DNA from: Antedon mediterranea
Taxonomy: Eukaryota > Echinodermata > Crinoidea > Comatulida > Antedonidae
DNA length: 64,000 nt
Assembly: GCF_964355755.1 (NCBI RefSeq)
Contig: NC_092670.1
Coordinates: 6,411,001-6,475,000, forward strand
Reading direction: 5' to 3'
The position numbers and the translations under genes were made by a program. How positions within the stretch are numbered: position 1 is the stretch's first letter; every line of letters starts with the position of its first letter. Shown here piece after piece: positions 1-64,000 of this stretch. Below the pieces are notes generated by a model. It did not search any database. It was not told where the DNA came from and worked only from the letters and a program-made list of their open reading frames with translations.

Positions 1-1490
1 TATATGAAACTCGATTGGATAATGATTGACAAACCATCGAGGGGAATTTCCCCTGTAATTTACAACCAGGGTTCTTGTAAAGTAAAGTAATGCCTTGTGC
101 AATACTTGAACAGGAAATAAGCCTTTTGATACCTTGGTTGTAACATGCACCTCCAATGGTCCAGGGTTCAATCTTTTGTTAGAAAGAGGGACAGATTCTT
201 CTAAAATAAAAGTTAATTTGTATTTATAGTGTATCATGATTCAAAATCATTACAGTGTCAAATCATAGGTTTCTTGATTCTTTTTTTTATGTTGTCAAAA
301 GCAATAGGATTAATAGGCCCTACAGTTGAATACAAAATGTTTAATATCTTGAAATTCACCATTGTTACAACAAAAACCCAGCCTGTGGTTCATTAACCAC
401 TTATTTACTTTATATACACATTTTAGAATGCTTGATTTAGTAAAGTTGACTAGTAGCACCATACAAAATTGGTTTATTATTATTTATTTTTTTAAATTTA
501 GTTTAGTTTTAATTTGGAATATAAATTTCATGTTATAAATTATTTGACCACTCTATTGTATATGTGTTCTATCTTAATATTACATTATTAAAATTGAATA
601 AAAGAAAGAAAGAAATTATACCTGGCAAAAAAAAAAATAGATATTTGTCAATAAAATATGTGTAATAATGTTTATGTTGGCCTAATTATTATTTTTCTTC
701 ATATATTTACAATAAAGAGATAATGTCAATTTTTCCATGCTATAACCATGGACCTAAAAATGTATTAGGTCCATGGTCCCTATATGTCCCTATGTTTGCT
801 ATAACAAACATAGGCCTACTGTGAGTACAGAGTAATCTCATTCTGTATCTATATAGTGTGTAGGGTGCAGTTAAATGTTGTTTGCTCTGACCAAAGACCA
901 TACTTCCTGTGTGCTATTTGCCTAGCCTGTACATCGCCTTATATGTAAGCAAGAATATCTTGATAATTTCCTGAACAATCCAAAAATGAAAACTTGTGTA
1001 GAGATTGTTTTTGTCCATACATGGTGATATGAAACGTTCTTGACTTTATTATTAGTATCGGCGTTGTCAACAACTTTACTACGTTTTAATTACTGCACAA
1101 CTAAGTTATTAATCATAGTTTTATTATATCAGTTATACACAGTAATGGACAAAGTTTAGCTATAATAATTGTGATTTGGGAGTGAAATTATTATTAATTA
1201 ATTAATTAATAATTATTTTTATATCTGTTTCATTTTTATTTTACTTCTTTTATAATATGCACTGAATTTTGTTAAAACAAATTATTTTGTCTATTTTTTC
1301 AGGAATATTATAGCATTATATATAGCATTATTTCCGTTTCATTTTTATTTTACTTCTAACATACAGAATAAAAAAATGCATTTTGTCTATTTCATAAGGA
1401 ATAATGAATATTGTAGCATTTTTTATATTGAAGGCTAGTACATAACAAATATTTAATATCTAAAAAGTAAGTGGTTTTGTTTTGTCTTGT
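1..1490. other. Intergenic, no gene recognised
   Basis: AT-rich DNA with no supportable coding exon. An A-rich tail with a short AAAG repeat near 590-615 looks like the 3' end of an old retroposon, but the body in front of it is not recognisable. Confidence 0.5.
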
Positions 1491-2036
1491 CCTCTTTCTT
1501 ACAAAGCTACAAATGAAAAGGTACAAAAGAGAGCATTGCGTATCATGCTAGGTAACAACTATTTGTGCTATGATCATGCATTGTCTGTTACTGGTTTACC
1601 TACTCTTGTTGAGAGAAGAAACAAACTTGTGTTGTCTTTCGGGGAAGGCTTATTAAAATCCGAGCTGTTTAGAGAAATACTTCCCCCTCTTCATAAGCCA
1701 GCTCGGTCTCTCAGAGTCAATCGCTTTCTAGAAGTACCTCATTGTAAAACCAGCAGACTTAGGTCGTCTCCAGTTCCCACCATGGTGGATATAATTAATA
1801 GGCACCACTAGCTCTTTTTTAGATATGTAATAAGTGAATGTTTTAAGGTTTTTTATTCATGTATGTTTTTAATTGTATGGTACGATATCTAATTTTATTA
1901 AGATGTTTCTATTTTTATAGCAATTTTAACTAATTTTTAGTCATTTGTAATACATTTCATTTCAGTCCTTGACTGTCGTTTTGTAATATATTTTTATATA
2001 CCGAATAAATAAAAAAAAATAAATAAAAAAAATTAG
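1491..2036 (+). mobile_element. LINE fragment: reverse transcriptase C-terminal tail plus 3' end
   Basis: The open frame ending at 1811 encodes the region just after the reverse transcriptase domain of non-LTR retrotransposons: a VQKRALRIMLG motif, then a tyrosine, then a GLPTLVERRNKL motif followed by conserved hydrophobics. This layout is typical of Jockey/CR1/L2-type LINEs. The polymerase catalytic part is absent, so it is a 5'-truncated dead copy. About 200 bases of AT-rich 3' UTR follow, ending in an A-rich tail near 2005-2036. The clade is an inference. Confidence 0.75.
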
Positions 2037-2039
2037 AAA

Positions 2040-3205
2040 AAACTTTGTGCAGTGGACCATGACCAACAGAAATACAATGAACTGTCTGTATCAATCAAAC
2101 ATTCATTTCTTGTTTCAGTTTCTTTCTCATGACATATTATTACTGTATTTTCAATTGTTATTTGTTTGATATTTAGAGTATGAATTATCAGCCTTTCAAT
2201 ACATAGATTATGAATTTTCTAAATTTTTTTGATTTATCATTTTTACATAATAACTTCAAATTCTGTTTAAAAAAAACTTCCTTGTTGGCAATTATGCAGT
2301 TGCTTTGTTTAAAATATATATGATATTATTGATTGTTTTGCACAATAACGTCCATATGTAAATGTATGTATGTATATAAGGGAGTGTATTGATTTTCAAG
2401 AAAATCGATTTATCGATGACGTCACAAAAGCTTATTGCAATCTCGAGTTATCTGTATGTTTAATATGAGCCGAACTATTAAATCGCGCGCCCTCTGTCGT
2501 TTTTCCTTTTTTACAGGTTCGTGCATTTTCTGATCGCTTTACTACATACTTACTACCACTGTTATAGTAGTAAACTCCCTCCGCAAAGCTCATTCAATAA
2601 TATACAATCCTATCAATTTAAAAGTAGTCATAAACAAGTGAATTAGTCAATAACTTCTAATACGGTACAAGGTTAAGCTATGCGTCGGCCCTGAAATTGT
2701 TCAATTTTAGCATTTTGATGTCGTTTTAAGGGGTTTACCCATTCAAATAATTAAAGGAAAGGAACAGATTTTGAAAATTCCCTAAACTCCTCCCCTTTTC
2801 TAGTAATTCTTATAATAAAGCTATAATCTGTTAATATACCATTCCATTTTTGGTAATAATACAAAGGTTCACTTCCCTGGATAGAATTTACCGCTATTGT
2901 TCGACAAGAGTGGAATAATAAGTATGTATCAACTGTACCGTGATGTACTCAAATACCAATACCTGGTGGGAAGTTATATAATTGTATTTGTATAGTAAAA
3001 GAATGTCGAAAGCTTTCACTTCAAACTACACTTTCAAATAAGCAAAATGATGAACGTTAAATATATATATTTTATAAGACCAGTTAAGATCGGATAATAT
3101 GATTTAAATAGAAATTGTAGCTTTGTTTTTGATTATTTATTATTAGTTTATGTATATATAGGGCCTAGGCCTATATATTTTTTTACGTATTCGTATTTAA
3201 TAATA
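2040..3205. other. Intergenic, no gene recognised
   Basis: No coding exon or RNA gene seen. A perfect CRE octamer (TGACGTCA) lies at 2417-2424, but nothing around it suggests a promoter. Confidence 0.4.
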
Positions 3206-3207
3206 TT

Positions 3208-3326
3208 ATATCTTAGGGTGGGTCAAACTTAAAGTCATTCTGACTCTCCCCCCACATGATTACTTCATTGCAATTATTATACTGTATGTATGTTATAATA
3301 TTGTGGAAATAAATTGAATTGAATTG
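3208..3326 (+). mobile_element. LINE-type 3' terminus with pentanucleotide tail
   Basis: The segment ends in TGTGGAAATAAA followed by ATTGA-type repeats. The same GTGGAAATAAA terminus, each time with a different simple-repeat tail, occurs on the minus strand near 52.97 kb and 56.80 kb. This is the usual 3' end structure of CR1/L2-like retrotransposons. No coding part is left. Confidence 0.5.
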
Positions 3327-3329
3327 CAT

Positions 3330-5400
3330 TATTTTTTCTAACGGTGTTCAGATTAAAGATTTGATATTTAGATTGTTTTCGTTGCAGAGGCTCCTCGAGA
3401 CTGTGCCTTGTGAGGCGCCTCTGGGTGAAATATTGAATTAAAAAAAACTATTTTAATAAATAGATATACTGCTGCATGTTATTTAAAATCTCTTCTTAAA
3501 CTTTGTTGCAAAAACTGTCTTCTCGATCTGCATAACTACACAATTAACACTATAGGCAAGGCAATCAACATAGGCCTTTAATAACTAAAGATTATTCCTC
3601 TATGTAGTTATAGGCCTACAGACAAATATTAAATTTAGTTGTACAGTAATATAAAATAATGTTCAATGGAAACTGAAAGTTTTCGTTTCAGCAGAACACT
3701 TGTTTTCTTTAAATTCCATAAAAGGTGATGCTATCCGGGGTTTCAGCGGTGATTAATGCCTTATATGGTAAATTTGCCAACAAGACGAGGTTACAAATCT
3801 GCAAAATTAAGTCATTTCTAAACTTATCTACACAAAATTCTGTTTGTCAATGTAGTCTTGTCCTTGGCCTTGCTTCAAAAAGCTGTGAATAGGACTGCGA
3901 TTGAGGGAATTTCCCCTTACGCAATGTAATCTGATTTCCTTAATAAAATATAGGACAGTTGTGCACTTTTTTACGTTCACAGTTTTTCGTGAAAAATGTA
4001 AAGCCTCCTTCCTGGCCGATATCTTTCTAATTTTGTATAAAGATTAACAAAGTTACGGGGTCCATGTCTATCAATTCGAATATACGTGATCTTGAATATT
4101 CGAAATGATACTGTACTATGCCTATTCATAATTGGATTATTTTAAAAGCATTTTCTTTTCTAGTGCCAAGTCAGAATTAGCGCCAAAATCTATAAATTAG
4201 TTAGGCCTAGGAAAAAGTCCGATCATTCGCCAATTGACCTGATGGTTTTTACCTGTGCTAAGCATCGTAAAAGGTTCTCTTGCCAACCTTTTCGTCGAGA
4301 AACACCATGATCATCTTCATCATCATTTCCATCACCAGTTGTCAACTACTGTATTACACAACGTGATCGCTCGTCATTACCACTAGGCCTAGATAATTTC
4401 GTCCGTTACGTTATATTATTTAATTTTTATACATTTATTTATCAACAGTTATCAATATTATGTTGAACATGGCCTAAGCAATTAAAATCAATTTATCTGT
4501 TCATATGAGAAGTTTAATGACAAAACAAACGAAAATCAACAAAAGGTATATAATATGCAGAAGCACAATCTAAATACAGTAATAGTGACCACATGGCTTA
4601 TTATAGGGTATACTGACTATACAATAGTATTAGTGACAAATTAACAATTTTTGAAAAGGGGCAGGATCATAATCCGAGCGGCTTCCCCATTTATCGTTTA
4701 TTATCGTCATTAGCTTTGTTTTTTCTCATCAATTAATACCGTCACATGTGAACGCGTTAGCTGTCGTTGGTTGACGCGACTGAAACGAGACATAATTAAT
4801 ATTGTAGGCTACATTATTATCATCAAGAAGAACAAGACTTATTGTTTGCGAGATTTATGTCATTATGACGGCTTAGACGAACCTGAGTCATCGTCAGCCG
4901 AAATAAGCTGGCAGATGGCAGATCGACCAAACACGGTCGGCAATTTTTAGAAATATTCATTAGGCAAATGTTTATTGTGGAAAGAATTGTTTTACCAGGA
5001 TCACAGCTAAATAAGATAGATAGAAATATTATCAGACTTGTTTAGCCCTGTTGATCGTTCATTGCCGTCTGAAATATATTTAACACATAGCCATTCCTAT
5101 ATTAAAATATAATTTATGTTATGTTATGTGAGTGAGTGTTCTATCTTCTCGAATGCGATTTTTGCTGTTTAGGCGCGCCTATTTTCAATGTGAATGATGA
5201 TGTGATGTTGCCTCTCACCAAGATGAAGCATTGCAAAAACGATGTAAACCGTATCAACCGTTCACAATCCAGTCTCTGAAATAATATATCTATAGTATAA
5301 TTATATAAGATGCTCTCCAAATGTTACTTTCCTGACCAGAGATTCCTAAATAAAATATTGAATTAAATAAAAACATATATCCCCGTTATGTATGTATATC
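3330..5400. other. Intergenic, no gene recognised
   Basis: Unique-looking AT-rich sequence. An A-rich retroposon-like tail ends near 5370. No exon, RNA gene or tandem array recognised. Confidence 0.4.
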
Positions 5401-5409
5401 TCAACCATT

Positions 5410-5505
5410 CCTGATTTTCTATTATGCTCGTGGTACTCGGCTCAGATTTGAACCCATAACTTTGGATGGAAGTCACACTTGCGACCAAGATTAGCTGTCA
5501 TTTTT
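5410..5505 (-). repeat. Possible tRNA-derived SINE fragment
   Basis: On the minus strand a good RNA polymerase III B-box-like motif (GGTTCAAATCTG, near 5442-5453) lies about 40 bases after a tRNA D-arm-like stretch (CTTGGTCGCAAGTG). The cloverleaf is not convincing and the A box matches poorly, so this is at best a degraded tRNA-derived SINE, not a tRNA gene. Confidence 0.3.
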
Positions 5506-6776
5506 TTAGAATCCTAACATCATCTAACCAAGACAATCTAACAACTTGATCTAACATCATCTTTCATTGACTTGATTGAACGCGATCAATAAATGAGTCA
5601 ACGTGAAATTGAACGTGAAACGTCTGCCGTTTGTATTCGGGGAATACCTTCGTATCGATTCTTTTAAATAGTAAACTAGCCTTTGAATTAAATTAATTAA
5701 ATTGCATTAAATTAGGTGAATAATTGCTGCGGTTGGAATACCTGTGAAATAAATCATTACAAGCCGTTTCCACAATTAGTGTCGTACAGTATTAAATGAT
5801 TCATAATTGTGGCGGTGGTTTGAATATTGTATCCATATTATCATAGGCGGATCCAGGCCTGGGTCCTCATCCCCTCTCACTTACTACATAGTACAAGATG
5901 CATTTTCTAGGTCATATAGTTATTATTTTATTATTATAGTATTTGTACTGTATGTGTATAACCTAATTAAAGATGTAAGCCTATTTTATCTAAAACAAAC
6001 ATGAAAAAGAAGATTAATAAAATCTTTTATAAGCCATTTTGCATCTTTTCTGAAGTAATTCTCATTTCACTTCCGTATAAAAAAACGAAACAAAAATATG
6101 ATTTAACTTATAAAAAAATAAACTCATTGAAAAAAAGCCCCGCATTAATCGCAGTTTACAGTAGTGTATATATATATATATACATATTTATGTGACATTA
6201 AAATTCGGCCAAAAAATTTAAAATAATTTGTTCAGGGCTCTAAAGCAGACAAATTGGTTTGCTTATTGCAATGCGCAAACACAGTTCTTTTTCTATAGAT
6301 CTCCTAAAAATCCTCCGAATCCACCCCTGGCCTGCATACATAAATGCCGAAACAGTGAAGCGAAGGAGTGATCGGGAGTGGTGGCGAGGGGTGACCATTT
6401 GGTTCCTACTTTCAATGGTTAAGACCATTCGCCCCACCCGAGATTCGAACTCTTCTGCAGAAAATAATAATATTTTGAAGAAAAATAAATACTTTAAATT
6501 TATTCAAACAGAGTTTGTATCTGTCGTTCAAAAAGTGCATCTTCCATCTCTTCGTATACTGTAATTACTATACAAGTGGAATTATACAGTAGTAGTCGGT
6601 AAAAAATATTCCAATACAGGTACTATACAGGCATATTATAAAGATCCTAGACCGAGTAGTATAAATTGTATGCTGGATTATAAGGCAACTCAAATTCAGT
6701 AACGATTTTATAGTTATTAATAGGATCATGGAGCAAAAGGAAATGCGGCAATTTCAAGCAAAGCAAAACAAATCAT
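5506..6776. other. Intergenic; TA microsatellite at 6165-6182
   Basis: No gene recognised. It contains a short TA dinucleotide tract and a tRNA-B-box-like motif near 6442, neither supporting a functional element. Confidence 0.4.
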
Positions 6777-6782
6777 TTTATT
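6777..6782 (-). terminator. Candidate actin polyadenylation signal
   Basis: AATAAA on the minus strand about 800 bases after the actin stop codon. A 3' UTR of that size is plausible, but other AT-rich hexamers nearby cannot be excluded without cDNA. Confidence 0.4.
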
Positions 6783-7583
6783 GCTTCGTTTTTTTCTTTT
6801 CAATACAGTTGTTTTGTAAAGTCAGTAATACTGTATTCAGTCGCAACTGTGTGAAGTCAAGTCAGTAAAAGTTTGAAGTCGGTCAGTAAAAATCCACAAC
6901 ACCATCAACACTTCGAAACAAGTCAAAAATAAAAACAAGACAAAAGTATTTCAATTTTCTCTTGGTCCCAAAGGTGCCGTTTTAATTGCACTGTTAACTC
7001 TGGTGTTGCATATACAAATTAACAGAAATTCAAAAATTACAGAGTGACATTTGCTAGATTTTTTTATAAATAGAAAACTAACGACCATTCATTTGGGGCC
7101 ATGCAACGTAATGAAAAATAAGGTCCTTTTTCATTATTGAATATTTTTCGTCTTATTTAGCAAGTACAGTATACAAAATTTGTTAATAACTAAATTTACA
7201 CAGATAAGGATGGCTTCCATTAATAGCTTGAAAGCCCCGATGCAAGTTTTGTTAGAAAAAGAATCTAAAAATAGCCTACGAAGGAATGGTATTATTTGTG
7301 TTATAAATTTGAAGGCCCAAGTTAGGGCCCATTAGTGGCCAAAGATGTTACAGACCACGTATTGCCTGAGGTTGATATGAATCGAGTATAAAACTGTTGA
7401 TACAATTTTAAGGTTAATTGTTGATCCATTAACCAGATGTTAAAAAATTAACCGATACATAATCTAGTTATCTAGGATAACCCTACAGTTCATATTCAAT
7501 TGTTTTTTAATCAACTGAAGACTGGTTTGGTTGAGCTTTGATGTTATTAAGCCAAATTCCATGTGTCTTTGGTTTGGTCCAGT

Positions 7584-9127
<1,544 letters not shown>

Positions 9128-9137
9128 CTAAAGTAGA

Positions 9138-9434
9138 CTGCAATTTAAAATAAAATAATTTAGTAACTTACTATGAACTAAAACTTAGCACAATTAATTT
9201 AGCGTACTTCCGGCTTACTGAAAAATCGGGTGTGTTCTCAACTAAAAAACAGCCGTACAAATTTCACGAATACAAGTACAAACTTTCAATTGAAACAAGC
9301 AGCTAGCTAGGCCTAGTCATGGGCTAGCATTGCAACTGTTAGACAGTACGATTGAATTCTAAGCACCTTTGAGCTAAATGTAGGCTCAAAGGAAGAAATA
9401 ATTAACACTAAAAATGAAGGGTGTGACTGCTTAC
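9138..9434 (-). other. Actin 5' UTR leader intron
   Basis: On the minus strand a GTAAGC donor at 9434 and a TTTAAATTGCAG acceptor ending at 9138 bracket a 297-base intron just upstream of the start codon. A leader intron in the 5' UTR is usual for animal actin genes. The non-coding first exon would run from roughly 9485 down to 9435. Confidence 0.7.
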
Positions 9435-9509
9435 CGAAAAAGAGATGTATAATCAGGTCCGTTCGTTGAGAAGCTCAGCAACCGAATGATGCCACCTGTG
9501 AGAAAGCCG

Positions 9510-9567
9510 GGCTTTAAATTCAAGCAACGCATGCTGCAAGCAGCGCAAGAGACATTTCCTTATATGG
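9510..9567 (-). promoter_or_regulatory. Actin promoter: CArG box and TATA-like element
   Basis: A perfect CArG box, CCTTATATGG (9558-9567), the binding site of serum response factor, lies about 45 bases upstream of a TATA-like TTTAAA (9513-9518), which sits about 80 bases upstream of the leader-intron donor. This order is classic for actin promoters. The transcription start near 9485 is inferred from the spacing. An E-box CACGTG lies further upstream at 9675-9680. Confidence 0.65.
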
Positions 9568-9603
9568 TCATGAAAGTAACACTTGTCGATTCATTAGCAT
9601 AAC

Positions 9604-12268
9604 ATTAACCCTTAATCATTCTCAGTCGACGACCTTTCATACCGAGCGAATAAACACGCCCACTTTATCTACACCACGTGAAATTGTATGGCGTTATACA
9701 AGATTGGTACTGCTACTGCTGTATGCTATATTGCAAAATACTACTGAAAAATTAAGGCGTGTGGAAGTAAAAAAACTTAAGTAAAGGGTGTAAGTAACTT
9801 AGTTTGAAACAACGTTTGTGGGTGTGCTATAGCATTAAATTGTATGACTGTATATGGGCCTAAAAACTCAATTTCAATCAAGCAAACCAATGAGTCTTTT
9901 TTTTTTGTAAATTAAGAGGTGTGAATCTCTGATTCAGAGAAATTTAGGCTTGTTTGCAGAATTAGTCCTACTGTAAATTATTATTATTTGGGAATATAGT
10001 AATAATTGGAGATTGAAATATGAATAATAGTGAGAAGTAGGAGGCCTAGTCTTTATTAAGAAATTCCAATGTGTTATTTATGCATATCAAAATGTACTGT
10101 ATTTTTCATTTTTGTCAATATCAAAAGTGAAACCCCCGGTGAAACCAAACCCTAAGTTATATTTAGTAGCTTCTTATGTGTTAGTATACCCTTGTTCCTG
10201 TTCCTCTTTGCTACAGGCCTAACTATTGAAATAGGCATTTATTTGATCCCGAAAGAAGGCCGATTGAGTGATTTAGCCCCTCCGGTGGTGGGTAGGCAAC
10301 GTAGCTTTTTTTGGCAATGGCGTTTTGGGGGAGACGGTGGTATCGAGTGGGCGTATATAGGTAAGACTGGTCCTCCAAACTTACATACGCCATGCATAAG
10401 TACGGTATTATTAATTTTGTTTAAACGAAGGTGGGGTAGGGTGCTATAATTGTTTATCACCCTATTATATACACAGTATATCATTATGTTAGTGAAGCTA
10501 TTGCATTACACAGTAACCCTGCAGTGGTATTGGGATACAGTATCTACAACATTATTATCGTTGTTTTAACCTCTAAATGACCCGGTTTAAAAAGGCTGAC
10601 AATCTACTAATTACGAGTTTCTCATTACTGTAGCCCTGCAAGTTAATTCATTACTTTTTTTATTTTAAATGAATATTAAATATTAATATTAATGTTATTA
10701 AATATATATGAGAATGTTGTAATATAGGGCTTTTAAAACGAGGAAGTGATAATCGACCTTTAACGTGACCCTCGTTTTCAGACGACCAGGAAGTTGATGT
10801 TTTAATACGTAACGTATGATTTTCAGTAAAAATATTTATAAGCTTAAAAACAGATAAAAAAAACTCATATACTTTTTAATTCTATATCGCATATTTGCTT
10901 TGTGATTATCAAATTAATTTTAACAGAACATCGTAGTCCGAAGTTCAGTCAAACCGCTGTATTTTATTGCACTGATTTATGAATATGTATGAGCTGTATT
11001 GCCATGAATGAAAATGGGAGGGGCTGACCGTAGATTTAAAATTTCAACGATCCTGTTCACTCGAGCTAGTAGTAGCTACTGTATATCATCAACTCGTAGG
11101 CCTACGTTTATCTCTGCTAGCCCAAGTTTCTACATGTTGTTATCGAATATCAAACTTAATGTATGATCAAACGTAATTTAGATAATAATTTGTGTTTTCC
11201 TGGCCTAGAAATGCGTAGGAACAGGATATTCTTGCTCTTCGACATCCGTTGGTTGCTGTAACTCTGTTGGGGAAAAATCGTGTTACCGGTCTCTTTCTAT
11301 GCTTCAGTGTACTTTTAACAAAGCCATGCTCACACTGAGCCGACTACGCATCATTTGAAGTTATTTGAATTAAACCAATTCAGTTAATATTATGCCCTAC
11401 CTAATTGTTAATTTAAAAGCTTTGTTGCTTAAAAAATTCAAGTACAGTGATATTAAGAATAAGAATATACGAGGCCCTGGGATAGTGGATTAATACCTGT
11501 AAGTCTATCCGATTATTGGCCCTGCTTTATAGCTGCTCACTATGGGAATTTTTGGTCTCTTTCAATACATGCTCGAATATTGCCAGACCATGAATTTACA
11601 ATATCTACACCTAACCATTTAAAAACAAGGCCTGTGCAACAACTAATCTATAGAAATTCCCAATTCCCAATCTTTGTTGAAAAATTCTGCCATATTTGTT
11701 TCTGCTTCCGGGTCTGTATAATAATTTAACATGGTGAAAAACCATACTTTTCTAGCGTATACTAGAAAATTATTTTATAAGATGGACATACTTAAAAAGA
11801 ATTTTAATACATGTTTCAAAAGAGAAAGATACTTGAGCCATCGCTCAGTGGTGATAATCTATCACCATTGATTTGTTGACCCAATTCTACCATCAAACAA
11901 ATAAAATAAAATCTGAAAGAATGTTTTCGTCATCCCATCGTCTAAATCGTATCATCTTTATTCTCATTCATTTTGTTTGTATATATCACCTTACTTATAC
12001 GTCAATTCGTAGGCCCTATAATGTCATTTTTATACCAGAAATGCGATATTCTTGGTTTAATTTCCTTATATTTCATACCGGTGTTTTCGTCACGACCCCT
12101 AGTTCTCGGAAGTGGTCGACCAACCCACTTTTCGGGGACCTTCTACAATTCTAATCCAAGAGCAAACCGGCTTCAAAGTTGGGGAATCGTGAAGGAATTA
12201 AACACTGTATTGTTTGTAATGACAATGATTGACAAAGAAGAGCGCCTGAACAAAAATACTGAACTTTA
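9604..12268. other. Intergenic, no gene recognised
   Basis: Moderately AT-rich sequence upstream of actin. An 85-codon open frame at 10192-10449 is not recognisable and lacks splice or homology support. Nothing else supportable. Confidence 0.4.
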
Positions 12269-12307
12269 GTTATAGCAGGGAAGAGTTAAACTCTTCCCTG
12301 GTTATAG
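12269..12307. repeat. 25-bp perfect palindrome between 7-bp direct repeats
   Basis: The core 12276-12300 has 12-bp arms (CAGGGAAGAGTT and its complement) around one central base. It is flanked on both sides by GTTATAG (12269-12275 and 12301-12307). The CAGGG ends and the direct repeats resemble a hAT-type transposon reduced to just its two terminal repeats. Confidence 0.75.
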
Positions 12308-13515
12308 TCAGTAAATGGACAAAACGACTTCGACTGGCGTAGAAGAAAAAGAGACAAACTAAAGGAGAAATTGTTTGAGAAGTTGTGTGTCATGGAGATT
12401 TACTTTTCTGTTCGTCGAATGTTATTTTCAACAATTTCTGAAATTCCTATTCTATGGACATCCGTACGTAATTAAGCCAAAGAAAGTTCATTTTTTATTT
12501 CTTCCGTAGCAAATAAAATGATATTCCTATTGTATGTAGTGCCTAAACAAAAAGTTATTTTTCCCTGTACAATTTTGAAATTCAATTAGACCAGTATTAT
12601 ACATGACATATATTGTGGATTCTGCTCTTATTCAATTATACTTTAGAAAAAATATAATGAATAAATATTTTTTCTATTAGTTGTATTGTTTATATTAACA
12701 ATGATGTACCCGCACATTGTTATTATTTGGATTTTCAGCGAAGTAAGTTCTTTAGAAATGTATATATGCCTGTATCCGATTGTATTTTCTGGTTACGTTT
12801 CCGGGAAGTAAAGTTCGGAATTTTGTTGAAACGATAATTAAATCAATGAGTTTATAATCAAAACCACTGTTTTTACACAATTCAAGGGGAAATCTGTCGT
12901 AAATCAATCCAACTTCAAGCTATGGATAAATTGTTTAGCCATGAATGGCAGTTTTGTATATAGCGAGCCAAGGACGACGAATTTACTAAACAAGTTTTGC
13001 AGTTCTAGCAACGACAGGAAGCTACAGCATTTCTCCATGGTAACAGTTACAGTACTGTACTAACAAAATTCCGATACAGATTAGTCTGAATCTATTAGTT
13101 TGATATCTAATTTAAAATAATATTTAATTGAATGTTTTGAAGAAATAATACTGTTTATAACATTCATCATTCATATCTTTTGTAAATAATAAAGCGTGTT
13201 TTTTATTGCATTAATCTCATTAAAGGTCAAAGATTAAGCCTACATTTATAGGCCTTGTGTGATGTGTTTAACAAGTTGTCAACATTTTTAAATGGCATAT
13301 TTGTATCTGTATGCGACTCGTACAAATACCTTCCTATAGGTTGTCGTTTTAACCATGGATTTTTAGACAGTTTTTCCCATGCTGAAGTTTTTTCTTTTCA
13401 GTTAAAAAAATATTGGATTATACAGTACTAAGTAGTCTCAAGTCTATTCGTTTATTTTTCAAACCCGATTGTGTTTTTTTGTAATTCTACAATGGAAAGA
13501 GTTATATTATTTTAG
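12308..13515. other. Intergenic, no gene recognised
   Basis: AT-rich; no supportable coding exon or RNA gene. Confidence 0.4.
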
Positions 13516-13519
13516 ACTT

Positions 13520-13690
13520 ATGGACAGCTACCACGTTTACAGTTCCGGTTCATTGAATTCCCAGCACCTGATGTCGAGTGTCACACCCTTTTTCAAATCA
13601 GCTGATCACAAAACAACAATGCCTTTTTATACATACGATTCCTCTAAATCCGACCAGAAAGAGGCCCTTAATCTGCACGTCCCCTCTTAA
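13520..13690 (+). CDS. Small unrecognised ORF, possible exon
   Basis: A 56-codon frame starting MDSYHVYSS sits four bases after a plausible splice acceptor (TATTATTTTAG ending at 13515). Its base composition is more balanced than its AT-rich surroundings. I recognise no domain. The end overlaps a 22-bp duplication (CTTAATCTGCACGTCCCCTC, repeated around 13667-13710), which supplies the stop. It could be a first coding exon of an unseen gene or chance. Confidence 0.2.
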   Translation: MDSYHVYSSGSLNSQHLMSSVTPFFKSADHKTTMPFYTYDSSKSDQKEALNLHVPS

Positions 13691-15590
13691 TCTGCACGTC
13701 CCCTCTTAATCTGAATGTGGTTATTTAAATAATATGATTCTAATGAAGGACTTACTAAACACTATAGTATAGCATTTCATTATTGTTTCAGAGATGGTCC
13801 GTTAATAAAGACATTAATTTAATGAAATCACCAACAACGACACTCTGATATGGACTCTTGTGTTTCAGTTTTAGAATACGAAATGTTGGTTTGTGGAGGT
13901 TTTACATGATATATTTCGCCATTTTCAAACATTAACCAAAAGCTGTCGTACCCGGAAGAAGGAAGCAACTATTTCAAGTCCATCCCTATGAAAACAGTCC
14001 CAATAACTTCCCTCGGCAATGGTTGTGTCCTGGCGTGAATCAAATCAAATCACCATATTTGGTTATTGATAACTGAGCCCAGAGGGCTTTAGATCAATGG
14101 GTGGGGCATATAGTGCGCAAAGTTCAAATATCAGGTGGTTTTGAAGTCGAGCGGATTCATAAACAAGTCAGAACAGCAAATAACATAACATCAACGTCAA
14201 TTTTCTCGGTCAAATTGTAGCTTACTAGACACCTTGTTTTGGTTTTTTCCCCGTTTTTTTTAAACGTTTTTGTCTGTTTCAAAAGTGTTAACTTACACCT
14301 GTTTATCGTTTGGTTAGAATGACGTCAGCTGGATTATGCTTGGGTTAAAGTGGTTAGAACAAGTTATGATTTACTTTCAACCATCACCCCGCATTTTGTA
14401 ATTTTTAAAGATTTATTTTCAGTGTAGACATAATGACAAATAAATTGAATCATCATGTACGTCTAAAATCACAAACGCACAAATTATGCAATCTTCGGTA
14501 AACTTATCGTGCAAATTACTAAACTAAAGCCGCATCTCCAACCCCATTTCAAAGACCGTACTCTTTAATTAAAGCTATTTGTAGGCGCGGCCTATTGATG
14601 AAGCAAATGAAGGCTTAATCATGAGACTATACCAGGCCTATACGATATTAATCAGTCGAGACAAAACAACGTCACGTGCACGTCCAAGGATCACTATCGC
14701 AAATGTGCCTCTCTATTTCTCTCTCTCCCCTAACAATAATCTTGAAACGCCTAATTTTGTTGTAAATCATGTTTTCATCTTGTTTAATAATAAGATCTCA
14801 TTTGCATCCACCTCAATGACATAAAAATAGTAAGATTTTGCATTCTAATTTGAGTATCAAAACAAACCATTCTATTATTGTGTTCTTTATTATTATGAGG
14901 TATGCGTAATTGGCGTGTCACCATACTCAAAGTTATTACTAATTGTAGTGGGCGCACTTCATTGCATACGTCATCGGTATTTATATTGTTATCTCTTACT
15001 GATAATGATAAGGTATTCAAAAACAAATATCAATCATTCGACAAATCAATTATATCGCTCCTTAAAAGGTCAATAAATTTATCGATTAATGTCTGTTTTA
15101 AAATAGATATGAATATATTATGATAGGCCAGTATAGTAATTGTGTCAACTGTGGCTAGGGTGTCACACACTGACCTCCCATTTGAGTGTGCCCACTCGCA
15201 CACTACCCATTGTGGGGTGTATATTTATGATAACTCATCCACGTTTTGAAAAATAAAAACATTTAAATAACAATGTATTAATCCATCTTGAGATTAGAAT
15301 AATTTCCAAAAATCCAAATGCCCAACGTTCGTCGTTTCTGGAAACTTTCCGATCCTGGACTCCGGCCGCTACATTTTATTCCAATCGCATGATAAAGGTA
15401 AACATGACACGTGATTATAGCAGCTATTTATGATTGCGAATCGTAAAATATATCAAAGTAGGCCTATATCACGAAAGTGAAATGTTGTCGATGACTTTCC
15501 ACTCGCATAATTTAATTTCTCTTTTTCTCTCTTCAAATATTAATAATAACCATAGTAGACCTATTCCCAAGTAAGTAGTCCTATACCCAT
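13691..15590. other. Intergenic, no gene recognised
   Basis: No supportable gene. Several 65-80-codon frames occur on both strands here but none resembles a known family. Confidence 0.4.
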
Positions 15591-15732
15591 GGCGGATTCA
15601 AGGATTTTGAAATAGGGGGCCGAGGGCCTAAAATTTATGAATGTTAGGTGCCGAACTGAAATTAGTGTCCTATCTTTTGAATTACACACAATGTAGGTGG
15701 GTCGGACCAAACCCCCTCCACTTGAATCCGCC
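15591..15732. mobile_element. Small MITE-like element with GGCGGATTCAAG terminal repeats
   Basis: A perfect 12-bp inverted repeat, GGCGGATTCAAG at 15591-15602 and its complement at 15721-15732, bounds 142 bp. Non-autonomous DNA transposons with GGCGGAT-type ends are widespread in animal genomes. No clean target duplication was found, so the exact borders are uncertain. Confidence 0.6.
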
Positions 15733-16233
15733 TAGTATTACCAAGAGTTGTAGGCTACTTGTATTGCTCGTTAGCAATAGGGATATGGGTTTGGCTAACC
15801 AACATAGTACAGTACTTCGAGTAGGCCTAAACCTAAAAAGCGCGTTATTTATCTCAGGATCTCATAAATAAAATAATCTTGTATGAAAGGATTAACCAGA
15901 ATCAAAGCACACCTTATGCATATTCATAGATCATTTACTAGATTGCCTTATATGGAAGGAAAAATACAGTACACACCGTAATCAATGGTAAACAAACAAA
16001 TGTTTATAGATCCTTACGATCTTTGGTTCTTCTAGATAGGTAAACAATGACTGTACTGACGTTTATAGAAGCTGAGAACTGTATCTGTTCCCCAGCCCAG
16101 CTTAAGTAGGCCTACCCTCCCGATCACCGACAGCCCAATGGAGAACGGTACGGTATTCAAAGATAAAGTGGCATTTTCATGCCCGGGATTCTCTCGGCTC
16201 CCCCCAGGAATCGAATATGTAATATCATATTAT

Positions 16234-16792
16234 TCAATTCAGACAATTGTCATGGTATAATACATTACACAAAAAGAAGATGAAGGAGAGAGGACGAAAA
16301 CTTTTGTCTATTGGTATAATGCCTCTCTCCATTTGTAGTACATGTTTCAAGAATCCATCCATCAACAAATATTTATATATACAAATTAAAATTGTGTTTT
16401 CGCTTTTCATTATTCTTGTAAGAAATCGGTAAGTCGAAATCCTCAAATATTCATAAAATGAAGGAACATTTTTTTCCACAAAAAAATTCAAATCAAATCT
16501 GGGTTGTTGTCCCAACAACCTCCGGAAAGCATCATTATAACAAACTTTAAGTCGGTTGATATCTTCTTTTTAAATGGTTAGACCATAAAGGAGAACAGTA
16601 CATACAATATGATCTGACCAAAAAACATTTGATTGATTTGGAGCAGTATGAAAATTTCCTACATAAAACATTACCTCTAATGCATAGAGATCTATATTGG
16701 CGTTTTATATCTGCCTCATCTCTTAGATTCGAAGTTAAAATATGGCATAAGTACGTAAAATGATCAACATACTCCAGCGCCTTATCACCCAA
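16234..16792 (-). mobile_element. LINE reverse transcriptase fragment, frameshifted
   Basis: Two minus-strand frames together encode the C-terminal part of a non-LTR retrotransposon reverse transcriptase. Upstream is YVDHFTYLCHILTSNLRDEADIKRQ (16792-16547). Downstream is a segment with YNDAFRRLLGQQPRFDLNFFVEKNVPSFYEYLR (to about 16400). The frame changes near 16547-16560. The catalytic core is missing, so the copy is dead. It is a different LINE lineage from the fragment at 1.5 kb. Confidence 0.75.
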
Positions 16793-16966
16793 TACTGTTT
16801 TAGGAGCCCCATTCTACGAATAGTGGGACAAAACAGCATGTAGTTAGACTTTTTATTATTATAAATAATATCATGCTTTAAATATGTAATGTTAAATACT
16901 TTTGTGGTACCTGCTCAGTTTTACTCACTATTTAGAATTTGTAGGGCAAATGTTCTGACGTTAAAT

Positions 16967-17100
16967 TTGGTTCCACATAGGACCCAACGCAAGAATAAGC
17001 CGCAACGCAAGATTATTCCAAATGTCACTTTGATTGGTCAAATAGCTAGCGTTGTGGCTGCTTACGGCCGTTCTTATCTTGCGTCCTAGTGGGAAACCAA
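16967..17100. mobile_element. MITE-like element with TTGGTT terminal repeats
   Basis: The ends are imperfect inverted repeats: TTGGTTCCACATAGGAC on the left and GTCCTAGTGGGAAACCAA on the right, with further inverted GCAAGA and CAACGC blocks inside. The size (134 bp) and structure suit a non-autonomous DNA transposon. No clear target duplication. Confidence 0.5.
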
Positions 17101-17960
17101 CGCAACAAGAAGACGTATCACCAAGAGGACGTAGGCTACATTTGGTGTAGGAATGAATGGAAATTCGGCCTGTAAATGAAAACCTTAGGCCTATAAACTA
17201 AACGTTGTGTGCATTATAAGATCGACATAATTCGTAAAATTGAATCCAAATAACGAGAGGCAGGCCGGCCATGATTGATCTATTATTCTATTTGATCATC
17301 AGGGAACCAAGATCAGATGATGTACAAGCGCCTACATTATAATTTAGGCTTATTCGATTACATACAAAAAAAATGCAAACATTATTAATATTAATGTATT
17401 CTTAAAATTCTCAATATTCATTATGCCCAATTGCGCATGTACTTAAGAAAGTATTACCATATTTGGCTCGAAGATCCTTAGGCTTGAATCAACATAACAG
17501 GTCGTTGTCTGTCTGATGACGTCAGCAAAGCTCAAATTCCGTCGTAAAATTACTTTACAGTATAATGATAGGTATGTGGCCAATAAACGATGTTTCTGGT
17601 CAAGAAATTATTATTATACATAATTTAGCGATTTATGTGTTTCTAATGTTTTTTTATTTTGGTGCCACCAACTAAATCGCGCCAAACGTGCATGTGAGCG
17701 CGTGAATTCACGCCAATAATTATTTGTATTAGTAAAATAAAATAAATTCCCTGTTTGAAATACATTTAACGAAGAATTAATAGCTGTACAGTATTGTACA
17801 ATGGTCAAATCCATTTACATTTCAATTGTCTATGTAGGTTATTATAAAACAAATCTGCAAAAATTAAATAGGCCCAATGAAAATTTAAAGTACTTATCTT
17901 ATTAAATACATAGTGGTTTCTAGGATCGGATCCTTAGCCTCGTTTTTGTAATGAGACGTA
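17101..17960. other. Intergenic, no gene recognised
   Basis: No exon or RNA gene seen. Contains one perfect CRE octamer at 17517-17524. Confidence 0.4.
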
Positions 17961-18152
17961 TATGGCGCGCCAAGCTGTCATTTATTCAAGCAATATAGAT
18001 ATCTTATGTTTTTAATAGAGATATCTTATTTGTTAATAGAGAAATCTTAGCTTTTAATAAAGATTATCTCTGTTAATATCAATCTATTGATATATACGGT
18101 TTAAAACTAATCATAACTTTATTTCCGAATAAAGAAGGCTTGGCGCGCCATA
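17961..18152. mobile_element. MITE-like element with GGCGCGCC terminal repeats
   Basis: A perfect 15-bp inverted repeat, TATGGCGCGCCAAGC at 17961-17975 and its complement at 18138-18152, bounds 192 bp of AT-rich sequence. Reading the outermost TA on each side as the target duplication gives an element of about 188 bp starting TGGCGCGCCAAGC. That would fit Tc1/mariner-type insertion. The interior has three or four degenerate copies of an AGAGATATCTTA-like motif. Confidence 0.65.
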
Positions 18153-18960
18153 GGCGTAGATTGAAAACATGGGGACTGATGGCCGGATGTGTTTGAAATA
18201 AAAATGGTAACAAATGGTAAAAATAATACAAATTCTGATAGAATTACGCCAGACAGACCTACGTAACATTATCCGTTCGTAGGCCTATACACAGTAAAGT
18301 AATGCTGGATCGCCATTTTGACATCATTAATACTGAATAGTTTTCAATATGACTCATCACACGTCGATCACATTTAATGTGGAAGATTGTACAGTACTTG
18401 TAGTCGGGAAATACCTCTTCTATCAGATTTCTGTCTTGTCAAATGACGTCATAATTACGTTTCTCAGTCAAAAGGAGGTGGGTGAACAAACTAGATTATT
18501 TTCAAGTATTATAGAGGGCGCAATGTAGGTTTTTTAAAATAACATTTTAACACTACTATAAATGATGATAAAACCGGTTCATAAATATTTTACTTTTGTA
18601 TGCAGTTTTTGTTATCAGCACTAAAAAAAGATCATCTACTTTATGAAAAGAAGAAGGAGAAGAAATGGTGAAACGTAATAAATTCTCAAGATGAACCACT
18701 ATGGAAGTGAGTAGAAGAAGCGCGCCCTCATGCTTGTAAACAAGTTCGAAACTTTTCGCTACTCACAATGCCATAATGACAATAACATTATGAGTTACGT
18801 AGGCCATAAATTAGTGATGTTTCTAAAATTCAATTGCCCGGTATAATTCTGATATACTTATCAATGTACGGTATTAGCCAGAGCCTCGTTTGCCTTTATC
18901 ATGTTAGATAAAGTTTCCCAGGGTGCACTGCGAGGAAGTGAGGTTGGCAAGTCAAGATGA
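18153..18960. other. Intergenic, no gene recognised
   Basis: No supportable gene. GAGGGCGC and GCGCCCTC motifs (18511 and 18722) resemble sequences inside the 0.8-kb elements at 28 and 35 kb and may be remnants of similar repeats. Confidence 0.35.
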
Positions 18961-19766
18961 CTTTTTTACACCCCAATTTTTTTTTTTTATATTTTGGTTT
19001 TCGTAATTATTTTAAATATTTTTTTATACCATGGTAAAATTAAGTATTATTTTAAGATAATTTATATATCTATTGTTATATGTTTTCATGAAAAAATGTT
19101 GTATTATGTAATTATTATGTAATTATTATGTAATTATTATGTTATTATTGTTTTATTTTGCTGTATAATTTCAATCACTTAATTTTTCTATTTCACGAAT
19201 GAAAACTATTTGAAATGTTATTTTGCGATAATTATTGATTTTAAAATATGTTGTTTAAATTAAATTATTGTAATTAGTTGTATTATTAATTCAATTCCAT
19301 AACTTTATTTTTAATTTTACGATTGGATATAAATTGAATTATAAATTAACTATGAGGTTAGTATTTTTACGATTTAACTTTTAAATATTTGTAGTTGTTT
19401 TATGTTGGTATTATATTTCTTATTGTTTATACGTTACAATTATTTTCTTAATTTTTATTTAAAATGTTTAAAATTGTAGATTATCGTTTTACAATAAAAA
19501 TAATGTATAGATTAATTTGTTTATATTGTTGATATTATTAAAACAAATTATGTTATTTGTTTTATTACATCATTTCCATCACCTACAATACCTTTCGTTT
19601 TAATAATTATAATTTAATAAATGATAAATAAATTGGAGAAATCTGTTGTAGAACTTAATTATTATACTGTGTTATGTATTAAATTACTTTTCACTATTGT
19701 ATTTATCTATATTTTATACCATTATTATTCATTATCGTGTGCTATTAATAAACTATTCATTGTAGT

Positions 19767-20775
19767 GCAATATTAGGCCTATATTATCACATAAGTTATT
19801 CGTTACACGTTACGTTACATGTATTAGTATTTATTACCGTGTATTTATTGCAATATTAGGCCTATATTATCACATAAGTTTATTCGTTACACGTTACGTT
19901 ACATGTATTAGTATTTATTACCGTGTATTTATTGCAATATTAGGCCTATATTATCACATAAGTTTATTCGTTACACGTTACGTTACATGTATTAGTATTT
20001 ATTACCGTGTATTTATTGCAATATTAGGCCTATATTATCACATAAGTTATTCGTTACACGTTACGTTACATGTATTAGTATTTATTACCGTGTATTTATT
20101 GCAATATTAGGCCTATATTATCACATAAGTTATTCGTTACACGTTACGTTACATGTATTAGTATTTATTACCGTGTATTTATTGCAATATTAGGCCTATA
20201 TTATCACATAAGTTATTCGTTACACGTTACGTTACATGTATTAGTATTTATTACCGTGTATTTATTGCAATATTAGGCCTATATTATCACATAAGTTTAT
20301 TCGTTACACGTTACGTTACATGTATTAGTATTTATTACCGTGTATTTATTGCAATATTAGGCCTATATTATCACATAAGTTATTCGTTACACGTTACGTT
20401 ACATGTATTAGTATTTATTACCGTGTATTTATTGCAATATTAGGCCTATATTATCACATAAGTTATTCGTTACACGTTACGTTACATGTATTAGTATTTA
20501 TTACCGTGTATTTATTGCAATATTATGCCTATATTATCACATAAGTTATTCGTTACACGTTACGTTACATGTATTAGTATTTATTACCGTGTATTTATTG
20601 CAATATTAGGCCTATATTATCACATAAGTTATTCGTTACACGTTACGTTACATGTATTAGTATTTATTACCGTGTATTTATTGCAATATTAGGCCTATAT
20701 TATCACATAAGTTATTCGTTACACGTTACGTTACATGTATTAGTATTTATTACCGTGTATTTATTGCAATATTAT
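19767..20775. repeat. 83-bp minisatellite, 12 copies
   Basis: Units begin GCAATATTAGGCCTATATTA and recur every 83 bp from 19767 to 20765, with three 84-bp units carrying one extra T (12 x 83 + 3 = 999, exactly the distance between first and last unit starts). Copies are nearly identical; one has ATGCC instead of AGGCC (near 20523). Each holds the block GTTACACGTTACGTTACATG. Confidence 0.95.
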
Positions 20776-21274
20776 ATTCACACAAGTTTATTATTACATT
20801 ATTACTTTAGAGTACCGCACCATAATAAATATTTATAATTATTTAAAAAAATGTATTTGTTGTATCGTTGTATTTTATTACAGTTCTAAATCTATTATTT
20901 TCCATTTATATCAACTATATTTTGTACATATTGTTCATTTTACTACTATAACAATTATAATAAACTATTATATTTATTACTAGACCTTATTACATTGTCA
21001 TTATATTTATTAAATTATTTATTATATAGCAAAATTGTATTTATTTTATTCATTAAACTAAACTATGATTTATATTACGTTACTACCATTATGTATAACT
21101 ATATTACCCTCATTTCACAATTATATTTATTATAGTTATATATGATTATTATTTATTACACTACTACTGTATAACTTCCGTATTATTATTATTTGTACAC
21201 TATATTGTGCCTAATGCCTACTAATTTATTACATTATTTTGTTGTATTCCACTATATTTAATATAATAATTATA

Positions 21275-21280
21275 TTTATT
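21275..21280 (-). terminator. Candidate polyadenylation signal of cyclin-box gene
   Basis: AATAAA on the minus strand about 220 bases past the stop codon. Such hexamers are common in this AT-rich block, so the choice is tentative. Confidence 0.35.
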
Positions 21281-21497
21281 ATACTTTAGGCCTATTATGC
21301 TATTATCACACTACTCATTATGATATATTAACTATTCTATTTTATACACAGACATATTATTATCATTAAAATATATTACATTATTTCTTATATTACACTA
21401 TATTACATTATTAGACAAATTCAACTAACCTATTCTACTGTTTTCTGAAGACAAATCTGAAAGAAAAGACTGAAAGTTGTGTTAGTAAACAAGTAAT

Positions 21498-22689
21498 TTA
21501 ATTACAATGAGAACTGTACACTGGCTTAGCTTTGTTACAAATTATGTTATCATGATGAACACTTCGGAACCAGTTCATTGAAACGTTAATCTCTCGTACT
21601 TCGTCAACAGAACAAGATATTTGAAGTTCTGGAAAGAGTTTACCAACGTTCTCTTTCATGAGGTCACAAGCAACCAGAATGGCTGCAGTGGCCAATCTTG
21701 ATGCATAAGTCTGGGTCATTACAGTATAGCTGTTAGCAGCCTGTACGATTAACCTTTGCGCTTGGATCCCTACCTGATCCATAGAAAATAAAACATCTGG
21801 ATGGTGATGTGGTCGAAGTACAACCCACTTTTTACAATGAGCATTAAGAACATCTAAAGCAGTCGGTGCTTCAAGACCGTTGATGCCTAGAGTGGAATCA
21901 ATCAAATTAGTAAATCTTTTAATTTCTGGTATTTGTGTGTATCCTAAGCCTAGTAAAGTTCTGTATAATACATTTATTTCTCTTCCAAGTTGGGAGACAG
22001 CGGTCAAAACAAAAGCACCGATTGTCACAAGTCGGATATTTTCCGACGTCATAGCATGTGTCGTCTTTGACATGAAATTATCTAAGAGGCATACAGCATT
22101 GAATCCGAATCCATGACCATAGTTAAACTGACGAGACATGGTCATTAATAAATCTACTTGGTGTTTTCTGATGTTTTTAGAAATTAATGGATGTTTTTTC
22201 AGCCAATCATGTGGAGAAAGTTGCTCCTTCCTTAGCCGTTCAATGTGAACTAAACTTCCGTCACTGAATATCGATAATGGAACTGACTTACCTGTAGACT
22301 TACCTGCTGACGTCATGTTGTACGGATCTTTAGCCAGAAGTGGAGGGTAATCCTCGTACAGTTGTTTCTTAGGAGGCTCAAATTCTGCACTACTAAATGC
22401 AATATCCTCCCAATAATATGACTTCACTTTGAAGCCACGATTCCAGAAGTGATCATGTAACTTATTACCCCTTTCAAGACAAACTTTTTTCCGGCGTAGA
22501 TATTCCTCTCTGCCAACACTAGGAGGCTGAGTGTCAGTCGGCAACCTAACTGACTTTGATGTTGATGGTGAGGTATCGTCAGGTTTACTATCAACAATTA
22601 AAAGAGGATCTTTCCTACCTGGAATGCGGCCACCATCCAAGCTGTACTTGGCGGGTTTTTTAAGTGCAGCGTCAAGAATCATTTTAGCC
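21498..22689 (-). CDS. Cyclin-box gene exon 2
   Basis: The acceptor is CATACATATAG. An ATG at 22715, just upstream of the acceptor, is in frame, so an unspliced or alternative-start transcript would also give a 405-residue protein. Confidence 0.8.
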
Positions 22690-23028
22690 CTATATGTATG
22701 TAAAACATCTTTCATTTATCATTATTATCCTTCTCATAGTTCAGCCATACAATACAATCGGTAGGCTAGGCCTTTAATTTATTATAATATATTATTATTG
22801 AATGATGATTAATTTGTTTAAAAAGTAAATGTTTAATGGCCCCTACCTATTAAGAGGCTGTCGTTTCATTGAACTCCCGGGTACTACTCGTGTGTAGTTG
22901 GGTTTTGGTCTTCGGCAAATGTCAGTAGATGGACTCTTCTTAAGTCCAAACATCATTTGCCTTTCAAGCTTAGCTAAAACACTCAAAGTATCCTTAGCTT
23001 GCTTGGTGTTTGGTCTGGTAGGAGACAT
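21498..23028 (-). CDS. Divergent cyclin-box protein, 2 exons, 457 aa
   Basis: Exon 1 (23028-22847) and exon 2 (22689-21498) join AG to G to make an Arg codon, keeping one frame of 457 codons. I do not recognise a named gene. Residues about 232-337 read as a cyclin N-terminal box: IRKHQVDLLMTMSRQF, then a helix with NAVCLLDNFMS, then IRLVTIGAFVLTAVSQLG and LGLGYTQIPEIKRF. A second all-helical half follows (about 362-452). The pattern resembles CNTD1-type meiotic cyclin-like proteins more than cell-cycle cyclins. The usual lysine after the third helix (ASK in classical cyclins) is absent here (AVSQ). The N-terminal ~180 residues are basic, proline/serine-rich and probably disordered. Start chosen at the first ATG; the frame stays open upstream but has no other ATG. 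CDK binding is not shown. Confidence 0.75.
22847..23028 (-). CDS. Cyclin-box gene exon 1
   Basis: Codons 1-60 plus two bases, starting MSPTRPNTKQ. The donor is AATAG before GTAGGG. Confidence 0.7.
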
Positions 23029-23040
23029 TCTTTGTAACAA

Positions 23041-25194
23041 ATATATTACAAAATTGATGATCGAAGAAAATAAAACTCGGTGCGTGAGTAAAATGTTTGC
23101 TGAGTAAAAGCTTTATGAGAAAGCAGTTTGATATCAGAGTATCAATTTTTTCTCCGATATCGCATCCTTTTATACAATTTTTAAAGTGTGCGTAAGCCGT
23201 TGCTTGCGCGCTTCGTTCGAAAAGAACGTGACGCAGTACGCAGCATAACGTAAGTACGCGACTAAGTACAGTAGCACCACCAAAGATAAAAGCCACGTGG
23301 CCAAAGATCGTACAGCGCCACCGGCGTTGCGCTAGCATCTGTGCCCGTACGTAAGCCATATTTGCGCTAGATAGATCTGGCAGCACAACCAAAAAGAGCC
23401 GGAAACAGTATAAACTGTTTTTGTCGAATACGAATTTTTAAATATTGTGCAATTATATCGATATGCGTTATCATAGTTTGATTTTACGTTAGCTATCAGA
23501 GTTGCACAAAATATACAATATAATAATTTAAGAAAAAAGATTTAAAATGTAGCATAACTCAAGGATTTTAAGCGTAACATAACCCGTCCCCACCTCTAAT
23601 CAATAATTATTATGATTGACCAAAAAAATCATGGAACAAAGGAGTATATTACAAAGTATTAACATTTTTTTAAATATAGAGGATTACGTAATTCAGAAAT
23701 AAGGTAGTAAAAACTACTACAATTATGGTCCCGTTTGTAAAATACAAAATCTTAACTAAAAAAAGAGACGCAAGCTACAGAACAATGAGCTAAAATATCA
23801 ATATTATATATAATAAAGTTTGAACTTTTAATGGAAGTGCATTTTTGTGTTCAATATAGGTATTTTCTTCAACGCCTAATATAAACTATTGAAAATAACG
23901 AACGCAGTTTGGGAATAATAGGCCTAATTATACCATTAACAATTTTTGTATATTATCATCATATTATCGTATAGGGCATAGCGATAGAAACTATAAATTA
24001 CTATAAAAAAATGTTAAGAAAATCTTGCCAATATGGTGAAAGCTGTAGAAGTAGCTCGCATCTCCTACTGGTTGGTGTCAGGATCTTGGATGAGTTCCTT
24101 ACATTGAAGCTGAGGTGATATTTCGTTCATTGCATTAGGCTATTTATTGTACAGTAGCTTTTAAACCTATACTATATCTACTCCTTAAAAAGTAATTTTT
24201 TAAAATAGTTTTTCTAAATGTGCAGTAGGCCTACTTTGCCACTTTTAGAAAAAAAATCCTAAAATTGAATACAGGATTTTGTCGAAAATATCTTTTTTGT
24301 ATACGATCAATATGTGATATACATATACTGTGTATTGCGTTTCATGGAGTCCGCATAGTAATCCAATTGTGAACATTTTGGCCATTCCACGTATTTGTGT
24401 TATAGTCAATTTATGATTTAAGATAGGACATTATAATTATTCAATTTCTTAATTTACCCTTATTATAATGCATTGTTATTTATATTTTTATTTTATGAAT
24501 CTTCTTTTCTTTGCCTTTCCCCTCATTGTTCATTCTCCATATTAACGGTTTCTGTCCCTCATGTGTGGCAGTAAGTTAGAACAAACCCTTAACTTTGACT
24601 AAACTAGTTAATACTATATTAATTTTGTCTTTATTTCGAAAGATGCGTTGTTATTTTGATAACGAAAGGTTCATGCACGACAGTGACAGTTTTTGTAAAA
24701 TTCATAATAATTATAATTTTCATAATAAAAGTTCTAGTAATAGCGTCCTCTGTTGTTTTTGAGGGTCTTGTTTATTTCATTATTTGGCTATACCCTCTAT
24801 GCCATCGAGGGATTCCACCAATCAGCCATTTTATCAGGAAGTCGAACTGCGAACGAACACACACAGCCGAGTGATTTTTGTCGATTTCCGGGTTTTGGGT
24901 GGACCATCAATGCATCCGTAGACGTTTAGCATGATATCATATCTAGGCTAGGCCTATGGTTAGCATCAATTTACTATACGAAGTCTATTTAAACAAAGTT
25001 CTATAGGTAAGGCATTGCTTATATGGATAAGAATTAAAGAAATAACCGACATTTGTAATTTCGTTCTATTTTCTGACGGAAAATCAGTCTTTTTGTAGGA
25101 ATGATCTTTAAAAATATAAGGCTTGGCTAGGCCTAGGCCTAGCTCCTACTGGTCTAGTAGGCCTATCTAGAGGGCAGCACAGTCTCTAGTAGGT
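23041..25194. other. Upstream of cyclin-box gene; no further gene seen
   Basis: The 23120-23400 stretch is richer in G+C and CpG than its surroundings and may hold the promoter and 5' UTR of the minus-strand cyclin-box gene, though no clear TATA box is seen. The rest is AT-rich with no recognisable exon. Confidence 0.4.
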
Positions 25195-25241
25195 CTAGGC
25201 CTAAACGAGACACCTAGGCTAGGTGTCTCGTTTAGGCCTAG
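25195..25241. repeat. 47-bp near-perfect palindrome
   Basis: Two 23-bp complementary arms (25195-25217 and 25219-25241) around a single central G, within a cluster of AGGCCT/CCTAGG words. The arms contain AAACGAGACACCTAG. It would form a long hairpin in single-stranded DNA or RNA. Confidence 0.85.
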
Positions 25242-26324
25242 TCTTGTCAAGGTACTTAACCTTAGATAGCTGAGCGAGAGCTTAGGTCTTGTCTACTAGG
25301 CCTAGGCTAAACTAAAGTAGTATGCCTGGTAGCTTATCTCTCTCTGACCAATCCAATCCAGACCAAATGATAAAATAAAATAATTTTTTTATTACTCTGT
25401 ACTTTTTATAAGAGTCTTTTGACAAAAATAATACTTAAACATTTATTAGGGTTAGGCCTAGCCTATCATTGTTTTGATTTAATGTGTGGATTATCTCCCA
25501 AGGGATACGAAGTAGTACTGTTCAGTAGCCTCAATATATACTGTAAGCCTGATCCAGGGATGGGTTGTTATATAGGCCTTCACTAGGTAAACAAAAGGAG
25601 TGTCCTTGTCACTACCAATTGTTAATTGCTAGTCACCAGTGTCCAGTATTAACGAAAATGGAATTCTCTTTAATTTTTTTTAATTTTTAATGCCAGTGTG
25701 TTGAAATTATATTGTTCTTGATGTTCCTGCTGTGTATTCTACTTTTTGAATGTTTTTTTATTTTCTACAGTTAGTAAAATTAGTGTTACTGTGGGTTTAG
25801 TGAAGATGGGACTGGTACCTAGAGCATAACAGTTGGGAGGATATCTGCTTGAATGTGGGTGGATACTGTACTTACAATATACTGTGTATGAGTGGTACTA
25901 TATGAAGCTTATTGACACTACTTAACTGGTGTATTGTTTTTGCAGGCTTTTATTTTAGTAAACAAAATGAGAATTCATTAATTTGAATTAAAGTAAATTG
26001 TTTAGTTTCTCTAAAACTGTTCAACCCCATAGCCAGAGTGGTGTCGGGAGAAAACTTTTGTGGAAAACGAACCTTTCTTTAAAAATCTTTGCTACTGTAC
26101 GTGCTTGGAGCACTGCTTTCTCAGTGTGTTTCGATTGGGTAAAATGTTTAACAGTATGTCTTACAGTATTGATATTCTGACAACTAAATATGTGTGTTGA
26201 TGTGTACATTAGGAATGCAATGGTTTTTACCTACCATTGGTTGGCACTAGGTATCGTACACTGATTTCATATAAACATCTAAAATATTCTGTTGATTGAA
26301 TACAGTTAGTAGAAAAAGGTCAAC
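25242..26324. other. Intergenic, no gene recognised
   Basis: No supportable coding exon, RNA gene or mobile element. Confidence 0.4.
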
Positions 26325-27775
26325 TTGTGGAAACAGATGATGAACCTGATTAATTACAGAAACAGAAAGAAACATGGATAACTTAGAGAAACATGGTTAC
26401 CTACAGAAACATATTGATACCTTACACTTACAGCAAAAGGACACTTTGCAGAAACCGACCTAATTTGCAGAAACAGATCTTGAACGGATGGATACCTTGC
26501 AACATGGATACCTACTGTAAGTTGCAGGAAGAGATCTTAAACACATAGATACCTTGCAGAAACAGATCTTGAACAGATGGATACAGATCCTGCAAACAGA
26601 TCTTTAACAGGTTGATACTTGACAGAAACATATCTTGAACAGATGGATACAGTACCTTGCAGAAACAGATCTTTAACAGATGGATACAGTACCTTGCAGA
26701 AACAGATCTTTAACAGATGGATACAGTACCTTGCAGAAACAGATCTTTAACAGATGGATACAGTACCTTGCAGAAACAGATCTTTAACAGATGGATACAG
26801 TACCTTGCAGAACAGATCTTTAACAGTTGGATACAGTACCTTGAAGAAACAGATCTTTAACAGATGGATACAGTACCTTGCAGAAACAGATCTTTAACAG
26901 ATTGATACAGTACCTTGCAGAACAGATCTTTAACAGATGGATACAGTACCTTGCAGAACAGATCTTTAACAGATGGATACAGTACCTTGCAGAAACAGAT
27001 CTTTAACAGTTGGATACAGTACCTTGCAGAAACAGATCTTTAACAGATGGATACAGTACCTTGCAGAAACAGATCTTTAACAGATGGATACAGTACCTTG
27101 CAGAAACAGATCTTGAACAGATGGATACAGATCCTGCAAACAGATCTTTAACAGGTTGATACTTGACAGAAACATATCTTGAACAGATGGATACAGTACC
27201 TTGAAGAAACAGATCTTTAACAGATGGATACAGTACCTTGCAGAAACAGATCTTTAACAGATGGATACAGTACCTTGCAGAAACAGATCTTTAACAGATG
27301 GATACAGTACCTTGCAGAAACAGATCTTGAACAGATGGATACAGATCCTGCAAACAGATCTTTAACAGGTTGATACTTGACAGAAACATATCTTGAACAG
27401 ATGGATACAGTACCTTGAAGAAACAGATCTTTAACAGATGGATACAGTACCTTGCAGAAACAGATCTTTAACAGATGGATACAGTACCTTGCAGAAACAG
27501 ATCTTTAACAGATGGATACAGTACCTTGCAGAAACAGATCTTTAACAGATGGATACAGTACCTTGCAGAAACAGATCTTGAACAGATGGATACAGATCCT
27601 GCAAACAGATCTTTAACAGGTTGATACTTGACAGAAACATATCTTGAACAGATGGATACAGTACCTTGAAGAAACAGATCTTTAACAGATGGATACAGTA
27701 CCTTGCAGAAACAGATCTTTAACAGATGGATACAGTACCTTGCAGAAACAGATCTTTAACAGATGGATACCTAAG
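26325..27775. repeat. 37-bp minisatellite with higher-order repeats
   Basis: The basic unit is 37 bp (containing AGATCTTTAACAGATGGATA and ACAGTACCTTG), repeated over about 1.3 kb after a degenerate start near 26325. A composite variant block (ATACAGATCCTGC, then CAGGTTGATACTTGACAG, then ACATATCTTGAAC) recurs with starts at 26581, 27125, 27339 and 27590. The last two spacings differ by exactly one 37-bp unit, showing a higher-order repeat spread by unequal exchange. Not coding. Confidence 0.92.
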
Positions 27776-27987
27776 TTGAAAGAATAGCTCTGGCATAAAC
27801 CGATACATTTTATAAATAAATTTTGAAAAAAGCAGAAATTAAAGGTAATTTAGTAAATTAGATGGAAGATGGACATTCCAGTACTTGTTTACAGATGGAT
27901 ATGGTGTAAATGTACTTTTTACAATGTTCAGAACAACTGGTAGAGCATTTCAGTAAACATGCTACTGTACTAATAAATGGATAACTA

Positions 27988-28798
27988 CCTTATATTTCGG
28001 TGTATAAGTCGCACTTTTGACACGCAAATTTGACCTCTAAATTAAGGGTGCGTCTTATACACCGAACATAAATGCCTCACTACACAGAGTGTACATATCG
28101 TCACCTCGTTGGCTAGGCTAGGCCTAGCTACAGTGTACTAACGTAATGGCAACCTGCTTCTGCCTAGTTTTCAAGGCATTTTAGCGTGATGTTATACTAA
28201 ATATGATGAAAAGATTTGTTTATTATGGAGCTGTTTTAGGCGCTCCGATAAAATTTCATTTGTAAACGTTTACGATTGGAATAGTATTTATTTATAGTTA
28301 TACGCACGATCGCCGACCGCCGTACCCCCAGCGCAAGCCCTTCTTGGCGGCCACATCTTGTACGGTATTCGACTAGTATATTCTCCAGATGATTATAGCA
28401 TGGACCTAGCGTACACACTTCTCGAATAAATAGATACTAATCGAATACGATTGTCCGTGAAAACGTGCGCCCTCTTGAAATGATCGAGCGTTACACACAC
28501 GGTCATGCACTCGATGTTGCGGGTGCGAAACTCATGAATAACAAGTTAGAAACAACTTGTTGAGGCTGGCCGCGGCCGAGCCTAGGTAAGAAAAACCCTA
28601 AATAAAGGACGCTGTTGTAGATATAACAAAATATATTATTACAATAAGATTGATTACAATATAAAAAAAACATTGTTTTGATGAAATATAAGGTGCGTCT
28701 TATACATCGACGATATAAAAAATACCGATATTTTACTCTCAGTTAGGGGGTGCGTCTTATACACAGGTGCGACTTATACAGTACACCGAAATATACGG
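27988..28798. mobile_element. TA-flanked DNA transposon, copy A (811 bp)
   Basis: The ends are inverted repeats reading CCGTATATTTCGGTGTA (left end has T for G at the third base) and TACACCGAAATATACGG. TA lies directly outside both ends (27986-27987 and 28799-28800). Inside are subterminal repeats GTGCGTCTTATACA and TAAGTCGCAC in both orientations. No transposase is encoded, so it is non-autonomous. TA target duplication points to the Tc1/mariner superfamily, an inference. Confidence 0.85.
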
Positions 28799-28800
28799 TA

Positions 28801-29422
28801 CAGTATTTGCCAAACAACATTTTTATGATTTAATTTATTTTCTGTTTTTGCACTGTCAAGTTAGTACAGGAATATTTTAAAAATGTGAATTTCATGGTGG
28901 TTTGTTTCAGCAAATGGTTCATTAGGCAAGGAGATTTAAATATTGTCTGCTACATAGCTGCACGCTACACCAGAGATCAGATCACAATGGGGTCAACAAT
29001 ATTTGATTGTTTAAACTGTTTTGGTTGCTAAATGTCCATTATGTTATTGTTAATGATGGATATTTAAGTGTTTACCACGCATGATGTTAATCCTACTGTA
29101 GCAATCAGAGGGGGTGGGTGCTACTGTATACAGTAAGACAAACAGTAGGGTTGATGCTAGCTATGAATTTGTGTGGGTGCTTAAAATTATGAGTGAGTAC
29201 AGTGTTGAAAGGTTTTAAGAGTTTGGGTTGTGCTTGAAAAAACATGGTATGCATACAGACTATTCCATAAGAGTACAGTACACATTGCAATTTAAACATT
29301 GTTTTTGGTAAATTAGAATGTTTTACAGTAGGTCACCTTTTGAGATTTTAACAATTGCAAATTTATTGTTTGTCATGTTTCAACCAGGCAATAAACAGTC
29401 CTACCAAAACTTTCTAAGGAAC
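28801..29422. other. Intergenic, no gene recognised
   Basis: No supportable feature. Confidence 0.35.
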
Positions 29423-29425
29423 ATG

Positions 29426-30145
29426 GGGCCTGTTCGTAGGGGTTGAAAATACCAGCTTATTCCCGATTTCCGTTCGCGTGATCCAATTAACTTTTGCCTC
29501 AGGCTACAAAAAATTCGAGGTAAAATGTTCACCAAATTTGCAGGTTATTTCAGCGTTAATCCAATTATACTAGGCCTTCGAGGATAATAAATCTCCGATA
29601 GAGGCAATGTGTCAAATTTTGACAAACGTTCGCTGCCTAGGCCCGTTATTTCTCCTACGAAGCTCTTCCATACACGCTTCGAGAGCGATCGTCAGCTGGT
29701 GCTGTCCTTGTTGGTGTAGACAGACCGCTTAGTAGGCCTAGCTGGTCGGGGAGCCGCTGGTCGGTGGTGTTTCCGTCGTGTAACATTGGGCTCAAATTCT
29801 TCGTCAATGAGTAAAATAATGGTCGTCAGGAGAAGGCATATTTCGGCAGGATTATCGGCGTTAAGAGGCATAAGGTTTGTCGCAAGGATAAGCAGTGTAA
29901 AAGGTAGTAAGTAATTGTTATTGTAAAGAAAGATCGCGAGTAAAAAATATACAACACGAAACTAGCGTGCGAAAATGGGGTCGTAGGTTGTAAAGACAAC
30001 TGACCTTAAAACGTAATTTCCGGTTTGTGATTCGTCGATTAAGCATTTAAGCGGTTAAATATTTCAAGTACGAACAACGCTCAATTTATAACCCGAGGCA
30101 TGGGTGAAATTAAGCGCTTATTTTAACCACCGTACGAACACGACC
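29426..30145. mobile_element. 720-bp DNA transposon-like element with 3-bp target repeats
   Basis: The left end GGGCCTGTTCGTAGGGG and the right end, read inverted, GGTCGTGTTCGTACGGTGG match over most bases, and both are flanked by ATG (29423-29425 and 30146-30148). GGGCC/GGNC ends with a 3-bp duplication suit PIF/Harbinger-like elements, though the usual target there is TWA. No intact transposase frame; the interior is richer in G+C than the surroundings. Confidence 0.55.
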
Positions 30146-30148
30146 ATG

Positions 30149-31984
30149 GAGCCTGATACCGACAATAGTCTCCTCCTGTCAACAATAGTCTCCTCCTGTC
30201 ACATGTGTTAATTGGTTCACTTGATGTGGCAACTTAAATTCTATAAGTCCAACCTCAAGCAACAAACAAATTAGCATTATATTATAATGATGTATCTTCA
30301 CAGTACAGTGTATGTTACAGGGTGGAGTTTGATTACTTCCTGAGACTAACTAACTGTTGTATTTTATTGTTTATTTTAGAATGGTCTGTCATCTAACATA
30401 GTGGATTGTTGACATTGAGTTGTGTAAGAAGTCAAAGGTATAGTAAGCTTTATAAATATTGTTATGTATTTGAGCACAGTAAATGTAAAGATACTGTAGG
30501 GGAATTTATTACGATACACTATATTCGGCTTATCATTTCTCTTTTCTTTACGGCATTGTTATAAGACAGCAACACAATTTCCAAAAATGGGATGAATAAC
30601 GTTTCCTTGTATCCTTGTAATTTGGTCGCATTAAATTTACAGACCAATGTGTGCGTTTTCTTATGCTTTATAGTCCTAACTAACAGTACACTATTTTTAA
30701 AATGAAATGCATCATTTTAATGCATTAAACATACTGTACAGTACTTAAACAAGTTTATAAAGGTCAGCGAAATCCTCTGAACAGCGGCTATTTTTTTAAC
30801 CAATTCCCTACTCGTCTCGAATAAAGAACTGGTTTATAATATCCAAGAAAAACCACCTCCAAAATTAAAAGCGCATCCACCTCGAAACCATGCCGATATT
30901 TTTGGCTCTTTAAAGGCCAGGTACTGGCAAAAAATTTCTATTGATCATACATTCCAATAATTATCGATCTATAGTTTCCCCTATGTTTCATAATTTTTGG
31001 GATTTTATTTGTGTTAACAGGAGCTTTTTGAAAATTAGCACTTTCATATCAGTGGGGGGATAGTTCAAATTACACAGTAAAATCTCTATTCTTTTGTACA
31101 CAAATTTTGAAAATAGAGAGGCATTTTAAAAAGCTATGAAAAATAAACTGTGTGGTAAAAAATGTTATCAGATGACTAAATATAGGTAATATAACTTGAA
31201 TTTTACATTTCTGGTATTTTTATTCAACTTCAGAATTTTATTTTCATGCTATAGCAAAAATTATCCACCGTATATCCACCATCTTTTTTTCACCTTCTAG
31301 GGAGTCACCAGACATGTTATTACATTATGCTAACTACCTAACTACTGAAAAAAAGTCTTTCCTGTTTTTTTTTGGCAGAATTTTGCCAAATTTTGTATTT
31401 GACCATATTAGGGAAAATTCATGGTTTTTCGTCTTGATTTCTGTTACAAATATTTGATTTATGTACAATTAACCAGATATTATATTTAAAATTCATGCCT
31501 GTACCTGAGCTTTAAGTATGGTAACCAGTGCCCCTGCCTTAATCGCTCGGCGATTTTACTCGCATTGTGGTTGCAACATATTTCTCATATAATTCAAAGG
31601 AATCCAACAAAGTCTCTCCTTATTTGTACAGTAGATGTGTAGGTGTTAACTATACAGTAGGTTAAAATATATTACACTTTGTATTCATGGAAAAGTATAG
31701 GGGTTTCCTCTGAATAGAGGTACAGTATCGGTCTTTCTATAAGTATTTAATACACAATACGTATGTTGTTATTGTTAATTAATGTTTTCAACAGTGAGGA
31801 AATGTAAGAGTTTGAAATAACCAAATGTATATAAAGGGACCTTTGTTATATATTGTTTACAAGTTAGTATTATTATTAAGGCAGTTTGATATTAGTATTA
31901 CAGGAAGTGATTATTAGTATTGTGTACTGTACTGTAGTTATTTTCTTTTAAAAAAAATTTAGTTTTGTTTAAATTTATAAACTA
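30149..31984. other. Intergenic, no gene recognised
   Basis: Nothing supportable seen. Confidence 0.35.
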
Positions 31985-32645
31985 GAAAGCCACTCCGAGA
32001 GTGCATACCTCTGCCTACTGTAAAATTCTCCTACATAAGATTTCTCCGGTAAAAAAAAAAATATATATATTTGTGTGTGTCTTAATGCTGTTTGTGATTT
32101 AGGCTAATTTCACTACAAGCATGTGTATGCGAGTTTGGTGTAATGGTTATGTAACAAGCCTTTCAATTAACAATAGCTTCAGTTGACTAACAATAGAACA
32201 GCAACGCGAAAATCAAACGAGTAAATTTGAAAAGAAAATAGGTTTCTTAAACTACTGGGGCATAAAAAAACTTGAACATTAAATCAAATTATGTTTTAAA
32301 ATTACAAATCACAAATTATAACTCTTGCCTCTTGTACAAAAATGAAGTTTTTTGGACAAGTAGTTCTCGAGAAAATGCAATTTCAGTATACTTGTTACTT
32401 TAAGACTGCTCGCCGGCTTTTGAAAAATTCTGTCCTATCTTTTAACACTAGCAGGTCTGAAAAGTATACTAAAAAGTGGTCCAGAATTGGGACAATGGTC
32501 CCAAAATTTAATGGAATGGTCCTTGACCACATATCTATCTGTATATTCATTTTGGTAAAGATCTTGTAATTACTTTTTGAGTAATCCTGCAAACAAACAA
32601 ACAAACACACGCTACCGATTACATATACCTCCTTGGCGGAGGTAA
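31985..32645. repeat. Probable dispersed repeat ending in GGCGGAGGTAA
   Basis: It starts near GAGAGTGCATACCTCTGCC and ends CATATACCTCCTTGGCGGAGG, with an internal (CAAA)n stretch near 32590. From memory, CCTCCGCC/GGCGGAGG-ended repeats with a GTAATCCTGCAAACAAA stretch are common in marine invertebrate genomes. The 75-codon frame inside shows no transposase motif. Borders are approximate. Confidence 0.4.
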
Positions 32646-34874
32646 ATTATTATTGGTTTTAAACAAGAGCACAACAATCAATATACTTAACTTAGGATTC
32701 AAGAACTATCTACATTTGCTCGCCACTGCTGGACGGCAAGGAAATCAAAATATTACAGAAACCAAGTATTGTCGATGATATTAACAATAACATTATTAAT
32801 ATAATTTTTTTAATGTAAAAATATGTGACTAATAATAATATTAAGGCAATTAATATTAAAACGGGAACTTTGGCATTTTTTGCTTATTGTCACCCAAGCT
32901 ACAGTACAACAAGTTGTCTACTTTACCATGACAATCTGTTGCACTGCTTTTCAAAAAGAATTTTATTTTTAGGCAGAAATGTGTTTTAAAACACTAGTAC
33001 TACTGTATACTAGTACAGATATAAATTCAAATTTGATAATTATATGAATGATACGATAGTACAGTATTTATTGTAATTTGATTGAAAACACAAACTCAAA
33101 TCACAACATTCACGGTCAGTGTAAAGTAAGCTAAATGTGAACTTCAATATAGTTACGGTAAAGTTATTTCCTGGTTTCAGCCTATACTGTAGACTAACCA
33201 CTTACTACTACTGTACTACAGTAGGTAGTTTTAGTTTACAATGGTTATCTGTTTGCTAGTCTTTTGTCGCTAACAGTAACACTTACAGTTTTTGTATGCT
33301 GCTTCATTGATCATGATTATAACTTGCATTGATGTTCTGACTGCGATTAAATTCAAAATCTTCTTCTTTTCATTCAAGGCAAAACACAAAGTACTGATAC
33401 CAATGAACCTAATAATTGGTAATTCATTGTGGTATATAACTTTTTTGTATTTTGCATTTAAATAATAAAACTTCCATTTACAGATACTTAACTTCGTAGG
33501 AATACGATAGCTTTTCCACAATCTCCATGGACTTGTTCCCAGTTGGTATTGTTTTGAGAAAGCAATATCCAGGAGACAATATTTTGCAATGAGTGTTCTG
33601 TACTGTGCTCTATTAACAATGTAACAAGCATATGACATGAATCGACCGACGGCTAAACTTCTTAATTGAAGGACTATTTACTCATGTTTCATAAAGGAGT
33701 TTAAGGAGTTGATTCCTCAAATTTCATTTATTAGCAAATTCAAACTTTCAAAAGGTTCTATGATGTTCTAGGATTTTTGAATGCAATTTTGATGACTTAA
33801 ATTTTTGATTGTACAACATGGTTACTGTACAGTTAGTGATACAAGTCGTACTGTTACAATTCTGAAAATAGAAACTACATTGTACTTTTGTTATATTCAG
33901 TTATGATCTTCTGTTGATACATCAATATACAGTAGTACTGATAGCGAGTTGTATTGAAAGGAAATATTAAAAACCTTTCTAATCCAGTCTAGGCTGCTAT
34001 TTTACCATCATGTACTCTAGACAAGTCAAGATGTGAGAGGATTATTGTACCACAAGAAATCTAATAACAATTATAATCTTTAGAATCAAAAAGGCTTGGA
34101 CATTGAAACAATCTGTGCCTTGACAAAAAATTGTCATTGATTCAAAATCAGAACAACGATTTCATGTGAATTAATAAAATTTTAACGACATCCATTGAAG
34201 TTAGGTTTACAGTTTTTGGCCGAAAACACTTTATTGAATGCTATCAGCACTTTATTCCATTACCAGTAATCACAAATAAATATTTGATAATGTTGAATAT
34301 TGAATTCAAGTGTGCATACTGTACATTAAATAGCGTTTGTTCAGATTAGTTTTTTCTAAAATTTAGATGACATTAATTTCATCTTCAATCCGTGATGAAT
34401 TGGACATTGCTGTTAGTGTTAAAATTCTTACAGTAGTTGACGTCAGTAAGCAATCCGTTAAGGATGATCTGTTTAGAAGAAGTGCTTTACTTAGTTACAA
34501 GTACTCACTTAGTATTAAGTTCCATTTTTGATAACATTTTTAATGTTCCAGATAGCATTAATTTATTATAGAAACTAGTTTCCTTGGGAGGAGGTTTGTA
34601 GAACAAAGCTAAATGGTCGTCGTACTGTACTGTACAAATCTGTTCAAAATATTATTTAGTAAGAGTAAGACCACATGAATCAGAAAACATTTTTGTTATT
34701 GTTTGTTTATCTCAATAACAATAATTTTATGGGATGTCTAGCAATGTAGAATCCTAGAAATTACGTTCTTGCATACAGTACTCTCTATATGATGAAATTT
34801 AGGTGTAGTAGTGCGAGTAGGACTACAGTAGCATATCAAATGGTCAATTTCTGCGGCCATATTCCTTGTTGACC
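32646..34874. other. Intergenic, no gene recognised
   Basis: The longest open frame (minus strand, 33270-33638, 122 codons) has no recognisable domain and no splice support. Nothing else seen. Confidence 0.35.
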
Positions 34875-34876
34875 TA

Positions 34877-35731
34877 CCGTATATTTCGGTGTATAAGTCG
34901 CACTTTTGACACGCAAATTTGACCTCTAAATTAAGGGTGCGTCTTATACACCGAACATAAATGCCTCACCACACAGATTGTACATACTTTATAGGCCTAG
35001 GCTATCGTCACCTCGTTTGCTAGGCCTGAGTAGGCTAGTCCTAGCTACAGTAACTAACTAACGTAACGGCAACCTGCTTCTGCCTAGGCCTAGTTTTCAA
35101 GTTATTTTAGCATGATGTTATACTAAATATGATGAAAAGATTTGTTCATTATGGCGCTCCGATAAAATTTCATTTGTAAACGTTTACGTCGTACGATTGG
35201 AATTTACTGTATTTATACAGTAGTTATACGCACGATCGCCGTACCCCAAGCGCAAGCCCTTCTTTTGGTGGCACATGGTGTACGGTATTCAACTAGTATA
35301 TTCTCCAGGTGATTATAGCATGGACCTAGCGTACACACTTCTCGGATACATAGATACTAATCGAATACGATTGTCCGTGAAAACGTGCGCCCTCTCGAAA
35401 TGATCGAGCGAGGCTAGCCCACACACGTGCGTGTTACACACACGGTCATGCACTCGATGTTGCGGCGAAACTCATGAATAACAAGTTAGAAAGAACTTGT
35501 TGAGGCTGGGCGCGGCCGAGCCTAGGTAAGAAAAAACCTAAATAAAGGACGCCGTTGTAGATATAACAAAATATATTATTACAATAATATTGATTACAAT
35601 TTAAAAAAACATTGTTTTGATGAAATATAAGGTGCGTCTTATACATCGACGATATAAAAAATACCGATATTTTACTCTCAGTTGGGGGTGCGTCTTATAC
35701 ACAGGTGCGACTTGTACACCGAAATATACGG
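34877..35731. mobile_element. TA-flanked DNA transposon, copy B (855 bp)
   Basis: Same family and orientation as the copy at 28 kb. The ends are CCGTATATTTCGGTGTA and TACACCGAAATATACGG, flanked by TA (34875-34876 and 35732-35733). Differences from copy A include extra TAGGCCTA-type blocks near 35000 and small indels in the 35200-35450 part. No transposase frame. Confidence 0.85.
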
Positions 35732-36124
35732 TACATGCAAAATTGAACTGTGTTGGAGTCCACTTTTATCCCATCTATTAAAGATAACGATTTAAAAGCA
35801 ACAGTCCATTTCACAGTATTCTTGTTGGCTTCTCAACTTGATGTGGTCACTTGAATGAAGTATAAAAAGCTATTGCAACAATCACGGGTGAGCTGATTAA
35901 GGTACCTGTACTGTAAAGTCAAGCAAAGGCTTACAGTACAGTTAGTACTCTGCCTGTACAGTAGCGTCAAAATGTTCAAGGTACACCGGTAAAAGCATAG
36001 GAAATTACTGGTAACAGTTTTCCTGTAATTGTTTCTTTCTACCTGTTTAGTTTTAGCATATATTACATGACAATTCATTATGGAGTATTCTTCTACCTAC
36101 CTTTATGACAATTAAATTACAATT

Positions 36125-36292
36125 AGGCCTTGTCTGCACTATCAAACTTTTATGTGAAAAATTTGATGTGCTGATATTGACATCATGATATCATATCACT
36201 ATCAGTATCATACAGTATTTAGGGATATCACTACCATATTTGGGACATCACATTTATTTTGTCTAACTAGTTTGATAGTGTTGACAGAGCTT
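36125..36292. mobile_element. ~160-bp inverted-repeat element, copy 1
   Basis: The ends are degenerate inverted repeats (GTCTGCACTATCAAAC on the left, GTTTGATAGTGTTGACAGAG-like on the right). The interior shares GATATCACTACCATATTTGG with the other copies. It is the most diverged of four family members in the window. Confidence 0.65.
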
Positions 36293-39236
36293 TTGAACTG
36301 CTCATTTGTCCCTTCATTTACATCATACTGTAAAGTTTCATCTAACAATTGTTCATTCACATATTGTGATTAAACTTAAATGGTGCAAGTCACTACTAAT
36401 ACCATGAATTTAGCTTGACTGCTTTGAATTTATTCTCGATTAGTACATTATATGATTATTTGAATTGATAAAATCAGCATGATCGGATAAGTCAAGCAAA
36501 CCCACTCGTCTACCCAGCCGATTACAGTTACTGTTTAAGCTTACTGTATGTGTTTGGCTTATTTCGCAGTGTTATCATTAAATATGCATCATTCATTACA
36601 GATAACAATTGAATTATTTTTATTGATGAATTAATAATTTGTAGCTCTGTAAAATTACTACTACTGTATTGGGAGTTGATAAGAGTGATTGTTCATCTTA
36701 CTAAATGAACTTTGAACCTCGTACAGGCTTACAGTTTACACAAAGAATATCCATTCTAAGATCTTTATACAGTCTCTCCTCCCATGAGTAGTACAGTCTG
36801 AGATATTAAACCTGATGGAGAGAGATTAGTTCGCTAATATCTTATAGGTGACCAAACCTTCTAATCTATTGTCTTTCCTGTATGGCCAACTAAGCAATAT
36901 ATTCTCAACAATAGATTAATAATTAGTACTTGAATGTAATATTCTCAACATTTTAGTGCGAACTTTGTTCCAATAAGACTTAATATACTATACAATTAAA
37001 AATCTCACAAAAAAAATAAAATATTGAATGCAATTGTTTCCAACACCACTCCTATCCCTTATCCATGTTAGCTTCATGTTTGTTATTATCCTGGCCATTT
37101 TTTGAATCAATCATGTATGGAAACATACTTCCATAATGCAGCTAATATACAGTAGTATTAATCAGCGTTGTGTCTTGACCTACATAACCGGGTACCCATT
37201 TATACACCTAGGTGGAGAGAGGCAATGTAAGGATACAAGCCATGTGGCAAAAGTTGAATTCAAACTCACAATCTTAGTAATCCAATAAGTATGCAGTAAA
37301 CAATTTAAAAGGGAAAGATAGAAACTGGAAAGATAGAAAACAGCAATAATAATTTTAATAAAAAGTGCAAATGTACTATAGTATATTGTCAATAGATTAA
37401 AATTACATTTACATAAAATGAATTGATTGTAAAGTATTATGACTAAAGGGAAGTAGTCATAACACCTAAACCAGTACTGTACCATTAAAAGCATACTGGT
37501 ATAAACAAATACATCCATTTTTAAAGTGTTTGATCTTGATACAACTCTCTTATTAATGCTGTAAATTAATTTCACTTAATAACCTATACTTGTTGAGTAG
37601 GTGGTTTGCATAGTTGCCGATGATGATTTTATTTTCTAATAGAGATGTTTATTTTGATATGCACTTTAAAGTCACAAACGCTGACATGTTGTCAATTCAA
37701 CGCTCTCCCAGCTAAATTATTTTAACTGTGGTGATGTACAGTATTGTGGTTGGAAATACTGTATAGTATGGCTATGATTTGTCCATTTTGTTTGGTCATT
37801 GTCTTGAAATCCAGCTTTACAACATTTATTTACTGTACCTACAATGAAAAATACTGCCCTCAATAGTTTCTTATGATTCTACAATGAGTACGATTCTAGA
37901 CGTCCTTTCACCATTTCCATCAGTCTATTCATGAATTGTGGCACATGCGGCATTCCATACATTCAATTGTGTTTTAGTCGGTGGCAGTTTCAGTTAAAGA
38001 TTATACAGTTTTCTATTTATCTCACAGGATGTGTAATGACCCACAGGAAGTAAATCAGTAAGAATTTGACCCAGAGGAAATATTAAACATGTTGGATTAC
38101 ATGTCTGTATTGATAGTGTAATTACAGTTTCTACAATCCAAAACTATTTTCACATTGATTACTAAATGTTTTAAGTTTCAATTAACATGTAACTGTATTT
38201 ATACATTTTTAGAAATAGAGAGTGAAATGCGAAGATAATTAGACATAAATAGCATAACATATATTACAGTATTGAGTAAAATATTATTTAAGCTAAGATA
38301 TGCTGATGGTCACACTTTTAAAATAAATTGAGATAATATCTTTTCACATTTCAACTCATAATATTTTAATCTGAAAAGCTATGTTATTGTTTTCACACAA
38401 TTTTATTGAATTCTGGCTGAAGATGTTGTCTACAGTATCATTCTCTGATATTATTGGTTAGTCCAATACAAGAGTGATCTCACACACTCGGGCAACGACC
38501 CGGAATATCTCAAATTTACCTCATAACACTGAATGTTTGTCAGTTGACGAAAATTACGATGACATAACCACCAACCGATTTTATTTTGAGCAATAATTAG
38601 GATGCAACATTGTCATTGTTTACTAACAACCATTTTTCGAAGAATAGGCCTACAGTATTATTCTTTATATACAGGTAGTTACTGTTTAGAAATAATATAA
38701 TATAATATAATACAAATAAACAAAACCAATACCAGATAAATTATTCTATACATAAATATATTAATATTTGTTATAGTCTACTGTATTGTACAATAGGGTC
38801 AATTATAATTTGAAATAGTATACCTAGGTAGTAGTATCCCTATTAAGGGCATACTTTTGAGAGCCAACAAAAGTGTCTCCTTATTACAAGCATCCCATGC
38901 TTAGGGGTGTCCCCTGAATTGGAATTGGCTGTTACGTATTGTTAAAAAAATATTTCCCCTCATTTCTTTCATGGAAAACCCTACCTAGGGTGTCCCAAAG
39001 GAGGGGTTCTAGTGATACTAGTTAAATTACATTGCAACACCCTGTACTCGAAGCCTTGTCTTTAAGGCGCGCGAGTGCGATCACTCACTTAACACTCCTC
39101 CTAAACTGCCCTTGAGGAGTGCAATTTACAACACGCTTAATTTTGGTAAACTTCTACTACACACCAAAATATAAAGAGCACACCTACAGCACCCCTGAAT
39201 ATATTAAGGAGCGCAATTTGTAGCACACCTATAATT
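36293..39236. other. Intergenic, no gene recognised; possible SINE scrap at 37184-37290
   Basis: A stretch at 37184-37290 (GGTACCCATTTATACACC, then GGTGGAGAGAGGCAA, then TTGAATTCAAACTC) resembles a degraded SINE seen in other marine invertebrates; this is from memory and weak. No exon was found, although upstream non-coding exons of the WIPF gene could lie here. Confidence 0.35.
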
Positions 39237-39758
39237 TTCAAAAGACAAGGCCTGTACTTGAGCAAGTGTACATACAGTATGAGTATGACAACTGTTCAAA
39301 AGACAAGGCCTGTACTTGAGCAAGTGTACATACAGTATGAGTATGACAACTGTTCAAAAGACAAGGCCTGTACTTGAGCAATTGTACATACAGTATGAGT
39401 ATGACAACTGTTCAAAAGACAAGGCCTGTACTTGAGCAAGTGTACATACAGTATGAGTATGACAACTGTTCAAAAGACAAGGCCTGTACTTGAGCAAGTG
39501 TACATACAGTATGAGTATGACAACTGTTCAAAAGACAAGGCCTGTACTTGAGCAAGTGTACATACAGTATGAGTATGACAACTGTTCAAAAGACAAGGCC
39601 TGTACTTGAGCAATTGTACATACAGTATGAGTATGACAACTGTTCAAAAGACAAGGCCTGTACTTGAGCAATTGTACATACAGTATGAGTATGACAACTG
39701 TTCAAAAGACAAGGCCTGTACTTGAGCAATTGTACATACAGTATGAGTATGACAACTG
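39237..39758. repeat. 58-bp minisatellite, 9 copies
   Basis: Units start TTCAAAAGACAAGGCCTGTA at 39237, 39295, 39353, 39411, 39469, 39527, 39585, 39643 and 39701, each exactly 58 bp. The only visible variation is GCAAGTG versus GCAATTG: copies 3, 7, 8 and 9 carry T. Near-identity means recent amplification. Confidence 0.95.
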
Positions 39759-40605
39759 TTCTGCTTCAATAATTTATTATTAATTATTCTCCTAATCTTC
39801 TGTACAACAAAAATAGAAAAAAAAAATCAATAATTTGCATATTATTAGTTGGTTCCTGTAACAACTTGTGGTTATTACTCAACATTATCCACACTTGTAT
39901 TTCCTGCTTTTCCTACTGATTATAAGCTTAGGTCATGTTTTTTATTAGGATTAAACAACTGACATTAAATAGCTTATTATTAAAGTTGGTAGCACCTTAT
40001 GTAATTAGGATTGTCGTGACAGGTCGCTTGGCTGAATAAACAGTAGCAAGGTAAATACAACTAATATCGGTGTTAGTCTGAATTAATTTACCTACCCTTC
40101 TTGAAAAGTAAGTGTACTAGGTTTCAAATGAAAGTGAAAGATAAAAAAACTTGTTCTATTGCAACCAATTTTTTGTTAAAATAAAACTGGCGTTGACATT
40201 GAGTTGACCTCAAATTCTACCTTCAAATTGAGATTGTTATTTTGATGGAAATTGTTTAGTGATGATACTAAATAAATTTGGGGTTTTAAAAACACTTTTT
40301 TAGAGGACATACAGTATCAATTTGCAAAAAGTATGTTTTTAAAGGATTTTGCCAAGGATTAGAGACTCTACTTCAGTGGTTTGGTATTAAACAATAATTT
40401 GTTTGGTTTTATCAACTGTAAATATAGGCATGTCAATACAACACAAATTCACCTGTAGGCCCATAAGTTTGAAATTTTAAAGGACTTTATTTACTTTACT
40501 ATATTGTATAGTAATTTTAATTTCTGAAAATGCGTTATGTTGTGTCGTTTTTTATTAGCAATATAAATCACATTTAACAAAATCCTATTTTATTTATTCT
40601 TTCAG
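39759..40605. other. Sequence upstream of the WIPF start exon
   Basis: No exon seen. It ends in a good splice acceptor (TTCTTTCAG, AG at 40604-40605), so it is probably the last part of a 5' UTR intron of the WIPF gene. Confidence 0.5.
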
Positions 40606-40852
40606 ATACACCAACAGGGCTGTATCAAGTGAAATCATTGAGGCAAAGGTGACCGCTGGACGTGGACTATGCCACCACCTCCTCCGCCCCCTCCTGGACC
40701 TCCTCCGCCCCCAACTTTCAAGTCGGCAAATACAACTCCCCCTGTATTAAATAAAAATGAAGCAAAAAGCAGAAATAATTTATTAGGTGAAATACACAAA
40801 GGAGCAAGATTGAAAAAGACGGTGACAGTGGACAAAAGTAAACCAGTGTTAG
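40606..40852 (+). CDS. WIPF: WIPF exon with start codon and WH2 motif
   Basis: 5' UTR from 40606, ATG at 40669, coding residues 1-61 plus one base. The donor is TTAG before GTAGGG. Confidence 0.9.
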
Positions 40853-43800
40853 GTAGGGCAACTTTGAGCTTGTTCAAATCACAGTTAGTATTCTACACGG
40901 CATATATCAACTGACTGACTATTTTGCAGAGGTCGATTCGTCCCAAAACAGCATTTATTTGTCAAGCAAAGCAAAATTTTAATTGTGGGATTATTACAAA
41001 CTGGGCTAGCTTTACACAAGTATACATAATGAAAACAATAATTAACCAAGGCCTACAATATATTAATTGTTTTCACATTGGATCGTGGGACTGTAAGTTT
41101 TCTAGTCTAACATTCATCGCATTACTTGTGTTCATAAGCAAGACAATATTTGTCTCTCAGGGGTAAATGGTTACCTCTTAGGTTACTAGCTACACGTGTA
41201 TGTGAGCCATGTTTGATCCAATACATAATTATTTAGTCTAGTTTTAAAAAAATACTACAGTACCTTAAGTTTAAAATATTAACAATAGAGAGCACTATTG
41301 AAATGTTCTCATGCATTATCATGCAATTCCCTGAATTGATTGGTCGATTTTTAAAGGGCTTAACAACATTAACATGTTTCTTTTTATCTATACAGATAAA
41401 TAAATGTTCCTCCTGTTAACATGTTGTGTAATAATATTTTATAATGTTTTTTTAAAGAGCTTTTCCTCTTGTTAAGATTGAGTCCTCAAACAATCATTGC
41501 TTTAATTTTAAAAATCATTTTTCAGGAAATGCAAAACCTTCAGGAGGAGGCGGTGGAGGCGGCGGTGGTGGTTTTGGAGGCAGTTCAGGCAGTAGTGGTG
41601 GAGGCGGAGGCGGAGGTGGTTTTGGAGGCGGTGGTGGAGGCTTAGGTGGTCTATTTGCAGGAGGCATGCCACAGTTAAGAAAAACGGGTAATTTACCAGC
41701 AAATAGACAAAGTAATTTATGTTTTCTGTTTATATTATTTTTGTTTATCAATTATAGATTTAATTTTACAGAATTTTTATTTTTGGTTTATGTATTATTT
41801 TCTGTTTACATTTTATGTTATGTTACTTAATCTTATGTTTATATATTGTTTTTTATTTTAATTTTATTAAATCAAAACTAGCTACAGTCAAAATTTTAAA
41901 GCAGTCAAAAGAAAGAATAGATTTTTAAAATTGTTGCAAAATAATTGTTAATTTTTTCAGGTCCAGGCAGTTCTCCAAGGTCAAGAGGGCCACCTTCAGT
42001 TCCACGGTCAAACAGTAATGCTAGTACTGGGCCACCTGTTCCACGGTTCAACAGTAATACTAGTGCTGGGCCACCTTCAGTTCCACGGTCAAACAGTAGT
42101 GCTAGTACTGGGCCACCTTCAGTTCCACGATTCAACAGTAATAGTGGGCCAGCAGCACCAAAAATGGCTAATGGTCCACCACCTCCTCCTCCCAGCAGTC
42201 GTAGACCAGTGCAGAATGGAGCTAGGAATACAGGACCAGCTCGTCCTCCTCCAACAAACCGAATAAATAACTCTGCACCTCCACCACCACCTCCACAATC
42301 AAATAAAAATTTCCCACCTCCCCCACCCCCAGATAGACGCCCTATTTCAACGCATAATCAACCATTACCCCCACCACCTCCGCCCCAGGACAAAAAAAGA
42401 CCAGTGAATGGTATAGGAAGGCCGCCACCACCACCTAGTAATCGAGGTCAGCCACCTCCCCCTCCATCAAGAGGATCATCAGTTTTAACAAATGGACCAG
42501 AAGTACCAAAAAGAGACACAAATAGGGGGCCTGAGAGGAGGCCGCCTCCAACGCCATCAAGAGCAAATGGACCCCCTCCTCCACCTCCACCATCAAGAAC
42601 AGTGTCTACGGCGCCTAGGCCAGTAAACATGCCTCCACCCCCTCCCCCTCAATCGGCACGCCCGCCACCTCCCCCTAGCAGAGGCAGATCATCATCAACG
42701 TCTGGTCCTCCGCCACCCCCTAGAGCTAGGCCCAATTCTATAGCTGGACATCCAAATACAGCACCCCCACCTCCACCAAGTAGGGATAGTCGACCGCCTT
42801 TGACGCCTGCAACAAATAATGTAATGAATAATAATCGTGAGTATATTTATTTTGCTAGTTATACAATAGTCACAGATTCAATTAATAATGTACATGCATA
42901 TTTTTTTAAGTCTTTATTTGGTCATTTTTATGAACACTATATTGACCAATCAGAGCTGAGATAATGTGATGATTCATGAAGATTTACAATGTACTGTAAT
43001 ACCATACTTTAAATTTTTATACCAGATTTATTCTTTCTAGTCATTTTATCAAGTGTCATGAAATAAACCTTTTTAAAGAAAATTGGACTATAAGACTATA
43101 AGTCTATTAGACATGTGTTAGGAATTTTTGTATCAAGTTACTGTAACTCTAAATTATATGGAAAGAAAGAAATTGTCCGGCCAATAACAACATAAAAAAA
43201 AGACAAACATTAATTAAAATATAACTGTGTCACTAAGTCTAAGAATTTGGATTTTAAACAATGCAATACTTTTATATGCAATCACTATAATGTTCCTTAG
43301 TATTTTGTAAATTGTAATAAAATGTTAAAAAAGAAATACTGTATGTTAAATGTAGATTTCAATGCTGTTTTACTTTAAAAACATGATTGTAACGAATAAA
43401 GTTTGATTTGAAAATGTGATTTTCTTAATACATTTACATTTTTTTTTTCCAGATCCTTTTGAAAGTCGTTTTAAATTCCGCTCTATAAAAGATTTACCAC
43501 AACCAGAAGTTTACAAAAGTGCAGCAAAGACCTATCCTAGCAAATCAAGTAGACAAAGTTAGTATTGCATGCATGATTGTTTTATAATAAATGCTTCTAT
43601 AGCCTATTTTACTGGATGAGGTAAAATAATATATATATATATATACATATGCATACATAGTATTACTTAAATTTAAACCATCTTTAAATTAATCGTCTAA
43701 AAATATAGAGCTAGCAGTAGAAATTAGTTTTATTTAAATTGTTAAATAGCTGCACCATAGTTAATTCTGACCAGTTACATACTTATAATCGGTAAACGTT

Positions 43801-46800
43801 TTCCCTATGAAATCTGCAACCAGCTTAGGGTTGGGCTATGTTTATTAAAAGGGATAAAGATATACAGTTAAACATGCTGTAAAGTGGACACACTCAGGGG
43901 CCCTGAAAAAGTGGCATCCTGAGAGTTTGCAGCTTACAAAAAGTTTGGTGGGAGTTCAAAGGTCAAATTTAGTTTCAAGTAAAATTTTTGCAAAACACAG
44001 TGGAAACTAGTCTTAGAATGATTCGATTGAACCGTGTTTGAATTCCAATTAATTGTCAATAATAGTTCTATCTGAAAGGTCAGTAAGAATAAGGTTACCC
44101 CTGAGTTTAAAATTATATCAATATGAAATGCAAGCATTTCAAAACTAAATTGATAAAACTTCTTTAACCCTTGGTAAATGGTAATAAGTAGAGGGTATTA
44201 TAGCCTAGGATGTTAATTCCCCCATCTTAAGATTATAAAAAGACTAAAAGTCCTTCATTTATTTGTCCGGAACTTCAGAAGAAACAATGCTCTTGCCTAT
44301 TTTAGTAGTAGCAGCACTGTACCTGGTTTCTAGGTTTCTCTAAGTCATAGCACTCTCTATACCACTACTAGCCTCATCAAGACTTAAAGCTCTATCTACA
44401 CTATCAAACTTTATGTGACAAAATAATATGATGTGCCCATATATGGACATGATGATGCTATATTACTACCATATAAGCATATCACTACCATATCTGGGCA
44501 CATCACACTTGTTTTGTCAAACTTGTTTGATAGTGTAGACAGAGCTTAATGAGAATGCATACGCTTATATTAGTGCTAGTCCTACAATCACTGTATACTA
44601 TATACTAAATGATTGAAGTTTAGACTAACATTTCATACCATGTATTGTACAATAAAAAGTACTTCATACTATACATACTATTAGTGCTTCCTATACAGTA
44701 TGTAGACTAACTACATTATATACATATTAAATAACCATTTAGTGCACATTAATTACTTACAAAATACGAGAGTAAATTTATTTCATTACAAGAAATATAT
44801 ATATCAGAATCTGTGCATATTATTATATTCTTTTAATTCAATATTTTACTAATTTACTTTATTTTGCTATTTACAATTTAAATATTTTTTTAACCATCTG
44901 TCTATTTAGCCGTTTCAGGATTAACGGTCAGCCGGGTTTGAACTTTGACATGGTTAACTGAACAATTGTAAAGCAAATTGTTTTAATTTATTATTTAAAT
45001 ATTTTTATTCAATTTAATTTTTTGTTTTTATTTCAACTAATTATTATTTTAAAATTTAATTTTATTTAAAACTTATTTTTTATTTTTGAAAACAAATTAT
45101 TTGGCATGATTGCTTACTTTCACAAATTTTAAATTTGTTTCTGCTCAATTTGTGTTTAATAATACAATAAGTAATTCTATAAATATTTTCATATTATTTT
45201 GTTTGGGTTTTACCTTGCACCCATCAGAACCTCCCAATGAATTCCTAATAGATTATTATAGCTACCGTACTTGTTTGAATATGGGCATTTTGTGGGCTTC
45301 TGTTACTTTTATTCCATGAAAATCACAACACAAATTCACTCTAAAAGCTATCTAAAAAACTATTATTTATTAAATGGTATTCAAATAATGAATGTTATTA
45401 CGAATATAAAACATTATTTGCGTTTCAGCTGCTCATGATCTGGGCCCTAGGTTTAGCCAGTGAGTGGTCATAGCCATTAGGCTACAAAACTAAATTAGAC
45501 TAAAACAAAATTAACCAATCAGATAGTTCAGATACACAGTGTGTTATAATAGTTATCAGCACCCTTTAAACAAGCTTTTTAGTAATACAGTATAAGCTTC
45601 ACAACAATTTGCTCGATATTCTTCAAGTGGGTAGGGTACGTTGCTAACTAAGGTAATGGTTTTTTAAAAATGAATTTATTTCTTGCTCATCTATGGTGCT
45701 CTTCTCAAAACATTGCATACATTTGTGGGATGACATTTCCTTCTTGTTGACTGGGAATCACTTTTTATCAATGTGTTAGGCGTTATGAGTGATGAGTATA
45801 TGCCTTCTGAACTTGATATGAACGGTGAGTTTTACGTCGTCTATGTGCATGCTTTTACAATAATTGATATTTTTTTTTTGAGCTCTCATTGTAAAATTAG
45901 TCACATCTTTTTAAAAGGAGGGTCAAATCTTCGGTCGATGCCATGGAATACAGATGCATCATTTAGGAGTGGAGTTGTGGCTTGGTGGTTATGATGCTTG
46001 GCTACCACTCCATCACAAAAAAAAGCTGTTTGCTGTCCCAACAAGACGGTGATTCGCGGATTAAAATCTCTATTAATTATTTAAGATTTAAAAATCAGGC
46101 AAGCCAAAGCCATTACACAATCGAAAAAAAAAATTGTTACAAACACCTCAGTAGGCTATGTATTGCTGAATAGGTGTTCGACTCTAGCTCTACAATGTAG
46201 AAGAGGAGAATCCCATATGATGTAATGTTGTATGCGTCTTTATTTATTATTCTATGAGTTTGTTAATTGCCGAAGTCTCCGAGTAGCCAAATGATATATG
46301 TAGTTTGTTCGTATTTACCGTTTCACACACCGTTGAGTAAAAAACAACTTTATAGTACTTTCTCCTGATAATTTGTGTACTATCAATCTATGCGACAAAA
46401 ACGATTGGTTCGAATAATCTTCTGCTTTGAACCAATCAGACCTAGAATCTATGTATGCCATGATAATTATTATTGTTTGTGATGTGACTTAATTTGCAAT
46501 GAGGCCTCCTATACAGTAACCCATACAGTATGTTGCATGCATCTATATTTTTCTTAGTGTTTGTGCATCCATTGCATGTATAATAGTAAGTTTGCATGCT
46601 TTTCCACATGTTTTGTTGATTTTACTTTATCAGTCCATCTATTTGCTAAATTAGTTTTAATGTTGACATTTTATTGTACAGTATTTTTAACTCAATGTAA
46701 AAAGTTTACTGTAAAGACCTGTGAACTACGGTAAACATTCATTCTTACAGAAAATTCTTAGAAAAGTTTTCATCATGAACAGTAGAATAGATAAAATGTA

Positions 46801-48980
46801 TAACAAAACAATTGATATGATACGGTTTTATTATTTATCAACTTATTGTTGATCCTTATCTGTAGTATAAACAGGTCCCCAAAAGACATCTACACATCCC
46901 TATCCATTGGTTCATAAACCCAATTTGTACCACAGGGTGAAAAGCACTTTCTGCCTAATAGCCATGCCATTGGAACGTCCATAAAAATAGATCATCGACA
47001 TATTAAGCAGAATATGTGTGTCTTGATTGGAGTGAAATTTTTTAAAGAGTAATACTAGAATCACTTGTTGATGTTAGTTTGCTTGCCCTTAAGCTCTATA
47101 TGCACTATGAAACTTAATGCGACAACAAATATGATGTGCCCATATATGGCCACGATGACGTCATATCACTATCACGTCATATCACTATCACTATATTAGG
47201 GCACATCACACTTTTTTTGAAAACTAGTGTCAACAGAGCTTTATGCAATGTACACATGTATTTACAATGTTGCCATACCTTCACATACAGCCAATGGCAA
47301 GGCAAATATTGCTTTTCCCACCAAGAGTAAATATATTCAAATCAAAGTGTTATCACTGTATTACATACTGTAACATTAGCTTTGACATAACATGTTTGTA
47401 CAAGTATACTGTAGTATCGCGTGACTATGATAGCGTTTAGTTAAGGGAAAAAATAAACAACCTGGGCCATTTATTCAAGGGTGTGGGGGGGAGGGGGGGT
47501 GTATGTTCCAAACAATATTCCATGAGGAAGAAGAATTTTTTCAATGCAGAACATTTATGACAGAGGACTTTTGTATGACCGAAACAAAATTTAAATTTGT
47601 TTACAATTGCAACACAATAAGCCGCGATCTTAAGAAACTAAATATCCAGACAGCGACTTATAACAGTACACACAGATTTAGAGAACCTAAAAGAAATTGC
47701 AATGAATAGGAATCATTGGAAAACCCACATTGGGGAAATAAGCGGAGCAGCTGAAGGGGAGATGTCTGATATGAGGACTTCTCAGCGGAACTTATTAAGT
47801 CAAGTCACTAAGTCATTACATAAATTGGAGAAAAGAAAACCGCTGTAGCCCCCTCTATAATTTTCTCCTTTAATAACTTTGTTTATGAAATACAGACTTT
47901 GTCAAAGCATTATGAAATAATTTTTAGATATAATAATTAGTTTCATTAATATATCCTTATTTTACTAATGATAAACATAAACAAATTTCTTATGGCTTAT
48001 AATTTTTTATCTAAATTCACTTCTATTTTAACATGTTTTTTTAAAGTTTTAATTTATATAATATAACAAACTAAAAAGGTACAACTGTACTTACAACTAA
48101 TAGTAATACATATAATTGTAGATGGGTATTATTTCCAATCAATATTTGAACTAACTTAGTTTTTAAAGTTTTAATCTAAAAATTCATTAACTGTTGAAAA
48201 AATTTCCTGATAAAAATAACAATTACTCTGTTCTCATTATCAAGTTGCTATCATGACCAGCTGTGACATTTGACCTGTTTTTTAATCATGTGACTTGGAT
48301 TTACAAGGGTGGCTACTGTTTCTTGGGATCTAAAACATGATTTATGTGTTTGCCATGGAAAAGTAAGGGCGATGATCTACATCTATGTTGGTGGACATGT
48401 TTCTCCCATCCCTGGATCAGACATGTTTCTCCATCCCTGGATCTGCTCCAACTGGTTGAAAGCACTTGCTTTGTAAACAACAAATTTCTGATCAGTAGGC
48501 TAAAGTTACTGATTAGTGTACCTAAAATAAAGTTCAATAAACTCAACAATATATTTATTAAAGGGCAATAAATCAATAATATGAGTAGTATTAAAACCTA
48601 AATATTTTTTGATTACATTTAAAAAAGAGGCAAAAAACTCTTTCTTTGTAATTTTAATTTACACACAAGTGAGATAACTATCTATTAAGAGGTAGTAAAG
48701 GTTGTGATTTAGCTTATTAATTATAAAGACAAGCATATTGGCACATATGGCATGTCATACCCCTAAATCAGAGGATAGATTTTTTTTCCACAATTTGATC
48801 CTTCAATTGACATACAATTCTCTGTTGACCCACAGCAAGTTATTCTTATTTTGTATCAGAAATTGATCACTTACCCTCGTTTTTTTTCTTCATAATAGTA
48901 TATTGTAAATGATATTAAAGTAATACTGTTTTATTTTAGGTGTAAGACGAGGTCCTCCACCACAGCCACCAGTTCACTAG
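40669..48980 (+). CDS. WIPF: WIP/WIPF-family WASP-interacting protein, 5 exons, 455 aa
   Basis: An orthologue of vertebrate WIPF1-3 (verprolins), which bind actin and N-WASP/WASP and control Arp2/3-driven actin assembly. Exons 40669-40852, 41526-41687, 41961-42836, 43453-43557 and 48940-48980 join in frame, all with phase-1 junctions, to 455 residues (human WIPF1 about 503). The order is: polyproline start; WH2 actin-binding motif (residues ~34-52, NLLGEIHKGARLKKTV); glycine-rich segment ending GGLFAGGMPQLR as in vertebrate WIP; a long proline-rich region with many PPPPP profilin/SH3-type sites; and the C-terminal WASP-binding segment (ESRFKF, then DLPQPE, then KTYPSK). The ESRF and DLP.PE residues that contact the WASP EVH1 domain in WIP are conserved. 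The protein ends RRGPPPQPPVH. The first exon starts at an acceptor 63 bases before ATG, so at least one upstream non-coding exon exists but was not found. Confidence 0.95.
40853..41525 (+). other. WIPF intron 1
   Basis: 673 bases, AT-rich; no further feature recognised. Confidence 0.7.
41526..41687 (+). CDS. WIPF: WIPF glycine-rich exon
   Basis: 53 whole codons plus split ends, mostly Gly, ending in the GGMPQLRKT segment that is strongly conserved in WIP proteins. The acceptor is TTTTTCAG; the donor is ACGG before GTAATT. Confidence 0.9.
41961..42836 (+). CDS. WIPF: WIPF proline-rich exon
   Basis: 291 codons. The first ~60 residues contain four tandem copies of a GPPSVPRSNSNAST-like unit (41990-42150). 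The rest is proline-rich. If the donor (AATC before GTGAGT) is not used, the frame continues to a stop at 42962-42964, which would give a short form lacking the WASP-binding end. Confidence 0.9.
42837..43452 (+). other. WIPF intron 3
   Basis: 616 bases, AT-rich, ending in a strong polypyrimidine tract. No other feature recognised. Confidence 0.7.
43453..43557 (+). CDS. WIPF: WIPF WASP-binding exon
   Basis: 34 codons with the ESRFKF and DLPQPEVY motifs and the YPSK tail. The acceptor is a long T tract ending CCAG; the donor is CAAA before GTTAGT. Confidence 0.92.
44387..44547. mobile_element. ~160-bp inverted-repeat element, copy 2
   Basis: The best-preserved copy. The ends are AAGCTCTATCTACACTATCA and its near complement (GATAGTGTAGACAGAGCTT). 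Inside are GATGTGCCCATATATGG and its mirror TATCTGGGCACATCACA, so almost the whole element folds back on itself. Confidence 0.85.
45780..45824 (+). CDS. WIPF: Possible 45-nt cassette exon of WIPF
   Basis: Inside the 5.4-kb last intron, an AG acceptor (TGTGTTAG) and a strong donor (G before GTGAGT) bracket 45 bases. Spliced between the neighbouring exons it has phase 1 on both sides and adds 15 acidic residues (SVMSDEYMPSELDMN) without a stop. The codon use looks coding. The polypyrimidine tract is weak, so use is uncertain. Confidence 0.45.
47091..47241. mobile_element. ~160-bp inverted-repeat element, copy 3
   Basis: Same family as the copy at 44.4 kb: AAGCTCTATATGCACTATGA at the left, GTGTCAACAGAGCTT at the right, GATGTGCCCATATATGG inside. 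It has a short internal duplication of CACGTCATATCACTAT. Confidence 0.8.
48940..48980 (+). CDS. WIPF: WIPF last coding exon
   Basis: Encodes VRRGPPPQPPVH and TAG, matching the arginine-then-proline tail of vertebrate WIP. The acceptor is TTTTATTTTAG. It is identified mainly by phase match and the tail pattern. Confidence 0.8.
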
Positions 48981-50412
48981 ATAGTCGAGCCTGGTGTATG
49001 TTGGCCGTAGTGAAGTCTGACGTCACTCAAAAGCTTTTAGAATGAACTTTGAACTTTGAAGGGGAGCTGGCATATTTGATGCATGTGTCTGATGGACTAA
49101 TGGTGGAAATGGTTGCTTCAAATTGCAGTTTGGTTCTTGACTATGCAGGTTTAAAACTATATCACTGTGACCTGCCATATCCAAAACTTATTTTCTACTG
49201 AGCTAAAACGATTCAACGAGGGAACTATTTGCTGCAAATGTTAAAAGATTCACTACTAGACGTTTTCGTCGATGGATTGGAAGTAAAATTAGGAAAACAT
49301 TGTTTCGTTGCAACTTCTATCCATCGTGTAAAGATACAGCCACGCCCGCGGAATTTTCTACCGTGAAATAGTGTATACTACTGCAGCCTAGTTGCACATT
49401 TTGTATACGAGCGTAAGATGACGCAAGTCTTAAATACGTAGATCAATCACGTGATGCGGTTGTCAACTGCTCTGTCGTCATAACACTGGACAACAGAGCG
49501 TGCTTCAAATCAAAAATTTTGCTCAAAAGTTAGAATAATATATAACACGTTTTGAAAATCATTATTTTTGAATTGATTTTTTTGTAGAAATATATATAAT
49601 AAAAATACATAATTATATATAATTAAAATATATAAAGAAAGAGAATATTTCTCTTACTAGCCTGCATTATATGTAAATATTTTTGGAAAATCACTGTATA
49701 TTATTTACTAAATTTCTGTTTTCTTTTGGTTATAATTATTATATATATTTTGTTTCTTCAGTTTGTAGATGGGACAGTTTTGTTGGATTTAACAGTTTTA
49801 TGATTATTTTTAATTTATTTTGGTAAACACTTAAAAACACTAATATTATGGACCAAAGTTACACAAATACCGTAAAACATGAATTAGTAAATCCAATGGG
49901 TTTTTTTTTTATTGATAAAATCACTTACAGTCTAGTGTCCTTTATATTTTATATTGATTTATGTAATATAAATATTATTATTTTTCTTGAAAAAAGGTTT
50001 CTTAGGCTTTTTGAAATTGTAGGTTATCAGATTGAAGGGCTTCTTTCCAAGATTAGCCCCACTGGGCTACTTACCGAGCTTAACCCCACAGGACTCCAAC
50101 ATGAACCCCATTAAACTTAATGCTGAATGCAGTCCAGTCCACTTACCTGAGTGGTTCAGTGATCTGGGTTGATTTTTATGCTATTTACAGTCCAATTCCA
50201 CATTTCTGTGTATCCTGGTATGTCCTGTGTTACACAGTTCCAGATCAACTCCACTTTTTTGCTGGTAGTGTAAAAGGGGTTAAAATGTCTTTTTGGGCTT
50301 CTTTTGAAGGTTTTAAAATAATATACTTGTTAAACCTTTAGACTATTTTTGTGAGCTAAGAAAGTGAAAAGTAATACCAGCAGCCAATGCATGTTGTGAG
50401 TGTACGAATAAA
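48981..50412 (+). other. Probable WIPF 3' UTR
   Basis: Follows the WIPF stop codon. AATAAA occurs at 49598-49603 and at 50407-50412. Either could end the transcript. No other gene recognised. Confidence 0.4.
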
Positions 50413-51872
50413 ATACAATTTTACACAGTATAGTGCAAGGTAGTATTTTATTGTACATTATTGTAGTGTACTTATAATTATGTCTGACATTAAAGGATTA
50501 TAAAAAAATGTTATCGCTCACAACAAATTTCACAAAGTAACACATGTTTTTAAATCAAGGGTGACTTTTATTTTGATAGATTGCATTTCTATAGAATTAA
50601 AGGTAAAAGAAAAGAATAAACTATGTAGGACTTGTCACAACGACTTTAGATAGTGACTGATATCAATACAATATTAAAATAATAGATATACATAACATAT
50701 TTTCATGGAGATTTTCCAATTAGGGTATGAAGGTAAAATGAAGTTAAAAAAGTTAAATTTATAAATGAATAATAAAACTATATTTGCCCTCTAAAAGTTA
50801 GAGCAGGAAGTCAAATTATTAGTAATAAATAATCTATATATTTTATCTTTATTATTTTAAGCCAATTTCATAAGTAGCTCTTAGTTACTACTTACTATTA
50901 AAAGTTAATAATATTCTATAGTGTTATTTTTTCAATCATGAAGCCAACTTAATTTAATGGGAGTATTTTATTATTCCTTAACACAACACAAACCACTCTG
51001 TAACAGATTTGTTTTGAGTGAGGCGGCCCGAGTTCAAATTCTTTCTCAAGACAAAAACAACTCCCAAACAAGCTCCGCAGCCACTGGAGACCAGCAGCGC
51101 ACATTCTAGTAAGTAGGCTAAGCTTGCATAACAATTTGGCCAATCCTAACAGCATATTTCATCTACTAGGCTAAGCCTAAAGCAGTAGCATCCCCTTTTT
51201 TCCACCTAGTCCATAGTGCTAGTAACCCTGTAGAATTCTTGGCTACAGACTTGCTCAAAATCTTGTTACAAAAAGTTGTTATCTTTTGTAATGCCTAAAA
51301 AATAATAATTAGATGTCTGCTGTCTGTTTCATAATGTCACATGCAACCACAGTCCCGAATATGAATTGTGGGGGAGTAAGGTTTAATTATGTGTGTAATG
51401 TTTTTACTATGGGCTTCCAATTTCTGGTCTTCAAACTTGCTACAACTGCTTATACTCACTTAGATTTTTAAACTACTCTGTATTTTTCCATGTTTATTTA
51501 CTGGAGTGAAATTGGTGGAACATTTATTGAAACTGAAAGAAATTGGTTAATACCGCACTAATGTCAGTATAATCAACAATTGTAGGAATTGCAAAGATTT
51601 GTCTATTTCGTTCATTGATTTGCTGTCAGAGGGTGCAAATTTTACTCAAGAACATATTTAAAATGTCTTTCACACTTGCTCTGGTCCGTCTTCAGTTCGC
51701 ATCAGTTTGTGCGGACGGCATTAGAATTTTCGTTGTCCTGACGTGCATATCGAGCAGAAGGATTGGCACATAGACATGTTTAGTGTCATGAAAACGAAAC
51801 ACCGATATGGGATTTTATTTGCCAGAGTCGGAGGGGAGCAAGTGCCAGAGACACTTTTTACAGAGTACTGGT
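50413..51872. other. Intergenic, no gene recognised
   Basis: AT-rich sequence without a supportable feature. Confidence 0.35.
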
Positions 51873-52024
51873 GTTGAGACAGTTGACAATAAACTTGTTG
51901 ACAGTGAACATGTTGACAATGTTGAATATGTTGACAGTGAACATGTTGACAATGTTGAACATGCTGACAATGTTGAACATGTTGACAATGTTGACAGTGA
52001 ACATGTTGACAATGTTGAATATTC
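51873..52024. repeat. GTTGACAATGTTGAACAT tandem repeat
   Basis: Alternating 18-bp (GTTGACAATGTTGAACAT) and 15-bp (GTTGACAGTGAACAT) units. Because both lengths are multiples of three, long frames appear on both strands (for example VDNVEHVDSEHV), but nothing else supports a protein. Confidence 0.85.
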
Positions 52025-52349
52025 AACAAAAATTTAATGAGTATGTTTGGATATAGAAAAACACTGAGCCTTTAACGGAAACATGTAATTAATTCATTCT
52101 TCACATTGAAAAATAATTTCAAAATAAATAGTATTGTCAACCATTGTTTCTAAAATAAAAATCTGTTTATAACTGTCATTTTGAAACTTGCATGTTTAAT
52201 CTTATTTAAAGGATATGCAATTTGGTTGCAAGTTCTGGTGGTGAGAATTGCAATGGCCTGGTTCATACTAGACCATTGGGGTAACTTTTAACCTGACAGT
52301 TAATCATTACATTTCAATGCCGTGGTTCACACTAGATTCTGAAGTAGAT

Positions 52350-52475
52350 GTTAACAACAGTTAATTGGGTAACTGTTAACCAAACAGTTAATCAGGTAAC
52401 TGTTAACACAACAGTTAATCGGGTAACTGTTAACACAACAGTTAATTGGGTAACTGTTAACCCAACAGTTAATCA
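52350..52475. repeat. 27-bp tandem repeat with inverted symmetry
   Basis: CAGTTAAT recurs at 52358, 52385, 52412, 52439 and 52466. Each unit contains GGTAACTGTTAAC followed by AACAGTTAAT, which are partly complementary, so the array can form several small hairpins. Confidence 0.85.
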
Positions 52476-52555
52476 TTATGTTTTGATGGCCTGGTTCACA
52501 AGATCCTTGGGTAGTTAATGTGACAGTAGACCATTATTAATTTTCACATTTTGGA

Positions 52556-52880
52556 GTTTGCGTTTATTAAAAATTATTAAGAAATAAAAACAAATGTATA
52601 TGTACAGTTCATGGATTGATTATTATTATTTTTATGAACTGTTGAAATTATTTTTTAAGTACTTATAATAATTTATTTGCAATTATGTTGAATAAAAATA
52701 AATTGCACTTTGATCTCCTACAAAGTCTAGTTTGTTGTGATCAGTAGTGTTTTAATGTATATATAAATAAATTAGTACATTGGTCTAAAATAGTGACCTT
52801 GTTGCCATGGCGAGGGAGATTTCAACTCAAGTTTAATTAAATTCAATACAATTGAACAGTTGCTTTTATTGTTGTATTAT
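52556..52880 (+). repeat. Dispersed repeat, copy 1
   Basis: Shares ordered blocks with 55536-55725: ATTATTAAGAAATAAAAAC, then GAAATTATTTT, then ACTTATAATAATTTATTTGC, then TCTAAAATAGT, then GGGAG with TCAACT. The spacing differs by indels. The family is not identified. Confidence 0.55.
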
Positions 52881-52954
52881 TATATTTAAACATTTTATGT
52901 AGCAATTTTATAAAAATGCAAGAATCTACAGAACGCCTAAACGTTTTCTTTTTT

Positions 52955-53330
52955 TAAAATGTATTTATTTTTTTTTATTTCCACATCATCCAACAGCGAC
53001 AAGGTCGCCCATAACAGGATTAATACATAGAAAGACAAAATAATACAATGTATGTATATAATATATACAATAATAATAATAAAAAAAAAAAACCATTAAC
53101 AAGTGATATTAAAAATAACAGATACTTTTTACGAAAATAATACATGGAAAGGGGATGGAAACAAGTTTGTTTGATTACATTTTCCACACACATCAAATAA
53201 TACAGTTGTACATTCTAATTTTAACCCTTCACGGCGGAACCCAAAGGGAGGTCTCCTGAGACTATGCAAATGGCAGTAAACACAATGAACCTGGGTTGTT
53301 AAAATGTTTTTATTCAATCATTTTTTCAAT
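52955..53330 (-). mobile_element. LINE-type 3' end fragment
   Basis: On the minus strand it ends GATGATGTGGAAATAAA followed by an A-rich tail. The preceding GGGCGACCTTGTCGCTG stretch resembles the 3' UTR of CR1/L2-like LINEs. No recognisable reverse transcriptase part. Confidence 0.45.
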
Positions 53331-54622
53331 AAACCTGTCCAACACCCTAACATTAATATACATTTTACATATTTTATTAAATTTCATATGCTAATTTTTT
53401 TTGGTTGTACAGTTTTTTTTGTATTCATATGTGACAGTACAATAAACTGTTCTTCACTCTTATTACATTAATTTATCTGCACATCAATGGAAAGCTCCAA
53501 TCTGAATACTGTAGTTTATGAACAAAATAAGACCCTATTTTTAATTTTTTTTCTATTACTAAATACATAGTTTCTTGTTTATGAGTATAAATAACACATT
53601 TTATGCCCAGATTCTTAATTTGAAGGCTTTTCATATTTGCCACAAACTTTTCAAATAACCGGGTGTGAATATTTGTCATTTTTCTACAAGGAATATGTAG
53701 GGCCTGTTTCTGCTGAGAAAAATAACCAGTTAATAATCGGTGAATAAATAAACAATGGTTATTTGATTGACCTTTAGTCAACTACTTTAAGATCTTCAAC
53801 CTTTGACCACCACCACATCGAATGTTGGTTTTGATGTTACCTTTTTTCGTCAACCACCACCTACCAAATCACGAGCAGAAATTAAGCAATAATGGGGTTG
53901 ATGCAGCATGTCACACAAAAACACACTAGGTATAAACTTCAGTTATGTCAAAATCTATGTACAATTTATACATATATAACAATGTACAATGAAATAGCTC
54001 CTAGCAGTGAAGGATAGACGCATGCAGATTTTATGTGAATAGTACTTAATCAGCTAGGGCCAGCGACTTCAGGTGACAGTCAGAAAATGTTTAAAGCTTT
54101 TTTTTGTCGTGAGGTGGTTTCCCGAATGATCGTAAAATCAAAACGGTACTGGGTATGACCAACTAGCGTTATTGTCACCGGCTAGTCATCCATTCATAGA
54201 AGTACTAATGTAGTAGCCTACCTGTACGGTGACCCGAGGCATGACTAACTACGACTTTTAGATGATAGAAAGTTGAGAAAAAATGTTACGAGTAGTTGTA
54301 CGTCATGAAGAGTTGAGTTAAACACTTTTTTTTTTTACATTCTTGTAAATAATCTAGACTGCCCGAAGAAAAAAAAAACCAAACATACAGCGAGATGCTA
54401 TTTCTGAATGATACATTCTTTGGGGTAAGTACTGTAGGCCAAATTGGGTCTTATGAATGGTTGCAATTGTCATGAAACTGACTTTGGCTAAGAACTTTAG
54501 CGCAGACCAATATAATAAAATAAAGCGGGCATTGCATGGATTCAAATGGTGTCGTTTACGATGCAAACTCGCACTGGATCAAGGTAATGTATTTAACAGT
54601 GTTATTGAATACATTCCGACTT
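53331..54622. other. 3' flank of LRRC46; no separate gene seen
   Basis: Probably includes the LRRC46 3' UTR (minus strand), but no clear AATAAA close to the stop codon is present. A 102-codon minus frame at 53473-53781 is not recognisable. Confidence 0.35.
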
Positions 54623-54789
54623 CTAATAATAGGCTGAATTAGCTCCAGCAGCTCTAGTCGTATTCATACCAAGCTCTGATTGGCTGCGAAATGTTTCTAG
54701 TTCGTCTAGTACGGCATCATGCTGAATATTATAGCCTTTCATTCTCTCTTTTGATCTTTGGATAATTTCTGTTGAGGTTTGAAACAAAT
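54623..54789 (-). CDS. LRRC46: LRRC46 last exon
   Basis: Residues from DLFQTSTEIIQRSKERMKG to the TAG stop. Acceptor TTTTATTTCAG. A second copy of the same acceptor lies 68 bases upstream (exon start 54857); using it would hit a stop after about 12 codons. Confidence 0.8.
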
Positions 54790-57700
54790 CTGAAATAAAA
54801 AATTAATACTACTAGTTCAAAAATAGATTTCAATTTCTGTTGAGGTTTGAAACAAATCTGAAATAAAAAATAAATACTACTACTATAGTTCAAAATAGAT
54901 TTCAATTTCTTCCTTTAAAAAATGTCATCTTTCACCTCATGAATTTATTTGTACCATCGCACTCATAAAAATGCATTATTTGTTGTATAATATAAACATC
55001 TAGTCTTACCGTTTGAATCACCTGATAATTGAAGATTTCCAACATAAACCTGTAATTCTTCATCTTCAGTCTCTTCTTCATCACTACTTGACACCTCAAT
55101 ACCAACATCTTGTTTTTCTTGTTTGCTAATTTCAACATTATCTAGTTGTTTTAAGTTTCTTAGTGACTTGATAGTGTTCGGCCTATTAAGACAAACAGAA
55201 TTTGAATGACAGGTTTATCAGAGAAGGCTCCTAATTCTGAAGCGAAGGCATATTTGTGAATAAAGTCTAAAGCTCTGCCTGCACTATAAGAATAGTTTGA
55301 CAAAAAAAGTGATGTGCCCAAATATGGTAGTGATATGCCCAAATATGGTAGTGATATGACATCACCATGTCCATACAGTATATGGGAACATCACATTTTT
55401 ATGTCGCATAAAGTTTGATAATGTAGACAGAGCTTAAAAACTTCTATTTTCAAATCTGTCAAACAATTAAAAGAAAACCTACTTCATCTTACAAGGGATA
55501 ATGTGAAGGCTAAATCATTTCAGTTTGTGTTCCAATTATTAAGAAATAAAAACCATGGAAACTGTGGAAATTATTTTATAAGTACCACTTATAATTTATT
55601 TGCCATTATAATTTAAATTATAAATATATTAGTATATTGCTCTAAAATAGTAACATGGGGAGGGAGAAGTCAACTAATTAAATCCAACCCAATTTAATAA
55701 TCGCCTTTCTTTCTTTACTCTTAAGAGTTTATTAAAACCATGGTAATCTCTACTGGGCAGAAAAATGGTCGGTAAATGTAACCGACGTGGTTAATCAAAT
55801 CTTGAGGGAACTGTAACCAGCTTTCAGATTGGAATTTTCTTGGTCAATTTAGCTGGTTAATTTGACCAAGTGCTACTGAGGCTTAATGGCTAACTGTCAT
55901 TCCCAAAAACATGGTAAGCAATTGCGTTTAAAACAAAAACACCATATTACTTAGAGAACACCTTCTGAAACAAGCATTCCAGCTTAAAAAGGGTTCTGCT
56001 ATGTCATTTTTGTGTTTTTTTTCCTGGTGTTAAATGTTTATCAGTATCAGTATAACATAGCATTAATAAATATTAAAAACAAATGCTATTACTATTAGTA
56101 TTATATTACAATTGGTATTTTTTTCATTATGAAAATACTACCTGTAATTATTTTCTTTTGTGCATTCATTTCCAGACATGTTTAAAATGATCAAAGAAGG
56201 CGGCAGTTCATCTAGAAATAAAGAAATATATCATTTTAAATGTTATTCTATGCGTACAACTGGTTGATGGTATCACTCACCTTCAAGGTAGGCTTAAGTT
56301 GACTTGGAACTAAAAGTAACTAGTCGAGAGCATTCATACAGTATCAACTGAATAGAACTGAAATTTGAGATCCTTGCCATTTTAATTTAATTCCCAAGGT
56401 GAATTTCAAATGTTATAATACCCCGATAAAAAAGCAGTCAATATCTGTATAATAACACCCTTACTCTTCAAAGTAAATTGTTGTTGCAACGACGCAATTC
56501 AATGGTCAGGTCATCAGTTGGTTATCGTTATAACCGACTGATCAGTCTGTAATAAGTGATGTGATTCCATTTCGACCAATCACGTTCTTAAATAAATTAC
56601 CTATGTCCAGATGAACTATGAGGTTTTCAGATAAATCCAGAAACATGAGACTTTTGATTGAATGCAAATTCTTTACCTTCTCAATTTTATTTCCAGATAA
56701 AACAAGGAAACGAAGATGACAAAGAGATTCCAAGTTTTCAATTCTTTGAATCATATTCTAAAAGGCAAAAAGGAATTTAACATTATATAATAATAATAAT
56801 ATTTATTTCCACAAATAATAGAGCAAGATACAGAGTAACATAATAAATAAACAACCGATAATGAACATATATAATGCAAGAAAAGAAATATATAAGTGGA
56901 AAAGGGACACCACGGCCAGCAAGCTTTAAATTGGGCGCCCTGTCAATATTGAAACAATTAGAACTTTAACATTTTAAAAACAATTTATAATTGAATTATA
57001 TGTGATTACAAATTATACAATTTTCAGATAAACACATATTTACATTGTTCTTATAAGTTATATTCAATAATATAAAACCTGTTTTTCTTTTTAAATTATA
57101 CAAATTATTACTTGATCTAATTACGTTACTGATATTATTCCATATTCTTGGTCCTTCATAAAATATTCCTCTTTGTCCAATGTTTGTGTTTTTTGGCAAT
57201 GTACAAATTATTTTTGTTTCTCGTATCATGTACCTGTACAGAGTCATATGTTTGGAAAAGGGAATTAAAATTTGATATACAGTACCAAAACGATTTCCTA
57301 TTTCTGCAACTTGAATTCCTTAACCTCGAAGGAAACTGCCATAGCTTAAACTTAAAGTTGGTATGTATGATGCAATTTAATATAGGTATAAACCTTATGT
57401 TATTGTGAAAGGTATAAACGGCCTTACCATGTTTAAACACCAAAGTTACAGTAAGCAACGTCGGGCATGATTAGAGGTTGGATGGGAGACCATCTGGGAA
57501 TATCGGGAGCTGGGGTCCCATTAAGCATTGGAAATCAGCATTGATTACATTTATGGCAGCTAAAATCTGCCTCAGACATATTGGCGTATGCCTCGCCTAT
57601 GGTCAAGGTTGGCACTGGACGAGAGAACCCTTCGTCACTAGGACCAGCAAAAAGGTTTTTAAAAATAGAACAGTCAATTTTTCAACTAATGAAATAACCA

Positions 57701-60700
57701 CCCATAACATTCAATATTTGTATTCCAATTTATATGCATGTGTTATGCGCGATTTGCGCAATTTAAAATTGCGCAAAGACTTCCTTGCGCAATTTGAATT
57801 GAAACATCTGTTTCAAATTGCGCAAGCAACGTATTAAATTGCGCAAGTAATCTGCAAATTGTGCAAGGTTTTTCGACAGATTGTGAAATCATGCACACAC
57901 ATATTTTCATAGTAATTTCTAAGAATGATTCAAAATTAAAGATAATATCGCATTTCCTTATTTTAGTAGTGAAAATATTGTTATTGTTAGCATACCGTCG
58001 AAGACCCGACAAAGGTACCACAAAGGTGGTGTTCCCGGCGGGCGGCTAATACTACTCTAGCCTACTGATGGCTATGTTTTGATAGCAAGTCTAAACGTTG
58101 GTGGCGGTAGACTATGTTGTGTATTACTACATTAATTTTTGTTATTTTTACATTTATTTTGATTTATTTTAAGTTGCAATGAGTGATAATATTATTTAAT
58201 TGTGTATGCCATTGATGTTGTGTATTATACACATGTTATCTTCGCATTTATTATGTTTCATTTTGAGTTATTAGTTTCTAATAAATTATCATTGTTAACC
58301 GATCGTCGACGTTAGCACATGGTTAGCATGCACGCGCATTCTGAAGAATTCTGCTGCGCAATTTGACAATTTTACAAACTGTGCAGCGCAATTTGAAATT
58401 GCGCATGGATTTTCTTGCGCAATTTCAAATTGCGCAAGAATCCTTTTCGCAATTTCAAATTGCGCAAGAAATTTTGTGCGCAATTTCAAATTGCGCAAGG
58501 AATTTTTTGCAAAAATTGCATAGTCGACTGTGCCTATATAAAACTTTAAATTACATGCACAGTTGACTGTCCACCACTGAGAGCGACCACGCTTAAGTGG
58601 CTATAGACACTCACCTGCTGTAAATACAGATTGGTTACTGGTCCTAGCATCTCCAAGTTGTCTATATGCTCAATGTTTTCTCTATCCAATCGTACATGGC
58701 TAATTTTTGTTAGCGATTCAATACTGTGTGAACAAATAAATTACAGATTATTAGTAGAAATATTACAAAAAAAAGGGTAGTAACAAAGTGCGAGGCAGCG
58801 AGGCAGGGAAGGCATGCGAGGCAAGTCAGAAATTTATGCGAGGCATCGTTTTACCATCATCAAAAAATGCGAGGCATCATTTTATCCTTTCTCAAAATTG
58901 CAAGGCAGGAAATCACCGAAATTGAAGTAGCCTAGGCCTAGGCCCGCTAGGCTAGTTTCCTTTTGCACCTGCCTTGTATTTTAACCAACTTTATCCTGAA
59001 TACCACAGCTTAGAATTAGTAGGCCTACTTTAATGAAGAAAAATCACATAAAAGTAACAATAAATCCATTAAATTGGTGATTTTACAGACGATGTTTTTC
59101 TTGCATTTCGCACACTCAATGTTCAATATTTTGGTTTCTATGGAACGCCAAAAGAGCAAAATTAATTAGAGGGCTAAAAACTCTGTGGAATCCATTTATA
59201 TTTAACGCATTATTTGGTGAAAATCAAGTACAATTTCAATAGATTTTGTCACTGTCAGTAAGGAAAAATGTTACTGTTGATAATGTACACGGTTTCGTTA
59301 ACATTTTAAAGAATAAAATAGAAAAATTCATCATAATATCCTTAGTAGGATGTCCTAGGTCTAGACTAGGTAGTGATGTTGATTTAGGATCGATTATTAT
59401 TCTTTGAAAACAGAACAGTATCAGCAGTAACATATTACAGCATTTTTATTGACAAATTAACAAATATATTGAAATAAAATGTGTTTTTCACCAATAAATG
59501 CATGAGAAATTGACGCATTCCACTGAGTTTTAGTCCTCTATTATCGTTGCTCTTTTGGCGCTCCATAGAAACAAAAATATTGAACATTGAATAAGTGAAA
59601 TTCGCGAACAGTGTGCGAGAAACACGCCTGTAAAATCATTAATTTAAGGATTTATTTGTTACTTTTTATGTGATTCTTTCATTAAAGTACTCATGAGGTA
59701 TACTTCTAAGGTGTGGTATTCACACGATAAAGTTAGCGAAGGAAACTAGCGCCAGGTTTATTAATACGTACATGGACAACAATAAATAAAAATCGTTCGT
59801 AATATACCTAGCTTACTAAAACAGGAATAGTGTATCATTATTAAATATTACACCAATTATTATTATATCAAAATTGATTAAATTATTTTCTACATAGGCC
59901 TCTTATCTAGGTTAGGGCTAAGCATATTAGCTAAAGTTTAATGTTAGGCCTAGTATTACAATTGTCGGACGTAAGTCTTTTTTCACACGCGCTCCAGAAT
60001 TCTGTCGCAATTTTTTTCTTTGCGGCATGTTATTGGATCGCCATATCAGTTACCTTTTATTCACCGCCAGTTATTGAACTTGTCCTGGCAATCGCTGTTC
60101 ACCTTATTTGCGAGAGAGGTACACGTGTTGTTCCTAGAGAATGGAATGTCAAAAATGTCTTTGGCACGCCGCTCAGAGAGAAGTCTGTGCGTTGCTGCTG
60201 AAACCACGTGCTATAGGAGGGGAATGCACCACAATCCTCTGAGCTGAGGGCTGAATCATTCCGCTACCTGCTAAATAGTAAAGAGGGATTTTCCATCTCT
60301 CGGGTCTACCGGATCTAGGCGCAGGGGTGTGACAAAATATTATTTTCACTCTGCTATGTTCGAGAGACATGTGAGTGAACACGCTCGAAATGCCAACAAA
60401 CATTGCAATCATTTGATGAGTGTGTCGCTATAACAATTATTGTTTATCGAAAGTTAGAGACTGTCGTTCAGATTTTTGAACCGTAGTTTGGGCACTTTTG
60501 ACACGATATGACTTGAATGAAAAAACAATCGTTACATAAAAATAAACAACATGATGAGTGTATACACGAATCTATTTAGATACGCTTGTATCGATTGATT
60601 ATTAGGCCTATAATATAGCATAATAGCACGTTAAGATATGCCTCGCACCTTTTTGAAATTGTAAACTATATGCCTCGCACTTTTGGAAATGATAAAATGA

Positions 60701-63417
60701 TGCCTCGCACAAATATTTGGCATGCCTCGCTGCCTCGCACTTTGTCAACACTCCAAAAAAAAACGAAGTTACAGGCCTACACTGCAAGCAAATTAAATTT
60801 TCGCATGAGAATTTTAATGGCCATATGCTCGTAAAATGTGTAACAAAAGTTTTTTTGTATCTATAATTAATGTAATTCTTGCAAATGTTCATATTTAATC
60901 AGTTTAAGATGGAATTGTTGTTGTTATAGTTTTTTTTATTTTTGATTTCATGTACTTTTACTATTATATATTTATATTTTAGTCTACTCTGTAGCAATGT
61001 TAGTATACTTATAGGCATACGGGGGTCACGACTTAAAGTTCAGTGAACTTACTGTGACCTCCATTCACCCACATTTAATATGTTGTGTAAATTATATATA
61101 TATATATATAAGTGAGTGGAAAAAATAAATAAACGAAACGAAACCAAACCAGTACTACTACTTCTACTAGGCTCTAGGCCTACTGAGCATTAAGTCATTG
61201 TTGTTGTTTGCAGCTACAATAATATTTAAGACCTCCTTACCTAGGGAGTGTTGACAAAGTGCGAGGCAGCGAGGCACGCGAGGCATGCCAAATATTTGTG
61301 CGAGGTATCATTTTATCATTTCCAAAAGTGCGAGGCGTGCGAGGCATATAGTTTACAATTTCAAAAAGGTGCGAGGCATATCTTAACATGCTATTATGCT
61401 ATATTATAGGCCTAATAATCAATCGATACAAGCGTATCTAAATAGATTCGTGTATACACTCATCATGTTGTTTATTTTTATGTAACGATTGTTTTTTCAT
61501 TCAAGTCATATCGTGTCAAATTTTACTTTTACAAAAGTGCCCAAACTACGGTTCAAAAATCTGAACGACAGTCTTCAACTTTCGATAAACAATAATTGTT
61601 ATAGCGACACACTCATCAAATTACTGCAATGTTTGTTGGCATTTCGAGCGTGTTCACTCACATGTCTCTCGAACATAGCAGAGTGAAAATAATATTTTGT
61701 CACACCCCTGCGCCTAGATCCGGTAGACCCGAGAGATGGAAAATCCATCTTTACTATTTAGCAGGTAGCGGAATGATTCAGCCCTCAGCTCAGAGGATTG
61801 TGGTGCATTCCCCTCCTATAGCACGTGGTTTCAGCAGCAACGCACAGACTTCTCTCTGAGCGGCGTGCCAAAGACATTTTTGACATTCCATTCTCTAGGA
61901 ACAACACGTGTACCTCTCTCGCAAATAAGGTGAACAGCGATTGCCAGGACAAGTTCAATAACTGGCGGTGAATAAAAGGTAACTGATATGCCGATCCAAT
62001 AACATGCCGCAAAGAAAAAAATTGCGACAGAATTCTGGAGCGCGTGTGAAAAAAGACTTACGTCCGACAATTGTAATACTAGGCCTAAAATTAAACTTTA
62101 GCTAATATGCTTAGCCCTAACCTAGATAAGAGGCCTATGTAGAAAATAATTTAATCAATTTTGATATAATAATAATTGGTGTAATATTTAATAATGATAC
62201 ACTATTCCTGTTTTAGTAAGCTAGGTATATTATTATTACGAACGATTTTTATTTATTGTTGTCCATGTACGTACTAATAAACCTGGCGCTAGTTTCCTTC
62301 GCTTGTATTTTTACTCCAAATTTGATAACTAACTTTATCGTGTGAATACCACACCTTAGAAGTATACCTCATGAGTACTTTAATGAAAGAATCACATAAA
62401 AAGTAACAAATAAATCCTTAAATTAATGATTTTACAGGCGTGTTTCTCGCACACTGTTCGCGAATTTCACTTATTCAATGTTCAATATTTTTGTTTCTAT
62501 GGAGCGCCAAAAGAGCAACGATAAAACTCAGTGGAATGCGTCAATTTCTCATGCATTTATTGGTGAAAAACACGTTTCATTTCAATATATTTGTTAATTT
62601 GTCAATAAAAATGTTGTAATATGTTACTGCTGATACTGTTCTGTTTTCAAAGAATAATAATCGATCCTAAATCAACATCACTACCTAGTCTAGACCTAGG
62701 ACATCCTACTAAGGATATTATGATGAATTTTTCTATTTTATTCTTTAAAAGGTTAACGAAACCGTGTACATTATCAACAGTAACATTTTTCCTTACTGAC
62801 AGTGACAAAATCTATTGAAATTGTACTTGATTTTCACCAAATAATGCGTTAAATATAAATGGATTCTACAGAGTTTTTAGCCCTCTAATTAATTTTGCTC
62901 TTTTGGCGTTCCATAGAAACCAAAATATTGAACATTGAGTGTGCGAAATGCGAGAAAAACAACGTCTGTAAAATCACCAATTTAATGGATTTATTGTTAC
63001 TTTTATGTGATTTTTCTTCATTAAAGTAGGCCTAGTAATTCTAAGCTGTGGTATTCAGGATAAAGTTGGTTAAAATACAAGGCAGGTGCAAAAGGAAACT
63101 AGCCTAGCGGGCCTAGGCCTAGGCTACTTCAATTTCGGTGATTTCCTGCCTTGCAATTTTGAGAAATGATAAAATGATGCCTCGCATTTTTTGATGATGG
63201 TAAAACGATGCCTCGCATAAATTTCTGACTTGCCTCGCATGCCTTCCCTGCCTCGCACTTTGTTACTACCCTTACCTAGGCTAGGTCTAGCCTAGCTATG
63301 CCACAGTACTTACAGTTTTTCGTGTGGTCCATTGGCTACACTTGCAGCAAGGTTCCGTTTTGCTATCAGAGAAAATGAAATTCTGGCTGGGTTTGAAACA
63401 TTTTCTTTGAGATCCAT
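54623..63417 (-). CDS. LRRC46: LRRC46-like leucine-rich-repeat protein, 6 exons, 259 aa
   Basis: An orthologue of LRRC46, an SDS22-type LRR protein linked in mammals to the sperm flagellum. Exons 63417-63314, 58723-58615, 56757-56601, 56211-56142, 55182-55010 and 54789-54623 splice in frame to 259 residues (human about 321). Hallmarks in order: IAKRNL near the N-terminus (human ITKRNL); HVRLDRENI (human TVRLDREGI); LYLQQNMIQRIENL; LRFLVLSGNKIEKVKNL; LMFLDLSENLIVHLDI (human LQFLDLSENLIETL); DELPPSLIILNMSGNECT (human DEFPQSLLILNLSGNSCT); then an acidic stretch (SSSDEEETEDEE), also present in human. The C-terminal tail is shorter and diverged. The four repeats and LRR cap are intact, so the gene looks functional despite heavy transposon load in introns 1 and 2. 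Start chosen at the ATG at 63417. Confidence 0.92.
54764..54910. repeat. Tandem duplication over a splice acceptor
   Basis: AATTTCTGTTGAGGTTTGAA begins at 54764 and again at 54832, and its first bases recur at 54904 (periods 68 and 72). On the minus strand each copy carries TATTTCAG followed by the first ~25 bases of the last LRRC46 exon. Confidence 0.9.
55010..55182 (-). CDS. LRRC46: LRRC46 exon 5, acidic segment
   Basis: 57 codons with an acidic run (SSSDEEETEDEE). The acceptor is TTAATAG; the donor is AAACG before GTAAGA. Confidence 0.85.
55269..55435. mobile_element. ~160-bp inverted-repeat element, copy 4
   Basis: The ends are AAGCTCTGCCTGCACTAT and AATGTAGACAGAGCTT. GATGTGCCCAAATATGGTAG is inside, with GCCCAAATATGGTAGTGATA tandemly duplicated. 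Confidence 0.8.
55536..55725 (+). repeat. Dispersed repeat, copy 2
   Basis: Same ordered blocks as 52556-52880, same orientation, more compact. Confidence 0.5.
56142..56211 (-). CDS. LRRC46: LRRC46 exon 4
   Basis: Residues DELPPSLIILNMSGNECT and following. The acceptor is TTTCTAG; the donor is TACAG before GTAGTA. Confidence 0.9.
56212..56600 (-). other. LRRC46 intron 3
   Basis: 389 bases. No feature recognised. Confidence 0.6.
56601..56757 (-). CDS. LRRC46: LRRC46 exon 3, LRR core
   Basis: 52 codons plus one base, holding two full SDS22-like repeats. The acceptor is GCCTTTTAG; the donor is CATAG before GTAATT. Confidence 0.92.
56790..57250 (-). mobile_element. LINE fragment: reverse transcriptase tail and 3' end
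   Basis: The minus frame 57247-56996 encodes YMIRETKIICTLPKNTNIG, then GIFYEGPRIWNNISNVIRSS, the post-polymerase GP.IWN..P..IR motif of Jockey/CR1/L2-like LINEs. The element ends TTTGTGGAAATAAA with an (ATT)n tail at 56790-56810. 5'-truncated and sitting in LRRC46 intron 2, in the gene's own orientation. Confidence 0.75.
57413..57520 (+). pseudogene. 5S rRNA-derived sequence (pseudogene or SINE head)
   Basis: It aligns by eye with animal 5S rRNA: AACGGCCTTACCATGTTTAA at the start (5S has ACGGCCATACCACCCTGAA), then AAGTTACAGTAAGCAACGTCGGGC, then GGTTGGATGGGAGACCATCT and GGGAATATCGGGAGCTG. About 20 bases around the 5S CGATCTCGTCTGATCTCGG region are missing. The C-box of the internal promoter is nearly intact. 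It may be a 5S pseudogene or the head of a SINE3-type retroposon. A functional 5S is excluded by the deletion. Confidence 0.8.
57745..57875. repeat. TTGCGCAA palindrome cluster 1
   Basis: Five exact TTGCGCAA octamers in ~100 bp, mostly as paired arms such as TTGCGCAATTTAAAATTGCG. They form hairpins and also equal the C/EBP consensus half-site dimer. Confidence 0.85.
58350..58525. repeat. TTGCGCAA palindrome cluster 2
   Basis: Four near-copies of a ~40-bp unit, each with GCGCAATTTCAAATTGCGCA as a palindrome. Four exact TTGCGCAA octamers plus several with one change. It lies ~90 bases upstream, in plus-strand order, of LRRC46 exon 2. Confidence 0.88.
58615..58723 (-). CDS. LRRC46: LRRC46 exon 2
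   Basis: Completes a Leu codon, then 36 codons including HVRLDRENIEHIDNLE and LYLQQ. The acceptor is TTCACACAG; the donor is CAGCAG before GTGAGT. Confidence 0.9.
58775..60754 (+). mobile_element. ~2-kb DNA transposon with GCGAGGCA ends, copy 1
   Basis: The terminal inverted repeats share ACAAAGTGCGAGGCAGCG; the left end starts GGGTAGTA and the right end, inverted, GGAGTGTTG. Several GCGAGGCA repeats lie subterminally at both ends. It is flanked by AAAAAAAA on both sides (58767-58774 and 60755-60762), an 8-bp target duplication, though in a homopolymer. The element has an internal fold-back (about 58951-59260 against 59440-59750). No transposase motif in any frame, so probably non-autonomous. 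8-bp duplications occur in hAT, P and Merlin groups; the GG start argues against hAT. Confidence 0.85.
60755..61244. other. Spacer between the two inverted transposons
   Basis: About 490 bases of LRRC46 intron 1. It includes a LINE-like 3' end (ACTTAAAGTTCAGTGAAC to GAGTGGAAAAAATAAATAAA) with a TA microsatellite near 61097-61111. Confidence 0.6.
61245..63271 (-). mobile_element. ~2-kb DNA transposon with GCGAGGCA ends, copy 2, inverted
   Basis: A reverse-orientation copy of the element at 58775, nearly identical along its length. It is flanked by a perfect 8-bp duplication TTACCTAG (61237-61244 and 63272-63279), which fixes its borders and shows independent insertion. Differences: one fewer GCGAGGCA unit at the outer end, ~30 extra bases near 62305-62335 and ~15 extra near 61520. 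The frames it shares with copy 1 (for example MRHVIGS at 62012 minus) match no family I know. Confidence 0.9.
63314..63417 (-). CDS. LRRC46: LRRC46 exon 1
   Basis: 34 codons plus two bases (MDLKENVSNPARISF to HEK). The donor is AAACT before GTAAGT. Confidence 0.8.
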
Positions 63418-64000
63418 GTGGTGGGCCAAAATGTAAAAAAAAAAAAAATTTTAATGACAATGTTAGTAGGGAGGTAGAGGCTCAAGTTGTGTAGGCCTAG
63501 CCTACTTAGCTAGGGCTTCTTCATAGCTAGGGCCTAGCCTAGGGGTGTGAGATGAAATCGGTCGCGTTTGAAAATCGGTCGCGATAAAATCAACTTCTGG
63601 TATTTTGTATGGCGCGCCGCTACAGCTATACTTTTGGTGATATCGGTCGCGCTATTTTGTATGGATCGAGCGGGATGCATCCTAGAGCGGGATATACATT
63701 TTTCGTTTATATAGATTTAATTGATATTTGTTAGGAACTATATTATTTATATGGATATTTTTTACTTGGTTAATAAATATTTATTATCAATCATTAAATT
63801 AATTTTTTTTTGTATTTCACAGGTCTCGGAGACTAGACTGTGTCTTTTCAAAATTGCCATTTCTAAACACGTTTAAATATTATATTAGGCATATTGTTAT
63901 ATTAGGCATATAATAATTTACCTCTATTTATATGTACTGTAATTAATATATTCTATAGAGAATAAACGTCTGTCGTGTCTTTTATTATGCAAACAATTAC
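63418..64000. other. 5' flank of LRRC46
   Basis: Should hold the LRRC46 promoter (minus strand). It contains three copies of ATCGGTCGCG (63557, 63574, 63642), a GGCGCGCC site near 63611 and a repeated TATTTTGTATGG. No TATA box or second gene recognised. Confidence 0.4.

Follow-up and report, generated by a model that had tools for sequence, protein, structure and literature searches.

The inverted repeat found in the window (the 64,000 nucleotides of Antedon mediterranea DNA analysed here, C1:6411001-6475000) consists of two 2-kb elements, W1 and W2, which are very probably independent insertions of a young non-autonomous cut-and-paste transposon that is foldback-like, probably of Mutator type, and mobilised in trans. 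With a search of the whole genome (354 Mb, 18 contigs), an unnamed inverted repeat can be assigned to a defined transposon family that was active recently and has a candidate transposase.

The two elements of the window and their host gene

W1 extends from 58775 to 60753 on the plus strand (1,979 bp; its borders were fixed from the 9-bp duplication and by aligning it with other copies of the genome), and W2 from 61246 to 63271 on the minus strand (2,026 bp; 5' end at 63271), and both are non-coding. The letters next to them, read directly, include a 9-bp target-site duplication for each element: CAAAAAAAA at 58766-58774 and 60754-60762 for W1, and TTACCTAGG at 61237-61245 and 63272-63280 for W2. 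This confirms the first-pass annotation in two respects, the presence of an inverted pair of about 2-kb elements and its origin in two separate insertions, each with its own duplication. However, that annotation had given the duplications as 8 bp, had taken ACAAAGTG as terminal and had called the pair head-to-head, and these three points had to be corrected. The elements start 8 bases further out, with the outer motifs GGGTAGTA and GAGTGTTG, so that the 5' end is GGGTAGTA-ACAAAGTG and the 3' end is GAGTGTTG-ACAAAGTG (in W1, the termini are GGGTAGTAACAAAG and CTTTGTCAACACTC, respectively). In the orientation of the family the pair is tail-to-tail, with the two 3' (GAGTGTTG) ends turned towards one another and 492 bp separating the elements; the intron DNA that separates the two insertions lies at 60763-61236.

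Within these ends, W1 carries subterminal repeats of the GCGAGGCA type at 58790-58910, some of them about 31 bp apart, and again, in inverted orientation, at 60638-60745 (plus strand, limits approximate in both cases), and the number of GCGAGGCA units at the ends differs from copy to copy. The sequence ACAAAGTGCGAGGCA is present at both ends, inverted, inside the asymmetric outer 8 bases, and constitutes a terminal inverted repeat of the kind expected of a MULE. The interior contains an imperfect palindrome (59026-59689 in W1, 62376-63028 in W2) which, since its arm pieces are just 70-87% complementary, is far older than the element copies themselves. This palindrome was not found in the longer relatives described below, of which the one on C1 was read whole and the one on C5 except for about 2 kb. 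No long reading frame was found in the 2-kb element, and the two frames of 90 and 84 codons gave no Pfam match.

An end-to-end alignment of W1 with reversed W2 showed 99.0% identity, with 19 substitutions in 1,959 aligned bases plus several indels, and the arms of the inverted repeat consist of pieces of 735, 701, 196 and 184 plus shorter ones, 97-100% complementary. Near identity had been taken to imply recent activity, and this is borne out by the family as a whole (see below), but the likeness of the arms does not mean that one descends from the other. The substitution divergence between W1 and W2 (1.1%) is about the family median, and 456 of 820 pairs of copies are closer. Moreover, W1 has four diagnostic sites in common with L001, L002, L003 and L011 that are absent from W2, and no interior site was private to W1 and W2 among the 41 copies compared. 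On the basis of this divergence, of the different diagnostic sites and of the lack of a private shared site, W1 and W2 are best read as two separate insertions of one young family, neither copied from the other; direct descent by local duplication was ruled out by the divergence and the diagnostic sites. An assembly artefact is also unlikely to have produced the inverted repeat, because substitutions and indels distinguish the arms, each arm has a duplication of its own and the two fit different subfamilies.

Both elements lie in one intron of a minus-strand gene of leucine-rich repeat (LRR) type. Exon 1, predicted from the sequence, occupies 63314-63417, starting from the ATG at 63417; intron 1 (58724-63313, 4,590 bp) has a GTAAGT donor and a CAG acceptor that join in frame; and exon 2, which carries the leucine-rich repeat, occupies 58615-58723, its end before GTGAGT having been counted by hand from the letters. 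A recent transposon accounts for 4,023 of the 4,590 bp of this first intron, which is reduced to 567 bp once both elements and their extra duplications are subtracted. The three-exon product (exon 2/3 join assumed) matched 72 distinct PDB sequences; the names of the best 60 of these 72 are those of LRR-type chains, PP1 regulatory subunit 7 and internalin A among them, and LRRC46 is absent from the 60. The exon-2 frame by itself gave no Pfam match. The earlier placement of the insertions in intron 1 of LRRC46 thus holds as to a single intron of a minus-strand LRR gene; the name LRRC46 reflects a presumed similarity, and the host is putatively LRRC46-like. Given arm pieces of 735 and 701 nt that match at 99%, the unspliced transcript would be able to pair over about 2 kb and, as proposed in the first-pass annotation, might be a source of small RNAs or of editing. 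It could also be thought that the palindrome has been kept since this hairpin regulates the host gene. We regard such a role as extremely improbable, given that the elements are young, that pairs of this kind need no function and that an Rfam search of 58500-63600 gave a single match, at chance level.

The family across the genome

The 17-mer TGCGAGGCAGCGAGGCA was located at 206 + 194 = 400 places allowing up to one mismatch, with none for the reversed control, and exact 16-mers of the ends were found 213 (5') and 230 (3') times genome-wide, again with none for the reversed controls. On C1-C3, 83 of the 97 listed 5' ends had a correctly oriented 3' end within 16 kb, and for 52 of the 97 the element length was 1.9-2.15 kb. 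The family size is roughly 200 copies. In the 45 loci fetched first (L001-L045), both ends were found in 43 copies, and a perfect duplication of 9 bp was present in 35 of them and missing in 8; perfect duplications of 8 bp and 10 bp occurred in one and none of the 43, respectively. Other genome copies with target duplications, proposed in the first-pass annotation as a check, are therefore many, but their duplications are of 9 bp, and the outcome of no other copies did not occur.

Divergence was calculated for 41 copies, namely W1, W2 and 39 from the rest of the genome, after four of at least 3.2 kb had been dropped; over the 820 pairs, substitutions in the interior gave a median pairwise divergence of 1.06%. 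The listed identity of most full-length copies (95-96%) is below these substitution-based figures, we assume because gaps were counted. No description of this family was found in the literature searched, and within that scope it is a new family, whose cut-and-paste type and foldback-like ends are of a kind already known.

Longer relatives, candidate transposase and affinities of the family

A longer relative encoding a transposase had been suggested as something to look for, and two (15.0 and 12.6 kb) were found that carry a transposase-like gene. The first (C1:8206283-8221309, 15,027 bp) is flanked by its own 9-bp duplication, AAATTAGTT, and the second (C5:14702517-14715087, 12,571 bp) by ACTCTGCTT. 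At the 5' end, the C1 relative is 90% identical to the first 131 bp of W2, and the C5 relative 91% identical over its first 88 bp, a short piece having been read. The last 1 kb or so is common to the family and the longer relatives, at 97% for C1 and at 95% over the 961 columns read for C5. Both have an additional 3' end ahead of the last kilobase, as might be expected if an element with a transposase had at some time entered a family copy at about position 980 and the resulting chimera had subsequently transposed.

A frame of 808 codons is open in the C5 relative and broken in the C1 copy. The N-terminal part of the 808-aa protein is Cys/His-rich as judged by eye, and a paralogue of 694 aa, 24-26% identical, was found at C2 (L087). 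D289, D373 and E488 are conserved between both proteins in a D-D-E pattern, and their setting is what we take to be that expected of Mutator-type transposases. Neither protein had a Pfam match, MULE (PF10551) included, and the 808-aa protein did not match PF12762, the model for the IS1595-type transposase of Merlin elements. When compared by hhalign with four Mutator-type proteins from the same genome, residues 30-410 were aligned with both D regions paired (P 0.0039), in a match with a probability of just 8.6% and an alignment that ends before E488, and the control with two Merlin-type proteins of the genome (P 0.29) disclosed no profile similarity. The C..H motif, which is CEFH in the paralogue, is DYFN in the 808-aa protein; the C1 and C5 copies of the frame differ by 7 silent and 10 replacing changes, with no clear constraint; and the transposase profile gave one match to solved structures, at chance level. 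As far as these comparisons go, the 808-aa protein is a probable, unproven transposase.

Two further frames accompany these genes. A 256-aa frame is present beside the transposase-like paralogue (L087:239-1006 and L088:222-989), and that of L087 resembled Herpes_teg_N weakly and below the threshold (E 0.0019). Both longer relatives have a frame of about 120 aa (L079:3955-4320, minus strand) with a GNxxxCFYQCL-type stretch that by eye is OTU protease-like; the L079 frame gave no significant Pfam match.

We propose that a longer relative would supply the transposase in trans, and that this protein would bind the GCGAGGCA repeats near both ends, cut at the outer ends of the element and join it to target DNA opened with a stagger of 9 bp. 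What was observed directly comprises the ends and their 9-bp duplications, the number of copies, their low divergence and the existence of two longer relatives with similar ends and a transposase-like gene; the link to these relatives is limited by a 5' end only about 90% like that of the family. We infer that the 808-codon gene encodes the transposase, that it is of Mutator type and repeat-binding, and that it moves the 2-kb family.

Other loci were considered as sources and set aside. Twenty-four loci with odd end spacing (L039-L045 and L055-L071, some of them fetched for other reasons) proved to be whole, deleted or interrupted copies of the 2-kb family and not autonomous elements, with the exception of L059, where the 3' portion of the long relative on C1 was recognised. 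The genome contains 36 matches to the MULE domain (PF10551) and 11 to the Merlin domain (PF12762), and the genes taken from these (7 MULE and 2 Merlin loci) had no convincing end pair in the 3-6 kb read; three of the MULE repeats extend past the stretch read and their true ends may lie outside it. In L072-L075 and L077 the 5' 16-mer of the family directly follows a (CA)n run; L072-L075 also contain rearranged family pieces, L076 is a rearranged copy, and L077 has a frame that is retroelement-like by eye. A 651-codon frame with a MULE match was seen in five places, including L046 and L047 (C2 and C5), and since the stretches of these two loci are 99.95% identical over 6 kb, they would represent another recent family or a recent duplication.

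Several superfamilies produce target duplications of 8-9 bp, those of hAT, P and Zisupton elements being of 8 bp. As this length is not confined to one superfamily and the candidate transposase has no Pfam match, the family might be placed in another superfamily (hAT, P, Merlin, Zisupton) or in Rehavkus, an assignment that we consider unlikely. Its duplications are of 9 bp, against 8 bp in hAT, P and Zisupton, and a single copy in the 43 would fit hAT by a perfect 8-bp duplication; with regard to Merlin, besides the negative PF12762 and profile results given above, two of the 11 Merlin-type genes of the genome had no ends of this type within the 3 kb read. In Drosophila, foldback (FB) elements have internally repetitive inverted ends that resemble those described here, the repeats of this family being short and few. 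The TU elements of sea urchin, also a marine invertebrate, likewise have tandem repeats (15-bp units) inside inverted ends, and are set apart, by description, by their 8-bp duplications.

Rehavkus is a Mutator-related outgroup with a 9-bp duplication, the same length as in this family (a likeness by description), and with a PHD finger in its transposase (PMC6446971). With E values of up to 1 allowed, PHD models found nothing in the 808-aa protein. The same source gives 8-11 bp for MULE target duplications (PMC6446971), a range that includes the 9 bp of this family, and the MULE domain was not found in the candidate transposase or its paralogue. Tetris, a non-coding foldback of Drosophila virilis, is similar in the repeats inside its inverted ends and in the 8-9 bp duplications of its complete copies, and differs in its 220-bp repeat unit, in terminal inverted repeats of up to 1,735 bp and in that no copy with a transposase was found; the same report states that foldbacks were found in sea urchin (PMC4079207). 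The closest structural likeness is to Tm1 of root-knot nematodes, called a Mutator/Foldback element, in which the inverted repeat is bordered on the outside by asymmetric motifs and contains tandem repeats that vary in number, and in which the duplications are mostly of 9 bp, all of them features of the composite ends described here, and which has many non-coding copies and one copy with a transposase (PMC3169594). One outer motif of Tm1 is CCTACCC, and CTACCC is also seen by eye in the end of this family, which may be chance. On the other hand, the Tm1 repeat unit is of about 14 bp and that of this family is GCGAGGCA-based; the non-coding copies of Tm1 measure about 0.9 kb or less than 0.5 kb, in contrast to 2 kb with an internal palindrome; and the Tm1 transposase, of 496 aa, is Phantom-like, whereas the candidate described here is without a clear relative (PMC3169594 for Tm1). 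The statement that the ends match no family that can be named thus needs qualification, in that Mutator/Foldback elements like Tm1 (PMC3169594) have a matching anatomy, membership in the superfamily being unproven. Structurally, the family is nearest to elements such as Tm1, and it is classed here as foldback-like and probably of Mutator type.

Facing 3' ends and a 50.5-kb segment

To examine neighbouring copies, 197 of the 230 exact 3' ends were listed through three longer exact patterns (97 + 60 + 40). Within this coverage, tail-to-tail pairs no more than 500 bp apart number at least four: the window pair, C2:40569427/40569663, C3:18791147/18791337 and C4:22173490/22173516, the last with 25 bp between its ends. 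Uniform placement, which is surely untrue, would yield 0.055 pairs within 500 bp in any orientation and 0.014 tail-to-tail, in a test that was post hoc and prompted by the window pair. Direct or head-to-head pairs within 500 bp were absent among the 197 listed ends, assuming 2-kb copies, and four head-to-head arrangements were noted with 3' ends 5.2-7.8 kb apart, on C1 (a nested insertion), C2, C5 and C8. Seven same-strand neighbours lie 164-1,016 bp apart. Two of them were read, L021 and the long relative on C5, and in each case both ends belong to a single element. At the other five sites (C4:23886259, C5:6753031, C7:1003352, C8:1712772 and C9:25515004) the distance between same-strand 3' ends is 164-841 bp, which leaves no room for two whole elements, and these are perhaps duplicated ends. 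The C4 pair adjoins a tandem repeat, and the perfect duplication is missing in one copy of the C3 pair and in the sole checkable copy of the C4 pair. A target shared by the spacers was considered and discarded, since a comparison of three spacers gave no shared match longer than 26 columns.

This excess of facing pairs over 0.014 could suggest that the inverted pair of the window arose locally, by a short hop, an inverted duplication or a gene conversion making the arms alike, and it is in keeping with this that the two copies of the C3 pair are mutually nearest among those compared, with one difference in 735. The copies of the C2 pair, in contrast, are not mutually nearest, and the window pair combines separate 9-bp duplications with median divergence, different diagnostic sites and no private site, so that we find a local origin very unlikely and retain independent insertion as the explanation for W1 and W2.

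The copies L061 (3.28 kb; C1:31648218-31651501, minus) and L044 (3.29 kb; C1:31695390-31698680, plus) show 99.6% identity and have the same 5' flank over about 90 bp, with one 9-bp indel. Neither has a duplication of its own, and their 3' flanks start with reverse-complementary 9 bases, so that CTCCTATTG (plus strand) stands just outside both outer 3' ends. Such a flank match was found solely for these two copies among 73 3' ends read and for none among 74 5' ends, a few ends being counted twice in these figures as loci overlap. The segment with its flanking duplications spans C1:31648209-31698689 (50.5 kb) and is known from its borders on either side of a middle part of 43.9 kb. On the simplest reading of these flanks, the 50.5 kb was inserted in one piece into a single target, with an outward 3' end at each border and a 9-bp duplication of the target. 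Going further, it is conceivable, and we put it forward as a tentative and rather doubtful proposal, that two 3' ends synapsed and were inserted together, moving or duplicating C1:31648218-31698680 (flanked by CTCCTATTG), and that the same tendency leaves neighbours with facing 3' ends and so builds palindromes in genes. A precedent for the movement of large segments by foldback-type elements was found in old Drosophila work on the Ising TE, in which a large segment between foldback elements can move (PMC6431247). In both cases a large segment lies between two copies, the unit described here being deduced from one shared 9-bp duplication; if the reading is true, the paired-3'-end unit would be a natural counterpart of the Ising TE (PMC6431247) and would offer a tractable natural system for foldback-type segment movement and palindrome seeding.

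Finally, the near-identical copies L019 and L027 (C7:4463286 and C7:4474725) have a common 5' flank over the 56 bp read, and the 3' flank of L019 differs; the 3' end of L019 may have joined a new target, in an event related to that of the 50.5-kb segment.
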